A stretch of 64,000 nt of DNA, from assembly GCA_023666705.1 (NCBI GenBank), contig JAMPBO010000003.1, forward strand, positions 124,001-188,000. The letters run 5' to 3'. This DNA comes from Bacteroides sp. Lineage in GTDB: Bacteria; Bacillota; Clostridia; Lachnospirales; Lachnospiraceae. This document shows, in pieces, positions 1 through 64,000 of this stretch. Position numbers and translations under genes: made by a program. Below the pieces are notes generated by a model. That model was not told the DNA's origin and made no database searches. It was given only the letters and a program-made list of their open reading frames with translations. How positions within the stretch are numbered: position 1 is the stretch's first letter; every line of letters begins with the position of its first letter.

Positions 1-887
1 AGAAGTACATTTCCGCTCTTTCTGCGGTGGAGGGCTATCAGATTTTTGAATATGATGAAGATGAAATTCAGACGAAGCTTGTAGGCGGCAATGTTGAAAT
101 GGCTGTCGTCCTGGATGAGGCGATTCTGATTACAACGCTTTCTGAAAGTGAAATATATGGCTCGGTTGAGCTGTTGCTGAAAAATGTAAGTGAAGGCAGC
201 CCTGCATCGGAGGTCAGCCTTGCGTCAGAGGATGCATCGGAGGGAAGCTCTGTGTCCGAGGTCAGAATTAACGAAATTCCGAAAAAAACGCTTTCAGTAA
301 AAAATATGCTTCCTTTTATGCTGTTTAAGACGCTGACGGCGTCCTCGCTGGTAGGTGCATTGCTCATTAACGAAAAGAAGAACCGTATCCGTGACAGAAT
401 TCTTTTAAGCGGTGTCGGAACAGGAAAATATATCCTTGGTGTTTCAGGTGCGTACCTGTTTTTTTCCTGCCTCGGCTCAACAATATTCTTTTTCATTGCA
501 CAAATCGCACGGTTTGATTTTGGCTTGAAAAATGATTTTGGATTTTTGCTTATGCTGTTTTTCACAAATCTGCTCAGTGTCAGCATTATGGTGTTTGCGT
601 CTTCCATGCTGAAAAATGAGGACAGCCTGTGGATTGTAGGAAGTGCCGTTCTTATGCCGATGGGACTTTTGTCAGGCGTTTTGTTCCCTTATGACACAAT
701 GCCAAAGGCTATGAAAATAGCAGCCAATTTCTGTCCGCAACGATGGATTGCGGCAGGCATAGAGCGTATGCAGCAGACAGGCAGCATTCTATCTGCTTAT
801 CCCCAAATGCTTATGGTAATTGGTCTTACTGCAATCTTTATGGTCGGTGGGATTCTGATTTCGAAGCGGAATTTTGGGAAGGTGTAA
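1..887 (+). CDS. ABC-2 type transporter permease, C-terminal part
   Basis: The reading frame is open from the left edge of the window, so the 5' end lies outside; about 294 residues are visible. A Ser/Glu-rich soluble stretch (roughly residues 60-95) is followed by five or six hydrophobic segments, including FLLMLFFTNLLSVSIMVFAS and a segment with MPMGLLSGVLFPY followed by a Pro-Gln-Arg-Trp motif near the end. That pattern is typical of the second half of ABC-2 membrane subunits such as drug or bacteriocin exporters. The ATPase partner must lie upstream, outside the window. An intrinsic terminator follows 20 bases after the stop, so this is the last gene of its operon. The substrate cannot be told. 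Confidence 0.8.
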   Translation, partial: KYISALSAVEGYQIFEYDEDEIQTKLVGGNVEMAVVLDEAILITTLSESEIYGSVELLLKNVSEGSPASEVSLASEDASEGSSVSEVRINEIPKKTLSVKNMLPFMLFKTLTASSLVGALLINEKKNRIRDRILLSGVGTGKYILGVSGAYLFFSCLGSTIFFFIAQIARFDFGLKNDFGFLLMLFFTNLLSVSIMVFASSMLKNEDSLWIVGSAVLMPMGLLSGVLFPYDTMPKAMKIAANFCPQRWIAAGIERMQQTGSILSAYPQMLMVIGLTAIFMVGGILISKRNFGKV

Positions 888-906
888 GCTGTCGGAACAG
901 TATGGA

Positions 907-941
907 ATCGGGACTTCGTTAGAAGTTCCGATATTTTTTAT
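907..941 (+). terminator. Intrinsic terminator after the ABC permease
   Basis: An 11-base-pair stem (907-917 with 922-932, one G-T wobble) with a four-base loop is followed directly by ATTTTTTATT. It closes the permease operon and separates it from the two-component genes. Confidence 0.85.
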
Positions 942-1038
942 TCCCTAAAATCAGGCGTTTCATGCCAAATTCCAGAAATACATTTCAATTTTGCCGATAT
1001 AACAATTGAATACCTTTGCAGGATTTGAGGTGATAGAG

Positions 1039-1743
1039 TTGAATATCGCAGTTGTGGATGATGAAAAAGTAATCAGGGAGCAGATATGCCGCCTGATAAA
1101 AAAGCAGAAGCCTGACTGCCATTTGGAAGCTTATGCCGCAGGGACAGAGCTGCTTGCGTCAGAGAAAAGGTTTGACATTATTTTTCTTGATATACAGATG
1201 GATGGTGTGGATGGACTTGAAACAGCAAGGCGTTTGCGTCAGTTGCAGGATGTGTTTGTTTTGATATTTGTTACAGGCAACAGGGAGTATGTGTTTGATG
1301 CACTTGATTTATATGCGTTTCATTATCTGTTAAAGCCTGTTGAGGAAGAAAAATTCAAAGAGGTACTGGAACGGGCGGCAGAAGAGGTGCAAAAAAAGCA
1401 GGAAAAGCGGATGCTCTTTCTGAAAAAGAAAAACCTTACGCTTGACATGTCTCATATTCTTTATATTGAGAGCAGAGGAAAAAAGGTTGCAATTCATACG
1501 GATGGATTGAAAGGTATCATAGAAATTTATCTGACAATGGAGGAACTTGAGGGGCAGCTTGACGGTGACTTTTACCGTTGCCATCGGGGTTACATTGTGA
1601 ATATGGCTCACATCACAGAATATGATAATGACAGCATAACCGTTACAAACGGCGATCAGATTTATCTGACAAAGAAAAAGTACGGACATTTTGTAAAGAC
1701 ATACATGTGGTACTTACAGAATGGAGGGATATCGGGTGTATAA
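1039..1743 (+). CDS. LytTR-family response regulator
   Basis: A 234-residue two-domain regulator. The receiver domain (1-115) has the acidic pair D7-D8, phospho-acceptor D51 in FLDIQMDG, T79 and K99 in YLLKP. The C-terminal LytTR DNA-binding domain (about 130-230) shows LYIESRGKK and RCHRGYIVNM. I start it at TTG 1039 because GAGGTG lies six bases upstream and the protein then begins directly with the receiver strand NIAVVDD; an earlier TTG at 1006 would add an odd leader. The stop overlaps the start of the kinase gene that follows, its obvious partner. This arrangement is that of AgrA/ComE-type systems, which often respond to peptides and control bacteriocin or virulence genes; the target here is unknown. 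Confidence 0.92.
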   Translation: MNIAVVDDEKVIREQICRLIKKQKPDCHLEAYAAGTELLASEKRFDIIFLDIQMDGVDGLETARRLRQLQDVFVLIFVTGNREYVFDALDLYAFHYLLKPVEEEKFKEVLERAAEEVQKKQEKRMLFLKKKNLTLDMSHILYIESRGKKVAIHTDGLKGIIEIYLTMEELEGQLDGDFYRCHRGYIVNMAHITEYDNDSITVTNGDQIYLTKKKYGHFVKTYMWYLQNGGISGV

Positions 1744-3187
1744 TGCGGTTTGGCTGCTGTATTTGGTATTGGTTGTGTTTCAGGGATATTGTCTGCAATA
1801 CTTTCTTGGGAGTTTTTTGGAGCGAAGATGGAATGGCAGGTGGAGCAATCCTGCCCTGATTGTGCTTTATACGCTTGGAATTTATGGAATATCAGAGCTT
1901 GTATTTAACAATCAGAATGTGCCGGTAGACAGTGATGCAGTAAAGAAGCTGATATTGTCGCTTTGTCTTTTATCTGTGATTGCCGCATGCTTTTATCAGT
2001 CAGCCCGACCGATTACTATTTTTCTTGTAACTGCCTTTTTGGCAGTTGTGGAAATAAGCAGGTATTTTGCAGGAATATTGATGGATAAAGCGGCTGACGG
2101 AGTGACAAGTGTATGGAACCATTGTATTGATAAAGGGCTGCTCACATCGGACAGAGCCCTTCTGCTGACCATCAGCGGTGGGATGATGACGGTACAGTTT
2201 CTTCAATATTTTTTAATTGGGGGACTCCTGTTTGTGTCGCTCCGGAAAATTGTCCGTGATTTCAAGGAAAAGGATTATGCAATCAGCAGAATGGAACTTT
2301 TATTTTTGCTTACACCGACAGTGGTGGCACTGCTGACTTGCGTTTTGTTACGGACTATTATAATAACGGTGGAAAATCGTGTTCCGAAAATGCTGTATAA
2401 TAGCCATCCCATACTGGTTCTTGTTATTCCGTCCATTTTATTTTTGTCGCTGGCATCCATTTTGTGCAGTGTAAAACTGTTTCAAAATATGATTTACACA
2501 GGCAGGGCGAAAAGTGAGCGGGTGGTTCTACAAAATCAGGTAAGCAGTATGCAGGAGCATTTGGAAGAAATGGAACGTATCTACTCGGAGATACGTGGAA
2601 TGAAGCATGACATGAAAAATACGATTGCCATAATTGGACAGCTTTCCACAGAAGAAAACAGGGAGCTTAGGGAATATCTGGCGGATATGAACAACGCCTT
2701 TGAGCGTCTTAAGCTACGTTTTAAAACGGGAAATACGGTGGCAGATACATTGCTGAATATGAAATATCACGAGGCACTGCGGGAGCTTCCTGATTTGAAA
2801 ATGGAGATGGATATGTTGATGTTTCCGCAGGATTTGAAAATTCATGGCTATGACATCGGCATTATACTTGGAAATGCAATTGATAATGCAGTGGAGGCAT
2901 GCAGGAGACTGAAGGAGACGGACAAGGAAGTAGATACATTTATTCGGCTAATATCCATGCAAAAAGGGAAGTGTTTGGTGGTTAAAATAGAAAACAGCTT
3001 TGACGGTAAGCTGTTTAAAAAGAAACAGGCAGAATTTCCAATGACGGTTAAGACTGATAAAGAACATCATGGCATGGGGCTTAGAAACATAAAAAACACA
3101 GTTGAAAAATACCATGGAACAATTGATTATAAGGTGGAGAACAGGACATTTATTCTGTCTGTAATGATGAAAAATGAGAGAAACTAA
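1736..3187 (+). CDS. GHKL-domain sensor histidine kinase
   Basis: A membrane sensor kinase of about 483 residues. The N-terminal half has six or so hydrophobic segments (for example residues 2-25, 68-90, 190-215, 230-250); the C-terminal half has the phospho-acceptor His near residue 291 in MKHDMKN, an N-box GNAIDNAVEAC and a G-box HGMGLRNIKNTV. This is the AgrC-like HPK10 layout that pairs with LytTR regulators. GTG 1736 is preferred as start because GGAGGG lies seven bases before it; ATG 1721 is an alternative. It overlaps the regulator gene by eight bases, which suggests translational coupling. No prepeptide or processing protease gene of agr type is seen next to it. Confidence 0.9.
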   Translation: MYNAVWLLYLVLVVFQGYCLQYFLGSFLERRWNGRWSNPALIVLYTLGIYGISELVFNNQNVPVDSDAVKKLILSLCLLSVIAACFYQSARPITIFLVTAFLAVVEISRYFAGILMDKAADGVTSVWNHCIDKGLLTSDRALLLTISGGMMTVQFLQYFLIGGLLFVSLRKIVRDFKEKDYAISRMELLFLLTPTVVALLTCVLLRTIIITVENRVPKMLYNSHPILVLVIPSILFLSLASILCSVKLFQNMIYTGRAKSERVVLQNQVSSMQEHLEEMERIYSEIRGMKHDMKNTIAIIGQLSTEENRELREYLADMNNAFERLKLRFKTGNTVADTLLNMKYHEALRELPDLKMEMDMLMFPQDLKIHGYDIGIILGNAIDNAVEACRRLKETDKEVDTFIRLISMQKGKCLVVKIENSFDGKLFKKKQAEFPMTVKTDKEHHGMGLRNIKNTVEKYHGTIDYKVENRTFILSVMMKNERN

Positions 3188-3302
3188 GTATTCACATTAA
3201 AATTAAAATATAGTTTGTCAGTTCATTGGATGTAAGCAAATTCCAGTTTTATAGGAAACTGCTAAGTGATGGGCTGATGCTGAAAGGAAAGGAGCTATGA
3301 AC

Positions 3303-4136
3303 ATGAGTAGTGGAAACAGAATTGAAGCAGGGCAGTATATGGGTGAATCCTATCAGGAGCGTATCGGCAAAATAACGGACAAAACTGCGGCAAATGCGTT
3401 TAAAACAGCGTATGAGAACAAAATGGCAGGTAGCATGGATTATATTTCACAAATCAGTAAGCTGTTTAATACGGGAAAGGTGGGAGCCACAAATTTTGTG
3501 GATGCATTTCCGCAATATAATGTGACAACCCATGTGGGAAATGCCAATATTTCTTCGTCAAACTGGCAGCGAAACGATTTCCCGTTCTGGGAATATTTCC
3601 AGAAAAACACAAGTGCGGATGCCTTAAATGACTGGAAGCCCGCAGGGCAGAATCCGCCTCAGACAAGAAGCGATTTGCAGAGAAATTACAGCAGTGTTGG
3701 TTCGGGAAAGATTGCCATTTTGATTCCTGAGAGTCTACAGAAAAAAATGGATGCAGACCCTGCCTATGCCAGACAGATAATGGCAAAGGTCCAGGAGTGG
3801 AAGGAAGATTATGACCGCTGGGATAACACGACAGCGGCTGCCCTTGGAATGAATGTGGCGGAGCAGCAGGCGGCAAAAAGCTATGTGTTTGACTTGGATG
3901 AAAACGGGGATGTGAGAAATTGTACGGTTACAGCACCGGGAAGAATTACGGGACCTTCGAAGGAGGAAATGGAGCAATTACGGGCAGAGCAGGAAAGAAA
4001 AAGAAAACGCCGCGTGAAATACATAGAAATATTACAGGAAAATGCCGACAGAAGAAGAACACAGGAATTAGAGGATTTAAGGTTTTACCAAAGCCAGATG
4101 GCGGGAAATTATAGACAAAGGGCTGTCAGTTCATAA
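3303..4136 (+). CDS. Unknown protein, Lachnospiraceae-type, coiled charged C-terminus
   Basis: A 277-residue soluble protein without signal peptide or membrane segment. A conserved-looking central part (about 137-180) reads GKIAILIPESLQKKMD and then VQEWKEDYDRWDN, and the C-terminus (about 225-275) is a highly charged, probably coiled helix rich in Glu, Arg and Lys. The layout resembles proteins annotated as DUF6033 in this family of bacteria (recollection, not checked). AGGAG eight bases upstream supports ATG 3303 over ATG 3297. It follows the two-component genes on the same strand with a gap of about 115 bases, and a paralogue follows it, so both may be targets of that system (inference). 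Function unknown. Confidence 0.75.
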   Translation: MSSGNRIEAGQYMGESYQERIGKITDKTAANAFKTAYENKMAGSMDYISQISKLFNTGKVGATNFVDAFPQYNVTTHVGNANISSSNWQRNDFPFWEYFQKNTSADALNDWKPAGQNPPQTRSDLQRNYSSVGSGKIAILIPESLQKKMDADPAYARQIMAKVQEWKEDYDRWDNTTAAALGMNVAEQQAAKSYVFDLDENGDVRNCTVTAPGRITGPSKEEMEQLRAEQERKRKRRVKYIEILQENADRRRTQELEDLRFYQSQMAGNYRQRAVSS

Positions 4137-4144
4137 ATAATAGT

Positions 4145-4223
4145 AGGCGGTTGCGAAATGTCATATTATCGAAAAGTAGTTGTACAACGAACGTTTTCAA
4201 AAGACAGAGTTTCGCAATTGCCT
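4145..4223. repeat. Palindromic repeat element, copy 1
   Basis: Arms 4145-4158 and 4210-4223 pair over 14 bases with two G-T wobbles. The centre contains the palindrome GTTGTACAAC. The outer arms are almost the same as those of the element at 9721-9869, and the inside resembles 53440-53502, so this looks like a small dispersed palindromic (MITE- or REP-like) element between two genes. It has no reading frame and no T-tail of a normal terminator. Confidence 0.6.
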
Positions 4224-4254
4224 AAATAAATAATAGAAGTGGAAGGAAAAGATT

Positions 4255-4824
4255 ATGTCAATTATAGGAATTGGAAATAACTACAACGATATATATGGAA
4301 GCATTTATACATATAAGAAAAATGATGTAGGAACGGAGGCACAAGCAAGGGAAGCTGCGTCTTCGAGGACAAGTGGTGAGAAAAATATGGCAAAAAGTGA
4401 TGCATCAGATTATTATTCTTATATTGCAAAAAAATATGATTGTGTAAGAAACGGAAATGTTGTAATTTCAAGTGCATATTTAAAGGAATGTGCAAATAAC
4501 GCCGATAAGGCAAAGGAACTGGGAGAAAGTCTTGCTTTTTACAAGGAAAGTTGTAAAAGTGGGTATGAAAATGCGAAAGCTAATGCAAGAGGAATTGGTG
4601 CAAAGCTTACGAATTATTCGGAAAGCTGGAGTATTGACAACAAAGGAAACATAATTATGCAGGCTTCAGCAACAGTTGTGTCTGATACAAAGGGATGGCG
4701 GGAACTGAAAGAGGAGCAGGAGGAACGCTTAAAGAAGAAAAAGGAGCAGGAGGAGCAACTGGAAAAATTAAAAGAGAGAAGGGAAGACAAAAAGAGAGAG
4801 GACATTTATTATCAGGCGGATTAA
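4255..4824 (+). CDS. Unknown protein, paralogue of the preceding gene
   Basis: A 189-residue soluble protein. It shares its architecture with the protein just upstream: a Ser/Ala-rich N-terminus, a central helical part (about 75-115), a short strand region with IDNKGNIIMQASATV matching FDLDENGDVRNCTVTA of the neighbour, and a strongly charged helical tail (about 143-185, alternating Glu and Lys). GGAAGGAAAAG precedes the ATG. Its stop codon overlaps the stop of the convergent acyltransferase gene. Charged tail and pairing suggest an oligomerising or surface-associated protein, but no function can be assigned. Confidence 0.75.
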   Translation: MSIIGIGNNYNDIYGSIYTYKKNDVGTEAQAREAASSRTSGEKNMAKSDASDYYSYIAKKYDCVRNGNVVISSAYLKECANNADKAKELGESLAFYKESCKSGYENAKANARGIGAKLTNYSESWSIDNKGNIIMQASATVVSDTKGWRELKEEQEERLKKKKEQEEQLEKLKERREDKKREDIYYQAD

Positions 4825-5882
4825 AGTGCGTGGTTGTCCGTAGCCCTCTTTTTTGTGGAAACTAATTTTTGCAACAATGAAAATATTCCTCCAGTAACAA
4901 AGCAACAGAAAGTAATAAGCAGTATGAGCAGACCGAGCGTGATACAGGCATTTTGTTTTTTATCTGCTGAAAATGTAATGCTGTTCAGTTTCAGATAGTA
5001 AAAGCCTACACGCACCACATAAATATGAACGAGATAAATAAGCAGCGTGTGTCTGCCTATATACGAAAAAATACATTTTTTGTGGGTCATTAGGCACATG
5101 ATGGAAACCATCAGTATCGTTGCCAAAATATAAACGACAATCCGAAACATCAGTCCGAGTAGCTTGGCATTTGGGTATATACTTTCATAAGATGCATTGC
5201 CTGCCAATACCTGACGGTTCAAAATGTCTTTTGTGTACAGGTGCCATATGAGCAGAAATATGACTGCTACAAGCATGAGTGCACATGTTTTGTGGGAAAG
5301 AGAGGGCTGTTTTTCGTCCATGTTATTCTTCTTTGAAGCCACTAGATAGCCTGCAATGAAATAAGGAAAAAAATATACTGTTCGTCCTACGGCAAAGCTG
5401 TGCCCGATAGATTCGTCGAAGCCAATCAGCAGACTGAAGGCTATGGCAACGCAAAAATAGCGGGAGAGCTTTGCGTCCTTTCCCTGAAGAAATTTTGTCA
5501 AGATGTATGCGTACACCATAAATAACAAATACCAGCAACAGTATTTTGGAGATGCAAGCAGATTTAAAAGCTTGAAGTCAGGAACCGTACAATATTCAAA
5601 TATTGTAAACAATACCTGCATCATCAAATAGCAAAAAAACATTTTTATTATTTTTCTCTCAACAGGTGTGGTTGAAATCTGTGCAAAATATCCGTTAATA
5701 AAAATAAATAACGGCATGTGAAAGCTATAGATAAGAACCCATAGCTTAGGGAAAAGCTGAAAGTCGTTTATATAACATTCCAGCAGATGTCCCGAAACTA
5801 CGGCAAGTATTAAAAACCCTTTTAAATTGTCCCAATAATAAACTCTTTGTTTTGGCATAACAGATGTTGTCAATTTAGTCAT
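4821..5882 (-). CDS. Acyltransferase family 3 membrane protein
   Basis: A 353-residue protein with about ten hydrophobic segments. The N-terminus has the family signature YYWDNLKGFLILAVVSGHLL, with the conserved His of the first helix, and FHMPLFIFINGYF follows near residue 55. This is the pattern of acyltransferase 3 / fucose 4-O-acetylase-like enzymes that move acetyl groups across the membrane onto sugars of polysaccharide, peptidoglycan or glycolipid. The start at 5882 has only a weak AAGGG upstream; the Met at residue 9 is an alternative. No polysaccharide genes lie beside it, so the acceptor is unknown. It is transcribed against its neighbour 4255-4824 with overlapping stops. Confidence 0.85.
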   Translation of the reverse strand: MTKLTTSVMPKQRVYYWDNLKGFLILAVVSGHLLECYINDFQLFPKLWVLIYSFHMPLFIFINGYFAQISTTPVERKIIKMFFCYLMMQVLFTIFEYCTVPDFKLLNLLASPKYCCWYLLFMVYAYILTKFLQGKDAKLSRYFCVAIAFSLLIGFDESIGHSFAVGRTVYFFPYFIAGYLVASKKNNMDEKQPSLSHKTCALMLVAVIFLLIWHLYTKDILNRQVLAGNASYESIYPNAKLLGLMFRIVVYILATILMVSIMCLMTHKKCIFSYIGRHTLLIYLVHIYVVRVGFYYLKLNSITFSADKKQNACITLGLLILLITFCCFVTGGIFSLLQKLVSTKKRATDNHAL

Positions 5883-6013
5883 ATCAAATTACCCTTAAAT
5901 TTTCGTAAAAATCAAAAAAGTTTTTAATATTTTATCACATGTGATTTTGTTTATCCATACAAAAAGGAGATTTGCAATGTTACATATCAGAGTATAAAAG
6001 TACTTGTGTGTTG

Positions 6014-6022
6014 TGGTATAAT
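6014..6022 (+). promoter_or_regulatory. Extended -10 promoter element
   Basis: TGGTATAAT is an extended -10 box about 45 bases before the start of the small monooxygenase-like gene. No good -35 hexamer is seen, which is usual for extended -10 promoters. Confidence 0.5.
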
Positions 6023-6066
6023 ATATAAATATAAAGAATTAAGTAAAATATAGGGAGGGAAACAAA

Positions 6067-6399
6067 ATGGCTGTCACGGTAAATATTTATTATACAGGAA
6101 AAAATGGAAGTGCAAGAAGGTTTGCAGAGGAAATGGTATCGGCAGGAGTAGTCAGTAATATCCGTGCGGAAGCAGGAAATATACGGTATGAGTATTTTTT
6201 TCCGATGGAAGATAATGAAACAGTGCTTTTGATTGATAGTTGGGAAGACCAGCATTCTTTAGATGTACATCATGCTTCGCCTATGATGGAGCAAATTACA
6301 AGGCTTAGGGAAAAGTATGATTTACATATGAAGGTGGAACGGTATTTGTCTGATGCGGACGGAGCCACGGAGAATGACAAAGCATTTATAAGGGAATAA
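6067..6399 (+). CDS. ABM-domain protein, putative quinol monooxygenase
   Basis: A 110-residue protein matching the size and pattern of single-domain ABM (antibiotic biosynthesis monooxygenase / YgiN-like) proteins: an N-terminal strand, a helix with RRFAEEMV, the strand YEYFFPMEDNETVLLIDSW and a helix beginning SLDVHHASPMM, where the paired His residues are typical. Members dimerise as ferredoxin-like beta barrels and act on quinones or other aromatic substrates; the true substrate here is unknown. AGGGAGGG lies eight bases before the ATG. An SDR oxidoreductase follows 66 bases later on the same strand and may work with it. Confidence 0.8.
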   Translation: MAVTVNIYYTGKNGSARRFAEEMVSAGVVSNIRAEAGNIRYEYFFPMEDNETVLLIDSWEDQHSLDVHHASPMMEQITRLREKYDLHMKVERYLSDADGATENDKAFIRE

Positions 6400-6465
6400 A
6401 AAGATGATATAATATGCTTTACATATGCAGGAATAATAAAAATACGATTTTGGAGGAGCATGTAA

Positions 6466-7194
6466 ATGACAGATGTAAAAGGAAGATGGGCATTGGTCAC
6501 AGGTGCCAGCAGAGGAATTGGAAGGCTTGCGGCGAAATATTTGGCAAAGCAGGGCTGTAACATTATTGTTCACAGCTCAAGGCTTGAGCATTCAAGGGCA
6601 GTCAGTAAGGAGATACAAGCTTTGGGTGTATCTACATTTGAAGTGGCAGCAAATCTGTCGGATATGGGACAGGTAAAAAATATGCTTGAGCAGATTGATG
6701 CCATGAAAGCCCGTGTAGATATTGTATTAAACAATGCCGGCGTTCAGGTTGCATATAGGACAAGGTATTTTGAAACACCTGTATCAGATTATGAGGAAAG
6801 CTTTCTGATAAATACCATTGCTCCCATGATGATTTGTTATCATTTTCTTCCGAAAATGATTGAAAATGGATTTGGCAGGATTGTAAATACGACAAGCGGA
6901 ATCAGACTGGAGCCACAACAGGCAGGATATTCAGCCAGCAAGGCGGCACTTGACAAGGTAACTGTAGATTTAGGCTCTACGGTAGATGGAACGGACGTTA
7001 TGATAAATCTTACAGACCCTGGATGGTGTAGAACAGACCTTGGCGGAAATAATGCCCCAAATAGCCCTGAAAGTGCCCTGCCGGGTGTCGTTCTTGGCGT
7101 ATTCCTTGATGATAAGAAATCAGGAAGAATTATTTCGGCACAGGAATATGCAGGATTATCTTTAGATGAGGCTGTTGCATTGGCAGGAAAATAG
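6466..7194 (+). CDS. SDR-family NAD(P)-dependent oxidoreductase
   Basis: A 242-residue classical short-chain dehydrogenase/reductase. It shows the cofactor motif TGASRGIGR at residues 13-21, NNAGVQ at about 88, a catalytic Ser in TTSGIR and YSASKAALDKV with the catalytic Tyr and Lys near 154-158. GGAGG sits before the ATG. The C-terminal region DPGWCRTDLGGNNAPNSPE is typical of carbonyl or ketone reductases that are NADPH-dependent. It probably shares a transcript with the ABM-domain gene upstream, and a strong terminator lies about 115 bases downstream. Substrate not identifiable. Confidence 0.9.
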   Translation: MTDVKGRWALVTGASRGIGRLAAKYLAKQGCNIIVHSSRLEHSRAVSKEIQALGVSTFEVAANLSDMGQVKNMLEQIDAMKARVDIVLNNAGVQVAYRTRYFETPVSDYEESFLINTIAPMMICYHFLPKMIENGFGRIVNTTSGIRLEPQQAGYSASKAALDKVTVDLGSTVDGTDVMINLTDPGWCRTDLGGNNAPNSPESALPGVVLGVFLDDKKSGRIISAQEYAGLSLDEAVALAGK

Positions 7195-7308
7195 AGAATG
7201 ATGCGGTATTTGAAATCTAATTAATGCATAAGAAAAATTTATGTTATCTAAGCCAATTCTTTAAGCTGTAAAAATAAAAAGATATAGTCTAGATAATTTA
7301 AAATGAAA

Positions 7309-7350
7309 AGCAAGACCGTCACAGAAGGCTTACCCCGTGACGGTCTTGCT
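7309..7350. terminator. Strong bidirectional terminator
   Basis: A 14-base perfect stem (7309-7322 with 7337-7350) with a 14-base loop, with A-rich sequence on the left and TTTATT on the right. It sits between two convergent genes (SDR on plus, sigma-like factor on minus) and can serve both. Confidence 0.85.
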
Positions 7351-7427
7351 TTATTCCCATCTGCACATCCTAGTATCAGAACTAAAGCACAGAAAACGAT
7401 TCTTTTTGTGGAAAAGCTGTTCACACA

Positions 7428-7850
7428 TTATCCGTTGTCTGCGTTACATAAAATATCCTTCAGTCTTTTCAAAATCCTTTTGTGTCTGTAATGCAGGGTT
7501 GATAAGGGAACATCATCTTCTTTGGATATGGTACGCAGGGATGTTCCATAAAAATACAGGCGGTATATCAGTGCATAGTCGTCTGCTGAAAGCTGCTCTA
7601 ATGCATGGTGAAGGTTGCTTATTTCCATATTTTTGATGACCTGCTCGTCCACGGGCGGACTTGCCTCGTCTAAAAAAATGTCACTTCCGTTTGTCTCCTC
7701 CGTATCAAGTGCATTGTAATAAAAAACTTTATTGTGTATATCACCTTCTGCAAAATATCGTTCCTTCCGTTGTCCCTGCCAGTATGCCTTGTAGACTGTC
7801 TCACTGACTGCAATGGGAAGATTGTCAATCCATATAAAAAAATCACTCAT
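7428..7850 (-). CDS. Sigma-70-like region 4 protein
   Basis: A 140-residue protein with a clear C-terminal helix-turn-helix of sigma region 4: LEQLSADDYALIYRLYFYG, then SLRTISKEDDVPLSTLHYRHKRILKRL (about 85-133). The N-terminal part has little resemblance to a full sigma region 2, so it is a small sigma-like or RNA-polymerase-binding regulator. Such genes are common in integrative and conjugative elements and in secondary-function modules of Clostridia. AGGAGG precedes the ATG. It is transcribed away from the module at 8175-10753 and may control it, which is inference from position only. Confidence 0.75.
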   Translation of the reverse strand: MSDFFIWIDNLPIAVSETVYKAYWQGQRKERYFAEGDIHNKVFYYNALDTEETNGSDIFLDEASPPVDEQVIKNMEISNLHHALEQLSADDYALIYRLYFYGTSLRTISKEDDVPLSTLHYRHKRILKRLKDILCNADNG

Positions 7851-8174
7851 CGGTTATAATTCCTCCTATTTCTTGTATGCCGTATCGCATAAGTATTCGG
7901 CAGCCGGATATGGGATAGCAGTGTATCTTCGCACATACCCATACTTCAATAGGGAAATCAGGCATGTTTTTCATTACCATAAAATGCGGGTGGTAAATAA
8001 AAAACATTTTTTACTTTACAAAAACAAACATATGTTCTATTATGAGTTTATCAGAAACAATAAACACTGTCAATAAAAAATATTGAGAACTGAATCAACC
8101 TACAGTATGGCATATCGTCTTTGGAGAGGGACTATAAAAACTACTACTTTATAATATGAGGGAGGAACAGCAAT
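7851..8174. other. Divergent intergenic region
   Basis: About 320 bases, AT-rich, between the start of the sigma-like gene (minus) and the first unknown gene of the module (plus). It contains an SOS-like near-palindrome at 8026-8037 and a TATAAT at 8150-8155, nineteen bases before the ribosome binding site of 8175; no matching -35 is seen. No credible gene lies in it. Confidence 0.5.
8026..8037. promoter_or_regulatory. Possible LexA-type site, one mismatch
   Basis: AAACATATGTTC differs at one position from the Gram-positive SOS consensus GAAC-RNRY-GTTC. It lies in the divergent region between the sigma-like gene and the first paralogue. It is supported mainly by the perfect copy at 8805-8816. 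Confidence 0.35.
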
Positions 8175-8795
8175 ATGAAGGAGCTTAAGATACAGGTGAT
8201 GGAGGACGATTTAAAAATTTTGAAGGATAATCACTATGCCTTGTGCATTGCAAAGAGCGTGGAGGATTGTGATTTCAATGTGATATGGCAGGCAGAGCAA
8301 AATTTTACACAGCAAAATTCAATCACATGGGAAGAAAAATACAGCATATTTGCCAGCAGGCAAATGAAAAAGCAAACTGTAGTGCAGATGAATGTCTCAC
8401 CAAAGGAAATTGCTACAGGGCAGCAGATTACATTGCTTGCGGAGGGTTGCTTTGGAGATGTGGAGTCGTCTAAGGAACAAGATGAAATTATAATGACAAA
8501 TCAGTGGACGCCGATTTATCCGGGACTTTGTCAGCAATGTACAGGCTTTGCAGGAGATACCGCATATGCTCCGTTTTATGTAAGTCCCGATATGTGTATA
8601 CCTGGCACATTTACTACAAAGCCAACAGAACAAATTATGGTATGGTTTGCACAGAATGCACAAAGCGGATTGATAATTTCCGAAAAGAAATATGAAGAAA
8701 CGGAAAAAGCACTCAGCAACTTTATTACCATAGATATGAGCGGAAAAAATGAAATGTCAATAGCATTTGATAAGTTCTCATGGAAAAAAATATAA
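8175..8795 (+). CDS. Unknown leaderless protein, paralogue A
   Basis: A 206-residue protein without signal peptide or membrane segment. It is clearly related to the next gene: both have ALCIAKSV..FNVIWQA / MCFAKKV..YNVIWQS, an ITW/FSW followed by a strand, a VSPKEIATGQ / SNPKTIGLGE motif, YVSPDMC / YVSENEC and IMVWFAQNA / VMIWFEYNA near residues 155-165. The alternating hydrophobic pattern suggests a beta-rich fold. Strong GGAGG ribosome binding site. I do not recognise the family. It precedes a paralogue and a protease, and could be a substrate or effector in that set. Confidence 0.75.
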   Translation: MKELKIQVMEDDLKILKDNHYALCIAKSVEDCDFNVIWQAEQNFTQQNSITWEEKYSIFASRQMKKQTVVQMNVSPKEIATGQQITLLAEGCFGDVESSKEQDEIIMTNQWTPIYPGLCQQCTGFAGDTAYAPFYVSPDMCIPGTFTTKPTEQIMVWFAQNAQSGLIISEKKYEETEKALSNFITIDMSGKNEMSIAFDKFSWKKI

Positions 8796-8804
8796 AAAAT
8801 AATG

Positions 8805-8816
8805 GAACATATGTTC
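8805..8816. promoter_or_regulatory. Perfect SOS/LexA-type palindrome
   Basis: GAACATATGTTC fits the Gram-positive LexA consensus GAAC-RNRY-GTTC exactly. It lies nine bases after the stop of paralogue A and 87 bases before the start of paralogue B, a reasonable operator position for a separate promoter of paralogue B. Chance occurrence cannot be excluded for a 12-base palindrome. Confidence 0.5.
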
Positions 8817-8903
8817 TTTCTGTCGGATGAATAGTGTAGATGATGACGTCGCATCGAAAGACAAGAAGAACAATATATGTAATTTATGAAGGAGGATTTT
8901 CAC

Positions 8904-9602
8904 ATGAGTAATTTATTAAATGAAAAAAAGGCAACTGCAAGGGAAGAAGAGCTTAAAGCTTATTTTGTAACGGCGGCAGCGTTAAATTTAGCAGTTGGGA
9001 ATGCAACGAAAGAGGTAAACATACAGATTGCCGTAGACGATATCAGAAAGCTGATGAACAGTAATTACAGAATGTGCTTTGCAAAGAAGGTAGGAAATGA
9101 TAATTACAATGTTATATGGCAGTCCTATAAGGATTTTTCAGAAAATAACACATTTTCATGGACACCGCAATATCAGGTATTCCGTACAGATACCTTCCAG
9201 TCAGGCGTAACGGTTAAGACTGCATCTAACCCAAAGACAATCGGCTTGGGAGAGAAGACGACCATAGATTCTTATGGTATTCTCTCAGACCCTGTAACGG
9301 GTGGAGACACCACAGCCATTAATGTCGACAATGAGTATAAGGCAACACATATCGGTGTTTCCCAGCTTTCTACAGGTATTGACGGCAAGGTTGTGTCAAC
9401 ACCGATTTATGTATCTGAAAATGAATGTATGTTGGGTGATGCAGTGCTGAAGCCGGTTGAGAAGGTTATGATTTGGTTTGAGTATAATGCAGAGACCAGC
9501 ACCATGTTTACTGACATGAAGACACGTGGTGTTGAGGTGGATCTGACACAGAAAAACAGCGTCAACCTGAAATATGAGAACGAAAAATGGTCAACGATTT
9601 AA
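8904..9602 (+). CDS. Unknown leaderless protein, paralogue B
   Basis: A 232-residue homologue of the preceding protein with an extra N-terminal helical stretch of about 35 residues beginning MSNLLNEKKATAREEELKAY. AAGGAGG eight bases upstream fixes the start at ATG 8904. Shared motifs are listed under paralogue A; here they read MCFAKKVGNDNYNVIWQS (about 52-70), SNPKTIGLGEKTT, VSENECMLGD and KVMIWFEYNAETS. No Cys pairs, signal peptide or membrane segment. A terminator follows, then the protease gene. The first four residues MSNL recur in the protease, perhaps reflecting shared origin of the leader. Function unknown. Confidence 0.8.
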   Translation: MSNLLNEKKATAREEELKAYFVTAAALNLAVGNATKEVNIQIAVDDIRKLMNSNYRMCFAKKVGNDNYNVIWQSYKDFSENNTFSWTPQYQVFRTDTFQSGVTVKTASNPKTIGLGEKTTIDSYGILSDPVTGGDTTAINVDNEYKATHIGVSQLSTGIDGKVVSTPIYVSENECMLGDAVLKPVEKVMIWFEYNAETSTMFTDMKTRGVEVDLTQKNSVNLKYENEKWSTI

Positions 9603-9654
9603 GTGTTTTCGGCTGATGCTGCAATAGGGATTCAGGTAAAGCAATATGGGTAAG

Positions 9655-9709
9655 CTGCCGGAGTGGGCTGTATGGCGGGTAATGCAGTCCGTTTCCGGCA
9701 GTCTTGTTT
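9655..9709 (+). terminator. Terminator-like hairpin after paralogue B
   Basis: Stem 9655-9662 pairs perfectly with 9694-9701, an inner GGGCTG/CAGTCC adds pairing, and TCTTGTTT follows. It ends the paralogue transcript before the repeat and the protease gene. Confidence 0.6.
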
Positions 9710-9720
9710 AAACGATTGAC

Positions 9721-9869
9721 AGGTAATTGCGAAACTATGTGTTTTATATGATACGTTGTAGAAAATATACAAATTCAACTCAGGTCACGCTTACGCTTAA
9801 CGCCCTGCTTATGAACTTGTATATTTTCTCCAACTTACGTTATTATAAAGCAGAGTTTCGCAATTGCCT
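9721..9869. repeat. Palindromic repeat element, copy 2, long form
   Basis: Outer arms 9721-9736 and 9854-9869 match at 15 of 16 positions. A second inner inverted repeat of about 22 bases (GTAGAAAATATACAA and its mate near 9814-9833) gives a hairpin covering nearly the whole 149 bases, with a loop containing CACGCTTACGCTTAACGCCC. The outer arms are almost identical to those of the element at 4145-4223. It lies directly upstream of the protease gene. Confidence 0.65.
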
Positions 9870-9901
9870 ATAAATAGGTTATGGGAAAAGAGGAGAGATT
9901 T

Positions 9902-10753
9902 ATGAGTAATTTAGTATTTGAAAAGATGGTAAATGGAATAAATAACACAGAGGAAGGAATTATAAACAAGCTACGCTCCGACAGACTTGTGGACAGGCAT
10001 GGAAATCTGAAGCTTGACGTAATAGAGAGTATAAAGGCAATTGGTGAAATAGACGCCGATGAGCTTCGGACGGTCAGGGCAGATAGCGTGGAACAGGTAA
10101 TCGGTACAGATACAAGGACGGAGGTTGCCGATAAGAGCGTGGCACCATATAAATCCATTGTGCTTTTAATTATGAAGTATGGGAACGATCTTTATCGAGG
10201 TACGGGATTTTTGATTAAAGATAATATGGTACTTACAGCTGCACACAATTTATATAGCTTAGATTTGGAAAAACCGGCAGATGAGGTATATATTATTGGA
10301 GCACCAAGAGATACGGCACATATAAAAACCTATACTGGTTTAAAGGTATCGGTTGACTATGTTTCAGGCGGCTCACAGGGTGGACAGCATGATTGGGGAC
10401 TGATTAAGATGAATGATGCAATGACAGATTTGGGGACTATCAATGTAAGCAGGGCGGCAGATGTTCCGGCTTCTGTTTTAGATGATGTTTTGATAGCGGG
10501 ATATCCGGGTATGGCACAGGGTAAGTCAACTACAGATATGTGGGAAGCTGACGGCTCTGCACAATATTATCATGCAAGTGAGGTAATGGAATATATCATC
10601 AGCACTTCAGGCGGCAACAGCGGTTCTCCTGTTATGGTATATTATGGAGCGTGCAGAGTTGCAATTGGTATTCATGTGTTAGGAAGTGTTAATGCCAATT
10701 ACGCAAAGGCAATAGACGATGAGGTTATAACGGCGATTAATGAATTTCGTTAA
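9902..10753 (+). CDS. V8/glutamyl-endopeptidase-like serine protease without signal peptide
   Basis: A 283-residue trypsin-fold protease of the V8/GluSE (S1B) kind. After a possible propeptide (1-65) comes VIGTDTRTEV..PYKSIV, which matches the mature N-terminus of Bacillus glutamyl endopeptidases. The catalytic triad is H115 in LTAAHNLY, D164 in HDWGLIKM and S240 in SGGNSGSPV. AGGAG six bases upstream supports ATG 9902. Family members are normally secreted, but the N-terminus here (MSNLVFEKMVNG) is not a signal peptide, so it either acts inside the cell or leaves by another route. It follows the two leaderless paralogues, which are possible substrates (inference). A terminator follows. Confidence 0.85.
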   Translation: MSNLVFEKMVNGINNTEEGIINKLRSDRLVDRHGNLKLDVIESIKAIGEIDADELRTVRADSVEQVIGTDTRTEVADKSVAPYKSIVLLIMKYGNDLYRGTGFLIKDNMVLTAAHNLYSLDLEKPADEVYIIGAPRDTAHIKTYTGLKVSVDYVSGGSQGGQHDWGLIKMNDAMTDLGTINVSRAADVPASVLDDVLIAGYPGMAQGKSTTDMWEADGSAQYYHASEVMEYIISTSGGNSGSPVMVYYGACRVAIGIHVLGSVNANYAKAIDDEVITAINEFR

Positions 10754-10773
10754 TGCAGATGAAATTCCTATGG

Positions 10774-10822
10774 AAAGATACCTTGGTTGATTTGATTACA
10801 AGTTGACATAAGGTATCTTTTT
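10774..10822 (+). terminator. Intrinsic terminator after the protease gene
   Basis: Stem 10774-10784 pairs with 10810-10820 (11 bases) and ends in a short T-run. Confidence 0.75.
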
Positions 10823-10997
10823 GCAATTGAGTCGATTATAAATTACAAAATTGTAATCGGATAAATTTGATTGGGTCATACAAAATAACAGTAGAAAATA
10901 GTAATGCATAGCTGCCAAGTCCGTTTTATAGTACACATTTTTTGCTAGCATGTTATCAGTCACACAGTTATAACATACAAAGAAAGGATGAGTGAAA

Positions 10998-11615
10998 ATG
11001 GGTATGAGAATGATGAGCAAACAATCAAATGACATGGTGTATCATCGGGCAGAATGCAGATATGCACGAAAAATTTACAAAAGAAATCGGGTGTATATGA
11101 AATGGGAAGATGCGGAATCGAAAGGCTACCGTCCATGTAAATGCTGTGATGGGGCTGAATTTTTATACAATCTGGAATTAAATAATATCAGACGCTTTAC
11201 AGCACAGCATAACATGGATATAGATTTAAAGGACGGTAAAATTTATGTGAGAACGGACGCAGGCTGCTGGAAGATTATTTATAAAATAAGTATGCAGAAA
11301 TTCATATTATTACATAGAAATTATGTGAATGGGCGTGTCAGCTTGGAGGAGGCTGACAAAGCACCGTTTCATCGGCAGGGGGATATGCCGGATTCAGGCA
11401 GCATTATGAAATATCTGAACTATATCCAAAAGCATGATGAATTTAAGTTAAATATGCCTGCCGACTATAGGCAATTGCCGCAGGATTCCAAGAAGCAAAA
11501 AACTTATTATAGGTCGGCAAAGAGAAGGGCACAAAAACAAAGTGCCAGACGCTTAGATGAATTGTTTGATATGATTGAGCGAAAAGAAGGTATCAAGAAT
11601 TTATCGTTCTGTTAG
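10998..11615 (+). CDS. Unknown protein with N-terminal Ada-like Cys/His motif
   Basis: A 205-residue basic soluble protein. The N-terminal 45 residues carry YHRAECRYARKI and GYRPCKCC, spacing that resembles the small metal-binding Ada-like domain found on nucleases and surface proteins (His-x3-Cys and Pro-Cys-x-Cys-Cys). The middle has strands and YKISMQKFILLHRNYVNGRV, and the C-terminus is a Lys/Arg-rich helix (about 155-200). AAAGGATG precedes ATG 10998. It stands alone between terminated units. A nucleic-acid role is possible from the charge, but this is inference. Confidence 0.7.
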   Translation: MGMRMMSKQSNDMVYHRAECRYARKIYKRNRVYMKWEDAESKGYRPCKCCDGAEFLYNLELNNIRRFTAQHNMDIDLKDGKIYVRTDAGCWKIIYKISMQKFILLHRNYVNGRVSLEEADKAPFHRQGDMPDSGSIMKYLNYIQKHDEFKLNMPADYRQLPQDSKKQKTYYRSAKRRAQKQSARRLDELFDMIERKEGIKNLSFC

Positions 11616-11856
11616 AAAATGCTGTAATATTAAAAGGGTACGGAAGTGAATAACCACGCTATGGCATATTTGACAGGAAATGGGCGAATGCTCAAAGGGT
11701 TGAAGGAATTTAATAGACATGCTGGCTTATTTGGTAATATAAATGGGGAGTCCGTTTGCACAAAAATCAATTGGTGCGGCAGGTCCCGCTTGTTAAAAAT
11801 AGTACATCATGGTACGATAGTATCCATAAAAATTAGTATATAACGGAGGAATAACT

Positions 11857-12384
11857 ATGAGTGAAGTGTTGGAGAAAATGAAAACCAGAAGAAGTATCCG
11901 CAAGTATAAACAGGATATGGTGCCGCAGGAAATATTGGATCAAATTATCGAAGCAGGACTTTATGCAGCAAATGGAATGGGATATCAGAATACGATTGTT
12001 ATTCAGGTTACAAATAAGGAACTGCGGGATGAAATCTCAAAGCTAAACTGCAAAATTGGCGGATGGGATGAGGGCTTTGATCCTTTTTACGGTGCACCTG
12101 CAATGTTAATTGTCCTTGCAAAAAAGGATTGGGCAAACCGTGCTTATGACGGCAGTCTTGTTATGGGAAATCTGATGCTTGCCGCCCACGAACTTGGTAT
12201 TGGCAGCTGTTGGATTAACAGGGCAAAGGAAGAATTTGAAATGGATTGGGGAAAGGATTTGCTCAAATCCCTTGGAATAGAGGAAGAATATGAGGGAGTC
12301 GGTCATTGTGCACTCGGCTATGTAGATGGCGATTATCCGCAGCCTCCTGAAATAAAAGAAAACAGAGTTTTTTATGTTAAGTAG
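11857..12384 (+). CDS. Nitroreductase-family flavoprotein
   Basis: A 175-residue nitroreductase-like enzyme, the short form common in Clostridia. It begins with the FMN-binding signature MKTRRSIRKYKQD (residues 8-20), then GLYAANGMGYQNT, and has the second conserved region LGIGSCWINRAKE near 110-125 and GHCALGYVDGD near 150. Members use FMN and NAD(P)H to reduce nitro groups, quinones or enones. GGAGG lies eight bases before ATG. It has no clear operon partner. Physiological substrate unknown. Confidence 0.88.
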   Translation: MSEVLEKMKTRRSIRKYKQDMVPQEILDQIIEAGLYAANGMGYQNTIVIQVTNKELRDEISKLNCKIGGWDEGFDPFYGAPAMLIVLAKKDWANRAYDGSLVMGNLMLAAHELGIGSCWINRAKEEFEMDWGKDLLKSLGIEEEYEGVGHCALGYVDGDYPQPPEIKENRVFYVK

Positions 12385-12519
12385 GGATGAAGTTTTTTGG
12401 ATACATAGACTTGAACATAATAATGGAAACTACATAAATCAATATGGTGGATTGTAAGATATAGCGTGCCATACATGAATTTTTTAAAAATTGCCCAGAT
12501 AGTATGGAGGTGTTGATAT

Positions 12520-13092
12520 ATGGGAAAACCATTGTTAGAAATGACACTGGAAGAGTTGTGGGAGTTATTTCCCATTTTTTTGGTACCGCATAATGAACAT
12601 TGGGCTGCATATTACAATGAAATGAATAATTTTTTGTGCAGTATTCTTTCGGATTATCAAATTTGGCGTATCAGTCATATTGGAAGCACGGCAATCAAGG
12701 GTATATGGGCAAAAAATATAATAGATATTCTCATTGAAACCACTTCTTGCGAAAATATGGAAAACATATCCCAAACATTAGAAGCAAATGGATTTGTTCG
12801 TATGTCATCCGATACAAAGAGGGCTTCATTTAATTGGGGATATAATGAAAATGGATTTGAAGAAGAGGTTTATCATTTACATTTGCGACAAGCAGGTGAT
12901 AACGATGAATTATATTTTAGGGATTATTTGAATGAGCATTCACAGATAGCAAGAGAGTATGAACAGTTAAAACTGGCTTTATGGAAGCAATATGAAAAGA
13001 ATCGAAATGGCTATACAGATGCAAAATCAGATTTTGTAAACAAATGGACATTAGAAGCAAAAAAGATTTACGGAAATAAATATACTGCATGA
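12520..13092 (+). CDS. GrpB/UPF0157 family protein
   Basis: A 190-residue protein with the GrpB (UPF0157) signature: HWAAYYNEMNNFL, then WRISHIGSTAIKGIWAKNIIDILIE around residues 47-70, where other members have HIGSTSVPGLxAKPIIDI. The family has a nucleotidyltransferase-like fold and is often met near antibiotic or nucleotide genes; its activity is not established. The start has a good GGAGGTG before it. A terminator follows the stop. Confidence 0.85.
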   Translation: MGKPLLEMTLEELWELFPIFLVPHNEHWAAYYNEMNNFLCSILSDYQIWRISHIGSTAIKGIWAKNIIDILIETTSCENMENISQTLEANGFVRMSSDTKRASFNWGYNENGFEEEVYHLHLRQAGDNDELYFRDYLNEHSQIAREYEQLKLALWKQYEKNRNGYTDAKSDFVNKWTLEAKKIYGNKYTA

Positions 13093-13125
13093 GCTATAAC
13101 CTTTGGGTATAAACTGATGAACGAA

Positions 13126-13153
13126 ACAAGACTTCAAAAGAAGTCTTGTCTTA
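13126..13153 (+). terminator. Intrinsic terminator
   Basis: A perfect 10-base stem (13126-13135 with 13140-13149) and AAAA loop, followed by CTTAGTT, between the GrpB-like gene and the DUF362 lipoprotein gene. Confidence 0.75.
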
Positions 13154-13205
13154 GTTATATTATAATAAGTAATAGGCTGATATTTAACATGAGGAGGGGA
13201 AATTC

Positions 13206-14267
13206 ATGAAAAAGAAATTATCGGTTGTTTTATCTCTCTGTCTGCTGTTTTTTATGACAGCTTGCGGAGTAAAGGATGATGATGCACCTGTTGTCACATC
13301 GCCGTCCTATGAGGATGAGAGTTCTACGGATTCTGGTACATCACAAACGTCGGACAATACGGAAAAACCGTCTGAACCCGAAAATGATGATGGGCAATCA
13401 GGTTCGATCGTCTATTTTACCTCCGATATTTCCCCGGAAGGGATGATGGCAGTTTATGAGGCTCTGGACTGGACGCCTACGGGAAATGTAGCAGTAAAGC
13501 TTTCCACTGGTGAGCCGCCTGCGAGTAATTATCTGCGACCTGAACTGATTAAGAATCTTGTACAGTCCGTAGATGGCACGATTGTTGAGTGCAATACGGC
13601 TTATGGAGGCTCCCGTGCTGAGGCTGCCATGCATATGCAGGTGGCAAAGGATCATGGTTTTACGGAGATTGCCGATGTGGATATTCTTGATGCGGATGGT
13701 TCTGTGCAGCTTTTGGTAGAAGGTGGAAGTTATCTGGAAACGAACTATGTTGGTTCCCATTTTACTAATTATGATTCCTATATCATACTCTCCCACTTTA
13801 AGGGACATGCAATGGCGTGCTTTGGCGGTGCGATTAAAAATGTTTCCATCGGTCTTGGTTCCAAAGAAGGTAAGTGCCTGATTCACACTGGCGGACAAAG
13901 TCATACCAATCCTTGGGGCGGAGATCAGACTGCATTCACGGAATCTATGGCGGAGGCTGGAAAGTCGGTATCGGATTATCTTGGAAATGGTGAGCGTATT
14001 ATTTATATCAGCGTTTTAAATAACATTTCCATTGATTGTGACTGTGATGGAAATCCAACTGAGCCGGATATTCATGACATTGGAATACTTGCTTCAACCG
14101 ACCCTGTGGCAATAGACCAGGCGGCAATAGACCTTTGCTTTTCTTCTGAAGGCAGTGAGAGCTTACAGCGGCGGGTGGAACTGCAAAATGGACTTCACAC
14201 ATTGGAGCATGCAGAAGAGATAGGTCTCGGCAACCGCATATATGAGTTGGTGAATATTGATGAGTAA
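13206..14267 (+). CDS. DUF362-domain lipoprotein
   Basis: A 353-residue exported lipoprotein. The signal peptide ends in the lipobox FMTAC with Cys at residue 20, followed by a Ser/Thr/Asp-rich linker (22-65). The rest has the DUF362 pattern: GNVAVKLSTGE, NTAYGGSR, ILSHFKGHAMACFGGAIKN and IGLGSKEGK, then DIGILASTDPVAIDQAAIDL near 300-320. Gly- and Cys-containing motifs recall ferredoxin-linked DUF362 proteins, but there is no 4Fe-4S cluster motif here. A strong GAGGAGGGG precedes the ATG. Its 3' end overlaps the permease gene by eight bases, so the two probably act together. Confidence 0.85.
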   Translation: MKKKLSVVLSLCLLFFMTACGVKDDDAPVVTSPSYEDESSTDSGTSQTSDNTEKPSEPENDDGQSGSIVYFTSDISPEGMMAVYEALDWTPTGNVAVKLSTGEPPASNYLRPELIKNLVQSVDGTIVECNTAYGGSRAEAAMHMQVAKDHGFTEIADVDILDADGSVQLLVEGGSYLETNYVGSHFTNYDSYIILSHFKGHAMACFGGAIKNVSIGLGSKEGKCLIHTGGQSHTNPWGGDQTAFTESMAEAGKSVSDYLGNGERIIYISVLNNISIDCDCDGNPTEPDIHDIGILASTDPVAIDQAAIDLCFSSEGSESLQRRVELQNGLHTLEHAEEIGLGNRIYELVNIDE

Positions 14268-15180
14268 GGTATTTGAGGTCGTTCAAAGGGAATTTGTTTA
14301 TATCAGCTACTACTTCATGTTTCAGCTCCGACAGATTGTCGGATACTGGATTCTCGGCATGGTTATCGGGTCCTTGGTTTCTGTGTTTGCCAAGGATGCG
14401 ATTCATAATGCGTTTGACCGCATCCGGGATAAGAAGTGGGGAATTTGGGGAATTATACCTGCCAGTCTGCTGGGTGTCGTATCTCCTCTTTGTATGTACG
14501 GTACGATTCCCATTGCGGCATCATTTTCCCGGCACGGTATGCGGGATGATTGGCTGGCGGCATTTATGATGTCCAGTGTACTTCTAAATCCACAGCTTAT
14601 TATGTACTCTACAGTACTTGGAGCCGTAGCACTGACTGTCCGTATCATTTCCTGTACGGTTTGTGGTATTGTGGCAGGGCTTGTAGTGCATATGTTTTAT
14701 AAAAATAAGTCCTTTTTTAATTTTGACGGCTTTGAACCCCGGGCGAGCCATGACACCCATCCGAATCCTTTTTTGAGGCTTTTGTTCAATCTGGGCAGAA
14801 ATGTCAGGGCAACGGCACTTTGGTTTCTTGTAGGCGTACTTCTTTCCGCACTCTTTCAGCGGTATGTTCCTGCGGACAGATTTGCGGAGCTGTTTGGAAA
14901 ATCAAATGAGGGCTTTGGCATCCTAATGGCAGCAACCATCGGTGTACCGATTTACGCCTGTGGAGGCGGTACGATACCTCTAATTCGGGAATGGCTGGCG
15001 ATGGGTATGAGCATGGGCAGTGCATCAGCTTTTATGATTACCGGACCTGCGACAAAGATTACAAACCTTGGTGCACTGAAGATTGTGCTGGGGATTAAGA
15101 GGTTCATCCTCTATATTGCGTTTGTCATGGTGTTTTCACTTGTGACGGGATTGATTGCGAATATGCTACTTGCGTATTAA
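14260..15180 (+). CDS. UPF0718 / ArsP-like permease
   Basis: A 306-residue membrane protein with about eight helices in two repeats. Signature regions are VSPLCMYGTIPIAAS near residue 75 and GVPIYACGGGTIPLI near 225, followed by MGMSMGSASAFMITGPATK, which define the ArsP_1/UPF0718 permease family. Some relatives export methylated arsenicals; the two Cys in these motifs could bind a soft metal or metalloid, but no ars regulator is nearby. ATG 14260 overlaps the end of the DUF362 lipoprotein gene, so the pair is translationally coupled. Substrate unknown. Confidence 0.88.
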   Translation: MSKVFEVVQREFVYISYYFMFQLRQIVGYWILGMVIGSLVSVFAKDAIHNAFDRIRDKKWGIWGIIPASLLGVVSPLCMYGTIPIAASFSRHGMRDDWLAAFMMSSVLLNPQLIMYSTVLGAVALTVRIISCTVCGIVAGLVVHMFYKNKSFFNFDGFEPRASHDTHPNPFLRLLFNLGRNVRATALWFLVGVLLSALFQRYVPADRFAELFGKSNEGFGILMAATIGVPIYACGGGTIPLIREWLAMGMSMGSASAFMITGPATKITNLGALKIVLGIKRFILYIAFVMVFSLVTGLIANMLLAY

Positions 15181-15510
15181 GCTTATTATAAGCCAAAGGT
15201 ATATACTGGAATACTTATTGGTATTTCCAACTTTTATCCTGATCATATGGTAGACATTGCTTCCTTTGCTCGCGTCCGTCCGATGGTAAATTAAGTGGAA
15301 CCCCATGTTTTAAACCAACAGACAGAGGCAAAGAATTGGATGAGCAAAAGTAAACACAAAGGGTATATACTAAGGAGATGCAAAGATTCTTTGCGTCTCT
15401 TTTTTTGTATTGTAAAAAAACTTTACTGGCTTTTTCAGGTTGTCTGAACCATAATAATAGTAAGCTTTACAATCGCCTGGCAATAGTATGATACGGGAGG
15501 AGAAATTTGT
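15181..15510. other. Intergenic stretch with terminator
   Basis: About 330 bases without a credible gene. It holds a Rho-independent terminator at 15375-15407 and the promoter region of the following XRE regulator. The first 190 bases show nothing I recognise. Confidence 0.5.
15375..15407 (+). terminator. Intrinsic terminator
   Basis: An 11-base stem (15375-15385 with 15389-15399, one wobble) with a three-base loop and a run of eight T. It is about 195 bases after the permease stop. Confidence 0.85.
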
Positions 15511-16254
15511 ATGAAGATAGGAAATAGCATTGCTGATATACGCAAGGGACAGGGGATGACGCAGGAAGAATTTGCATCCATTTTTTCAGTTACACGGCAG
15601 ACCATTTCTAATTGGGAGAAGGAGAAAAGCTATCCTGATTTGCAGACGCTGATAGACATGAGTAACCGTTTTGACATTTCCTTGGATTGTATGCTCAAGG
15701 AAGACGTGGACATGGTAAAAAAATTTGACAGGGAACGAAAATGGGGAAACTATATGAAACGTATTTTATTGATTTTAGGAATAATAATAGCTGTTTTTTG
15801 CATTGCCTGGAGTATTGCATGGTATCATGTAAAAAAGGAAGCGGAAACTAAATTTCAGGATGGGGTGGAGCGGTTTGGCTTTCAGGATAATTTGTCTACA
15901 GATGATGAGGAATTTTATCAATACCCGTACAAGCTGGAATATAATGAGGAGACAACATTTTTTCTTGGTGATTTTTTGATGTCAGGCTGGCTTGATTTTC
16001 GTTATTTAGGAAGCTATAATCAGATATTAATGTGTCAAATGCAGTGGGAAAATGATTTACTTCAAATAGAATGGTATGGCAAGGATGCAGATATGGTAAC
16101 GATGTATATGTATGACAGGGAAGGAAAACATCTTCTATCGGATCAGGCGGCAAAAAAGTTGCTGCGGGATGATAAACAGATAAAGGAATTAAATGACAAG
16201 GCACAGGAAATGTGCAGGATGTTATATATTGATTATGTGTGGCTGCTAAGGTAA
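15511..16254 (+). CDS. Membrane-anchored XRE-family regulator
   Basis: A 247-residue protein. Residues 1-62 are a Cro/CI-type helix-turn-helix: IADIRKGQGMTQEEFASIF, SVTRQTISNWEKEKSYPDL. One transmembrane helix follows (about 85-107, MKRILLILGIIIAVFCIAWS), then a C-terminal domain of about 140 residues with acidic and aromatic residues that I do not recognise. This domain order is common in Clostridia for regulators of nearby membrane or stress genes. The stop is four bases before an in-frame start of the next ORF region, and the TlpA-like gene begins 33 bases later, so it probably belongs to the same transcript and may sense redox or envelope conditions (inference). Confidence 0.85.
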   Translation: MKIGNSIADIRKGQGMTQEEFASIFSVTRQTISNWEKEKSYPDLQTLIDMSNRFDISLDCMLKEDVDMVKKFDRERKWGNYMKRILLILGIIIAVFCIAWSIAWYHVKKEAETKFQDGVERFGFQDNLSTDDEEFYQYPYKLEYNEETTFFLGDFLMSGWLDFRYLGSYNQILMCQMQWENDLLQIEWYGKDADMVTMYMYDREGKHLLSDQAAKKLLRDDKQIKELNDKAQEMCRMLYIDYVWLLR

Positions 16255-16287
16255 TATATGGCAGGGCTTTTAGAGGGAGAAAAAAGG

Positions 16288-16869
16288 ATGAAGAACTGCA
16301 TAGCTGGTTGTTTGATTGCTTTATTTACGGTGTTTGCATTGACAGGCTGTGGGAATGGGGCAAAAACGGATGGAAATAAAGAGGACTCCATTGATGTTCC
16401 ACAGGAGGAGCAAAGCACTTATCAGGAGGTATTGGAGGGTGACGCGGCACCTGATTTTACGGCAGAAATGACAAATGGAACTACATTTGTTCTTTCGGAG
16501 CAGAAGGGCAAGGTCATATTGTTAAATTTTTGGGCGACATGGTGTGGTCCATGTGTAAAGGAAATGCCTGCATTTGAGAAGCTGAACAGCGAGTATGGGC
16601 AGGAGGTTGTGATTTTGGCAATTAACTGCATGGAGGATAAGGACACCGTAAATAAATTTATTTCAGACAATGAATACACCTTTCCGTTTGCTTATGATAC
16701 GGAGGGGGAAATAGAACGGAAATATCCGTCTGACGGCATCCCCTATACCTTGGTTATCGGCAGGGACGGGTTTGTAAAGAATATTTATCTGGGAGCATTT
16801 GACGCAGATAAACAGTATGAGGAGTATAAAGCGGCAATTGAAGCTGCATTAGGTGAGAGTGGGGAATAG
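16288..16869 (+). CDS. TlpA-like thioredoxin-fold lipoprotein
   Basis: A 193-residue exported thiol-disulfide protein. The signal peptide ends in ALTGC (lipid-modified Cys at residue 21). The thioredoxin/AhpC-TSA fold follows, with APDFTAEM, then FWATWCGPCVKEMPAFEKLN carrying the redox CxxC, and GIPYTLVIGRDGF with the cis-Pro. AGGGAGA seven bases upstream fixes the start at 16288. In Clostridia this protein is regularly encoded with a tiny CxxC protein and a 4Fe-4S membrane protein, both present immediately downstream here, forming a membrane redox system for extracytoplasmic thiols. Confidence 0.92.
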   Translation: MKNCIAGCLIALFTVFALTGCGNGAKTDGNKEDSIDVPQEEQSTYQEVLEGDAAPDFTAEMTNGTTFVLSEQKGKVILLNFWATWCGPCVKEMPAFEKLNSEYGQEVVILAINCMEDKDTVNKFISDNEYTFPFAYDTEGEIERKYPSDGIPYTLVIGRDGFVKNIYLGAFDADKQYEEYKAAIEAALGESGE

Positions 16870-16873
16870 CCAT

Positions 16874-17011
16874 ATGAAGGTGAAGATTATCAGGAGAGGA
16901 ATACTCATTACGGCGATTGTACTTATATTAATGGGAATCGGGCAAAATGGATTTAACGATATAAAAAATAAGGCAATACGCATCTGTTATGAGTGTATAG
17001 GAATCGGATAA
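16874..17011 (+). CDS. 45-residue CxxC membrane peptide, CD1871A-like
   Basis: A 45-residue protein in the gap between the TlpA-like and 4Fe-4S genes. It has one transmembrane helix (about residues 9-23, GILITAIVLILMGIG) and ends in RICYECIGIG with a CxxC. This fits the small CD1871A-type CXXC protein that accompanies TlpA/4Fe-4S pairs in Clostridia. Start ATG 16874 lies four bases after the TlpA stop; its TAA overlaps the ATG of the next gene (TAATG). The position and conserved ending make it real despite its size. Confidence 0.8.
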   Translation: MKVKIIRRGILITAIVLILMGIGQNGFNDIKNKAIRICYECIGIG

Positions 17012-17817
17012 TGCGAAGGAGAAAAATAATTCAGGTTATCTGTGCCCTTTTGTATAATTGTAATTTTACGGGCTTTGCAAAGGGAAAAATTTATCAGGGA
17101 GATGGAAAAGGGGTTTGTGTTCCGGGACTGAACTGTTATTCCTGCCCGGGAGCAATTTCTTCCTGCCCGCTTGGCAGCTTGCAGACGGCACTGGTTTCGT
17201 CTAAATATAAAATTCCGTATTACATATTGGGAATTTTGTTGTTGTTTGGCGTGCTGTTTGGGAGAGTGGTCTGTGGTTTTTTGTGTCCCTTTGGACTTAT
17301 ACAGGAATTGTGTTACATGATACCCACAAAGAAGCTTAAGAAAAATAAGTGGACAAGAAGATTGTCCGTTTTAAAGTATATTGTTTTGCTTATATTTGTA
17401 ATTATAATTCCACTGGCTTTGGCAGTGCCCGCTTTTTGTAAATATATCTGCCCTGCAGGAACCTTGGAGGGCGGCGTATTTCTTGTGGCAAAAAATGAAC
17501 GTCTGCAGGCGTTGGCTGGCGGCTTGTTTTCGTGGAAGCTTGCAGTGCTGGCAGTCGTTATCATTTCGGCAGTTTTTATTTTTCGGAGCTTTTGCCGGTT
17601 CTTATGCCCGCTGGGTGCATTTTACAGCTTGTTTTACAAAGTATCCGTTGTCGGAATGAAGGTTGACAAGGAAAAATGCAACGGCTGTAACGCCTGCGTG
17701 ACGAATTGCAAATTAGATGTAAAGCAGATTGGTGACAGAGAGTGTATCCAGTGTGGAGAATGTATCGGGCATTGCAGCAGATGTGCATTAGGTTTTGGAA
17801 AACGGGGCGAAAGGTAA
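17011..17817 (+). CDS. 4Fe-4S membrane protein, NapH/CcdA-linked type
   Basis: A 268-residue membrane protein with about five helices. It contains the paired motifs CGFLCPFGLIQE (near residue 90) and CRFLCPLGAFYS (near 195), typical of NapH/RnfB-like polyferredoxin membrane proteins, an early Cys cluster GLNCYSCPGAISSCP, and two C-terminal ferredoxin motifs CNGCNACVTNCK and CIQCGECIGHC. ATG 17011 overlaps the stop of the CxxC peptide gene. It likely passes electrons from cytoplasmic ferredoxin through the membrane to the TlpA-like thiol protein, in place of CcdA (inference from conserved context). Two hairpins follow downstream. Confidence 0.9.
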   Translation: MRRRKIIQVICALLYNCNFTGFAKGKIYQGDGKGVCVPGLNCYSCPGAISSCPLGSLQTALVSSKYKIPYYILGILLLFGVLFGRVVCGFLCPFGLIQELCYMIPTKKLKKNKWTRRLSVLKYIVLLIFVIIIPLALAVPAFCKYICPAGTLEGGVFLVAKNERLQALAGGLFSWKLAVLAVVIISAVFIFRSFCRFLCPLGAFYSLFYKVSVVGMKVDKEKCNGCNACVTNCKLDVKQIGDRECIQCGECIGHCSRCALGFGKRGER

Positions 17818-17925
17818 GGGCATATAACTTGATAGGCTGAACGATAAAAGCTCCATAAAATTGCAGGCTCAAGGAAGCCGTAGGTTTCTTGACATACTTT
17901 GTGCAGTGTGGTAAATCGAAAATAG

Positions 17926-17965
17926 AAAGCTGCTGAAACCATTAATGGTTGGGCAGCTTTAAAAT
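17926..17965 (+). terminator. Terminator-like hairpin after the 4Fe-4S gene
   Basis: AAAGCTGC (17926-17933) pairs with GCAGCTTT (17953-17960), with an inner AACCATTAATGGTT palindrome, followed by AAAATAAAT. The T-tail is weak on plus, but the A-rich flank gives T-runs on minus. Confidence 0.55.
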
Positions 17966-18135
17966 AAATCATCAGATTAGAGATAACTAACTATATAAAA
18001 AATTAGAAAGTAGGCTTTTGTTATCAGGTAATTGATGAAAATGTAATTTATTAAAATGCAAGCTGAGTGTATATAGAAGAAGTTTGTAATAAATAAGGGT
18101 ATTATAATAGATTTACATAAGTTGCATAACGCAGA

Positions 18136-18168
18136 TATGGACAGATACCATGCCGATATCTGTCCATA
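18136..18168. repeat. 12-base perfect inverted repeat
   Basis: TATGGACAGATA pairs with TATCTGTCCATA around a nine-base centre. It has no T-run on either side, so it is either a weak terminator or an operator-like or recombination-related palindrome. Confidence 0.5.
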
Positions 18169-18232
18169 CGTTAATATTTATACACTTATATTAGTTTTGA
18201 ATTTATACAAACCCCAAAACAAATTTATTTAT

Positions 18233-18691
18233 TTGTTATTAAGACAGTAATAACAAAATCATTATATTCATTGTCACTTAAATCTTCAATGGCAATGGTA
18301 TATATGTTACCTATAATTTTACCTGCACTGTTTAGCATGTTTGTATTTGAAACGGTTTGTTTAATGTTAATATCAAAGTTAGAACTCTCCATTTCAATTT
18401 CTACTCTTAAATTTTTTCCGCCTTTATATTTTTTGGAGTCAATTCCCAGAAGCTGATGTTTGTTTGTGCTTCATCGTTATCAAGTATTGAATATCTTGTA
18501 GTATCATCTTCAAGGTAACACATCCGATGCTCCAACAGCTTGATATAACAGAGATGGTCATTCTTTGTCCACGTTTTACATTTGTTAATGCACATTGTGA
18601 CGTTGCCGTATGTTTCATATTTTGTCCGCCTTTGAAAATATAATAGATTTTTTGCTACACATTCATTATAAGGTATTGGTAAAAATGTCAA
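18233..18691 (-). pseudogene. Broken gene ending in a DUF4114-like tail
   Basis: On the minus strand, a 94-residue frame from ATG 18691 reads MTFLPIPYNECVAKN and later SILDNDEAQTN, then hits a stop. One frame over, coding-like sequence continues from about 18447 to a stop near 18233: GIDSKKYKGGKNLRVEIEME, then NTNMLNSAGKIIGNIYTIAIEDLSDNEYNDFVITV. The last motif resembles the Asp-rich EDL..xDYNDFV ending of DUF4114-like surface-protein domains. A single indel around 18455 joins the two parts. Whether the 5' half belongs to the same original gene is uncertain. Confidence 0.35.
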
Positions 18692-19008
18692 TATGTAACC
18701 ATTTGTTTTAATTGTTACACCAAATGAGATGATAAAATTGCTTGTAGAAAATGGTATGGAGAGAGATAGAATATGGTTAATATACTTTTGCGTGCAATGA
18801 CAATTTTTTTAGAATTAAAAATAACCTGTAAAATAACTGCTTTTGGTTCAATAAAGTGAATATTGTCATTGGTTCACCACTTTTATATGAATAATAATTT
18901 AATAGTGCTAAAACTTATAGATGACTTTTGATAGATATTTCTACGGAGATGTCTTTTTTCTTTGTAGTTTAAAAGATGCAATATTCGTGTGAATTAAATT
19001 GTTATATG

Positions 19009-19104
19009 TGTCAAAAATATTCAATAAACTATTGCTGTTTTATCAATGAATATGTACAATGATTTTGAACAATAATGTCATATATGTCAAAAATATTCAA
19101 TAAA
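19009..19104. repeat. Pair of 20-base direct repeats
   Basis: TGTCAAAAATATTCAATAAA occurs exactly at 19009-19028 and again at 19085-19104, 76 bases apart. The second copy overlaps the start of the DUF4143 remnant. They could be traces of a small duplication or an insertion scar at the left end of the defence island. Confidence 0.6.
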
Positions 19105-19113
19105 GGGATTCTG

Positions 19114-19816
19114 ATGAACATTAATAAACTTTTTGAAGAGACATATTTAAAGGATATTATTGAGAGACATCATATAGAAAAGTCGCAGGAACTGGAAGAG
19201 TTGGTTAATGTTTTGGCTTCGGCAATTGGCTCCTTTACTAATGTGCCTAAGATTGAGGCAACTTTTAGGAGTGTAATCGGATCTAATATCAGTGCAAATA
19301 CAATTCGGCAGTATATTGAATATTTGGAGGATGCTTTCGTTAATAAATAAAGCAAATCGCTATAACGTAAAGGGAAGAAAGTACATTGGCACTCCGTTGA
19401 AATACTATTTCGAGGATGTTGGTCTTAGAAATGCCAGATTAGATTTCAGGCAGATAGAAGAAACACATATTATGGAGAATATTGTCTATAACGAATTGCG
19501 TAGCAGGGGATATTCGGTTGATGTAGGTGTTGTGGAAAAGAGAGGCTTAAATTCAAAAGGTAAAACGGAGAGAATCTATTTGGAAATTGATTTTATTGCT
19601 AATTTAGGAAGTAAGAGATATTATATTCAGTCTGCATTTAGTATGCCGACGGAGGAGAAACGTATGCAGGAGAAGGCTTCGCTTGTGACTGTAAATGATT
19701 CTTTTAAGAAAATTATTTTGGTTAAAGATGTTATGAATGTGACGAGGGACGAGGACGGAATTACAACAATGAGTATTTATGATTTTTTGTTGAATGAAAA
19801 TAGTTTGGAGTTGTAA
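19114..19816 (+). pseudogene. Frameshifted, N-terminally truncated DUF4143 ATPase
   Basis: The frame from ATG 19114 reads LFEETYLKDIIERHHIEKS and TIRQYIEYLEDAF before a stop at 19350; one base over, INKANRYNVKGRKYIGTPL continues to the stop at 19816 with EIDFIANLGSKRYYIQSAF. Joined, this is the C-terminal half (DUF4143, nuclease-like) of an AAA family ATPase; the N-terminal AAA domain with Walker motifs is missing. A single-base indel near 19335-19345 breaks it. A complete relative is at 28281-29600. It lies just upstream of the Wadjet operon and is probably not functional. Confidence 0.75.
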
Positions 19817-19851
19817 TGAGTTTAAAATAATGAAAATGGAAGGCGTGCAAA

Positions 19852-21276
19852 ATGATTCTTTTTGATAATGTAGAGTATGAAAACTTTTTCAATCCATTTT
19901 GTTGTAAGAATAAAAAAATATATTATGAGTGTATTGTGCAACTTATTGAAAAGTCAAAGTTTGTGCCTATTCTTTATGAAACTGATGCAAGAGATACTTT
20001 GATTTTATTTTTGAAAAATTGTTCATATGCCGTAGAAGATGAAATGGCAACTAGTAATGTAGAAGAAAATATTAGTAGTAAGAAAACGGAAAATGAAAAT
20101 GCAAGTGCAATCCTTAGATATTTTAGACATTGTGGGTGGATTTCTGAAAAAGAGATAGGAAGAAACGGTGATAATATTGCAACAGTCATGCCGTATTGTC
20201 GTAAGATGATTGAATCTATTGAGAGAATATTTAACCGTGATAATAGAGCAGCGTTGACGAACCATATCTTTTCTATTTATGACATCTTGGCTTCTGCATA
20301 TGTAGCTGATCATGGAAGAACACATAGACCATATTCCAATATTTTGGTTCCAGTAGCAGATAATGTGGCTGATTTAAAAAATGAAATGCTTATTCTGAAA
20401 GATAGTATTCGATTTATAATGCGTATGGTTATCAAGATGACGGAAACAAACGAGTTGGGGCAGTTTTTGATTAGAGATGAGATATTGGAAAACTTCTTTA
20501 ATGATTATTTTTTTATAAAAAAAGATGGATTAATTCCGGGATACATCGAAGAAATTGAGAAGTTGCTTCGCAAAATTGTGAAAACAGATACTTATGAAAA
20601 TATGATAAAAGAGTATCAGAGTTTTTATAATATAGATGAAATTGCAGCACATGAGGCAGTAGATGCTCAACTGGAAGAAGTTAAGAGCTTTATAAGTTAT
20701 GACTATGTTAAAGAAATGGATTACATAGACAAGAAAATAAATAATTACTACAGTCTCTATTCCACTAGGATACTCATGGTGTTGAGTAATAATGTTAATA
20801 TGCAGACATACTTAAATGATTTGCTGATGATAATTAAAGATTTCGAGTCTGATGAAAAAAGAGAAATTATCGAATCAATAGCTAAATGTTTTTTATTACA
20901 ATCCTATAAGTATGTTGGCAGGAAGTCTATTGAGCGTAGGAAGAAACGTAAACCAAATAATAAGAGTGGTGCAATTATTACTGGTTCATTGACAGATGAG
21001 GATAAGGCAAGATTGACAAAGGAACTTTTGTCTGAATATCCAGATCGTTACGGAGTAAAACAGGCTACAAATTACTTTGAGGGGGTATTGGCAGATAAGG
21101 AGAGTGTGGTGCCTGATAGAATGCTGATAAAGACTAGAGATGATGCTATGATGATTGCTGCCAGCATAATTTATTCTGGAAGTTTGGAATTTCCATATGA
21201 GGTGGAATTCTTGGAAGGTACAATAGAAACGGAAGTTGCAACAATTAGTAATATAAGGATAAAGAGGAAGAAGTAA
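19852..21276 (+). CDS. jetA: Wadjet defence protein JetA
   Basis: A 474-residue mostly helical protein, first in a four-gene cluster jetA-jetB-jetC-jetD. It is the kleisin-like subunit of an SMC-type complex that recognises and removes plasmid DNA by loop extrusion and cleavage. The sequence (N-terminus MILFDNVEYENFFNPFCCKN, a long helical centre, and a conserved GAIITGSLTDEDKARL with LSEYPDRYGV near 390-410) fits the DUF5716-type JetA found in what I believe is type III Wadjet; the type is an assignment from memory. GGAAGG lies before the ATG. The next gene begins right after its stop. Confidence 0.88.
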   Translation: MILFDNVEYENFFNPFCCKNKKIYYECIVQLIEKSKFVPILYETDARDTLILFLKNCSYAVEDEMATSNVEENISSKKTENENASAILRYFRHCGWISEKEIGRNGDNIATVMPYCRKMIESIERIFNRDNRAALTNHIFSIYDILASAYVADHGRTHRPYSNILVPVADNVADLKNEMLILKDSIRFIMRMVIKMTETNELGQFLIRDEILENFFNDYFFIKKDGLIPGYIEEIEKLLRKIVKTDTYENMIKEYQSFYNIDEIAAHEAVDAQLEEVKSFISYDYVKEMDYIDKKINNYYSLYSTRILMVLSNNVNMQTYLNDLLMIIKDFESDEKREIIESIAKCFLLQSYKYVGRKSIERRKKRKPNNKSGAIITGSLTDEDKARLTKELLSEYPDRYGVKQATNYFEGVLADKESVVPDRMLIKTRDDAMMIAASIIYSGSLEFPYEVEFLEGTIETEVATISNIRIKRKK

Positions 21277-21921
21277 ATGAGTGATATTAAATTAAGTATT
21301 TCAATAAAGGAAGAAAACAATATATTATTCAAGCGTTGTGTTCGCAAACTTTTGGATTCAACATTTATTTTGGGTGATAAAGATGAAAAACTCTATTCCT
21401 TTATCTCACGGGAGTCTAATAGGCAGGATATATCTGACTATCTTCGTATGATTGGTTTTGATGTACTTGTAGACACCAATGTAAGAATTGCAATGCTTAA
21501 GACGCACGAAGCAGATGAAGAAGCGGTAGGGTTAAAGCGGGCAAACGTGATTTCATTTACAAACGAGCAATACCATTTACTTCTTGTATTGTGGGAGGTT
21601 TATCTTGAAAATTTAGGATATAGCGATGAAAATGTCGTAATGCGGGGAGATTTGATTGATAAAATCAAGGCTTATGAAGTTGATGTGGATAGGTCCAAAT
21701 TGTCAGTAGCAATGAAGATATTTAAGAAATATGACTTGATTGATTATGATATAAAAGATGAATCCGAAGACGCTATTATTACATTATATCCTTCATTGCA
21801 GTTTGGATGGGATATTGCCCAATTCCAGACTGTAACAGCGGAGTATATGAAGGATAGTGCAGTTACGGAAGATGTGGATGCAATTGATTTAGAGAATATT
21901 GGAGAGGAGGACGAAGAATGA
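21277..21921 (+). CDS. jetB: Wadjet defence protein JetB
   Basis: A 214-residue acidic protein of the DUF4194/MukE-like KITE class, with winged-helix character (DYLRMIGFDVLVDTNVRIAML, then NEQYHLLLVLWEVYLENLG). In Wadjet it bridges the kleisin JetA and the SMC-like JetC dimer. ATG directly follows the jetA stop, with GAGGAAG as ribosome binding site inside jetA, and its own TGA overlaps the jetC ATG. Length and position agree with the family. The acidic end (DVDAIDLENIGEEDEE) is typical of these small subunits. Confidence 0.88.
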   Translation: MSDIKLSISIKEENNILFKRCVRKLLDSTFILGDKDEKLYSFISRESNRQDISDYLRMIGFDVLVDTNVRIAMLKTHEADEEAVGLKRANVISFTNEQYHLLLVLWEVYLENLGYSDENVVMRGDLIDKIKAYEVDVDRSKLSVAMKIFKKYDLIDYDIKDESEDAIITLYPSLQFGWDIAQFQTVTAEYMKDSAVTEDVDAIDLENIGEEDEE

Positions 21922-24900
21922 TTAAACTGAAACAAATTCGATTAGTCAATTGGTATGCTTTTAATCATGAAACTGTTCCTGTCGGTCTTTTTACTTTGAT
22001 TGCCGGTAAGAATGGAAATGGTAAATCCGTATTACTTGACGCAATCAAATACGCTTTGTATGGAGATACTGTATTTAATAAGTCAACAGAAAATAGTGGG
22101 AGCAGAACGGTAGCTTCATATACGAGAGGCTTTCTTGATGCTACTGCGGGAACTTCTATGAGACCAGCAGACAAGAATCCTAATGTATATACTCATATTG
22201 CACTTGAAATGGAAGAGATTGGTCTCAATAGAAGATTTATCCTGGGTACAGCTATTGATACAGATTCTGGCAATGGATTTAAAACGCAACGATATGTAAT
22301 TGAAAATAGAACGCTGAATGATATGAAACATACATATGAGAAAGATGGTCTGACTTTTGCGTATAGTACTTCCGAACTTCAGAAACGCTATGGTTTGAAG
22401 ATGTTTGATGTAAGAGAAGGTCTTGCTAAATTCATGCAGAGAACCGGATTGCGTCTTAATGAACAACAATTGACGACGTTTAGACACAAGCTTCGCAGTA
22501 TCATGTCATATGAACCAAGTGCAAAAATTGATCAGTTTATTCGGACCAAAGTGTTGGAAGAAAAGAAGGTAGATTTTTCTAAACTTGTTGAAGCTAAGAA
22601 TAATATAGATACTTTGAATGCTAATTTTGCAATTATTGATGCTGAGATTAAGGAGTTAGATAGTATCATTGCATTGTTTGATGACCTTAGACGAGCAAAA
22701 AATGTAATTTTGGCAGATGATGTTAAAAATGCGTATAAACAATTTCTAAAATGTCAAGAAGAACTAGAAGAAGCTTCACGAAATATGGAAATTGCGAAAA
22801 GACAGATTGAGGAAGATGAGAAAAAGCTTCAAGAGGTTGCTCTTTATGAGAAGGAGGTAAGAACAGCTTATAACTCGGCTAAGAATAATCTGGTTTCCTT
22901 GGATTGCGCTAAAGCAATTGTAGAAGCAGAGGAATCTTTGAAAAAAGTACAGATAGAGAAAGAACGTTTGAAGAAAGAGAAGGAGGCACTTTGCGATTTT
23001 CAAACAAAAGTGAGCGAGCTAATTGCTTGGCTTATTGAAGAACAGTGTAAAGTACCAGAACAAAATGTTTTGTCTTCTTTGACATTAGATAGTGTCGCAA
23101 GGGTAGAGAAGGAAAACGCTGTTGCAATTTTCTTGGCAGAAATCAAAAAATATAGAGACGAGATTATTGGAAAAATCGCAAGAAGTAGAGATTCGTTAAG
23201 GGATAACAATAACGAACAGGCAAAATATCAACAGATTATAGATGACTGTAATGCTAAGAAAACTACCTTTTCGGAGATTCCGGAGTATGTTGCGTTGAAG
23301 AATGAGATTAATAGAGAATTTGAAAAACGAGGCATACAATCGGAGGCAAGGTTTGCTTGTGAATATGTTTTGGGGCTTAAAGACGAAGCTTGGCGTGATG
23401 TTATTGAAGGGTATCTTGGTATACGCAGATATACGATTCTTGTTGAGCCGGAATATTATGATATTGCAGATGATGTGTTAAATGCATCTAAGTATAGATA
23501 TGCACATTTATTCAATACAAAGTTGTTAATGAGGAAAAAAATCGTGCCTAAAGAGGATTCAGTAGTTCAATTTATTGATGTGAAAAATATGGTAGCAAAA
23601 AAATATTTTGATTATCAGTTAGGGAGATTTCACGCAATTACGATAGATGAGGTTAGAAATTATGAGAATGCGATGTCTAAAGAAGGCAGAGTGTCTGTGG
23701 CGATGGACAGTTATTTTATTCGTTTTGACAGGATTAGATTTTATTGCTTAGGTCAAGAAACAATTGAATTGAATAGAATTAGGGCAGTTAAGAAGTTGGA
23801 GGAATTAAAGAAGGCATATATCAAGTTTCAGGAGCAATTCACTATCGAGCAAACTAAGAAGACATATCTTGATATAGAGATGGAGTTTTTTTGTGAATAT
23901 AATTATGATGCTTGCAAGGAATATGATGAAACGTTATTGGATTGCTCAAAGAAGGAGCAAGAACTTAATGCATTGAGAAAATCGCAAGAGAACAATATGG
24001 AGTATATGGAACTTGCCCAAAGAGTTGGAGAATTGGAGCAGAAGCTTGATGCTGTTGAATCAAAAAAAGAAAGCATTCGTGACGATAAGTCTAATATGCA
24101 GACAATGTACAATACCAATCAGAATGAGCATGTACGAATAGACGGAGAAATAAAGACTATACAAGAGAATCTTAGAAATTTGAAAATTACTAATAATGTT
24201 GTTTACACAAATGCAATAGAGAATTATGATAAGTTTGTTGCTAGTGGCAAAATAGGGCAAGGTGGAATCTTAAAAGACAGAAGGCGGGCAGAAAGTAAAT
24301 TAAAGGAAGCTGGTGAAAATTTAAGAGGTGGACAGGCTGCATACAATGCAACAAGAACAAGTGACAATCAATTACCGATGACAGAGAATTCCATAGCAGT
24401 GTATCAAACAAGAAGAAATCGTATATGGATGGATGATAGCCAAGAGATACAAGCTGAGTTAAAGGAACAAACAAGACGTTATGAACAAATTTTTAAAAAT
24501 GAATTTGTACTTACGGTTTTAAAATCGTGCGAAGCAGCGAAAGGTGATTTGAAACTAATTAATGCTGAGTTGGCACGTTTAATGTTCAAAGCAAAATATG
24601 AATTTGATGTTAAGTATGTGAAAGATGGTTCTGATTATGAGAAAATATTGGAGTATGCGAAGTACTTAAAAGAGCGTGAGGAACTAGGAACAACGTCTGG
24701 ACAAATGACATTAGACGCTATGACAACGTACTCTAATGAGGAAGGTAAGGAGTTGGAAAAGAACATTGAGAATATTATTAACCGAATTGTGGAGAGTAAT
24801 GATAAAGACAAAATTGAGCATTATGCCGATTACCGTAATTATATGACATATGAGATTCTTCTGACAAATGATGTTCTAACAAAGGCAAAATTGTCAAAGC

Positions 24901-25223
24901 AATCTGGTTACAATTCGGGTGCAGAAGTCCAGATTCCATACATGTTGATTTTACTCTCGGCATTACTCATGATTTATAATGATAAAAGCAATTCTACGAG
25001 ATTGGTATTTATTGATGAACCATTCGCAAAGATGGATCCAACCAATGTAAAAATTATGCTTGGTTTCATGAAGGAGCAGAATTTGCAGATGATTTTCTGT
25101 GCACCGGATAAGACAGAGCTTATAGGAAATGAGTGTGAAGTAATACTTCCGGTACTTCGAACACAACCTGACCTTATGGAGATTGGCATTGTAGAAATGC
25201 ATAAAGGGGGGTATAACTGTTGA
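21918..25223 (+). CDS. jetC: Wadjet SMC-like ATPase JetC
   Basis: An 1101-residue SMC/MukB/SbcC-like ATPase. Walker A is GKNGNGKS at residues 30-37; Walker B is LVFIDEPFAKMD near 1029. Long coiled coils (about 240-400 and 620-800) surround a hinge-like globular region (about 455-600, with LGLKDEAWRDVIEGYLGIRRY). A variant signature SGYNSGAEVQIP lies before Walker B. As dimers with JetA and JetB it extrudes DNA loops and positions the JetD nuclease on small circular plasmids. Start overlaps the jetB stop (ATGA) and stop overlaps the jetD start, so the four genes are coupled. Both ATPase motifs are intact. Confidence 0.92.
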   Translation: MIKLKQIRLVNWYAFNHETVPVGLFTLIAGKNGNGKSVLLDAIKYALYGDTVFNKSTENSGSRTVASYTRGFLDATAGTSMRPADKNPNVYTHIALEMEEIGLNRRFILGTAIDTDSGNGFKTQRYVIENRTLNDMKHTYEKDGLTFAYSTSELQKRYGLKMFDVREGLAKFMQRTGLRLNEQQLTTFRHKLRSIMSYEPSAKIDQFIRTKVLEEKKVDFSKLVEAKNNIDTLNANFAIIDAEIKELDSIIALFDDLRRAKNVILADDVKNAYKQFLKCQEELEEASRNMEIAKRQIEEDEKKLQEVALYEKEVRTAYNSAKNNLVSLDCAKAIVEAEESLKKVQIEKERLKKEKEALCDFQTKVSELIAWLIEEQCKVPEQNVLSSLTLDSVARVEKENAVAIFLAEIKKYRDEIIGKIARSRDSLRDNNNEQAKYQQIIDDCNAKKTTFSEIPEYVALKNEINREFEKRGIQSEARFACEYVLGLKDEAWRDVIEGYLGIRRYTILVEPEYYDIADDVLNASKYRYAHLFNTKLLMRKKIVPKEDSVVQFIDVKNMVAKKYFDYQLGRFHAITIDEVRNYENAMSKEGRVSVAMDSYFIRFDRIRFYCLGQETIELNRIRAVKKLEELKKAYIKFQEQFTIEQTKKTYLDIEMEFFCEYNYDACKEYDETLLDCSKKEQELNALRKSQENNMEYMELAQRVGELEQKLDAVESKKESIRDDKSNMQTMYNTNQNEHVRIDGEIKTIQENLRNLKITNNVVYTNAIENYDKFVASGKIGQGGILKDRRRAESKLKEAGENLRGGQAAYNATRTSDNQLPMTENSIAVYQTRRNRIWMDDSQEIQAELKEQTRRYEQIFKNEFVLTVLKSCEAAKGDLKLINAELARLMFKAKYEFDVKYVKDGSDYEKILEYAKYLKEREELGTTSGQMTLDAMTTYSNEEGKELEKNIENIINRIVESNDKDKIEHYADYRNYMTYEILLTNDVLTKAKLSKQSGYNSGAEVQIPYMLILLSALLMIYNDKSNSTRLVFIDEPFAKMDPTNVKIMLGFMKEQNLQMIFCAPDKTELIGNECEVILPVLRTQPDLMEIGIVEMHKGGYNC

Positions 25224-26446
25224 ATTATGAAGAAAAGATACTGACATATTTAGTAGATAATTACCGAAAAAGTAAAAAAGACGCTGGTAATAATAAATCT
25301 AACAGAAGAACTCAAGTAAAACCTGAAAAGTTATATAAGAAATATAATGCAAATGATGGTGATTTTGAAGAAATTTCAAAGTTTAATCAGGCTGTGGAGT
25401 GCTTGAGTAAACGAGGGTTTGTTAATAGTATCAAGGAAACCTTTGGAACACAAATTCAATGTATCTATCTGGCAGATGAGCGTATTCAGGATGTTGAACA
25501 ATATTTAGCAGATAGGTATGATTATGTGTCAAAAGATATGCGAATAGAGGGACTGCAGAATATAGTTAACAAATATATGAGTGCTTCACCTATATGTCAA
25601 AAAGAATGTGAAAGATTGCTCGAATATATTTCAAATCGGAAAGTTCCAAAAAATTTCAAAGAGTTGGACGATATATTAAGTGCGGTGGCATTTATTGAAA
25701 AGAATCAAGAAAACTTATATATTCGAGAAGTATCAATGAAGGTGTATGGCGACTCAAAATATTTTGAAAATACAACTTTACAACCAGTTTGTAGCATGTT
25801 TCGGAAATATTTGAAGCGGGATATTAAAGATAATGAAATGTTTGATGAAATTCTATTAGATTATCATATAGCAAAAGAACCACAGAAGCTTTGTATTAAA
25901 GGTAAGGTAATAATTAATATTTCTGGAAAAGAAATAGATATTAGTGAATTTTCGGAGGGCATAGAGTTCTATGCATCTGATTTGCTAAATATTCAATCAA
26001 TAAGGCTTATGGTGCCTCAGTTTATGACGATAGAAAATCGTGCTTCATATCTCAGATATCATAAGGATGATGTTGTTACATTTTATCTTGGTGGATATGT
26101 TAATAGGTATCAGAGGGATTTTATTAAGATGGTATATGCGTCTAATATGGATGCCTGTTATTTGCATTTTGGAGATATTGATGCGGGTGGATTTTGGATT
26201 CATCATAATTTATGCGAAGTGACAGGAGTAAATTTTAAACTATTTAGTATGTCAGTTTTTGAATTGAAAAATTGTGATTATGCTTCTTGTTTGCATGAAC
26301 TCACAGATAATGATAAGATCAGACTTGAAGGATTAAAGTTTTTTGATGCATATGAGGGAGTGGTTCAGTATATGTTGAGTAATAATGTAAAACTTGAGCA
26401 GGAGATAATTAGTTTAGCATTAATGAATGTTTTGAAAGAGTTATAA
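25220..26446 (+). CDS. jetD: Wadjet nuclease JetD
   Basis: A 408-residue protein of the DUF3322/DUF2220 family with a Toprim-like nuclease domain. The N-terminal part is helical (DNA-binding arm), and the C-terminal third has HFGDIDAGGFWIHHNLCEV, the DxD-type metal-binding core of JetD, with an acidic SDLLNIQSIRLMVP preceding. It cuts the plasmid held by JetABC. The start is TTG 25220, overlapping the jetC stop (TTGA), with GGGGGG eight bases upstream; an ATG at 25227 is out of frame. The residues expected for nuclease activity appear present. Confidence 0.88.
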   Translation: MNYEEKILTYLVDNYRKSKKDAGNNKSNRRTQVKPEKLYKKYNANDGDFEEISKFNQAVECLSKRGFVNSIKETFGTQIQCIYLADERIQDVEQYLADRYDYVSKDMRIEGLQNIVNKYMSASPICQKECERLLEYISNRKVPKNFKELDDILSAVAFIEKNQENLYIREVSMKVYGDSKYFENTTLQPVCSMFRKYLKRDIKDNEMFDEILLDYHIAKEPQKLCIKGKVIINISGKEIDISEFSEGIEFYASDLLNIQSIRLMVPQFMTIENRASYLRYHKDDVVTFYLGGYVNRYQRDFIKMVYASNMDACYLHFGDIDAGGFWIHHNLCEVTGVNFKLFSMSVFELKNCDYASCLHELTDNDKIRLEGLKFFDAYEGVVQYMLSNNVKLEQEIISLALMNVLKEL

Positions 26447-26530
26447 AATGGTAAATATATTATTAAGTTAGGGATAAAAAACTGATCTATATTCATATGA
26501 AAATGTTTATAATAAGGAGAAATACAAAAA

Positions 26531-27703
26531 ATGGATGAACGACAAAGATACATTTTGCAAGAGATTATAAATAAAGAAAATACAATTGAAATAGTTGAAA
26601 TATTAAAAAATAACAAAACTGTATTGAAGGATATTCAAATAGTTTTATTTGAAGAAAAATTTTCAAGGTTTAAGGGATTTGAAGAAAAAAGTTTTGGAAA
26701 ATACAGTTTATGTAGTTTGGCAGATTATAATAAAACATGGATTGCAGATAATAAAAATGCTGATAGAACAGGATTTTATGTTGGGCAAAGGGCATATTTT
26801 GATATAAACATTATAGTGCGGATTGACGATTATTTAAATGGAAAGGTTCTAGAAGATGAATCAGATTTTATTAAGTGTATGAATTACATAAAAGATGAAG
26901 GTTTTGAATTTGAACCATTTAATAGCTTGATTGAAAGATTTAGTAAGTTTTATGATGAGAGGTTATTAACGAGATCAATTGAGTCGTTTTATAAATATAT
27001 GATATGTAAAGAGTTTAGAAGAAATGTAGAAATTATTGCAGATGATAAAAAAGAATTTGAGCAGTTTTATTGGAAATGTCTCAATGTAAAAAAATTAGAA
27101 AAAAATGATATTTTGAATCGGCAATATGATTTTATTTTATGTTTGTTGATGAAAGCGATAATCATAAAAGCGGATAATAGATGCCAAAATAAGGTGGATG
27201 CTTTAGTAGAGTTTAGCTTAAATGTACTTAAATGCATTATGATAAATGAATTATATTTATTATGTTTATATTTGAAAAATAAGCAAGAGGTGGTGAAAAA
27301 AACATTTGCAAAATTTCATTCTAGCATAAAGGGAGGATTAGAAAATGCTGTTAAGAATACTGCATGGGATATTTATCATGCTAGAATTATAGAACAAAAT
27401 ATGTCATTATATGATAGTAATTCGCAAAAAATAATATTTCCATATTTTGTAACTAATGATAATGGCATAAAAGATTATTGGAAAATTAATCCAAGAAAGA
27501 TGGTTATTATCAAGGAGAGGCATCCTATCAATATATATAAGCATAATGTGGGAGACATAGCGTTGATGCTTGCCGATAACAATTTGTATACTCAAATGAT
27601 AGATTTGAAACAACAGGAAAAAAGGAAAAATGAAATTAGAGAAGTAAATATTGAAGTGATTAAACAATGCTTAATTTCAGAATTAAATAATGTGAATATA
27701 TAG
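26531..27703 (+). CDS. Unknown Wadjet-adjacent protein
   Basis: A 390-residue, lysine- and asparagine-rich soluble protein, with an AAGGAG ribosome binding site, 84 bases behind jetD. The first 250 residues are mainly helical. The last third contains NTAWDIYHARIIEQ, then FPYFVTNDNGIKDYW and RKMVIIKER, which faintly recalls the acidic, Asp-containing core of PIN-like nuclease domains (xxxDxxxxR..., FxTND). That is a weak impression. It shares the AT-rich composition of the Wadjet genes and may be an extra component or a separate defence or toxin gene of the same island. No recognised family. Confidence 0.6.
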   Translation: MDERQRYILQEIINKENTIEIVEILKNNKTVLKDIQIVLFEEKFSRFKGFEEKSFGKYSLCSLADYNKTWIADNKNADRTGFYVGQRAYFDINIIVRIDDYLNGKVLEDESDFIKCMNYIKDEGFEFEPFNSLIERFSKFYDERLLTRSIESFYKYMICKEFRRNVEIIADDKKEFEQFYWKCLNVKKLEKNDILNRQYDFILCLLMKAIIIKADNRCQNKVDALVEFSLNVLKCIMINELYLLCLYLKNKQEVVKKTFAKFHSSIKGGLENAVKNTAWDIYHARIIEQNMSLYDSNSQKIIFPYFVTNDNGIKDYWKINPRKMVIIKERHPINIYKHNVGDIALMLADNNLYTQMIDLKQQEKRKNEIREVNIEVIKQCLISELNNVNI

Positions 27704-27840
27704 ATTTATATATTGAACGCAAGAAAGTAAGAACGGTAAAAAGATATATGCATCTTGAAAAGGTGAGAAACCAAAAAGGTAACGGAGATAATGGCGGTAT
27801 CGCAGAATATGTTCCGTGCAGTTTAATATGGAAAAGTAAG

Positions 27841-27872
27841 GCACTCTGTTTTGGCAGGGTGCTTTTTCATTT
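27841..27872 (+). terminator. Intrinsic terminator after the Wadjet unit
   Basis: GCACTCTG (27841-27848) pairs with CAGGGTGC (27855-27862, one wobble), followed by TTTTTCATTTT. It is about 140 bases after the stop of the 390-residue gene. Confidence 0.8.
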
Positions 27873-27912
27873 TGGGAAACAGGCTACAGCATTGAAAATA
27901 TGGTGGAACAGG

Positions 27913-27963
27913 GAGGGCATTTTGAGAAAGGGAAATTTTATGATTAAAATACTTTTTGCGTGC
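27913..27963 (+). repeat. Duplicate of the LMW phosphatase gene leader
   Basis: These 51 bases match 30872-30922 at 45 positions, covering the upstream sequence, ribosome binding site and first codons (MIKILFAC against MTKILFVC). Beyond it the similarity is lost. The pair flanks the ATPase-excisionase-Fic segment. Confidence 0.75.
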
Positions 27964-28091
27964 CACGGCAGGACGAAGGACTACTGTTCTGTGTTTGAAC
28001 TATTGGGGCAGAATGGGGCAAGTGAGGGCTTTTGCTGTGCCTCGGCACTACGGTTAGACTACGACTGACAAAAGGAAAAATGATAAGTGTG

Positions 28092-28123
28092 GGTGTGCAT
28101 AGATAGGATTTGCACACCTTTTA
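28092..28123 (+). terminator. Short terminator-like hairpin
   Basis: GGTGTGCA pairs perfectly with TGCACACC (28092-28099 and 28111-28118), followed by TTTTAAC. Confidence 0.6.
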
Positions 28124-28280
28124 ACGATTATAAAGAGGCATCGTTATATTAATAGAGATACTTTTGGGATGTGTTAAAACTGCAAAAATTGTCAAAAAGC
28201 AGAAAGTTTTTGCACTTAAATGCATGAACTTGATTTTTTGAGAGATTTGTGCTATCATCATGTTGCAAGGAGGTGCCTTG

Positions 28281-29600
28281 ATGATTGATACACATATACT
28301 TAAAAAGAGAGATTTGTATTTAAAAAAGATGATTGCCTTTCAAGATACAGAGCCTGTAAAGGTTGTTACTGGAATACGCAGATGCGGCAAATCCAGCCTG
28401 CTTAAATTAATGATTGCATATTTGAGAGAAAGTGGAATTGAAGATGAACAGATTATTGAGATGAATTTTGAATCTCATGCGTATAAAAAAATGAACAGTG
28501 ATGAATTTTATGGGTATGTAAAACAGCATGTGTTGCCAAACAAAAGAATGTATTTATTCTTTGATGAAGTGCAACGAGTACAGAATTGGGAGGATGCAGT
28601 TAATTCCTTTCGGGTAGATTTTAACTGTGATATTTATATTACTGGCTCCAATGCATATCTGCTTTCCTCTGAATATTCCACCTATTTATCAGGAAGATGT
28701 GTGGAAATCAAAATGCTGCCTCTTTCTTTCAATGAGTTTTTATATTTCCATGATTTTGAAGTCCAGGAGACGAAAAGTGCTTTGGGAGGTATAAGAAAGC
28801 AGGTATGTCATAAAAATGGCGAGCATTATGAACTGCGGGAAGTTTTTGATGCGTATATGCGGTTTGGCGGGATGCCGGGCATTGCTGATATTGGTCTCGA
28901 TCAGGAGAAGGCTCTGTTATTATTGGAAGGAATTTATTCCACGGTAATTGTCCGGGATATTTTGGAACGGGAAAATGTAAGAGGGCAGAAACGAATTACC
29001 GACCCTGTTCTTTTGAAAAAGATTGTTACATTTCTCGCTGATAATATCGGCAGCAGTATTTCAGTTTCATCCATTGGAAATACTCTTGTAAATGAGGGCT
29101 TGTTAGAAGGCGGAAAACGAAAAGGAACTCCCAGTGCCCATACTGTGCAGGCATATGTAAATGCATTGCTGGAGTCATATTTTTATTATGATATCAAACG
29201 CTTTGATATTAAAGGAAAAGAATTTTTGAGGACCCTCGGCAAGTATTATATTGTTGATATAGGACTAAGAAATTATCTTCTTGGATTTAGAAACCGAGAC
29301 AGCGGACATGCATTAGAAAATGTGGTATATTTTGAATTGCTTAGAAGAGGATATGATGTTTCTATAGGAAAAGTAGATAATGCAGAAGTTGATTTTATCG
29401 CTGTCAAGGCAGATGACAAAATGTATATCCAAGCTACGGAATCGATGACAAATGAAATTGTCCGTGAAAGAGAACTGACTCCATTGCAGAAAATTAATGA
29501 CAATTATGAAAAAATAATCCTATCGCTAGACCAAGGATTGGATTCTTCTTATGAAGGAATAAAATCAATTAATGTTATGGATTGGCTGATTGACCTGTGA
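28281..29600 (+). CDS. AAA-family ATPase with DUF4143 domain
   Basis: A 439-residue protein. The N-terminal AAA (AAA_14) domain has Walker A GIRRCGKSSLL (about 31-41), Walker B MYLFFDEVQRV (about 94-104) and sensor region YITGSNAYLLSSEYSTYLSG. The C-terminal DUF4143 domain ends with VDNAEVDFIAVKADDKMYIQ, which resembles a restriction-endonuclease-like core with its Asp and Lys. AAGGAGG seven bases upstream supports ATG 28281. Such proteins are common in Clostridia, often in variable regions, with unclear roles (possibly defence or toxin). It is intact, unlike the broken relative at 19114. Confidence 0.9.
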   Translation: MIDTHILKKRDLYLKKMIAFQDTEPVKVVTGIRRCGKSSLLKLMIAYLRESGIEDEQIIEMNFESHAYKKMNSDEFYGYVKQHVLPNKRMYLFFDEVQRVQNWEDAVNSFRVDFNCDIYITGSNAYLLSSEYSTYLSGRCVEIKMLPLSFNEFLYFHDFEVQETKSALGGIRKQVCHKNGEHYELREVFDAYMRFGGMPGIADIGLDQEKALLLLEGIYSTVIVRDILERENVRGQKRITDPVLLKKIVTFLADNIGSSISVSSIGNTLVNEGLLEGGKRKGTPSAHTVQAYVNALLESYFYYDIKRFDIKGKEFLRTLGKYYIVDIGLRNYLLGFRNRDSGHALENVVYFELLRRGYDVSIGKVDNAEVDFIAVKADDKMYIQATESMTNEIVRERELTPLQKINDNYEKIILSLDQGLDSSYEGIKSINVMDWLIDL

Positions 29601-29714
29601 TTTTTTTTGGAAAATAATATGAGCAAAGGCAGATAAAACTTGATATTTCGGTACTTTTGAGTGATATATGTCATGAACCTCTGTGGTTAAATAATCAAAA
29701 AGGAGCGTGTGCAT

Positions 29715-29972
29715 ATGAATGAGCAGCAAACAGGGACGATTGGAATACCGATTCAAGAAAGGTACATGATATCACTGAAAGAGGCGAGTGCTTATTTTCA
29801 CATAGGCATTAAGAAGATGAGAAGAATGGCAGAGGATAATGAAGGTGGATTTGCACTATTTCTGGGAAATCGGTACATTATCTGCCGACCAAAGTTTGAG
29901 GAGTATCTGTTGAGGATGATGGCGAATTCAAGAACAGAACAAGAGGTATGTGATGATGAAATTAGCCCTTAA
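29715..29972 (+). CDS. Excisionase-like protein, orphan
   Basis: An 85-residue protein with a MerR/Xis-type helix-turn-helix: YMISLKEASAYFHIGIKKMRRMAEDN, then FALFLGNRYIICRPKFEEYLL. This is the excisionase seen in Tn916/Tn1549-like conjugative elements. AGGAG lies nine bases before ATG 29715. In intact elements a tyrosine integrase gene follows directly; here it is missing and a truncated Fic gene follows, so the gene is a relic of a mobile element. The hairpin at 29971-29994 sits at its end. Confidence 0.8.
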   Translation: MNEQQTGTIGIPIQERYMISLKEASAYFHIGIKKMRRMAEDNEGGFALFLGNRYIICRPKFEEYLLRMMANSRTEQEVCDDEISP

Positions 29973-29994
29973 ATTTTTCCGCTGTGAAAAATTT
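29971..29994 (+). terminator. Hairpin at the end of the excisionase gene
   Basis: AAATTTTTC (29971-29979) pairs with GAAAAATTT (29986-29994) around a six-base loop, overlapping the excisionase stop codon. The following TGTATATT is only weakly T-rich, so it is either a weak terminator or a junction palindrome. Confidence 0.35.
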
Positions 29995-30022
29995 GTATAT
30001 TCAACTGTGTGGAAAGCGTTGA

Positions 30023-30652
30023 AGGTGTTGTCAAATAAATGGGCATACAGAGATATTATTTATACCGCTTGCACCTTTTGAAACCCCTGATGCACTTGAC
30101 AGGATATGTGAGGAATACAACCTTGTTATAGGAAATTTTGAAGTAGAGCCGCTGATAGCCATACCGATTTTTATCCATGATTTTTTGTGTATACATCCAT
30201 TTAATGACGGCAACGGCAGAATGAGCAGACTGCTTACTACACTGCTTTTATACCGCAGTGGCTTTTATGTAGGCAAATATATCTCCTTAGAGGCAAAGAT
30301 AGCAGGCAATAAGGACTTGTATTATGATGTCCTCGGCAGGTCACAGGATGGATGGCATGAAGGAACAGAGGATGCGATTCCCTTCATAAAATATCTTCTA
30401 GGTACGATTCTCGCTGCATACAAAGATTTTGAAGACAGGTTTTCAATTGTAAAAGAAAAGATGCCTGCCATCGATATGGTAAGAAAGGCAACGCTAACTA
30501 AGATTGGGAAGTTTGCGAAGCAGGATATCAGAGAACTATGTCCGTTACTCAGTGTAAGTTCTATCGAAGGGGCACTGAGAAAGCTGGTAAAGTTAGGAGA
30601 ATTAAAAAGAGAGGGTTTGGGAAAGGGGACATATTATGTTCGTTTGAAGTGA
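30023..30652 (+). pseudogene. Fic-family protein, N-terminal part missing
   Basis: The frame is open from 30023 without an ATG and encodes the last 210 residues of a Fic protein: FIPLAPFETPDALDRICEEY, then VEPLIAIPIFIHDFLCIHPF, and the Fic motif HPFNDGNGRMSR, followed by YRSGFYVGKYISLEAKIA and a winged-helix C-terminus (KQDIRELCPLLSVSSIEGAL). Fic proteins transfer AMP to target proteins. The N-terminal domain, normally with the inhibitory helix and the substrate clamp, is absent, and the sequence before 30023 does not continue the family. A TTG at 30185 could start a short product, but it would lack most of the core. Confidence 0.8.
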
Positions 30653-30898
30653 TGTTTTAATATGTCAAAATTGGGAATGAATTATGGATTCAATGGGCAG
30701 GGAAATCCTATCGTTAAATGATGTCCCCCAAAATGCACCCGTCAGCTAGAAAATGTACCCGTTCCCGCAAAAAGGGGGAGTAGTTTTGCCCCATTTTACA
30801 AAAAGTGTGGTAGAGCAGGGTGAGATATCTGAAAAATACAAGCCAGCAAAGCGTGCCAAAACACGGCATTTGAGGGCATTTTGAGAAAGGAAAAATTT

Positions 30899-31363
30899 AT
30901 GACTAAAATACTCTTCGTGTGCTATGGGAACATTTGTCGTTCCCCAATGGCTGAGATTATATTTAAAAACATGATACAAAAACAAAACCTTGCCGACCAA
31001 TTTTTTGTTTCTTCTGCGGCAACCAGTTCAGAGGAGATTTGGAACGGAGTTGGGAATCCCGTTTATCCGCCTGCCAAGGCGGAACTTGCAAAGCATGGGC
31101 TTTCCTGCGGGGATAAGCATGCGGTTTTGCTAAAACGTGAAGATTATGAAAAATACGACTATCTAATTGGGATGGATAGTGCTAATATAAGAAATATGAA
31201 ACGGATTTTGGGAGGGGACCCAAAGGGAAAGATTTATAAGCTGCTTTCCTTTGCAGGAAGCGACAGGGATGTGGCAGACCCATGGTATACGGGAAAGTTT
31301 GATGTTACATATCGGGATATAGAGATTGGTTGTAAGGAACTGCTTGCATTTCTTTTAGCATAG
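30899..31363 (+). CDS. Low-molecular-weight protein tyrosine phosphatase
   Basis: A 154-residue LMW-PTP. The P-loop is FVCYGNICRSPMAE (C8-x5-R14), and the general-acid region is DPWYTGKFDVTYRDI near 128-142. The enzyme removes phosphate from tyrosine or arginine residues of proteins. AAAGGAAAA precedes ATG 30899. Its leader is duplicated at 27913-27963. It stands at the right edge of the accessory island and is followed 27 bases later by the ion-channel gene. All catalytic residues (Cys, Arg, Asp) are present. Confidence 0.9.
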   Translation: MTKILFVCYGNICRSPMAEIIFKNMIQKQNLADQFFVSSAATSSEEIWNGVGNPVYPPAKAELAKHGLSCGDKHAVLLKREDYEKYDYLIGMDSANIRNMKRILGGDPKGKIYKLLSFAGSDRDVADPWYTGKFDVTYRDIEIGCKELLAFLLA

Positions 31364-31390
31364 CTACATGGTAAAAACGGAGGAAACAAG

Positions 31391-32551
31391 GTGTCTGGAA
31401 TTGAAAAAATTAAAAGAAGAACCTTTGATATCATTCAAATTGGAAACAAGACTGATTTTTTCAGTACATTATTTGATTATGTCATTTCGGTGTTGATTGT
31501 GGTAAGCATAGCAGTAACATTTTTGCAGACGTTTGAGGAACTTGAATTTCTGCATCCTGTTTTATTTGGAATTGAGCTTGTCACAATCATTATTTTTCTG
31601 ATTGAATACTGTTTAAGATTGTGGACTGCCTGCTATTTATATGAGGACGTAAAGCCTGTAAAGGCTATGCTGAAATACATGGTATCGTTTTATGGAATTG
31701 TTGATTTGCTTACGATAATATCATTTTTTATCCCTGCTATTTTCACAAACGGATTTGTGGCACTGCGAATGCTCCGTGTCGTAAGAATTATGAGATTGTT
31801 TAAATTAAATGCCAAATATGATGCATTTAATGTTATTACAGATGTACTGAAGGATAAAAAGGATCAGATTATTTCTTCTATATTTATCATTACAATATTG
31901 CTGCTCGCATCCTCCATGTGTATGTACAGCCTTGAGCATGAAGCACAGCCTGAAAATTTCCAAAATGGATTTTCGGGGATTTGGTGGTCGGTTTCCACAA
32001 TGCTTACGGTAGGCTATGGAGATATATATCCCATAACGATTGGCGGGCGGTTCATGGCAATCATAATATCATTTTTAGGAGTAGGTATCGTTGCCATACC
32101 GACAGGTATTATAAGTGCCGGTTTCGTGGAGCATTACACAAAGGTGAAAACGGGAAGCTACTCCCACAAAAATTCTGAATTTGTTGTTTTGGATGTGCCG
32201 GGTGGACACAGCTATGTTGATAAAAAAATAAATGAGATAAGGCTGCCTGAGGGCTTATATCTGGCGGTTGTTTTGAGAGGAGAGGATACGCTCACGCCAT
32301 ACCCTGAGCTTGTAATCAGGCAATACGATAATTTGCTGCTGGCAAGCACAAGCAACCGAAAGGTGCACTCTGACATTGAGGAGGTTAAGCTGAATGTCAA
32401 TCATCCGTGGATAGGAAAGAAAATCAAAGAGCTGGATATATCCAGACAGATATTTATTATTATGATTAGAAGGAAGGAACGGGTGATTAAGCCGGAGGGA
32501 AACACAGGGCTATTGGAGGACGACATCATTGTGCTGCTCGACAAGAGATAG
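31391..32551 (+). CDS. Voltage-gated-type potassium channel with TrkA-C tail
   Basis: A 386-residue membrane protein. It has about six helices with an S4-like segment ALRMLRVVRIMRLFKLN (regularly spaced Arg) near 128-144, a pore loop with selectivity filter TVGYGDIYP (about 206-214) and a following helix. The cytoplasmic C-terminus (260-386) has two RCK-C/TrkA-C-like domains, for example LPEGLYLAVVLRGEDTLTPY and DISRQIFIIMIRRKE. It should conduct K+ in a ligand-modulated way. The start is GTG 31391 with GGAGG upstream. A large hairpin lies between it and the convergent chemoreceptor gene. Confidence 0.92.
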   Translation: MSGIEKIKRRTFDIIQIGNKTDFFSTLFDYVISVLIVVSIAVTFLQTFEELEFLHPVLFGIELVTIIIFLIEYCLRLWTACYLYEDVKPVKAMLKYMVSFYGIVDLLTIISFFIPAIFTNGFVALRMLRVVRIMRLFKLNAKYDAFNVITDVLKDKKDQIISSIFIITILLLASSMCMYSLEHEAQPENFQNGFSGIWWSVSTMLTVGYGDIYPITIGGRFMAIIISFLGVGIVAIPTGIISAGFVEHYTKVKTGSYSHKNSEFVVLDVPGGHSYVDKKINEIRLPEGLYLAVVLRGEDTLTPYPELVIRQYDNLLLASTSNRKVHSDIEEVKLNVNHPWIGKKIKELDISRQIFIIMIRRKERVIKPEGNTGLLEDDIIVLLDKR

Positions 32552-32562
32552 AGCGATACTAA

Positions 32563-32652
32563 AAGTTGTCTGTGGGGAAGGGATATGTAGGAATAAAAAC
32601 CGTTATGATAGCGTGTTTTGGTTCCTGCATATCCCCTCCCTGCACACAACTT
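32563..32652. terminator. Long inverted repeat between convergent genes
   Basis: About 31 bases on each side (32563-32593 and 32622-32652) form a near-perfect inverted repeat with an AT-rich loop of about 28 bases. It lies between the stop of the channel gene (plus) and the stop of the chemoreceptor gene (minus) and could terminate both. Confidence 0.7.
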
Positions 32653-32671
32653 AAGCATCGACATTTTAAAT

Positions 32672-34372
32672 TTACTGCTGCGTCAATTCAAATTGTCCGA
32701 TAAGCTGGTCTAACATTGTTGCCTGTGCGGATAATTCTTCACTTGTAGCTGATGCCTCCTCGGCAGTCGCTGCATTACTTTCTATGACACCTGAAATTTG
32801 GTTGACCTCCATTTCAGCGTGCTTCATTGCCTCAGCCTGTTCTTCCATGATAACCTTCAGGTTTTTGGAGAAGGAAGCAATCTGCTTGATGCCGTCTACT
32901 ACAGTCTTGATTGCTGTTGATGCATGCTCTGCAACACTGTTTCCTCTGTCAACCTCACGGATGGAGGCTTCAATTAATTCTCTTGTATCTACGGCAGCCT
33001 TTGCACTCTGGTCTGCCAAATCCCTAATCTGGTCGGCAACAACTGCAAAGCCCCGTCCTGACTCGCCTGCACGTGCTGCCTCTATGGATGCATTTAAGGA
33101 CAGGAGATTGGTTTGTGCTGCAATTGATTCAATTTCAGTAATAATATCTCCGATTTTGGTGGAGGCATCGCTGATACGCTCCATGGCTTCCATCATTGTA
33201 TCCATTTCCTGACGGCTTTCATCTGCCTTATCTGCGTATTCCCGAGACTTCGTGTAGGACTCGTCTGCACTCCGTGCACTTTTTTCCATTGCGTCTGTGA
33301 TGTCAGAAATCGTTTCGTGTAATTCGGATACAGCATGTGCCTGATCGGTAGCACCTTCTGCAAGACACTGTGCTGCATTTGCCAATTCATCAGAGCCGGC
33401 AGATACCTGATTGGATGCATTTCCGATTGATAACAGGGTTTCTGTCATTTGATCCCGTAAGCCACGCATTGACTCGTATAACTTTTGGAAATCTCCCGTA
33501 TAGCGGTCGGCAACCTTTGATCTTACAGTATAATTACCTCTAGCCATCTCACCGAGTACCTCGTCAATATCGTATATAATTGTATCAAGATTATCTGCCA
33601 TTTCACGTGCATCATTTTCCATATGCTCTACTTCATCACCTGTCTCAACCATAGGGAATGGGGAGGCAAGGTCACCTGCGGCAAATGTCTTAAGACGCTC
33701 ACCCAGCTTTTCCAGAGGGACGGAAATGCTTCTTGCAATTTTTCTTCCGATTTTGGTGGATGCCACCATTGCACAAGCAATTAAAGCAAGGATGGCAATT
33801 GCAAGTATCCATTCGACAATGGTAAGTGTTTTTGCAAGACGGTTTCCTTCTGTTACCTTTACATTTAACAGCGTTTCCAGCTTATTATAAATACTGTCAT
33901 AGGCAGTAGTCAGTTCCGTGAGTGCAAGCTCCTGTGCCTGAACGCAAAGGGCACGGTCTGTGGTGGCACCAAGCTCCATTATTTTTGCATCCAGCTCCCA
34001 ATAGGCATCCAGCTCTGCCTTGATAGCATCATAGGTTACCCGTCCGTCAGAGGATACAATTGTATTTTCTACTTCTGCAAAATACTCATCAAACAAAAGC
34101 TTTTTTTCGTCATGCTGTTTTACAACGGTATCAATAGCATCCTGATTGTCATAGCCGATTGCTGCACGAAGAGAGGAACGGATATCCGCAAATTCAAACA
34201 TTGCCTTTCCGATATCCCCCTGTGCAAAACCAAAATTGTGCAAGGCATTTGAATACCGGCTGGATATTACAATAAGGGCAACTACTCCCAAAAGAGCTGC
34301 TGCAGCTGCAATTGTTGATATTTTGAAGATAGAGACAGTCAGCTTTTTTTCAATGTTTTCGTGGTTGTTCAT
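32672..34372 (-). CDS. Methyl-accepting chemotaxis protein with HAMP domain
   Basis: A 566-residue transmembrane chemoreceptor. Residues 15-35 and 188-208 are the two membrane helices, enclosing an extracytoplasmic four-helix-bundle sensor of about 150 residues. A HAMP domain follows (about 210-262, [19 protein letters not shown]), then the signalling coiled coil with the highly conserved tip [21 protein letters not shown] (shown in part) and [22 protein letters not shown] precedes the start. It senses an unknown small molecule and controls CheA; no motility genes lie in the window. The gene is transcribed away from the SDR gene at 34806. Confidence 0.93.
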
Positions 34373-34805
34373 TAATAAAATTTCTCCTTTCGTTTTCTAA
34401 CGGTTTACTCCATGCGGAGTCAAATAAGATTAGAACGGCAACAAAAAATGCCTTGTTCCAAGTAAATGAAATCGATGTTTCTGTTATTGTATTTTCTGGT
34501 CGTGCACTGGAAAATTTTGTTTCAAAGACTAAACTACATTTCGGTCAAAAGACTTGGAAGAAATTAACATAAAGTGTTTGTGGATTGGAACATAAATTTC
34601 TTTAAATATGGCATTACTTTAAGGACAGTATTACATAATAGCAGGTAGCATCTATTTTATTTTATACAAGGGATTATACTATTTTTAGTAAAAATGTCAA
34701 TCATTTTCCAAATTAATATTACAATTAAAGTGTCATATAATAAAGTTCCCATATTAGATTTACATCATATTATGTAATAAATGAAATATCAGGAAATTAA
34801 TAACG
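34373..34805. other. Divergent promoter region
   Basis: About 430 bases between the chemoreceptor (minus) and SDR (plus) genes. It is AT-rich, with a small ACTCCATGCGGAGT palindrome near 34409-34422, which lies in the leader of the chemoreceptor mRNA. I looked for a sigma-28 promoter and a c-di-GMP riboswitch and found neither. Confidence 0.4.
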
Positions 34806-35699
34806 ATGTATAAGCAAAATTGTAATACGCAAGAAGTCTGTAGTAAGGAGGCTTTGACATTTCCGCCGCAGCATCAGGACCGACAACCTGGCTTTGAATA
34901 TATTATGAAACCAAGACCTGTCTCAGAGTGCGGAAAAACATGTTGTAAGCTGAAAGGAAAGGTTGCCCTGATTACAGGTGGTGACAGTGGAATTGGGCGG
35001 GCAATTGCATATGATTTTGTAAAAGAAGGTGCATTGGTTGTCATTGTTTATTATGACGAGGAGATAGATGCAAAGGAAACGGCGGAACGGATAGAAGAGT
35101 TGGGTGGTAACTGCCTGCTTTTGTGCGGAGATTTAAAGGACCCCTGCTTCGCCAGACGTTGCGTGGAGCAAACAGTTCAGTGCTTTGGCAGGCTGGACAT
35201 TTTGGTAAACAATCATGCAGTTCAGTTTATTCAGCGGAGTATCTTGGATATCTCCCATGAACAGTTGGAATTTACATTCCGCAACAATGTATTTTCCTTT
35301 TTTTATCTGATTCAATATGCCCTGCCTTATATGAAAAAGGGTGGGAGCATCATCAATACAACCTCGGTTACTGCATATGAGGGAAATAAGGATTTGATTG
35401 ATTATAGTGCAACAAAGGGTGCTATTGTTGCACTGACAAGATCCCTTTCTTTGTCGCTGGCAGAAAAAGGAATCAGGGTAAATGGAGTTGCTCCAGGACC
35501 TATATGGACGCCGCTGATACCTGCCTCGTATTCGGCAAAGGAGGTTGCAGGATTTGGAAAAACAACGTCCCATGTACCTATGAACAGGGCAGGGCAGCCG
35601 TGTGAGGTTTCTCCATGTTATGTATTTCTTGCGTCAGATGATTCCAGCTATATGACGGGGCAGGTGCTTCATCCAAATGGCGGAACGATAGTGGGATGA
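34806..35699 (+). CDS. SDR-family oxidoreductase, stress-type
   Basis: A 297-residue short-chain dehydrogenase. An N-terminal extension (1-45) with FPPQHQDRQPG is typical of the YdaD/YhdF group of general-stress SDRs. The Rossmann motif is TGGDSGIGR (about 57-65), followed by NNHAVQF (the usual NNAG has His instead of Gly), the catalytic Tyr-x3-Lys in YSATKGAIVAL and APGPIWTPLIP. Only a weak AGGAA lies before ATG 34806, but the start agrees with the family's N-terminus. It is likely an NAD(P)-dependent aldehyde or alcohol reductase; substrate unknown. Confidence 0.9.
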   Translation: MYKQNCNTQEVCSKEALTFPPQHQDRQPGFEYIMKPRPVSECGKTCCKLKGKVALITGGDSGIGRAIAYDFVKEGALVVIVYYDEEIDAKETAERIEELGGNCLLLCGDLKDPCFARRCVEQTVQCFGRLDILVNNHAVQFIQRSILDISHEQLEFTFRNNVFSFFYLIQYALPYMKKGGSIINTTSVTAYEGNKDLIDYSATKGAIVALTRSLSLSLAEKGIRVNGVAPGPIWTPLIPASYSAKEVAGFGKTTSHVPMNRAGQPCEVSPCYVFLASDDSSYMTGQVLHPNGGTIVG

Positions 35700-35718
35700 A
35701 AACGTGCACAAGTAAAAA

Positions 35719-35747
35719 TTGTATCACAATTATATTAGTGATATAAT
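35719..35747 (+). promoter_or_regulatory. Sigma-A-type promoter of the hydrolase gene
   Basis: TTGTAT (35719-35724) and TATAAT (35742-35747) are separated by exactly 17 bases, 76 bases before the start of the hydrolase gene. Confidence 0.7.
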
Positions 35748-35822
35748 TAAGGACAAAATGGGCAGAAGTTGTAAAACGGCAGGTACATCCTAAAATATGG
35801 AAATGCAATGGAGGAAATGGTC

Positions 35823-36722
35823 ATGGAAAAAAGATTGATAAAAGCAAGAGATGGTTATGAATTGGAGCTGCACATATTTGAGGTGGAGCATGCAAAAGCG
35901 GTTGTGCAGATTGTTCATGGTATGGAGGAGCATCAGGAACGGTATGAGCCTTTTGTAAAATTTCTCAACGAGAATCATTTTTCTGTTGTCAGCTCCGATA
36001 TGCGTGGGCATGGCAAAAATGCAAAGGACTTGGGCTTTTTTAAAGATGAAAAGGGATATGTGGAGCTTGTCAAGGACCAAAAGCTGATAACGGCATTTAT
36101 CAAAAAACGGTTTCCGAAGTGCCCTGTTTATATATTTGCCCACTCCATGGGAACCATAACGACCCGTGTTCTTCTGCAGAGGGAGTCAGGGAGTTATGAA
36201 AAGGTGATATTATCAGGATATCCAAATTATCATAAAGGTACTTATTTTGGGATAATTTTAGCGGATGGAATAAAGAGACTCCGTGGGGCAAAGTATAAAT
36301 CCAAGCTGGTTAATTCGTTAAGTATCGGTGCATTTAACAAAAATATTAAAAATCCCAAAACAGATACGGACTGGATTTGTTACAATGAGGATACGGTCAG
36401 GGACTTCATAGACGACCCTTATTGTGGGTTTGGGTTTACCTGTTCCGGCTTCAGCGATTTATTTAATCTTGTAATTATGATGCATAAGAAGGAACTGTAT
36501 CAAAATGTAAATGGTGACCTGCCGCTGTTACTGCTGCGGGGACTGGACGACCCATGTGTTGGTGGAGAAAAGGGTGCAGAGGATTCCCGCAGGGTGTTAT
36601 CTGAAGCCGGCTTTCATAATATGCAGTACATTGATTATCCGGATATGCGGCATGAAATATTGAATGAAGTAGGTAACCGAAAGGTTTATGATGATATCCT
36701 GAAATTTTATGAGGCAACATAG
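35823..36722 (+). CDS. Alpha/beta hydrolase, monoacylglycerol-lipase-like
   Basis: A 299-residue serine hydrolase of the Hydrolase_4 type. It shows VVQIVHGMEEHQERYEPF (oxyanion region), SSDMRGHGKN, nucleophile Ser in FAHSMGT (about 118), catalytic Asp in RGLDDPCVGG (about 240) and His in DMRHEILNE (about 270). GGAGG eight bases upstream supports ATG 35823. A sigma-A promoter lies upstream. It probably acts on monoacylglycerols or lysophospholipids in the cytoplasm; no signal peptide is seen. Confidence 0.9.
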   Translation: MEKRLIKARDGYELELHIFEVEHAKAVVQIVHGMEEHQERYEPFVKFLNENHFSVVSSDMRGHGKNAKDLGFFKDEKGYVELVKDQKLITAFIKKRFPKCPVYIFAHSMGTITTRVLLQRESGSYEKVILSGYPNYHKGTYFGIILADGIKRLRGAKYKSKLVNSLSIGAFNKNIKNPKTDTDWICYNEDTVRDFIDDPYCGFGFTCSGFSDLFNLVIMMHKKELYQNVNGDLPLLLLRGLDDPCVGGEKGAEDSRRVLSEAGFHNMQYIDYPDMRHEILNEVGNRKVYDDILKFYEAT

Positions 36723-36759
36723 AAAAATAAACCGCTTATGGTTATATTTCAAATAACAG

Positions 36760-36787
36760 TTGATTTTATGGAAAAATGAGCTATAAT
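36760..36787 (+). promoter_or_regulatory. Sigma-A-type promoter of the lipoprotein gene
   Basis: TTGATT (36760-36765) and TATAAT (36782-36787) with a 16-base spacer, about 38 bases before the ATG. Confidence 0.65.
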
Positions 36788-36824
36788 ATACCTTTGTAAA
36801 TGCAATTTATAAAGGAGAATAGAG

Positions 36825-37442
36825 ATGATTAAGAAAAATTTATTTCAGAAATTAGCAGTAGTTGCCATGGTTGGCGTAATGTCACTTTCACTTGTTGCAT
36901 GTACGGACGATAAGGGAACAAAGGATGGCGACACTACCGCGTCCGCTGTTGCAAGCGAAAATGATACAGAAGATATACAGGCACCGGATGACAATGATGC
37001 AGAGGGTGATACAGAAGAGGCTGTTGCTACGGAGGCATATACTGAGGAGGACGGTGTTCTCACGATTAAGCATGTAAAGCTTGACATTCCGGAAGGATAT
37101 GCATATTTTCAGGATATGAGCGGAACCGTAACATATAAGACGGATGCATCGGACAAGAGCTTTGCAGTTTATGCACAGGACGATAATACATATGGTGAGC
37201 AGGATATCGTTGACGCATATGTTCAGCAGGTAAAGAATGTTTATGGTGATCAGGTTACAACAGAGACAAAGAGCTACAACGGGCATGAGTACACGGTTAT
37301 GGATATTGACAGTGCTGACGGAAGCTATATAGGAAATGCAGCCGTTTTATGCGAGGGCTCCACTGTAGTATATTTGGAGTTTGTGACGACAACGGATGAT
37401 GAGTCTGATTTTGATACTATTATGAATAGTGTCAGCTTCTAA
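36825..37442 (+). CDS. Lipoprotein of unknown function
   Basis: A 205-residue exported lipoprotein. The signal peptide (MIKKNLFQKLAVVAMVGVMS) ends with a lipobox LSLVAC, lipid-modified Cys at residue 26. A linker rich in Asp, Glu, Thr and Ala (27-75) is followed by a small beta-rich domain (about 76-205) with LDIPEGYAYFQDMSGTVTY and NGHEYTVMDIDSADGSYIG, which resembles PsbP/DUF1795-like lipoprotein domains that read IPxGW at this place. Strong AAAGGAG before ATG. A terminator follows. Its role is unknown. Confidence 0.8.
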   Translation: MIKKNLFQKLAVVAMVGVMSLSLVACTDDKGTKDGDTTASAVASENDTEDIQAPDDNDAEGDTEEAVATEAYTEEDGVLTIKHVKLDIPEGYAYFQDMSGTVTYKTDASDKSFAVYAQDDNTYGEQDIVDAYVQQVKNVYGDQVTTETKSYNGHEYTVMDIDSADGSYIGNAAVLCEGSTVVYLEFVTTTDDESDFDTIMNSVSF

Positions 37443-37485
37443 TAATGTTAAGTGAAGCAAAACAGAACACTTGAAATGATTTCAA

Positions 37486-37540
37486 AAAGGAGCTGTTGCA
37501 TTAAGGAATTTTCCTGGCGCGACAGCCCCTTTCATATTTT
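37486..37540 (+). terminator. Intrinsic terminator
   Basis: AAAGGAGCTGTTGC pairs with GCGACAGCCCCTTT (one mismatch and one wobble) around a loop of about 20 bases, followed by CATATTTTTATTT. It separates the lipoprotein gene from nth, whose ribosome binding site lies just downstream. Confidence 0.7.
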
Positions 37541-37554
37541 TATTTGGAGGACAA

Positions 37555-38223
37555 ATGACAAAAAAGCAGAGAACCTTAGAGATTATCGACAGACTGAAAA
37601 AAGAATATCCGACTGCTGACTGTACATTAGAATATGATGAAGCATGGAAGCTGTTGGTTGAGGTAAGGCTTGCAGCACAATGTACGGACGCAAGGGTAAA
37701 TGTTGTTGTTAAGGAATTGTATACAAAATATCCTACGGTTGAGGCTCTTGCAGCGGCAGAGGTTGATGACATAGAGGCTGTTGTGAGACCGTGCGGGCTT
37801 GGAAAAAGCAAGGCAAGGGATATCAGTGCCTGCATGAAGCTGTTGCATGACAAGTATCATGACCGTGTGCCTGATGATTTTGACGAGCTGTTAAAGCTGC
37901 CGGGAGTAGGCAGAAAAAGTGCAAATCTCATTATGGGGGATGTATTTGGCAAGCCTGCCATCGTAACGGACACCCATTGTATCAGAATTTGCAACAGGCT
38001 CGGACTTGTAAATAACATAAAGGAACCCAAAAAGGTCGAGATGGAGCTTTGGAAGCTTGTGCCTCCCGATGAGGGCAGTGATTTCTGCCACAGACTGGTA
38101 TATCACGGAAGGGCAGTCTGTACTGCAAGAACAAAGCCCTATTGTGACAAATGCTGTCTGTATGATATCTGTAAGAGAAATGGCGTATCGTGTATGAAAT
38201 ATAACCGAACAGGGAATAGTTAA
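37555..38223 (+). CDS. nth: Endonuclease III
   Basis: A 222-residue DNA glycosylase/AP lyase for oxidised pyrimidines in base excision repair. It has the helix-hairpin-helix LPGVGRKSANLIMG with the catalytic Lys (about residue 121), the catalytic Asp in IVTDTHCIRICNRLG (about 139), and a C-terminal 4Fe-4S loop with four Cys (CTARTKPYCDKCCLYDIC). The first spacing is one residue longer than in Escherichia coli Nth, which is within what the family allows. GGAGG lies before the ATG. A 31-base gap leads into the polyamine operon. Confidence 0.95.
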   Translation: MTKKQRTLEIIDRLKKEYPTADCTLEYDEAWKLLVEVRLAAQCTDARVNVVVKELYTKYPTVEALAAAEVDDIEAVVRPCGLGKSKARDISACMKLLHDKYHDRVPDDFDELLKLPGVGRKSANLIMGDVFGKPAIVTDTHCIRICNRLGLVNNIKEPKKVEMELWKLVPPDEGSDFCHRLVYHGRAVCTARTKPYCDKCCLYDICKRNGVSCMKYNRTGNS

Positions 38224-38254
38224 TTATATTTATATTCCGGGGAGAGGTACGCTG

Positions 38255-38995
38255 ATGAAAATCAGAATGTCGATAGATCATGCAGAGGATGAAAAAATAA
38301 TTAAGCGGGTAATGGAACAGTACCATTTTGATAAAGAGTCAGAAAAGGTTATCCGTAAAGTATATGAAAAAATGCTGCGTTTAATCAGTCCGTATGCCGT
38401 ATATAGAATGAATCAGAGGGATACGGGATTAAAAATCGTTGACGACAGACAGTCAGCAATTGTTGCGATGACCTTGGGCTGTGGAATAGACAGCATGGAG
38501 GAGCAGCTTACACGCGAGGGAAAGCATGAGGAGACATACATTTTACAGTGTCTTGCAGGGGAACTGCTTCTTAATATGTACAGGGATTTTAATAAGTCCT
38601 ATGCCAGATTTCACCGCAGATATGTGGAACGGTATGTTTTTATTGGTGATGAAATTCCAGTGACGGTAATTCCCACACTGCTTGAGGAACTGAAAAAAAC
38701 AAAGCCCATGACGGCTGTGGCGGCAGACACGGAGGCATCTGAGGAGTTATCCGCTTTTGATGATGAGGCACTTGTGTCGGCTGCTCCAAAGGAGGAAATA
38801 ATGGCTGACGGACACGGAGGGCTTTTCCCATCAAAGAGCGTAATTTTTTATGCCATTCTTACGGAAAATCCAAATCAGGTGTGCGGGGGAATATGTAATC
38901 TGTGTCAAAATACCATATGTGAGAACAGAATAAAGGACAAACATTTACAATTAGAGCATTGCATGTTATATTGTCGTAAAAAGGATAAAATATGA
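38255..38995 (+). CDS. Unknown protein with cysteine-rich C-terminus, polyamine operon
   Basis: A 246-residue soluble protein. The N-terminal half (1-150) has AIVAMTLGCGIDSMEEQL and ILQCLAGELLLNMYRDFNK, which recall the activation domain of cobalamin-dependent methionine synthase (a weak resemblance). The C-terminus has VCGGICNLCQNTICENR and HCMLYC, six Cys and a His that could bind a metal or Fe-S cluster. The gene overlaps aguA by four bases (ATGA), so it is part of the polyamine operon. It is not one of the known polyamine enzymes; I cannot assign a role. Confidence 0.7.
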   Translation: MKIRMSIDHAEDEKIIKRVMEQYHFDKESEKVIRKVYEKMLRLISPYAVYRMNQRDTGLKIVDDRQSAIVAMTLGCGIDSMEEQLTREGKHEETYILQCLAGELLLNMYRDFNKSYARFHRRYVERYVFIGDEIPVTVIPTLLEELKKTKPMTAVAADTEASEELSAFDDEALVSAAPKEEIMADGHGGLFPSKSVIFYAILTENPNQVCGGICNLCQNTICENRIKDKHLQLEHCMLYCRKKDKI

Positions 38996-40089
38996 AAATA
39001 CTACATTCAACCCCAACAAAAGACGGTTTTTTTATGCCTGCGGAGTATGAACCTCACACAGGCTGTTTTATGATATGGCCTGAACGGGCGGATTCATGGC
39101 AGTACGGTGCGGTTTATGCAAGAAATGCATTTGCCGATGTGGCACATGCCATAGCAGCTTCGGAGCAGGTTACGGTGTTCACCAGCTTTGAGGGTTACGA
39201 TACGGCAAGAAAAATGCTTGCGGACCATATACGTGTCGTGGAAATGTCCTCAGACGATTCATGGGCACGGGATGTGATGCCCACTTTTGTGAAAAACAGC
39301 AACGGAGAAATCCGTGGGATTGACTGGGGCTTTAACGCATGGGGCGGTCTTTATGACGGACTGTATTTTCCGTGGGATAAGGATAACCGTATGGCAAGAA
39401 AGGTCTGTGATTTGATTGATGTGGATGTGTATGACAAGCGGAACTTTATCATGGAGGGTGGTGCATTTCATGTTGACGGAAGGGGTACGGCAATCGTGAC
39501 GGAAGCCTGTCTGTTAAGCAGGGGACGCAACCCTGATATGACAAAGCAGGATATAGAGTGTGAACTAAAAGAAATGCTGGGAGTAACCCATGTGATATGG
39601 CTGCCCTGTGGCATATATCAGGATGAAACAAATGAGCATGTGGACAATATTTGTGCATTTGCCGCACCGGGGCATGTCATTCTCGCATGGACGGATGATA
39701 CAAATGACCCACAGCATGAGATGTCAAAACGGTGCCTTGAGGTACTTCAGCAGGAGACCGATGCTGCTGGAAACAAAATTAAGGTGACAAAGCTTCCGAT
39801 GCCAAAGCCAATCTATGTGACGGACGAGGAGGCGGAAGGTCTTATTGATTTTGACGGGGAGCCTACAAGGCGGGCAGGAGACAGATTGGCGGCATCTTAT
39901 GTAAACTTCTACATAGCAAACAAAGCGGTAATTATGCCCCGCTTTAACGATGAAAACGACGATAAGGCAGCAGACATTTTAAGAGATATATTTAAGGACA
40001 GGAAGATTATTCAGATTGATGCGGGAAATATCCTGATAGGGGGAGGCAATATTCACTGCATTACCCAACAGATACCGGGAGGAAGATAA
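38992..40089 (+). CDS. aguA: Agmatine deiminase
   Basis: A 365-residue enzyme that hydrolyses agmatine to N-carbamoylputrescine and ammonia. Visible signatures of the guanidino-modifying fold are MIWPERADSW, SSDDSWARDVMPTF, EGGAFHVDGRGTAIV, GIYQDETNEHVDN (catalytic His-Asp region) and the nucleophile C356 in GGGNIHCITQQIPGG. Length matches the family. Start ATG 38992 overlaps the stop of the preceding gene. It works with AguB, whose gene begins one base after its stop, to make putrescine from the agmatine produced by SpeA downstream. Confidence 0.96.
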   Translation: MKILHSTPTKDGFFMPAEYEPHTGCFMIWPERADSWQYGAVYARNAFADVAHAIAASEQVTVFTSFEGYDTARKMLADHIRVVEMSSDDSWARDVMPTFVKNSNGEIRGIDWGFNAWGGLYDGLYFPWDKDNRMARKVCDLIDVDVYDKRNFIMEGGAFHVDGRGTAIVTEACLLSRGRNPDMTKQDIECELKEMLGVTHVIWLPCGIYQDETNEHVDNICAFAAPGHVILAWTDDTNDPQHEMSKRCLEVLQQETDAAGNKIKVTKLPMPKPIYVTDEEAEGLIDFDGEPTRRAGDRLAASYVNFYIANKAVIMPRFNDENDDKAADILRDIFKDRKIIQIDAGNILIGGGNIHCITQQIPGGR

Positions 40090-40090
40090 T

Positions 40091-40966
40091 ATGAGGAAGG
40101 TTACTGTGGCAGCAGTACAAATGCGGATGGAGCGTGATGCATCGCAAAATCTTTGTAAGGCGGAGCAGATGGTCAGGGATGCGGCGGCAGGAGGTGCAAA
40201 TATTGTCCTGTTGCCTGAGCTGTTTGAGCATTTATATTTTTGTCAGGAGAGAAAATATGAAAGCTATGCACTGGCATGTACAGTATCTGAAAGTAAGGCG
40301 GTCCGGGTTATGTCAGGGCTTGCAAGGGAGCTTCAGGTTGTTATTCCCGTAAGCTTTTATGAAAAGGACAAAAATTGTTTATATAATTCCGTGGCAATGA
40401 TAGATGCTGACGGAAGTATACTTGGTGTATACCGGAAAACCCATATACCGGATGACCATTTTTATCAGGAAAAATTTTATTTTTCGCCGGGAAACACGGG
40501 CTTTCAGGTCTGGGATACCGTATATGGAAAAATTGGAGTAGGAATTTGCTGGGATCAATGGTTTCCTGAGGCTGCCAGATGCATGGCATTAGATGGGGCG
40601 GAGCTTATTCTTTATCCGACAGCCATCGGCGAGGAACCGATACTTGGCTGTGACAGTATGCCCCATTGGAGAAGATGTATGCAGGGACACAGTGCTGCCA
40701 ATATTATACCTGTCGTTGCCGCAAACAGGGTAGGAACCGAGGAGGTTATTCCGTGTGCAGAAAATGCAAACCAGAAATCCTCCCTTAACTTTTATGGTTC
40801 CTCCTTTATCACGGATGATACGGGTGAGGTGCAAAAAAGTGCATCGGGACAAGCGGAGGAAATTATTCTTCAGGAGCTTGACCTTGATAAAGCGGCGGAA
40901 AACAGGCTGGGCTGGGGTTTGTTCCGGGACAGAAGACCGGAATGTTATGGGTCAATTGTAAAATGA
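40091..40966 (+). CDS. aguB: N-carbamoylputrescine amidase
   Basis: A 291-residue nitrilase-superfamily enzyme converting N-carbamoylputrescine to putrescine, CO2 and ammonia. The catalytic triad is E43 in LLPELFEHLYF, Lys in YRKTHIPDDHFYQEKF and Cys in GVGICWDQWFPEAARCMAL. The residues after the Cys (WDQWFPE) distinguish AguB from other nitrilases. ATG follows the aguA stop by one base, with a ribosome binding site inside aguA. Length and motifs are complete. Confidence 0.96.
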   Translation: MRKVTVAAVQMRMERDASQNLCKAEQMVRDAAAGGANIVLLPELFEHLYFCQERKYESYALACTVSESKAVRVMSGLARELQVVIPVSFYEKDKNCLYNSVAMIDADGSILGVYRKTHIPDDHFYQEKFYFSPGNTGFQVWDTVYGKIGVGICWDQWFPEAARCMALDGAELILYPTAIGEEPILGCDSMPHWRRCMQGHSAANIIPVVAANRVGTEEVIPCAENANQKSSLNFYGSSFITDDTGEVQKSASGQAEEIILQELDLDKAAENRLGWGLFRDRRPECYGSIVK

Positions 40967-41002
40967 AATATAAAATATTAATACATAAACAGGAGAAAAG
41001 CA

Positions 41003-42463
41003 TTGGATAATTGTTCACTTAGTCAGGAGTCACTGCCAATTTTTGAGGCACTGGAAAAGCAAGCCTTAGACAGGCTTGTTCATTTTGATGTGCCTGGTCA
41101 CAAGGGCGGACGCGGAAATAAGGATTTAAAAAAATATCTGGGAGAGACATGCGTAAAGCTTGATGTAAATTCCATGAAGCCCCTTGACAATTTATGTCAT
41201 CCGTCATCCGTCATCAGGGACGCACAGATTTTGACCGCACAGCTTTTTGGGGCGGATGAGGCATTTTTTATTGCCAATGGTACTACGGCAGCTGTTCAGG
41301 CGATGATTATGTCAACCTGTAAGGCGGGAGACAAGATTATTATGCCAAGAAATGTCCATAGGTCGGCAATCAATGCACTTGTCATTAATGGGGCGGTTCC
41401 CGTCTATGTAAATCCGGGAATAGACAAGCGGCTCGGTATACCGCTTGGAATGTCCTTTCAGGATATAAAAAGGGCGATAGAGGAAAATCCTGATGCGAAG
41501 GCAGTTATGGTAAACAATCCTACCTATTATGGTATATGCTCTGATTTAAAACGAATTGTGGAGCTTGCACACGAGTATGGCATGCTCGTGCTTGCGGACG
41601 AGGCACATGGAACACATTTTTATTTTGGAGAGGATTTGCCTGTGTCCGCCATGGAGGCAGGTGCGGATATGTCATCTGTCAGTATGCACAAGACAGGCGG
41701 TTCCCTTACCCAAAGCTCCGTGCTGCTTACAAAAAATACGGTAAACCCTGATTATGTAAGACAGGTTATCAATCTGACACAGACAACAAGTGCCTCCTAT
41801 CTGCTTTTGTCATCCCTTGACATTGCAAGGAGAAACCTTTATAGAAACGGCAAGGATATCTATGCAAAGGCAAAGGAGCTTGCCACCTATGCCAGAGGTG
41901 AGATAAACCAGATAGGCGGTTATTATGCGTTTGGCAGGGAGCTTGTGAATAATGACGATATATTTGACTTTGATCCGATTAAGCTTTCCATACATACGAA
42001 GGACATCGGACTTGCAGGCATAGAGGTTTACGACCTGCTCCGGGACGAGTATGGAATACAGATTGAGTTTGGTGATATAGGAAATATACTTGCCATTGTG
42101 TCAGGTGGGGAAAGACGTATCGAGATAGAGCGGCTCATAGCGGCACTTTCGGAAATAAAACGTAATTTCAGACAAAGCACAAAGGGAATGTTTGACCACG
42201 AGTACATTAATCCACAGGTTATCATGCCGCCGCAAAAGGCATTTTACGCCAACACGGAAGCGGTAAGGCTGGAGGAAAGCGAGAATAGAATTTGTAGTGA
42301 GTTCGTAATGTGCTACCCACCGGGGATTCCGATTCTTGCACCGGGTGAGCGGGTGACGAAGGACATATTAAGCTATACCTTTTACGCAAAGGAAAAGGGA
42401 TGTATGATGCTTGGAACAGAGGATATGAGCATGGAGTACCTGAATGTGGTTGTGGAAGACTAG
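41003..42463 (+). CDS. speA: Arginine decarboxylase, PLP fold type I
   Basis: A 486-residue Orn/Lys/Arg decarboxylase of the short Gram-positive SpeA group. The PLP-binding Lys is in SVSMHKTGGSLTQSS (about residue 231), DEAHGTHF holds the cofactor Asp and His (about 200), FDVPGHKGGRG lies near the N-terminus and CYPPGIPILAPGE near the C-terminus. Start is TTG 41003, with AGGAG seven bases upstream. It converts arginine to agmatine, the substrate of AguA encoded just upstream, so arginine to putrescine is complete in this operon. Lysine as substrate cannot be ruled out from sequence alone. Confidence 0.92.
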   Translation: MDNCSLSQESLPIFEALEKQALDRLVHFDVPGHKGGRGNKDLKKYLGETCVKLDVNSMKPLDNLCHPSSVIRDAQILTAQLFGADEAFFIANGTTAAVQAMIMSTCKAGDKIIMPRNVHRSAINALVINGAVPVYVNPGIDKRLGIPLGMSFQDIKRAIEENPDAKAVMVNNPTYYGICSDLKRIVELAHEYGMLVLADEAHGTHFYFGEDLPVSAMEAGADMSSVSMHKTGGSLTQSSVLLTKNTVNPDYVRQVINLTQTTSASYLLLSSLDIARRNLYRNGKDIYAKAKELATYARGEINQIGGYYAFGRELVNNDDIFDFDPIKLSIHTKDIGLAGIEVYDLLRDEYGIQIEFGDIGNILAIVSGGERRIEIERLIAALSEIKRNFRQSTKGMFDHEYINPQVIMPPQKAFYANTEAVRLEESENRICSEFVMCYPPGIPILAPGERVTKDILSYTFYAKEKGCMMLGTEDMSMEYLNVVVED

Positions 42464-42510
42464 AAGGTTGAAAAATGGGCTGGTGTTCATTAGAAGGGCA
42501 GGGTGAAATT

Positions 42511-43359
42511 ATGGATTTATGGTATACGGATAACCATACAGACAACGTAAGGTTTTCCATGAAGGTTGAAAAACAGCTTTATTCAGAGGAAAGCTATTAT
42601 CAGAAAATAGAGATTTTAAAGACAAAGGATTACGGAAAGGTGCTTGTCCTTGACGGGGAATTATTTACGACTGAGCGGGATGAGTTTGTTTATCACGAGA
42701 TGGTTGTACATGTTCCGATGGCTGTGCACCCTGACATCAAAACCGTGCTTGTAATCGGAGGCGGAGACGGGGGAACCGTGCGGGAGCTAACAAAGTATGA
42801 CGGCATAGAGACGATAGATTTGGTGGAGCTGGATGAAAAGCTTGTGGAGGCAAGCAGGAAATACCTTCCTGAGCTTTCTGCCAAGCTGGATGACCCAAGA
42901 GTATCCATATATTTTGAGGAGGGGATACGGTTTGCCAGAATGGTTCGGGATAAATATGACCTTATCATTGTGGATTGTGCTGACCCATATGGACCTGCGG
43001 AGGGACTTTTTACCAAGGAATTTTATGGTGTATGCTGGAACTCCCTCAAGGAGGATGGAATCCTGATTAATCAGCATGAAAGTCCGTTTTACCGCCAGCA
43101 TGCAAAAAGTGTACAGCTTGCCCACCGAAACATACAGTCAGCCTTTGAGTGCAGTATGATTTACCAGTGCCATATACCGTCTTATCCGTCGGGACACTGG
43201 CTGTTCGGATTTGCCTCAAAAAAATATCATCCCATTGATGATATGGATAAAGATGAATGGGAAAAGCAGAACATCAAGACAAAATATTACAATACCGACT
43301 TACATAAAGGAGCATTTTACCTGCCTACCTATGTAAAGGATTTGCTTGGACTGAAGTAG
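42511..43359 (+). CDS. speE: Spermidine synthase-like aminopropyltransferase
   Basis: A 282-residue enzyme of the polyamine synthase family. It has the N-terminal strands LWYTDNHTDNVRFSMKV, TTERDEFVYHEMVVHVP, the nucleotide-binding GGGDGGTVRE (about 82-91), VELDEKLVE and the catalytic region VDCADPYGPAEGLFTKEF. AGGGTG lies seven bases before ATG 42511; an in-frame ATG at 42475 is less likely because the N-terminus of the family begins at the later Met. Aminopropyltransferases need decarboxylated AdoMet, but no speD gene is in the window. It belongs to the polyamine operon. Confidence 0.93.
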   Translation: MDLWYTDNHTDNVRFSMKVEKQLYSEESYYQKIEILKTKDYGKVLVLDGELFTTERDEFVYHEMVVHVPMAVHPDIKTVLVIGGGDGGTVRELTKYDGIETIDLVELDEKLVEASRKYLPELSAKLDDPRVSIYFEEGIRFARMVRDKYDLIIVDCADPYGPAEGLFTKEFYGVCWNSLKEDGILINQHESPFYRQHAKSVQLAHRNIQSAFECSMIYQCHIPSYPSGHWLFGFASKKYHPIDDMDKDEWEKQNIKTKYYNTDLHKGAFYLPTYVKDLLGLK

Positions 43360-43401
43360 GAATTGTGGTGTGAAGGATAAAATGGAAAGGATAGGGAAAA
43401 T

Positions 43402-44604
43402 ATGGGTAGAGCATTAATAATCGGTGCAGGCGGAGTTGCAGGTGTGGTAGTCCACAAGTGCTGTCAAAATAGCAGTGTGTTTGAGGAAATCTGTATCGCA
43501 AGCAGAACCAAGTCAAAGTGTGATGCATTGAAGGAAAAGCTTCAGGCGGGCACTTCGACAAAAATAACGACGGCGGAGGTTGACGCAAATGATGTAGGGC
43601 AGCTGATTAGTCTCATTGGCTCGTATCAGCCTGATATCGTAATGAACATTGCACTTCCGTATCAGGATTTGACCATTATGGATGCATGTCTTGCCACGAA
43701 AACACATTATCTGGATACTGCAAACTATGAGCCTGAGGACACGGCAAAGTTTGAGTACAGCTGGCAGTGGGCATATAAAGAGCGGTTTGAGGAAGCAGGC
43801 ATCATGGCACTTTTGGGATGCGGCTTTGACCCTGGTGTGACAGGGGTTTTTTCAGCATATGCGGCAAAGCATTATTTTGATGAGATAAGCGAGATAGACA
43901 TATTGGACTGTAATGGTGGGGACCACGGATATCCGTTTGCAACAAACTTTAATCCTGAAATCAATATCCGGGAGGTAAGTGCAAAGGGAAGCTATTGGGA
44001 AAACGGTAAATGGGTGGAAACCGAGCCGATGGAGATAAAGAGAGAGTATGTGTTTGATGAAGTAGGCAAGAAGGATATGTACCTGCTTCACCACGAGGAG
44101 CTTGAGTCGCTTGGGATTCACATAAAGGGAATTCAGAGAATCCGCTTTTTTATGACCTTTGGGCAAAGCTACCTGACCCATCTTAAGTGCCTTGAAAATG
44201 TGGGAATGACCTCAATTGAGCCAATCATGTATGAGGGAAAGGAAATTGTTCCATTGCAGTTTCTTAAGGCTGTGCTCCCTGACCCTGCTTCATTGGGACC
44301 AAGAACAGTAGGCAAGACAAATATAGGCTGTATCTTTAAGGGAACCAAGGATGGTGAGGAAAAGCACTATTATGTTTATAATGTATGTGACCATCAGGCA
44401 TGTTACAAGGAGGTAGGCTCACAGGCAATCTCTTATACAACAGGAGTTCCTTCGATGATAGGAGCCATGCTTGTGATGAATAAAACATGGTTTAAGCCGG
44501 GGGTATACAATGTTGAGGAATTTGACCCTGACCCATTTATGGATGCGTTAAATAAGTGGGGGTTGCCATGGAAAGAAAACTTTGACCCTGTAATGGTTGA
44601 ATAG
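43402..44604 (+). CDS. Carboxynorspermidine/carboxyspermidine dehydrogenase
   Basis: A 400-residue saccharopine-dehydrogenase-family enzyme. The Rossmann motif is ALIIGAGGVAGVVVHKC (4-20), followed by ALPYQDLTIMDACL, HYLDTANYEP, GCGFDPGVTGVFSAY and DILDCNGGDHGYPFATNF, the last of which is characteristic of the carboxynorspermidine synthases. It condenses putrescine (or diaminopropane) with aspartate semialdehyde, using NADPH, to carboxyspermidine (or carboxynorspermidine). The partner decarboxylase NspC is encoded at 47129. ATG lies 42 bases after speE with AAAGGATAGGG before it. Confidence 0.92.
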   Translation: MGRALIIGAGGVAGVVVHKCCQNSSVFEEICIASRTKSKCDALKEKLQAGTSTKITTAEVDANDVGQLISLIGSYQPDIVMNIALPYQDLTIMDACLATKTHYLDTANYEPEDTAKFEYSWQWAYKERFEEAGIMALLGCGFDPGVTGVFSAYAAKHYFDEISEIDILDCNGGDHGYPFATNFNPEINIREVSAKGSYWENGKWVETEPMEIKREYVFDEVGKKDMYLLHHEELESLGIHIKGIQRIRFFMTFGQSYLTHLKCLENVGMTSIEPIMYEGKEIVPLQFLKAVLPDPASLGPRTVGKTNIGCIFKGTKDGEEKHYYVYNVCDHQACYKEVGSQAISYTTGVPSMIGAMLVMNKTWFKPGVYNVEEFDPDPFMDALNKWGLPWKENFDPVMVE

Positions 44605-44619
44605 GAAGGACTTGATAAA

Positions 44620-45984
44620 ATGAACGATAGAAAAGAATTATTTGAAAATGCTCCGGTAAGAAAAGCCGTGCTGACAATGGCAATTCCTACCATAATCTCA
44701 ATGCTGGTTGTAGTTGTTTACAACATGGCAGACACGTATTTTATAGGAAAAACAAACGATGAAATGCAGGTGGCGGCAGTATCTCTTGCCACACCTGTAT
44801 TTATGCTTTTTATGGCACTTGGCAATTTGTTTGGAATTGGCGGTTGCTCCGCCATATCGAGAGCCTTGGGAGAAAAAAATGTAAAAAGGGCAGCAAAAAT
44901 ATCTTCCTTTTGCTGTTATGCTTCCGTAGGCGTGGGGCTGATTATGATACTCATATTTATGACCTGCATGGACGGTATCCTGAAAATCATACAGGCAAGT
45001 CCGAACACGATTGATTATGCAAGGGAGTATCTGACGTATGTTGCCATAGGAGCACCATTTATCATGTTTGCCACTGCATTTGGTAACATTGTGCGGGGTG
45101 AGGGTGCCACAAAAATATCCATGGCGGGAAATTTAATCGGAACAGTGGTTAACATAATACTTGACCCGATTATGATTTTAGCCCTTGACATGGGAGTAAA
45201 GGGTGCTGCAATCGCAACCGTGATTGGAAATATTTTTGCTACGCTGTTTTATATCGGATATTTTATTTTTAAGAAGGACACTGCACTTTCCATTAAGATT
45301 CGGGATTTTTCCGCAGGAGAAAATATTGCAAGGGTCGTTTTGGCAATCGGTATTCCTGCATCCTTAAATAACGTGTTGATGAGTGTGGCAAACATATTAC
45401 TGAACAATGTGCTTGGTAAATATGGTGATATCCCTGTTGCGGGAATGGGAGTTGCGATGAAGGCAAACATGCTTGCCATCCTGCTTCAAATCGGACTGTG
45501 TACGGGAATACAGCCGCTGATTGGATACAGCTATGGTGCAGGAAACAGCAAAAGGCTGAAGTCCGTATTTAAGTTTACGGCACTTTGTGCCATCATTATG
45601 GGAACAACGCTTACGGTTTTGCTTGCGATTGCGAGAACCAGCATTATTGGTAGCTTTATCGATAAGCCTGATGTTGTGGAAATCGGTGTAAAAATGATGA
45701 TGGCACTTCAGATATCCTGTCCGGTTGTAGGTATTTTGTTCCTGTGTGTCAATACCTTACAGGGAATGGGCAAGGCACTGCCGTCCCTGATTCTTACGCT
45801 CTCCAGACAGGGCGTTGCATTTATACCGATGCTCTACATTATGGATTATTTGTTCGGCTTGGATGGCGTCATCTATGCACAGGGAACGGCTGACTTTATT
45901 TCAATTGTGATTGCATTATGTATTACATATACCGTTATCAGAAAAATGGATAAGGGCAGAGAGGAAGCGGAAGTAAATGACTGA
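44620..45984 (+). CDS. MATE-family efflux transporter
   Basis: A 454-residue multidrug/toxin extrusion-type transporter with 12 predicted helices. Conserved regions include AIPTIISMLVVVVYNMADTYF (shown in part: AIPTIISMLVVVVYNMADT), a GNLFGIGGCSAISRALGEKN loop after helix 2, and GEGATKISMAGNLIGTVVNI. Transport is driven by Na+ or H+. The gene is inside the polyamine operon, 16 bases after the dehydrogenase, and the next gene overlaps it, so polyamine or precursor export is a reasonable guess, though MATE proteins are frequent in Clostridia. Confidence 0.93.
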   Translation: MNDRKELFENAPVRKAVLTMAIPTIISMLVVVVYNMADTYFIGKTNDEMQVAAVSLATPVFMLFMALGNLFGIGGCSAISRALGEKNVKRAAKISSFCCYASVGVGLIMILIFMTCMDGILKIIQASPNTIDYAREYLTYVAIGAPFIMFATAFGNIVRGEGATKISMAGNLIGTVVNIILDPIMILALDMGVKGAAIATVIGNIFATLFYIGYFIFKKDTALSIKIRDFSAGENIARVVLAIGIPASLNNVLMSVANILLNNVLGKYGDIPVAGMGVAMKANMLAILLQIGLCTGIQPLIGYSYGAGNSKRLKSVFKFTALCAIIMGTTLTVLLAIARTSIIGSFIDKPDVVEIGVKMMMALQISCPVVGILFLCVNTLQGMGKALPSLILTLSRQGVAFIPMLYIMDYLFGLDGVIYAQGTADFISIVIALCITYTVIRKMDKGREEAEVND

Positions 45985-47074
45985 TAAAAAGGATTTGCTC
46001 ATAAAGCTTGTGAGTGATAAAAAATTAGACGGCATGCTGCTCACGGATGGGTACAACATCCATTACCTTTCCGGTTATTCGGGACATGAGGGTTGCATGC
46101 TGGTGACCGATGAGGATGCATATATCTTCACTGATTCCAGATACACGGAGCAGCTGAAAAAGCAGGCACCAAATTTTAAATGCATTGACATAAAGGGGAA
46201 AAGTTATTCCTACAGGGTAAATGAGGTGCTGGAAAAAAGGGCAAAGGATTTGGGAAGACCATGCAATATCGGATTTGAAAATATGCACATATCATATGAC
46301 TGGTATGATAAATTCTCCCAGACCTTAAACAATACGGTGAATTTTGTCAGGCTTGACAATGAGATAAATGCACTAAGAGCCGTAAAAGCCCCTTGGGAAA
46401 TTGAACGGCTGGCTAAGGCGGAGACTGTCGGTGACGAAGCATTTCGGCATATCCTTTCTTTTATACGGGTTGGAATGACGGAAAAGGAGATTGCGGCAGA
46501 GCTTGAGTATACGATGAAAAGGCTTTCGGCTGACGGTACAAGCTTCGACACGATTGTAGCTTCAGGAGAAAATTCCTCCATGCCGCATGCGGCAGTGTCA
46601 GACAGGAAAATTGGCAGGGGCGATTTTATTACCATGGATTTTGGCTGCATATATGAGGGCTATTGCTCTGATATGACGCGGACGGTTATCGTGGGGGATG
46701 AGGTAAGTGATAAGCAGCTTGCGGTGTACAATACTGTTTTAAAAGCACAGACAGAAGCGTTAAAGCTGGTAAAGCCGGGGGTGAAATGCTCGGATGTGGA
46801 CGCATGTGCAAGGCAAATCATAGCGGATGCAGGTTATGGCGATTACTTCGGACATGGTCTCGGACACGGAGTGGGGCTGTTTATCCATGAGGAACCGAGA
46901 TTTTCACCGAAATGTGACGAGCTTTTACGGCCGGGTGTGTGTATCACTGTGGAGCCGGGAATTTATCTGCCGGGATTGTTTGGCGTGAGAATAGAGGATA
47001 TGATAGTTGTAACGGAGGACGGATACCGAAATCTGGCATCGTCGCCGAAGGAGCTGATAAAACTTAAGGTGTAA
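45977..47074 (+). CDS. M24-family metallopeptidase, Xaa-Pro aminopeptidase type
   Basis: A 365-residue pita-bread peptidase. The N-terminal creatinase-like domain (1-130) is followed by the catalytic domain, whose metal ligands are Asp in MDFGCIYEGYCSDMTRTV (two Asp), His in GHGLGHGVGLFIHEEP and Glu in TVEPGIYLPG and GVRIEDMIVV. It removes N-terminal residues next to proline; dimetal (Mn or Co) enzyme in the cytoplasm. Start ATG 45977 overlaps the MATE gene by eight bases. It sits within the polyamine operon for no obvious metabolic reason. Confidence 0.93.
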   Translation: MTDKKDLLIKLVSDKKLDGMLLTDGYNIHYLSGYSGHEGCMLVTDEDAYIFTDSRYTEQLKKQAPNFKCIDIKGKSYSYRVNEVLEKRAKDLGRPCNIGFENMHISYDWYDKFSQTLNNTVNFVRLDNEINALRAVKAPWEIERLAKAETVGDEAFRHILSFIRVGMTEKEIAAELEYTMKRLSADGTSFDTIVASGENSSMPHAAVSDRKIGRGDFITMDFGCIYEGYCSDMTRTVIVGDEVSDKQLAVYNTVLKAQTEALKLVKPGVKCSDVDACARQIIADAGYGDYFGHGLGHGVGLFIHEEPRFSPKCDELLRPGVCITVEPGIYLPGLFGVRIEDMIVVTEDGYRNLASSPKELIKLKV

Positions 47075-47128
47075 AATGCTACCTGATTTAAGTTGAAAGA
47101 GTGATGATGCATTGAAAGGACAAAGTAA

Positions 47129-48256
47129 ATGGAATTCAATCATGTTAAGACCCCTGCATATGTGATCGATAAGGACAAGCTTAAGGAAAACCTTGCCCTT
47201 TTGACCCATGTCCAACAAAATTCAGGGGCAAAAATCCTGCTTGCCCAAAAGGCGTTTTCAACGTATTCCCTTTATGGGCTTATCGGAGAATATCTTGCAG
47301 GGACGACGGCAAGCGGGCTTTATGAGGCGAGGCTTGGGCATGAGGAAATGAAGGGTGGCGAGGTGCACGTCTATTCTCCTGCATACAGTGATGATGAAAT
47401 AGAGCAGCTTGCAGGCTTTGCTGACCATATCGTGTTTAACACCCCAAATCAATGGGAGCGTTTCAAGGATAAAATTCTTGCTTCCGGAAGAAAAATCAAA
47501 TGTGGAATCCGGATTAATCCTGAGTATTCGGAAATTGAGACAGACATTTATAATCCCTGCATATCAGGCTCAAGGCTTGGAACAAAGCGGGAACAGCTTG
47601 CCAAAATGGATTTGGCTGGTATAACGGGAATTCATTTTCATACCATGTGTGAGCAGGGGGCAGAGGTGCTTGCCAGAACATTAGACGTTGTGGAGGAAAA
47701 ATTCGGTGCCTATCTTCACAAAATGGAATGGATAAACATAGGTGGCGGTCATCACATCACGAAGGATGGATATAATGTAACGCTCCTTACGGAACGGGTA
47801 AAGGGACTCCGGGAAAAATATAATCTGGATGTATATATTGAGCCGGGGGAGGCGGTTGCCTTAAATGCGGGGTATCTTGTAACCACAGTCAGGGATATTA
47901 TGAACAATGATATTGACATAGCAATCTTGGACACCTCAGCCGCATGCCATATGCCTGATGTGCTTGAAATGCCATACAGACCATTTATGATAGGGTCAGG
48001 TCCTGCAGGAGAAAAGAAATATACCTATCGCCTGGGGGGACCTACATGTCTTGCAGGGGATATTATCGGGGATTATTCCTTTGACGAGCCTCTTGAAATT
48101 GGGAAAAAACTTGTGTTTACGGATATGGCAATCTACACCATGGTTAAAAATAATACTTTTAATGGGATGCCGCTTCCGTCGATTTACATAAAGGATGGCG
48201 ACAAGACAGAGCTTGTTAAAGAATTTTCATATGAAGATTTCAAAAACAGACTATAA
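47129..48256 (+). CDS. nspC: Carboxynorspermidine decarboxylase
   Basis: A 375-residue PLP enzyme of the alanine racemase/ornithine decarboxylase fold (type III). The PLP Lys is K41 in LLAQKAFSTYS; the phosphate-binding GGGHH (WINIGGGHHITKDGYNV, about 200-217), EPGEAVALNAGYLV and DTSAACHMPDVLEMPY follow, all typical of NspC. It decarboxylates carboxynorspermidine or carboxyspermidine to norspermidine or spermidine, the last step of the pathway whose first step is encoded at 43402. A ribosome binding site (AAAGGA) precedes ATG 47129. It is the last biosynthetic gene of the operon. Confidence 0.95.
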   Translation: MEFNHVKTPAYVIDKDKLKENLALLTHVQQNSGAKILLAQKAFSTYSLYGLIGEYLAGTTASGLYEARLGHEEMKGGEVHVYSPAYSDDEIEQLAGFADHIVFNTPNQWERFKDKILASGRKIKCGIRINPEYSEIETDIYNPCISGSRLGTKREQLAKMDLAGITGIHFHTMCEQGAEVLARTLDVVEEKFGAYLHKMEWINIGGGHHITKDGYNVTLLTERVKGLREKYNLDVYIEPGEAVALNAGYLVTTVRDIMNNDIDIAILDTSAACHMPDVLEMPYRPFMIGSGPAGEKKYTYRLGGPTCLAGDIIGDYSFDEPLEIGKKLVFTDMAIYTMVKNNTFNGMPLPSIYIKDGDKTELVKEFSYEDFKNRL

Positions 48257-48260
48257 TTCT

Positions 48261-48289
48261 TTGCAATCAATGTCGATTTGTGGTAAAAT
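48261..48289 (+). promoter_or_regulatory. Sigma-A-type promoter of the second chemoreceptor
   Basis: TTGCAA (48261-48266) and TAAAAT (48284-48289) with a 17-base spacer, directly after the nspC stop. It gives the chemoreceptor gene its own transcript. Confidence 0.65.
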
Positions 48290-48381
48290 AAATTCATGTG
48301 TGATGATTCATTTAATTTAAGGACAAAGCGTCTTTATTGCTGTTATTCAAACAAAAAACAAAGGGTATAGGGGGTTCAACA

Positions 48382-49875
48382 ATGAATGAAAATGTGTCTT
48401 CCAATCAAAGAGAGATGGAAAGAAACAACAGATTTGTAATCATTGGTTATACAATATACAATATAGTATTGTTAGCCTGTTATGTGATTGAGGTAGTGAA
48501 GAAAAGCAGAACGATAGGATATTTTCTGATTTTTGCGGCACTTTCGCTGATTCCACTTGTTTGTATGCATGTTATATACCGCAAGGATCCAAGCAGCAGA
48601 TATGTAAGACTGGTTCTTGGTATCGGATATGCAATCTTTTATTCGTTTACCGTTTTTACAACCTATTCACCGGTAGCATTCGTATATGGAATCCTGATAT
48701 CATTGTTTGTACTTGTGTACGGTGATGTGACATACACAAAAAGAATGGGCTGGGGGCTCTTTATTATCAACGCTGCAAATGTTGCATATATGCAGATACA
48801 GGGAAAAATATCCTCTGAGGACATGCCAAATGTGGAAATCCGAATCGGCTTTGTTGCTTTATATCTCATATTTATGGTGTTTATGTCAAATACAATGCTG
48901 AAAAATAACAATGATAAGCTTGCCAAGATTGAGGAGGACAGGCAGAGGGTTTCTGACATGTTGAACCAGATTATGGAAATATCTGCACGTATGACAGGAA
49001 ATATCAATGTGGTATCAGAGAAAATGGATGACCTCGAAAACTCGTTTGTAAAGACGAAGGATTCCATGGTGGAGGTTTCTAACGGAACAAATGATACTGC
49101 AGACTCGATTCAGTCGCAGCTTATGAAGACGGAAGAAATTCAGGATTTTGTGCGTAAGGTTGAGGTAGTGACAAGCCAGATAGAGCAAGGTATGGAGGAT
49201 GCAAATACGGAGGTCGCCTCAGGTCGTGACAAGATAGACGAGCTGATTAATCAGGTTCAGGTTTCGGATGATGCAAGCAAGCAGGTTTCCGCTGAGTTAG
49301 ATAAGCTGTCAGAGTACACGGGACAGATGCAGTCCATCATTGAGCTGATAGACGGAATCACATCACAGACAAGCTTGCTTTCCCTGAATGCATCCATAGA
49401 GGCGGCAAGAGTAGGTGAAGCAGGAAAGGGATTTGCAGTTGTTGCATCTGAAATATCAAACCTTGCAGACCAGACGCAAAATGCTACGGTCGATATAACG
49501 GATTTGATTGATAACATTTCCCATGAGCTGGAATCTGTTGTAAAGGTAATCAATTACCTGATGGATAACAGCAAGCTTCAGGGTATTGCTGCAACGGAAA
49601 CGGCATCCAGCTTTGAGACAATAGCAAGCCGTACAGGCGATATACAGCAGCAGATAGAGGATCTTTCAGGACTTGTTTCTGAGCTGGCAAGCTCAAACGA
49701 GGCAATTGTTGAGAGTATACAGACCATATCGGCGGCAACGGAGGAGGTTACAGCACATTCAACAGTTACCCTTGAATGTAGCGAGGAAAATACAACAATT
49801 GTGGGCGATGTGGGAACGGTAGTTGAGGAGCTTCAGTCACTTGCAGAAAGATTGAATGCCCTAAACAATGCGTAA
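48382..49875 (+). CDS. Methyl-accepting chemotaxis protein without HAMP, multi-helix sensor
   Basis: A 497-residue chemoreceptor. Instead of one extracytoplasmic sensor domain it has six closely packed membrane helices (about 15-170), then a short linker and the signalling domain, with the conserved tip [20 protein letters not shown] (about 330-350) and [16 protein letters not shown] classical HAMP is not evident. ATG 48382 is preferred over an ATG 45 bases upstream because GGGG lies in the right area and the shorter N-terminus is the usual one. It follows the polyamine operon but has its own promoter. Ligand unknown. Confidence 0.88.
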
Positions 49876-49884
49876 GTACATAAA

Positions 49885-50247
49885 ATGAACGAAAAATCAC
49901 AACCCTTTTTTCAAAAATACAAGTCGGACTTTATACTGATTGCCATAGTCCTTGTCATTGGGTTCACTGCGTTACTCATACAAAGGGTGATGCAAAAAAC
50001 AGGAAGAACCGTGGCAGTTATCCTATCGGGAAATGAGATAGAACGCTTTTCTTTAGATGCCGACATGGAGTATAAAATAGAGCTTAAGGATGGGGGCGGA
50101 TACAACATTCTTGTCATAAAGGATGGAGAGGCGTATGTGTCAGAGGCAACCTGCAGTGAGCAGATATGCGTAAAGCATAATGCAATCAGCAGCACAGGGG
50201 AAACCATCGTGTGCCTGCCCCATAAGCTGACAATCGAAATAAAATAA
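49885..50247 (+). CDS. NusG domain II-containing membrane-anchored protein
   Basis: A 120-residue protein with one N-terminal membrane helix (about 15-33, FILIAIVLVIGFTALLIQ) and an extracellular beta domain of the NusG-domain-II type: KIELKDGGGYNILVIKDG, then ATCSEQICVKHNAIS and ETIVCLPHKLTIEI with three Cys. In Clostridia such proteins often lie in membrane electron-transfer (Rnf-linked or FMN-related) operons. It starts ten bases after the chemoreceptor stop. A terminator follows. Role unknown. Confidence 0.88.
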   Translation: MNEKSQPFFQKYKSDFILIAIVLVIGFTALLIQRVMQKTGRTVAVILSGNEIERFSLDADMEYKIELKDGGGYNILVIKDGEAYVSEATCSEQICVKHNAISSTGETIVCLPHKLTIEIK

Positions 50248-50262
50248 AATTGGGACAACATA

Positions 50263-50312
50263 AATACGGAGGAGGTTACAGAACGCTGTAGTCCCCTCTG
50301 TATTTGTATTTA
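50263..50312 (+). terminator. Intrinsic terminator
   Basis: AATACGGAGG (50263-50272) pairs with CCTCTGTATT (50295-50304, one wobble), with an inner TTACAG/CTGTAG stem, followed by TGTATTT. Confidence 0.75.
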
Positions 50313-50358
50313 AAACATAATCCATGTAGTAAAAATTTCCTAAATAGGTTATAATATG

Positions 50359-50400
50359 TCCGAAGGAGGGACCCAACGAAGTTGGGAGGATACCTTCGGA
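50359..50400 (+). promoter_or_regulatory. Structured leader hairpin before the flavoredoxin gene
   Basis: Outer stem TCCGAAGG/CCTTCGGA (50359-50366 with 50393-50400) and inner stem CCCAAC/GTTGGG (50372-50377 with 50381-50386) form a nested structure with purine-rich internal loops. It lies directly after a TATAAT (50350-50355) and before the ribosome binding site of the flavoredoxin-rubredoxin gene. The position of the -10 box implies that the structure starts the mRNA. I do not recognise a known riboswitch class. Confidence 0.5.
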
Positions 50401-50427
50401 CAGAGGTGTGAAGCAAGGAGGAAAATT

Positions 50428-51081
50428 ATGGATAAGAAAGTTTTTAGAAATATGTCGTATGGTGTTTATATTGTGACAACAATGGATGGTATGCGTCCGA
50501 CAGGCTGTGTTGCAAACAGTTGTATGCAAATCACGTCCGAGCCGTCAGTTGTTGCAGTCAGTATCAACCATGACAATTACACGAATAAATGTATCAAGGA
50601 GTCAAAAAGTCTTGCAGTTAATATTCTGGCAGAGGAGACGGACATGACACTGATTGGCAGATTTGGATTTCAATCGGCAAAGGATATCGATAAATTTGAG
50701 GGCGTGCCTTTTGAGTGGGCATACGGTAACCCTGTTTTTGCAACAAGTTGTGGCTGGTTTGCAGGTGATGTTGTGGGGAGCTATGAGACAAGCACCCATA
50801 CCGTGTTTTTTGTCGAGGTCAAGGATGCAAAGGCATTGTCAGGAAACCCGATGACCTATGCATACTATCATAAAGTAAAAAATGGCGTCAGCCCCAAAAA
50901 TGCACCGACTTATCAGGCGGAGGAACAGGAAAAGCCAGAGACTCAAAGTACATCATCCCAAAGATGGGTTTGTTCTATTTGCGGGTATATATATGAGGGA
51001 GACATACCGTTTGAGGAGCTGCCTGAGGATTGGGTGTGCCCGGTTTGTAAGCAGCCAAAATCCAAGTTTAAAAAGGGTTGA
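50428..51081 (+). CDS. Flavoredoxin-rubredoxin fusion (high-molecular-weight rubredoxin)
   Basis: A 217-residue two-domain electron carrier. The N-terminal FMN-binding flavin-reductase-like domain (1-150) shows [20 protein letters not shown] and [16 protein letters not shown]; a linker rich in Glu, Gln and Ser follows; the C-terminal rubredoxin (about 170-217) has [10 protein letters not shown] and [11 protein letters not shown], the four iron ligands. It reduces flavodiiron proteins or other acceptors in oxygen and NO detoxification in anaerobes. AAGGAGG lies before ATG 50428; a structured leader is upstream. Confidence 0.94.
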
Positions 51082-51110
51082 TAAGATTTACGGAGTTAAG
51101 GAGAAATGAT

Positions 51111-51377
51111 ATGTATTATGTACCGGATGACACGGAGAAATGCGGGTATTACGAGTGTACCCACTGTGGCACGAGATTTTTATCCCTGCAAATGACGGAT
51201 GAAATACCATGTCCATACTGTGAAGCGGAGGCCGATCTGGAAATTGGACCGGATGAAAAAATGGCAGATGTGGCGTTTTCTGCCAAGCTTATAGAGGTAG
51301 TGTGCGGCGAGGATGTTGAAAAAATGGACACACTGCTAAGTCTTGCCATTACAGGGGGAAATTTCGAATGGATATAA
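51111..51377 (+). CDS. Small zinc-ribbon protein
   Basis: An 88-residue acidic protein with a zinc-ribbon pattern: YECTHCGTRF, then IPCPYCEAE (two CxxC pairs), followed by an acidic helical tail. AAGGAG lies before ATG 51111. The stop overlaps the start of pheA by ten bases, which suggests co-translation with it. A role cannot be given; related small zinc-ribbon proteins occur near rubredoxin-like genes. Confidence 0.75.
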   Translation: MYYVPDDTEKCGYYECTHCGTRFLSLQMTDEIPCPYCEAEADLEIGPDEKMADVAFSAKLIEVVCGEDVEKMDTLLSLAITGGNFEWI

Positions 51378-52267
51378 TAAAAGTAGCAGTGTTAGGACCC
51401 AAGGGAACCTTTAGCGATATGGCATATGAGGAATACAGGCAGTTATTTTTGGAGCGTTCTAAGGCAAAAGGGGAGGAGCTTTTTGTTGAGGCGGAGTATT
51501 ATCCCACCATTGACGATGTTTTTCATGCAGTGTGTGATGATGCTGGAAACGGAGTATGTGATATCGGAATCGTTCCTATCGAAAATACGTTGGATGGTTA
51601 TGTTCAAAGAACGCTTGATTTGCTGCTGGAGAAGCAGGTAGGGATATCAGATGAGCATATGGTGCCTGTACAGTTTGCACTTGTGGCAAATGGGCAGTCC
51701 GTGGAGGATATATCCACCCTTTACGTTCAGTTTAAGGCGAACGGACAGTGTAGAAAATTTATCAATTCCTTAAATCATGTGACGATTGTATCGACGGAAA
51801 GTAATATGGAGTCCTACTATAAGCTTGAGGATAGAAAGGGAAATGCCGCCATTGTTCCAAGCCATGTGGCAGCGTGGGAAAAAAACAGTGACAGCAAAAG
51901 GTTTGTACTGGATAATATAACCGATGCCGAAAACAATCATACAAGATTTGTGGTGTTCAAAAAGGAGGACACTATTACACCGAGTGGATATTCGGGAAAA
52001 AATAAAGTGAGAATACCGGTTTACATAATGCCAAAACAAGACAGACCCGGACTGTTGTTTGAGATATTGAAGGAATTTTATGACAAGGAAATAAATCTGA
52101 TATCGATTATGTCAAGACCGACCAAGCAGGAGCTTGGAACATACAATTTTTATATCGAGATAGATGGCTATGCAAGTACAATCAGTACCATTAAGGAGGC
52201 ACTTGCCAACATAAAGGTCTACAATGATATAAAGGTTTTGGGCATATATGAGGAGGACGATATTTAA
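51368..52267 (+). CDS. pheA: Prephenate dehydratase
   Basis: A 299-residue monofunctional prephenate dehydratase making phenylpyruvate for phenylalanine. Signatures are VAVLGPKGTFSDMAYEEY, GIVPIENTLDGYVQRTLDL (the catalytic region), NHTRFVVF (TRF motif) and a C-terminal ACT domain with RPGLLFEILKEFYDKEINL and SRPTKQELGTYNFY, which binds phenylalanine for feedback control. There is no chorismate mutase domain. The start overlaps the zinc-ribbon gene by ten bases. Family length agrees. Confidence 0.95.
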   Translation: MDIIKVAVLGPKGTFSDMAYEEYRQLFLERSKAKGEELFVEAEYYPTIDDVFHAVCDDAGNGVCDIGIVPIENTLDGYVQRTLDLLLEKQVGISDEHMVPVQFALVANGQSVEDISTLYVQFKANGQCRKFINSLNHVTIVSTESNMESYYKLEDRKGNAAIVPSHVAAWEKNSDSKRFVLDNITDAENNHTRFVVFKKEDTITPSGYSGKNKVRIPVYIMPKQDRPGLLFEILKEFYDKEINLISIMSRPTKQELGTYNFYIEIDGYASTISTIKEALANIKVYNDIKVLGIYEEDDI

Positions 52268-52337
52268 AATTTCAGGAGTAATTTAACGTATAACGGCAAC
52301 GTATACTTTGAATACTTATAAGAACGGAGGAACTATA

Positions 52338-52886
52338 ATGAATGGATTAAAAAGCTACATACATGATTTGAGAAAGGGACACGGAGTAAGGTTGCTTATG
52401 CTTATCTTGGGCGGTTTGTTTATCGTGTATCCTGGAACGGCACAAAAGACGCTGGGAACTGTCATAGCCATAGCATTTGTGCTGATGGGGGTATTTAAAA
52501 TACTCAGTTACTTTAAGAAGCCTCAGGAGGATGCTTTTGGCTACATGGAATATAAGTCAAAATCGGTTATTATTATCGGTATTTTGTATATTGTGCTTGC
52601 CGCATTAATCAGTAAAGTGCTTTTGGCGGTAATTCCTGTATTATTGGGAATTATCATCGTTGTAAACGGCTTAGTAAAGCTCCAGTTTGGTCTTGAAATC
52701 AAAAAGAATTATGACGATAGAAGCTGGCTGTTTATGGTAATCAGTGCTTGTATTATGCTGATTCTGGGTGCAACGTTACTGTTTAATCCATTTCGGGCAA
52801 ATAATTTTTTTATAAGGCTCATTGGTATCGGACTTGTATTTGACAGCTTGTTTGATCTGATTGCGAATTTTAAATATTCAAGATAA
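52338..52886 (+). CDS. HdeD/DUF308-family membrane protein
   Basis: A 182-residue integral membrane protein with six short helices arranged as paired repeats: GVRLLMLILGGLFIVYPGTA, a second GTVIAIAFVLMGVFKILSYF, then VIIIGILYIVLAALI and LVKLQFGLEI. This is the DUF308 (HdeD-like) pattern, a family of unknown function connected with acid resistance in enterobacteria. CGGAGG lies before ATG 52338. It lies 70 bases downstream of pheA, so co-transcription is possible. Confidence 0.85.
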   Translation: MNGLKSYIHDLRKGHGVRLLMLILGGLFIVYPGTAQKTLGTVIAIAFVLMGVFKILSYFKKPQEDAFGYMEYKSKSVIIIGILYIVLAALISKVLLAVIPVLLGIIIVVNGLVKLQFGLEIKKNYDDRSWLFMVISACIMLILGATLLFNPFRANNFFIRLIGIGLVFDSLFDLIANFKYSR

Positions 52887-52937
52887 ATTTATTTTGTTGC
52901 AGAGGTTATAGTGATTGACACGAACAGGAGGCTTTCA

Positions 52938-53390
52938 ATGTCAAGGGAGGAAAACAGGGAAATTAGTCAAAGTGTGCTTTCCGAGGAAGATATCATTTTG
53001 AAGCTCAAGGAAAAGGGGCTTAGAATGACGGAGCCGAGGAGGCTTATTGTAAGTATCGTGGTAAATGAAGAATTTTCGTGCTGTAAGGAAGTATATTTTC
53101 TCGCACATAAAAAAAATCCCAATATAGGAGTGGCAACCGTATACAGAATGTTAAACATCTTAGAGGAGATTGGTGCGGTAAAAAAGAAAAATATACAAAA
53201 GGCGACCTGTACGGGAAGGTGCTGTGACATGAAAGGCGGCTGCACCGTCGTGACGGAAAAGAGCAGGGAGATTATTTTATCTGAAACGGATGTGGAGGAA
53301 GTATTGAAGTACATTATGGAGAAAAACGGATATGCAGGTGTTGAGGAGATAAAGGCAATTCTGATTAATCATGGCACTTGTAAATGTTGA
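52938..53390 (+). CDS. Fur-family-like regulator with cysteine-rich metal site
   Basis: A 150-residue winged-helix protein with Fur-like N-terminus: LKEKGLRMTEPRRLIVSIVV, then NIGVATVYRMLNILEEIGAV. The dimerisation half is not that of classical Fur: the usual His-rich motif (HHHDH and CxxC pairs) is replaced by CTGRCCDMKGGC (about 99-110), and the C-terminus ends HGTCKC. It therefore probably binds a metal through Cys or senses something else. AGGAGG eight bases upstream fixes the start at 52938. MntP, a manganese exporter, is encoded 148 bases downstream. Confidence 0.78.
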   Translation: MSREENREISQSVLSEEDIILKLKEKGLRMTEPRRLIVSIVVNEEFSCCKEVYFLAHKKNPNIGVATVYRMLNILEEIGAVKKKNIQKATCTGRCCDMKGGCTVVTEKSREIILSETDVEEVLKYIMEKNGYAGVEEIKAILINHGTCKC

Positions 53391-53439
53391 GAAGGGAAAC
53401 AGATTCACGAATACGTAACTATAATAATTTTAGAAATGA

Positions 53440-53502
53440 GCGAAATGCATTACTTCAAAAATTAATTGTACAATGGACTTTTACGAAAACAGCGGGTTAC
53501 GC
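53440..53502. repeat. Palindromic repeat element, copy 3, diverged
   Basis: From GCGAAATG to TTACGC this segment aligns over about 63 bases with the inside of the element at 4145-4223, sharing GCGAAATG, TTGTACAA, TTTT..AAAACAG and the closing arm. The arms pair only over about six bases. It lies between the Fur-like gene and mntP. Confidence 0.45.
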
Positions 53503-53538
53503 ATGGTTAAATAATTTTATTTTGGAGGTACATACAAA

Positions 53539-54111
53539 ATGGGTTTTGCTGAATTAATGATACTTGCCATAGGTCTTTCTATGGATGCATTTGCCGTGTC
53601 AGTCTGTAAAGGACTTGCAACGAAGCATGTAAGTGTGAAGCAAATGGCATTGGCAGGTTTGTGGTTTGGTGGTTTTCAGGCATTGATGCCCATGCTCGGT
53701 TATTTGCTGGGACAGGCCTTTGCAGGTGCCATCAAAAAGTATGATCATTGGGTGGCAGCCGTTCTTCTTGCGGTTATAGGCGGAAATATGATAAGGGAGG
53801 CACTTTCGGGAGAGAGTGACAGTGAAGAGACCAATGACTCCTTTGGCGTAAAAACCATGCTTGTAATGGCGGTGGCAACAAGTATCGATGCCCTTGCGAT
53901 AGGTGTAACCTTTGCATTTTTGAGCGTGAATATAGTAATGGCGGCATCCGTTATAGGAATATTTACATTTGCATTATCATTTGCAGGTGTAAAAATAGGA
54001 AATGTGTTTGGGGCGAAATACGAGAAAAAGGCAGAGCTGGCAGGCGGAATCATTCTGATTTTAATAGGGCTGAAAATATTACTGGAGCACCTTGGAATTA
54101 TAAATTTCTAA
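53539..54111 (+). CDS. mntP: Manganese efflux pump MntP
   Basis: A 190-residue membrane protein with six helices in two repeats. The repeat motif GLSMDAFAVSVCKG (about 13-26) recurs as ATSIDALAIGVTFA (about 113-126), which supplies the conserved Asp residues; GGNMIREAL and GVKIGNVFGAKY complete the family signature. It exports excess Mn2+. GGAGG lies before ATG 53539. I looked for the yybP-ykoY manganese riboswitch that often precedes mntP and did not find it; a Fur-like regulator gene lies just upstream instead. Convergent with mnmA, stops three bases apart. Confidence 0.94.
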   Translation: MGFAELMILAIGLSMDAFAVSVCKGLATKHVSVKQMALAGLWFGGFQALMPMLGYLLGQAFAGAIKKYDHWVAAVLLAVIGGNMIREALSGESDSEETNDSFGVKTMLVMAVATSIDALAIGVTFAFLSVNIVMAASVIGIFTFALSFAGVKIGNVFGAKYEKKAELAGGIILILIGLKILLEHLGIINF

Positions 54112-54113
54112 GG

Positions 54114-55193
54114 TCAGCTTCCACATATGACGCCCCCACCTACAACAGTGTCATTGTCATAGAGGACAACAGACTGCCCCTTTGTTATGGCACGCTGTGG
54201 TTCGTCAAATTCAACCAATAATGTATCCTTGTCAGGCTGTGTCACCGTAGCCCACTGTTCTTTGTGGCGGTATCTTGCCTTTGCCTTGACCCGCATGGGA
54301 CCTTCTATTTCAGAAACGGAAATCAGGTTAATGTTATGTGCAGTCAGTGTACTTGAAAAAAGCTCCTCATTTTTGGAGAGGGTAACTGTATTTGTGGCAG
54401 GGTTAATGTCAGACACATACATAGGCTGTGGAAAGGAAAGCCCCAGTCCCTTACGCTGACCTATGGTGTAGCGGATAATTCCCTTGTGTGTGCCAAGTAT
54501 CGTTCCGTCCGTATCAATAAAGTTTCCCTCAGGGTATGTTTTCCCTGTATATTGTTCGATGAAATCAGCGTAGCGTCCGTCAGGAATAAAACAGATGTCC
54601 TGGCTGTCGCTTTTTTTTGCGTTTGAAAATCCGTTTTCTTCTGCAAGTGTACGAACCTCTGACTTGGTCATGGAACCGAGGGGAAAGAGGGTATGGGAAA
54701 GCTGCTCCTGGGTAAGGGAATAAAGCACATAGCTTTGGTCCTTGCTTACATCAGCCGCTTTTTTTAGTTCGTATCTTCCTGTAATTTCGTTCCTGCTTAT
54801 TTGTGCATAATGACCAGTTGCGATATAGTCATAGCCAAGCTCCCTGCAGGCACGGAACAGCTCATCAAACTTTAAATGCCGGTTGCAGTTGATACATGGA
54901 TTTGGGGTCATGCCATTTTCGTATGAGGAAACAAACCGGTCTATGACACATTCCTTAAATTTTCCGGAAAAATTAAAAACGGAAAAGGGTATGCCAAGCT
55001 TAGCTGCAATGGCTTTTGCATCCGCAATATCCTGCGGTGTATTGCAGAAATTATTTTCGGCTATTGTGGTATCACTGCCATTATAAAGGCTCATGGTAGC
55101 TCCCATACATTCATAGCCTGCCTGTTTTACGAGATATGCAGTTACACTGGAATCCACGCCGCCACTCATGGCGATAAGAGCCTTTTTATTCAT
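54114..55193 (-). CDS. mnmA: tRNA 2-thiouridylase MnmA
   Basis: A 359-residue enzyme that thiolates uridine 34 in tRNAs for Glu, Gln and Lys. The ATP-pyrophosphatase loop is AMSGGVDSSVTAYL (about 8-21), the first catalytic Cys is in GMTPNPCINCNRHLKF (about 97) and the second in SDSQDICFIPDGRY (about 193), followed by GLGLSFPQPMYV and the C-terminal barrel. Start Met at 55193 has GGAGA seven bases upstream; an upstream Met at 55211 lacks one. It shares a divergent promoter region with the YbaK-like gene. Complete and intact. Confidence 0.95.
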   Translation of the reverse strand: MNKKALIAMSGGVDSSVTAYLVKQAGYECMGATMSLYNGSDTTIAENNFCNTPQDIADAKAIAAKLGIPFSVFNFSGKFKECVIDRFVSSYENGMTPNPCINCNRHLKFDELFRACRELGYDYIATGHYAQISRNEITGRYELKKAADVSKDQSYVLYSLTQEQLSHTLFPLGSMTKSEVRTLAEENGFSNAKKSDSQDICFIPDGRYADFIEQYTGKTYPEGNFIDTDGTILGTHKGIIRYTIGQRKGLGLSFPQPMYVSDINPATNTVTLSKNEELFSSTLTAHNINLISVSEIEGPMRVKAKARYRHKEQWATVTQPDKDTLLVEFDEPQRAITKGQSVVLYDNDTVVGGGVICGS

Positions 55194-55223
55194 GGTATGT
55201 CTCCGTTTCATGTGATATAATTT

Positions 55224-55252
55224 ATTCTATGATATTTTGAAGGGGATTGCAA
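55224..55252 (-). promoter_or_regulatory. Sigma-A-type promoter of mnmA
   Basis: On the minus strand TTGCAA (55247-55252) and TAGAAT (55224-55229) are separated by 17 bases, 31 bases upstream of the mnmA start. Confidence 0.55.
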
Positions 55253-55292
55253 GCTATGCTGTTGGATGTTTCAAAGAAAAGGAGATAAGTGT

Positions 55293-55820
55293 ATGGCTGA
55301 AAAAGGGAAAGCGGAAAAAGAAAAAACAAATGTAATGCGGATATTGGACAGCAGGAAAATAAAGTATGAAAGCTTTTGCTATGTGGAAACAGGAGAGACA
55401 AACGGTGAAAGGGTGGCAGCCATACTTGGCGAAAATCCGGACTGTGTATTTAAAACCTTGGTTACCGTGGGAAAAACAGGCACAAATTATGTGTTTGTCA
55501 TTCCAGTAAATAAGGAGCTGGATTTGAAGAAGGCAGCAAAGGCAGTTGGGGAAAAGTCCATTGAGCTTATAAAGGCAAAGGAGCTTCTGCCGCTGACAGG
55601 TTATATCCATGGAGGCTGTTCCCCAATCGGAATGAAGAAGTTTTTTAAAACCACGGTGCACATTACGGCAAGGGAATATGAGAGCATTTTCTTTAGTGCA
55701 GGCAAGGTTGGGTATCAGATAAGCATGACCTGTAACGACCTTGAAAAGGTGATACGGCTTCAATATGCCGATGTTACAGTTGACGCAGTGGTAAACGGCA
55801 TGGTATATTTGGAAAAATGA
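55293..55820 (+). CDS. YbaK/EbsC-type Cys-tRNA(Pro) deacylase
   Basis: A 175-residue trans-editing enzyme that hydrolyses cysteine mis-attached to tRNA(Pro). It shows KYESFCYVETGETNGERVAAI, VFKTLVTVGKTGTNYVFVIPV with the catalytic Lys near 50, LDLKKAAKAVGEKSIELI and GYIHGGCSPIGMKKFFKTTV, all typical of the YbaK family. AAGGAGA precedes ATG 55293. The next gene, an ABC transporter ATPase, begins close by on the same strand. Confidence 0.93.
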   Translation: MAEKGKAEKEKTNVMRILDSRKIKYESFCYVETGETNGERVAAILGENPDCVFKTLVTVGKTGTNYVFVIPVNKELDLKKAAKAVGEKSIELIKAKELLPLTGYIHGGCSPIGMKKFFKTTVHITAREYESIFFSAGKVGYQISMTCNDLEKVIRLQYADVTVDAVVNGMVYLEK

Positions 55821-55842
55821 ATTGAGCGGGGCAATTATACTT

Positions 55843-56742
55843 ATGGATGAAATGAAATTATTGACAGTGTCTGATATTTACAAAAGCTACAAGGAAAAAG
55901 AAGTGCTTAAGGGTATCAGCTTTGACCTTAATACCGGTGATATTTATGGGCTGATTGGACCAAATGGAATCGGAAAAACGACAATCATAAAGTCTGTAAC
56001 GGGTCTTGTAAAATTTGATTCGGGAACAATTACATTTAAGGAAAATCATGATAAGGTGGGGCTGGTGCTCGACCAGAATTGTTTATATTCACAATTAACA
56101 GGCAGTGACAATATAGAATTTTATGTGAGAATGTTCGGGCAGGCGGGAAGCGGCACCACTGAACGTGTGCTAAGGCTTGTTGATTTATATGACGTAAAGG
56201 ATAAGAAGGTTCTGACATATTCCAAGGGAATGAAAAGACGACTGGTTTTAGCCAGAACACTGGCATTTGACCCCAATTTACTCATATTGGATGAGCCCTT
56301 TGACGGTCTTGATTTAAGCAGCCAGATGACAATGATAAAGTGCCTGAAACAATGGGTTGGTCAGGGGAACAGGGGGATATTATACACATCCCACAATATG
56401 AGTGAGGTAAAAATGTTCTGCAACAGGCTGGGCTTTATAAAGGACGGAAAAATTGCAAAGCAGGGTAATATAACAGATTTGCTGCGAGACAGCTTTAAAT
56501 GCTTAAGAATTGTGCCGCAAAGTAAGGACGTGCAGCAGATTATAAATTGTATCGGGGATTTCATCCATACCTATAAGCTGGAGGCGGACGAGCTTAAGCT
56601 GTTTATGGATGAGGAAAATATAAATGCAGTTTATGAAAGACTGAAGGCTGCTGACATTGCACTTGCCGAGTTTAACAAGGAGTACAAGGATTTGATAGAT
56701 ATTTATGTAGGGGTGAATGGGATTGAAACGGACAATGATTAA
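55843..56742 (+). CDS. ABC transporter ATP-binding protein
   Basis: A 299-residue ATPase subunit. Walker A is GPNGIGKTTIIK (about 35-46), the signature is YSKGMKRRLVLARTL (LSGGQ variant, usual in ABC-2 exporters), Walker B is LLILDEPFDGLD and the switch His is in YTSHNMSE. A C-terminal part (about 215-299) is typical of the long BcrA/NatA-like subunits. Start is ATG 55843; TTG 55822 is an alternative. The permease gene overlaps its end by 26 bases, so the two form one exporter; substrate unknown. Confidence 0.93.
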   Translation: MDEMKLLTVSDIYKSYKEKEVLKGISFDLNTGDIYGLIGPNGIGKTTIIKSVTGLVKFDSGTITFKENHDKVGLVLDQNCLYSQLTGSDNIEFYVRMFGQAGSGTTERVLRLVDLYDVKDKKVLTYSKGMKRRLVLARTLAFDPNLLILDEPFDGLDLSSQMTMIKCLKQWVGQGNRGILYTSHNMSEVKMFCNRLGFIKDGKIAKQGNITDLLRDSFKCLRIVPQSKDVQQIINCIGDFIHTYKLEADELKLFMDEENINAVYERLKAADIALAEFNKEYKDLIDIYVGVNGIETDND

Positions 56743-57433
56743 GGGAATGATGTGGAAGGAATGGAAGCAGTTTATCGGTTCCTCCGCAGTGCTGATTGCA
56801 TTTTATATGCTTGTATTTGTATCAACCTTTTATTTTAATATAGAGACTCTGTTAGAGGAAGGTGCACTGGATTATTATGCACGCTTTGGCATCTGTTCCT
56901 CTCTCGTTATATTTATTATGTGCATTTCAGGCTGTATCGTAATTTCTCAAAGCATATCCACTGACAAAAGAGAGGGGATATTAAATTCCCTGCTTGGCAC
57001 TGCAAAGTCGGCAATGAGCATTTGGATGGGACAGCTTCTGTTTGGGGTTGCTGTCGGCTATCTTTTTTCCATGCTGGGACTTGGGCTTATGCTTGTTACC
57101 ATCTACCTGAAATTTCAACTGGTAATAAAGCTTTCATTTCTTTTATGGGTGGAGCTGATTGTGGTGATGCCTGTTTTTTGTGCCTTTATATTATCCATTT
57201 ACAGCTTTTTGTTATGGATAACAAAGAATAATTTTTTGCAGATGATTATTACAATTTTGCCTACCCTTGCATATATACCTGCCATTATGCTGTCCAATTA
57301 CATCAATCAGATAACGGATGCTTTGCAGGTTCCGTTTGTCATGGCAGCAGGTCTGATTGGCGTGCTGGGTATACTAGCAGTGGGCTTTATTGTAAACAAA
57401 ATTCCAAGCTCGGTTTTTGTATCTAAGATATAG
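56717..57433 (+). CDS. ABC-2 type permease subunit
   Basis: A 238-residue membrane protein with six helices, including FIGSSAVLIAFYMLVFVSTF, a SLVIFIMCISGCIVISQSIS segment and DKREGILNSLLGTAKSAMSI, the conserved loop of ABC-2 permeases between helices 2 and 3. Start ATG 56717 lies inside the ATPase gene; TTG 56723 has a better-placed GGGGTG. Partner of the ATPase at 55843. Ends two bases from the convergent PHP gene. Confidence 0.88.
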   Translation: MGLKRTMIKGMMWKEWKQFIGSSAVLIAFYMLVFVSTFYFNIETLLEEGALDYYARFGICSSLVIFIMCISGCIVISQSISTDKREGILNSLLGTAKSAMSIWMGQLLFGVAVGYLFSMLGLGLMLVTIYLKFQLVIKLSFLLWVELIVVMPVFCAFILSIYSFLLWITKNNFLQMIITILPTLAYIPAIMLSNYINQITDALQVPFVMAAGLIGVLGILAVGFIVNKIPSSVFVSKI

Positions 57434-57434
57434 C

Positions 57435-58271
57435 TTACAGCGTTTTGATATGCTCCAGTAATCTGTAAGGAATCCGCATATTACCACGTCCTACGCCAAG
57501 CTGAATATTTGGCTTTATGATGCCGTGAAAATCAGAGCCGCCTGAAATGCAAAGGTCAAGCGTTTGGGCAATCTGACGCAGCTTGTCGCTTTCATATGCA
57601 TTGTTTGAGGAGTGGTAAGCCTCCAAGCCCTTTAAGCCCAGGCCTTTCAGATAAACAAGCAGTTCCTCGATTTGCCTGTAACCCAGATGGTAGAGAAGGG
57701 GATGGGCAAGAAAGGCAGCTTTGCTGTATGTTGTAAGGATATGCATAGCTGTTTCGCACGTTACCTGTGGCTTTGGCAGATAATATTTACAGCCGATACC
57801 GATATATTTCCGGAAAGCAACTTCTTTGTCCTTACAGATTCCTTCTTCCACAAGAACACGTGCAAAATGTGCCCTTGTAATGACACTGTCAGGGTTGCCA
57901 TGTAACAGCTTTTCCATCGTTATGGGAAGACCGTCCTTTTGCATCAGCTCAATCATTTTAATATTTCTGCCTTCCCTTGCTTCCTTCAAAAACGAAAGCT
58001 CACGATTCAGGTCAGGGTTTTCGTAATCCACATAAAAGCCCAATATATGAACCTCGCGGTTTTGGTAGTAGCAGGAAAGCTCGATGCCGGGTACAACCTC
58101 TAAGGGCTTGTCCTTTGTGTAATTCATAATCTCGGATATACCGTCGATGGTATCGTGGTCGGTAAGTGCAATTGCCCGAAGCCCTGCATCTAATGCAAGG
58201 TCGGCAACCTGTGACGGTGTAAAGGAACCGTCCGAGGCATTGGAATGTACGTGTAAATCTATGAACTCCAT
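57435..58271 (-). CDS. PHP-domain phosphoesterase
   Basis: A 278-residue enzyme of the PHP family (YciV/RNase AM type). Metal ligands are visible in FIDLHVHSNASDGSFTPS (HxH), ALTDHDTIDG (DHD), GIELSCYY (Glu), ITRAHFARVL, AFLAHPLLYH (His) and SGGSDFHG (DxH) near the end. It hydrolyses 3',5'-bisnucleotides or trims RNA 5' ends. GGAG lies before Met at 58271; an upstream Met at 58322 is less likely. Its stop adjoins the ABC permease stop. Confidence 0.9.
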   Translation of the reverse strand: MEFIDLHVHSNASDGSFTPSQVADLALDAGLRAIALTDHDTIDGISEIMNYTKDKPLEVVPGIELSCYYQNREVHILGFYVDYENPDLNRELSFLKEAREGRNIKMIELMQKDGLPITMEKLLHGNPDSVITRAHFARVLVEEGICKDKEVAFRKYIGIGCKYYLPKPQVTCETAMHILTTYSKAAFLAHPLLYHLGYRQIEELLVYLKGLGLKGLEAYHSSNNAYESDKLRQIAQTLDLCISGGSDFHGIIKPNIQLGVGRGNMRIPYRLLEHIKTL

Positions 58272-58512
58272 AAAAAAACTCCTATTAAAACCTAATTTTT
58301 TATTATATAATACAACAAGCAATGTTATTTATGAAATAGAAAACTTTATTTCCTATGGTACAATCCGCATAAAGGGATAAAATGATTTTGTCTGTCAGAC
58401 GCTGATATTATATACAAATAGTGGGAAATAATCAACCGAAAAAATCAGGGCTGATAGATGTACGAAAAGCAGCGTTTTACATGACACAATTAAACTGAGG
58501 GAGGTGAGCCAC

Positions 58513-59067
58513 ATGATACAGCAGCTTGTGGAATTGGACGGCAATATACTTTTGTGGATTCAGGAGCATTTAAGAACGGATATCATGACCGTAATCATGA
58601 AGGCAATCACAAAGCTTGGAGACAAAGGAATTTTTTTTATAGCCGTAGCTGTTTTACTTATGGTATATAAGCCTACAAGAAAAGCGGGACTGGCTGCCCT
58701 GCTGGGGCTGCTCATTAATTTACTGATTGTAAATGTATGGCTGAAAAATGTAGTTGACCGGACAAGACCATATTATGTGGTTCAGGGACTGCAAAGCCTG
58801 TTGCCGCCCCAGACGGATTCCTCTTTTCCGTCAGGGCATACCAGCCACGCATTTGTGATGGTGGCGGTAATGTGGTCAACCATGAAAAGAAAATACGGTG
58901 TTATTGCACTTGTGCTGGCAATACTGATTGCCTTTAGCAGGCTATATCTCGGCGTGCATTACCCTTCGGATGTGCTTGCAGGTGCTGTTATAGGACTTAT
59001 TGCAGGGCTGGTCAGTGTTGCAATCGTAAAACGGTGGAAACAGTCTGATAGCATCGAAGAAAATTGA
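58513..59067 (+). CDS. PAP2-family phosphatase
   Basis: A 184-residue membrane phosphatase with about five helices. The three PAP2 motifs are visible: KNVVDRTRPY (KxxxxxxRP), SFPSGHTSHAF (PSGH) and SRLYLGVHYPSDVLAG (SRxxxxxHxxxD). It removes phosphate from lipid phosphates such as undecaprenyl pyrophosphate or phosphatidic acid. AGGGAGG lies nine bases before ATG 58513; GTG 58504 would directly adjoin it. It stands alone. Confidence 0.92.
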   Translation: MIQQLVELDGNILLWIQEHLRTDIMTVIMKAITKLGDKGIFFIAVAVLLMVYKPTRKAGLAALLGLLINLLIVNVWLKNVVDRTRPYYVVQGLQSLLPPQTDSSFPSGHTSHAFVMVAVMWSTMKRKYGVIALVLAILIAFSRLYLGVHYPSDVLAGAVIGLIAGLVSVAIVKRWKQSDSIEEN

Positions 59068-59099
59068 CTTAAGCATAGTAAAAATACACAAAAAATGAA

Positions 59100-59128
59100 T
59101 TGACTGAATGGGCAAATTTATATATAAT
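59100..59128 (+). promoter_or_regulatory. Sigma-A-type promoter of the SCP2-like gene
   Basis: TTGACT (59100-59105) and TATAAT (59123-59128) with a 17-base spacer, 61 bases before the ATG. Confidence 0.7.
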
Positions 59129-59189
59129 TATTATGAAGTAAGTAGTTGAGAGTACATCACGTATTGGCTACATGAAAGGTGGAATAATT

Positions 59190-59507
59190 ATGACATACGA
59201 AGAAATCGTGGAATCAGTAAGAGAGAGACTGAAGGATGTTGACACAAGCTCCGTAAAAGATTTACTTGCCATTCAGGTAAATATTACAGGAGAAGGAGAA
59301 GGGGCATTTTATGTAGAGGTAAAGGATGGAGTGCTCTCAGTGGAACCTTATGAGTATTTTGACAGACAGGCAAAGATTACGATGAAATCAAAGAATTTCC
59401 TTGCCCTTATGGACGGAAAGCTTGACCCGGTTGCAGCATTTACCCTTGGCAAGCTTAAAATAGACGGAAGTATCGAGAAGGTGCTTGAATTCAGCAAGCT
59501 TCTGTAG
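59190..59507 (+). CDS. SCP2 sterol-binding-domain protein
   Basis: A 105-residue single-domain SCP2-like protein. It shows LAIQVNITGEGEGAFYVEVK, GVLSVEPYEYFDRQAKITMK and FLALMDGKLDPVAAFTLGKLKIDGS, the typical end of this lipid-binding fold. Such small proteins bind hydrophobic molecules. AAGGTGG lies before the ATG and a good promoter upstream. A WYL regulator gene follows at a distance of 34 bases, probably in the same transcript. Confidence 0.88.
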   Translation: MTYEEIVESVRERLKDVDTSSVKDLLAIQVNITGEGEGAFYVEVKDGVLSVEPYEYFDRQAKITMKSKNFLALMDGKLDPVAAFTLGKLKIDGSIEKVLEFSKLL

Positions 59508-59541
59508 TTTTTCATCAATAGAAAACACATCGGAGGACTGT

Positions 59542-60540
59542 ATGGCAAAAAATGAAAACCAAAAGCTTAAGCTAATCTATATCTTGAAAATGCTTTATCA
59601 GGAAACAGACGAGGAACACGGTGTTACCATAAAGGATATACAGGAAATGCTGGAACGGCATAATATAAAAGCAGAGAGAAAAAGCCTGTATAACGATATC
59701 GCAACCCTTGAGGAATTCGGACTGGATATTATCAGGGACAAGCATGACCGGACGATGTATTACAAGCTGGTTTCAAGGGAATTTGAGCTGGCGGAGCTTA
59801 AGCTTTTGGTGGATGCCGTGCAGTCCTCCAAATTTATTACCGTAAACAAAACCGATGCACTAATAAAAAAGCTGGAAGGTCTGACAAGTAAATATGAGGC
59901 AGGTGAGCTTCAGCGTCAGGTGCACGTGGCGAACAGGGTAAAAAATTCCAATGAAAAAATATATCTGTCGGTGGATGCACTGCACAGTGCAATACATAAA
60001 GGTGTTCAGGTCGAATTTTTGTATACCGCATGGAACATGAAAAAGGAGCTTGAGCCAAAGCATGGCGGAAAAATATACAGAATAAGTCCGTGGGGACTGG
60101 TGTGGGACGATGAAAATTATTATCTGGTCGGTTATGACGAGGCAGCCTGTAAGATAAAACATTATCGGGTTGACAAAATAGATAAGCTGAATGAAACCAG
60201 TATCCCAAGGCAAGGTGAGGAATATTTCCGTAATTATGACATGGCGGCATATTCAAAGAAAACTTTTGGTATGTATGGAGGAGAGGAGCATCGGGTAAAG
60301 CTTAAGGTGGATAATAAACTTGTAGGAGTGATATTGGACCGGTTTGGAACGGATGTTGCACTTATTCCTGTCAAGGGTGAAAACTACTTCACCGTAAATG
60401 TGGATGTATCCGTTAGCGGACCGTTCCTGGGCTGGATAGCAGGTCTTGGAAGCGGTGTCGAGATTGTTGCACCTAAGGATGTCAGATTAAAAATGGCAGA
60501 TATGGTAAAAGGGCTGAATGAAAAATATAGGATAAAGTAA
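59542..60540 (+). CDS. WYL-domain transcriptional regulator
   Basis: A 332-residue regulator. The N-terminal winged helix (about 8-70) reads HGVTIKDIQEMLERHNIKAE and KSLYNDIATLEEFGLDII; the WYL domain (about 135-230) reads VQVEFLYTAWNMKKELEP and YRISPWGLVWDDENYYLVGY, and a C-terminal WCX part follows with FLGWIAGLGSGVEIVAPKD. WYL proteins sense nucleic-acid or nucleotide ligands and control DNA-repair or defence genes in many bacteria. GGAGG lies before ATG 59542. Its target here is unknown. Confidence 0.93.
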   Translation: MAKNENQKLKLIYILKMLYQETDEEHGVTIKDIQEMLERHNIKAERKSLYNDIATLEEFGLDIIRDKHDRTMYYKLVSREFELAELKLLVDAVQSSKFITVNKTDALIKKLEGLTSKYEAGELQRQVHVANRVKNSNEKIYLSVDALHSAIHKGVQVEFLYTAWNMKKELEPKHGGKIYRISPWGLVWDDENYYLVGYDEAACKIKHYRVDKIDKLNETSIPRQGEEYFRNYDMAAYSKKTFGMYGGEEHRVKLKVDNKLVGVILDRFGTDVALIPVKGENYFTVNVDVSVSGPFLGWIAGLGSGVEIVAPKDVRLKMADMVKGLNEKYRIK

Positions 60541-60552
60541 AAGTGGTGTGAT

Positions 60553-61593
60553 ATGCAGGAAGCAGATAAGCTTATTTCAGGGGAAAAACTTACACATGGT
60601 GAATATGTACGGCTGGTGGAAGGCTTCAGGGATGAGAACGTCAGGGAGACCTTACAGAAAGAAGCAGTACATATCAGAAGTATGCATTATGGCAGACGTG
60701 TATTTATTAGGGGACTGATAGAATTCACAAATTACTGTCGTAATGGATGCTTTTATTGTGGAATCAATTCTTCCTGTACAGATACAAATAGATATAGACT
60801 GACTAAGGAGGAAATCTTAACCTGCTGTTTGAATGGTTATCAATTGGGATTTCGGACGTTTGTGCTTCAGGGTGGCGAGGATATGTATTTCACAGATGAT
60901 ATTTTGGTTGACATAATATCAACAATCAAAAACAGGTTCCCTGATTGTGCAATCACACTTTCCATTGGTGAGCGGGAATATGCAAGCTATGAAAGGTTGA
61001 AGAAAGCAGGGGCAGACAGATATTTGCTGCGTCATGAAACTGCCGATGAAATGCATTACAGGCAGCTCCACCCAAGCAGTATGAGCCTTTCAAACCGAAA
61101 AAAATGCCTATATGACTTAAAGGCACTTGGATATCAGGTTGGGGCAGGCTTTATGGTGGGGTCGCCAAAACAGACAAGCGAAAATATTGCTTCCGATTTA
61201 GAGTTTTTAAATGAGCTTAAGCCACATATGATAGGAATTGGTCCGTTTATCCCACATCATGCTACAAGATTTGCAAATGAGGAGCAGGGAAGCGTGGAAC
61301 TTACCCTCCATCTGCTTACCATACTGCGGATTATGTTTCCTAAAGTGCTTCTTCCTGCCACTACGGCACTTGGCACGGCAAAAGAGGATGGACGGGAAAG
61401 AGGAATTCTTGCAGGTGCCAATGTTGTAATGCCAAACTTATCGCCAAAGCAGCACAGGCAGGATTATGCACTTTACAACAATAAAATATGCACTGGCGAT
61501 GAGGCAGCCGAGTGCATAGAAAAGCTCCGCCAGAAATTTCTTGATATCGGATATGAAATCGTCTGCGATAGAGGAGATTATCCGGCAAGCTGA
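60553..61593 (+). CDS. hydE: [FeFe]-hydrogenase maturase HydE-like radical SAM enzyme
   Basis: A 346-residue radical SAM protein. The cluster motif is C62-x3-C66-x2-C69 in TNYCRNGCFYCGINSSC, preceded by VFIRGLIEF, and followed by RYRLTKEEIL, FRTFVLQGGEDMYFTDD, LRHETADEMHYRQLHP and GFMVGSPKQTSENIASDL, all typical of HydE. HydE makes part of the di-iron centre of [FeFe]-hydrogenase. The gene starts 12 bases after the WYL gene. HydG, HydF and the hydrogenase are not in this window, so it is scattered from them, as in many Clostridia. A PylB- or BioB-like role is less likely. Confidence 0.9.
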   Translation: MQEADKLISGEKLTHGEYVRLVEGFRDENVRETLQKEAVHIRSMHYGRRVFIRGLIEFTNYCRNGCFYCGINSSCTDTNRYRLTKEEILTCCLNGYQLGFRTFVLQGGEDMYFTDDILVDIISTIKNRFPDCAITLSIGEREYASYERLKKAGADRYLLRHETADEMHYRQLHPSSMSLSNRKKCLYDLKALGYQVGAGFMVGSPKQTSENIASDLEFLNELKPHMIGIGPFIPHHATRFANEEQGSVELTLHLLTILRIMFPKVLLPATTALGTAKEDGRERGILAGANVVMPNLSPKQHRQDYALYNNKICTGDEAAECIEKLRQKFLDIGYEIVCDRGDYPAS

Positions 61594-61645
61594 TATGGTA
61601 GCCGCAAAAGAAACTGATAGCATGATGAAATTGCCTTAGCACCTT

Positions 61646-62512
61646 TTATCGGTTTTGTTGCGTTGTTAAAAGCTTTAACAGCTCATCTGGGGAAAATGTG
61701 TATTTTGTCCGACAGAAATCACAGACTACCTCAATTGGTTTTCCCTCGTCAATCATGTCAGCAATTTCCTTGCGTCCCAGGCTTATCACTGCTTTTTCTA
61801 CCCGTTCCTTGCTACAGTCGCACATATAGGAGCAGGGCAGTGTGTCAGTAATGGCAACATCATGTCCTTCAAATATAGCTGCTATTATTTTTTCTACAGA
61901 CATTCCGTTTTCTAACATGGCGGTAAAGGAAAAATCCTTTAGCCGTTCCTCGAGAAATGTGATAATTTCATCTTTTGCAAACGGCATCAGCTGTATGATA
62001 AAACCGCCTGCAACACGAACCGCTGCAGTATCGTCAAGAAGAACGCCAAGGGCTACGGAGGATGGTATCTGTTCGCTGGTAACAAAGTAATAGGTTAAAT
62101 CCTCGGCAATTTCACTGCTTACAAGGTGGGTTTGTCCCACATAGGGTTCTTTCATTCCAATATCCTTAATTACGCTCATTACTCCTAAGTCAATTGCCTT
62201 TGCAACATCCTTTGCAGGGAGCATAACGTCAGCTTCGCTGACATATCCTTTGACATTTCCTTTTGAGTCGGCGGTTACAAGCATGCCATGCAAGGGACCC
62301 TGACATTCCACCCGGATTGTAAGTGTATCCGTGTCATTTTTGCACATGGCACCCATGAGTACGCCGCCTGTCAACAGTCTGCCCAGTGCATTTGTTACCA
62401 CAGGACTTGTGTTGTGTGTGATTCTGGCTTTTTCAACTGTTTCCGTGGAGCAGCATGCGAAAAACCGGACCTGATTACCGGCAGCCATTCCTCTTACTAT
62501 ATAATCTGACAT
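61646..62512 (-). CDS. hslO: Redox-activated chaperone Hsp33
   Basis: A 288-residue holding chaperone switched on by oxidation. The N-terminal domain has IVRGMAAGNQVRFFACCSTET, LGRLLTGGVLMGAMCKND and VRVECQGPLHGMLVTADSKGN; the C-terminal zinc site has CDCSKERV and CDFCRTKYTF (CxC and CxxC). The start Met has AGGAGG upstream (minus strand, near 62525). It lies behind the methyltransferase gene on the minus strand and converges with hydE. All four Cys of the switch are present. Confidence 0.95.
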   Translation of the reverse strand: MSDYIVRGMAAGNQVRFFACCSTETVEKARITHNTSPVVTNALGRLLTGGVLMGAMCKNDTDTLTIRVECQGPLHGMLVTADSKGNVKGYVSEADVMLPAKDVAKAIDLGVMSVIKDIGMKEPYVGQTHLVSSEIAEDLTYYFVTSEQIPSSVALGVLLDDTAAVRVAGGFIIQLMPFAKDEIITFLEERLKDFSFTAMLENGMSVEKIIAAIFEGHDVAITDTLPCSYMCDCSKERVEKAVISLGRKEIADMIDEGKPIEVVCDFCRTKYTFSPDELLKLLTTQQNR

Positions 62513-62561
62513 TTTAGTAGACCTCCTAATATCTGGCTGTTATATCTTTTACTGCAAACCA

Positions 62562-63320
62562 TTATTTACCGTGTTCACGTGCAATCACGTAAATGCGTTC
62601 ACTATCATTTGTGGCGGGATTATGGGTAAAGGCATCATAGGAGCATATAAGCTCAAGTCCCGATTTTTGGACGAGTTTTGTTATTTCATCCAGGGTATAG
62701 CCTCTTTGCAGATGCAGCTCCTCGTATTTGCGGAACAGGGTGTCATCGTCTGTTTCCCTGATAAACAGGCTGAGTGCAAGCTCATTGATATCGGCGTCTG
62801 TATCGTAGTAATTGTCCCAGATGAAACTTATGTCCTCCCTGTCCTCGGCAATGGTAGCATCAGCAACCACATCAAGGTAATAGTGACGTGTGTTAAAATC
62901 AAAAATAAAAATTCCCTTTGGGTCAAGATAATTATTCACGAGGGAAAATACGTCGAGCAGATCATCGGGTTCCAAAATGTAATTGATGCTGTCACAGACA
63001 CTTATGATTGCAGAAACTGTACCGTATAGCTCAAATTCCCGCATATCCTGACAGAGATAGAGCGACGATGAGGCATCCGTTTTTTTGGAGCGTGCAACAT
63101 CTAACATGGAAAGGGAATTGTCGATGCCAATCATGTCATAGCCTGCTTTTGCAAGCCGTTCCGTTATATTGCCTGTTCCACAGCCAAGCTCGGCGGCGAT
63201 ACCGTCTGTTATGCCATATTCCGTTAATAAACCGTGTATGTAATGAAACCAGTCATCATAGGGAATATTATCCATTAACCGGTCATAAACCAACGCAAAA
63301 TCTGAATATGCCTCTGACAT
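62562..63320 (-). CDS. Class I SAM-dependent methyltransferase
   Basis: A 252-residue methyltransferase. The SAM-binding motif I is AAELGCGTGNITERLAKAGY (about 38-57), followed by IGIDNSLSMLDVARSK, CQDMREFEL and VCDSINYILEPDDLLDVF. This is the small Methyltransf_25 type common in Firmicutes, next to hslO in many genomes. The start has an acceptable GGTGG upstream. It is transcribed toward hslO (49 bases away) and the two may form an operon. Substrate unknown. Confidence 0.9.
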   Translation of the reverse strand: MSEAYSDFALVYDRLMDNIPYDDWFHYIHGLLTEYGITDGIAAELGCGTGNITERLAKAGYDMIGIDNSLSMLDVARSKKTDASSSLYLCQDMREFELYGTVSAIISVCDSINYILEPDDLLDVFSLVNNYLDPKGIFIFDFNTRHYYLDVVADATIAEDREDISFIWDNYYDTDADINELALSLFIRETDDDTLFRKYEELHLQRGYTLDEITKLVQKSGLELICSYDAFTHNPATNDSERIYVIAREHGK

Positions 63321-63541
63321 GGAACCACCTGCCTTTTTACCTGTCTGCTATCTTGAAACCACTACTTTGATTACCGCTAAATTATAAGATAAAAAAAAGA
63401 CAAATACAAGCCTGTTTACTTCACAATTTACTTATGCTAAACTAAACATGTTTGTGGAAAATGAAATTGCGGCAGGCTTCTTACAAGTCTGCATGTAGTA
63501 TCAGTGTGTTGGCTGATGCTCAAGGGAAGGGTTAAAATAAA

Positions 63542-64000
63542 ATGGCTGGATTTATTACATATCCCCTTAGTATTATATATTTGGAAGTCTTGTTTCATGT
63601 GGCAGTCTACGGTTCAGTAAACGGATTTATGATTTACCCGGTTTTGTTTGGAATGGCAGTCGGAATATCAGTGTCCGCCATCTTAAATTTGCTGCCTGTC
63701 CTTGCAGGAAAAATAACAGGCAGTATTATTGTGGCACTTTTTTCTGTGTACTATGTGGTACAGCTTATATATTTTAAAATATTCGGCACATTTTTAAGTC
63801 TTGTTTCCCTTGGCGGAGCAGAAAATGCAATGAATTTTAAAAGTGTTTTATTTGAAACACTTGGAAAAAATGTGGGGTGGCTTGTAGCACTTTTCGTGCC
63901 GTTTATGGTCGTTATGCTTCTTAACATTAAGGGAACTATTAGAAAAATGGCTTTAAAGGGAAAGCTGATTGGACTTGGTGCTTCGGCTGTAAGCTTTTTG
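63542..64000 (+). CDS. LTA-synthase-like membrane protein, N-terminal part
   Basis: The gene runs off the right edge; 153 residues are visible. They form four or five membrane helices, for example YPLSIIYLEVLFHVAVYGSV, ISVSAILNLLPVLAGK, IIVALFSVYYVVQLIYFKIF and GWLVALFVPFMVVMLL. This pattern, with PLSIIYLE near the N-terminus and QLIYFKIFGTFL, fits the transmembrane part of LTA synthase/alkaline-phosphatase-superfamily sulfatases of Lachnospiraceae. The catalytic extracellular domain would lie beyond the window, so the call is tentative. AAGGGAAGGG precedes the ATG. Confidence 0.7.
   Translation, partial: MAGFITYPLSIIYLEVLFHVAVYGSVNGFMIYPVLFGMAVGISVSAILNLLPVLAGKITGSIIVALFSVYYVVQLIYFKIFGTFLSLVSLGGAENAMNFKSVLFETLGKNVGWLVALFVPFMVVMLLNIKGTIRKMALKGKLIGLGASAVSFL

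Follow-up and report, generated by a model that had tools for sequence, protein, structure and literature searches.

Why is a protease of the V8 type encoded next to two paralogous proteins, A and B, when none of the three carries an export signal? The question is raised by a locus of Bacteroides sp. (GTDB Lachnospiraceae, a mostly gut-dwelling family), for which a preliminary description had proposed a linked effector-protease system. The window, i.e., the whole stretch of DNA analyzed, comprises 64,000 nt of the forward strand (assembly GCA_023666705.1, contig JAMPBO010000003.1, positions 124,001 to 188,000). Our analysis suggests that the set is probably a stress-triggered module and not an ordinary secreted enzyme. 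What is new here is the presence of predicted LexA boxes in the sigma-gene/A and A-B regions of the cassette.

Organization of the Locus

The cassette consists of a small sigma-like gene, the paralogues A and B, and the protease gene (Table 1). Judged by eye from the Shine-Dalgarno spacing, the probable start of B is the second ATG at 8904 (232 aa) and that of the protease the second ATG at 9902 (283 aa). These starts give the lengths and the triad numbers (H115, D164, S240) of the preliminary description, and its statement that A, B, and the protease all lack a signal peptide was confirmed. Elsewhere in the window, two adjacent genes (3297-4136 and 4255-4824) are DUF6033-like, with matches of 3.6e-6 and 0.033, the latter below the cut-off.

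Table 1. Features of the cassette in window coordinates.
Feature	Position	Strand	Remarks
Small sigma-70 region-4-like regulator gene, 140 aa	7428..7850	-	Divergent from A; weak Sigma70_r4
Predicted sigma-A type promoter TTTACA-17-TATTAT, reading towards A	8015..8043	+	10/12 matches; arrangement conserved
LexA-box-like palindrome AAACATATGTTC in the promoter spacer	8026..8037	+	0/61 control gaps
Paralogue A, 206 aa, beta-domain only, fast evolving	8175..8795	+	
Predicted LexA box GAACATATGTTC between A and B	8805..8816	+	Box in the A-B region of 9/10 loci
Paralogue B, 238 aa, canonical family form, N-terminal helix and beta-sandwich	8886..9602	+	
RNA hairpin in the B/protease gap, possible attenuator	9647..9710	+	-34.1 kcal/mol (no shuffle control)
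V8/glutamyl-endopeptidase-type serine protease, retained propeptide, 290 aa	9881..10753	+	

The Paralogues A and B

A and B were confirmed as homologous (28% identity, E 3e-40) and are thus paralogues. B carries about 40 additional N-terminal residues, and A starts at the shared domain. No convincing match to the family was found in Pfam, NCBIfam, PHROGs, or PADLOC. The structure model of B is confident (pLDDT 94) and shows a long helix and a beta-sandwich without a clear fold relative. Gasdermin was absent among the 50 matches listed for the B model.

According to the tree, the family is present in at least four phyla; it is also found in the actinomycete Lentzea. Of 41 non-redundant A/B sequences, 36 entered the family alignment (A3); L071, L080, L087, L089, and L092 were left out because of ambiguous letters, doubtful starts, or length. 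Cyanobacterial relatives have signal-peptide-like N-termini. These are clear in Paraprochloron (L033 3673-4455; L071 7120-8696, two tandem genes), so the A/B domain is probably able to function outside the cytoplasm.

The surroundings of the relatives are diverse. In the Nostoc family, short ORFs (L126 3276-3524, L128 5322-5615) with the motif YxxPxLxxxGxxxxxT, presumably lasso-leader-like, adjoin A/B relatives, and L128 also has an ORF that looks PqqD-like by eye; these surroundings are possible peptide-product clusters. A papain-family gene lies directly 3' of the Nostoc linckia relative (L068 9100-10185); inspection by eye recognized none in four further loci of that bacterial family. In the region upstream of the Photorhabdus relative (L072 2990-6170), a CdiA-CT RNase A-type gene precedes a row of short genes related to one another; the one that was scanned has CdiI_2 immunity proteins as its match. 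On the downstream side of the relative there is a TTc/RHS-repeat gene. In 30 of 36 loci from Pseudomonas (cluster c1, e.g., L050 8656-9552) a gene of an uncharacterized family without a Pfam match is convergent to a single A/B gene. This family recurs near the A/B gene of L072 and of a Methylococcales genome (L035), and perhaps represents a regulator of the adjoining gene.

The V8-Type Protease

The protease has a chymotrypsin-like fold with an H-D-S triad, as in the V8/glutamyl endopeptidases. The triad is intact in all eight aligned proteases and the propeptide is present, in accordance with the preliminary description. The alignment (A4) covers eight of nine distinct proteases; the incomplete L080 was left out. 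H265 is invariant in the eight and aligns with a histidine of 1p3c, which we take to be the S1-site histidine for Glu specificity. Judged from its family, the protease is likely to prefer Glu-X.

The secretion signal of the V8 family was not found, as the protease has no hydrophobic stretch. The propeptide of about 72 residues gave no confident model. A domain search of the 290 aa returned Trypsin domains only, and the PADLOC matches fall in residues 68-276, i.e., the protease part. Neither a sensor domain nor a known activator was found for the protease. No conserved Glu-X site could be shown in an exposed linker. Lachnospiraceae B keeps seven Glu columns, and at six of them Glu is also found in 6 to 20 of the 22 relatives from loci without the protease.

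Linkage of the Cassette across Genomes

Of 397 genomes sampled from the family, including that of the window, four carry A/B relatives, and in three of these a protease relative directly adjoins A/B. Protease matches at E 1e-3 were found in 10 of the 397. The closest relatives (43-45% identity) adjoin A/B and those located away from A/B are 25-32% identical, but the L049 and L080 proteases are only 29-31% identical to that of the window, so identity alone does not mark off the proteases beside A/B.

Eleven distinct Lachnospiraceae loci, including the window, were compared, counting the duplicates L012/L030, L013/L032, and L014/L086 once. The sigma-like gene adjoins an A/B gene in 11/11, A is followed by B in 10/10 loci keeping both (A being broken in L030), and the protease gene lies downstream of B in 9/11, so that all four genes occur together. 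In L030 (about 7661-8365) A has lost its frame and middle part; B, protease, and sigma gene keep open frames despite this. L093 is a B remnant only. L086 keeps A, B, and the regulator without a protease beside them, the only relative being a 25% identical one on another contig of its genome. In its duplicate L014 (6274-7359) a DUF6765 gene with weak likeness to Zn-dependent phospholipase C overlaps the sigma-like gene.

Flanking genes vary by locus, except among near-identical relatives. Since the four genes are found together in 9/11 loci although the flanks differ, their grouping is not due to chance. The sample contains one further genome of this genus, and it had no match to A/B, the protease, or the sigma gene; together with the differing flanks, this indicates that the cassette is accessory. 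The four genes diverge in a correlated way (r 0.85-0.96, six loci), as plain vertical descent would also give.

Outside Lachnospiraceae, a protease relative was absent from the fetched flanks of all 57 A/B loci (at most 8 kb, less near contig ends; ORFs of at least 80 aa). A genome-wide search, run without a positive control, gave no protease match in the ten non-Lachnospiraceae genomes tested. Hence the A/B family does not depend on the protease, and this weighs against A and B being mere protease substrates. The proposed linkage therefore holds in part: it is real, and confined to Lachnospiraceae as far as seen.

LexA Boxes and Promoters

Alignment of the sigma-gene/A gaps revealed a recurring CTTTACA-n6-GAACATATGTTC-TATAAT arrangement; the promoter scan as a whole did not exceed shuffles (15 vs. 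12.3). We searched with the pattern RAAC-N4-GTTY in regions reaching 160 and 60 bases into annotated ORFs, allowing for wrong starts. The box was found in the sigma-gene/A region of all ten loci keeping both A and B, and in the A-B region of all of them but L086. The other 61 gaps of the same loci (10,657 bases) contained none, and Markov shuffles gave a box in 0.5-4% of cases per region. As the loci are related, these counts are not independent trials. The loose pattern occurs 28 times over the 209,699 bases of the loci, leaving about nine outside the two regions. Allowing up to two mismatches, the window contains 2 such 12-base palindromes where 3.8 are expected; the palindrome itself is not rare, and position and conservation are what count.

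According to the available text of PMC4234289, the LexA operator of Bacillus/Clostridium is GAAC-N4-GTTC or GTTT, and C. difficile lexA and recA carry GAAC-N4-GTTT. The cassette carries a conserved GAAC-N4-GTTC/T of this kind in its promoter. In the same genome GAACATTCGTTT is located upstream of lexA and AAACGTATGTTT upstream of recA. Over the whole genome, however, matches to the strict pattern do not outnumber those to a reversed control (10 vs. 14). It occurs in six other places, three of which precede genes for a LysM protein, an alkyltransferase-like protein, and a radical-SAM protein with helix-hairpin-helix motifs; no gene that could be tied to repair was found at the remaining three. 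The conserved boxes at the cassette and the similar boxes before lexA and recA make it very probable that the cassette is induced by DNA damage. We are accordingly confident in predicting SOS control, with LexA as the putative repressor.

The Sigma-Like Gene and the Gap between B and the Protease

The product of the sigma-like gene has a weak region-4 match only (Sigma70_r4 4.6e-4, below cut-off). UviA/TcdR-type (group 5) sigma factors have sigma regions 2 and 4, and UviA is under DNA-damage control. A homologue of the gene adjoins the A/B gene in all ten other distinct Lachnospiraceae loci. Matches were present in 80 of the 397 genomes, the best four being the four with A/B. Six of the next eight relatives were inspected (L104-L109), leaving out those of G342 and G361. 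In L104, L106, and L107 the relative adjoins a signal-peptidase-like and a camelysin/TasA-like gene (weak Pfam matches below cut-offs in L104 and L107, by eye in L106). A similar palindrome is found upstream in these three and in L108; L105 is degraded and L109 lacks the box. L106 has a Com-like zinc-ribbon ORF, and similar ones were seen by eye in L107 and L108. From the boxes and the varied neighbors, this regulator family seems to be associated with promoters of the SOS type and with target operons that differ.

The hairpin between B and the protease gene, folded by RNA.fold, is the same in L027 and is also found in L028; the terminator scan does not list it. A MITE-like inverted-repeat element occupies window positions 9709-9881 (arms 9709-9746 and 9844-9881). 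Five further contigs carry partial copies, and a single arm lies 5.5 kb upstream in the window (4203-4223).

Proposed Mechanism and Alternatives

The order of the genes, the fold of the protease, and the conservation of the boxes are established; from these we infer the rest of the mechanism. Ahead of release by lysis, a bystander protease, or an inhibitor, we tentatively rank an SOS-induced effector pair that is processed by its zymogen protease, an account that is plausible but falls short of probable. LexA would hold the A and B promoters shut, as supported by the sequence. DNA damage or phage attack would activate RecA, and LexA would fall off. A and B would then be made in quantity and the protease in smaller amount, since the hairpin may lower its yield. 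Transcription would take the place of the sensor domain found in other protease-effector systems. The protease, having a propeptide, probably needs a second step for activity. Once freed of the propeptide, the enzyme might cut A and/or B, and the cut would remove the fast-evolving A or trim B, leaving the helix-plus-sandwich protein active. Speculatively, the target of the active product would be the envelope of the producing cell or else the phage. The fuller proposal, a sensorless SOS-triggered proteolytic effector system in which LexA derepression replaces the NLR, CARD, or helicase sensor of known protease-effector defences and, under DNA damage or phage attack, the zymogen processes both a B-type effector and its fast-evolving paralogue, is doubtful.

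Colicins and the UviA-controlled clostridial bacteriocin would be the models for a set made under SOS control and released by lysis. A set of this kind, with A and B acting outside and the zymogen matured there by another, perhaps gut, protease, could do without an export signal, since cells that are damaged lyse. The SOS boxes, the usual action of V8-type proteases outside the cell, and the signal-peptide-like N-termini of cyanobacterial relatives agree with this, as do the sigma-gene relatives that, with the same box, adjoin signal-peptidase-like and camelysin/TasA-like genes. The sigma-like gene also recalls the UviA-bacteriocin loci described in the accessible part of PMC4885068. However, no lysis gene was recognized by eye among the window neighbors, and A, B, and the protease match no bacteriocin family; we regard such release as rather unlikely. 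Another reading, likewise unlikely, is that B is a member of a widespread beta-sandwich family with a structural or binding role, the protease having merely been recruited to an SOS-controlled locus in one bacterial family; the closest protease relatives being those beside A/B argues against this, although the divergent L049 and L080 enzymes soften the point. Staphostatin shields the cell from staphopain, and cytosolic A and/or B might similarly, as inhibitor or chaperone, keep the protease off its own cell. Beta-rich partners adjoin a leaderless protease here, and the hairpin would provide an excess of inhibitor. The A/B family is, however, far more often found without the protease, as at all the outside loci, and L086 retains A and B with none beside them; we consider an inhibitor quite unlikely. 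The effector-protease idea survives as a hypothesis, with the SOS regulatory clue as an added element.

Comparison with Known Systems

The window protease shares with the V8 family (1p3c, 1wcz, Esp), presumably MEROPS S1B, the fold, the triad, the mature N-terminus VIGxDxRTxV, and the 1p3c-aligned histidine. It differs in lacking a signal peptide, in its location in a cassette with predicted LexA boxes, and in its propeptide of about 72 residues. Bacterial gasdermins are protease-activated effectors and offer the same concept, a leaderless effector with a protease next to it, but no sequence likeness to A or B was found and the present locus has a paralogue pair. UviA-type bacteriocin and toxin loci, as far as the available text of PMC4885068 describes them, also have a small sigma-like gene beside the set and leaderless products; the window gene is region-4-like only, and no lysis gene was recognized.

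An A/B family unnamed in the libraries searched is now tied to a testable condition, DNA damage in Lachnospiraceae. Even if the protease cuts neither protein, SOS would provide a regulatory context for a family that had none.

Intracellular pairs of a trypsin-like protease and a pro-effector are well established in bacteria, and the protease-activated nuclease of Hachiman and AVAST is the nearest established precedent in the portion of PMC12799240 available. Two features of the Hachiman/AVAST type are missing here: A and B gave no match to an MBL-fold nuclease, B being a helix and beta-sandwich protein, and fusion of the protease to a defence enzyme is not seen in its 290 aa. The window resembles the trypsin and MBL nuclease pairs of Hachiman, AVAST, Lamassu, and DRT, as that portion of PMC12799240 presents them, in that a leaderless trypsin-like protease adjoins a candidate substrate; it differs in that the protease is not fused to a defence enzyme and that predicted control is by LexA and not by a sensor. 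If the protease cuts A or B, this would be a bacterial protease-effector module in which a transcriptional repressor, in place of a sensor domain, acts as the trigger.
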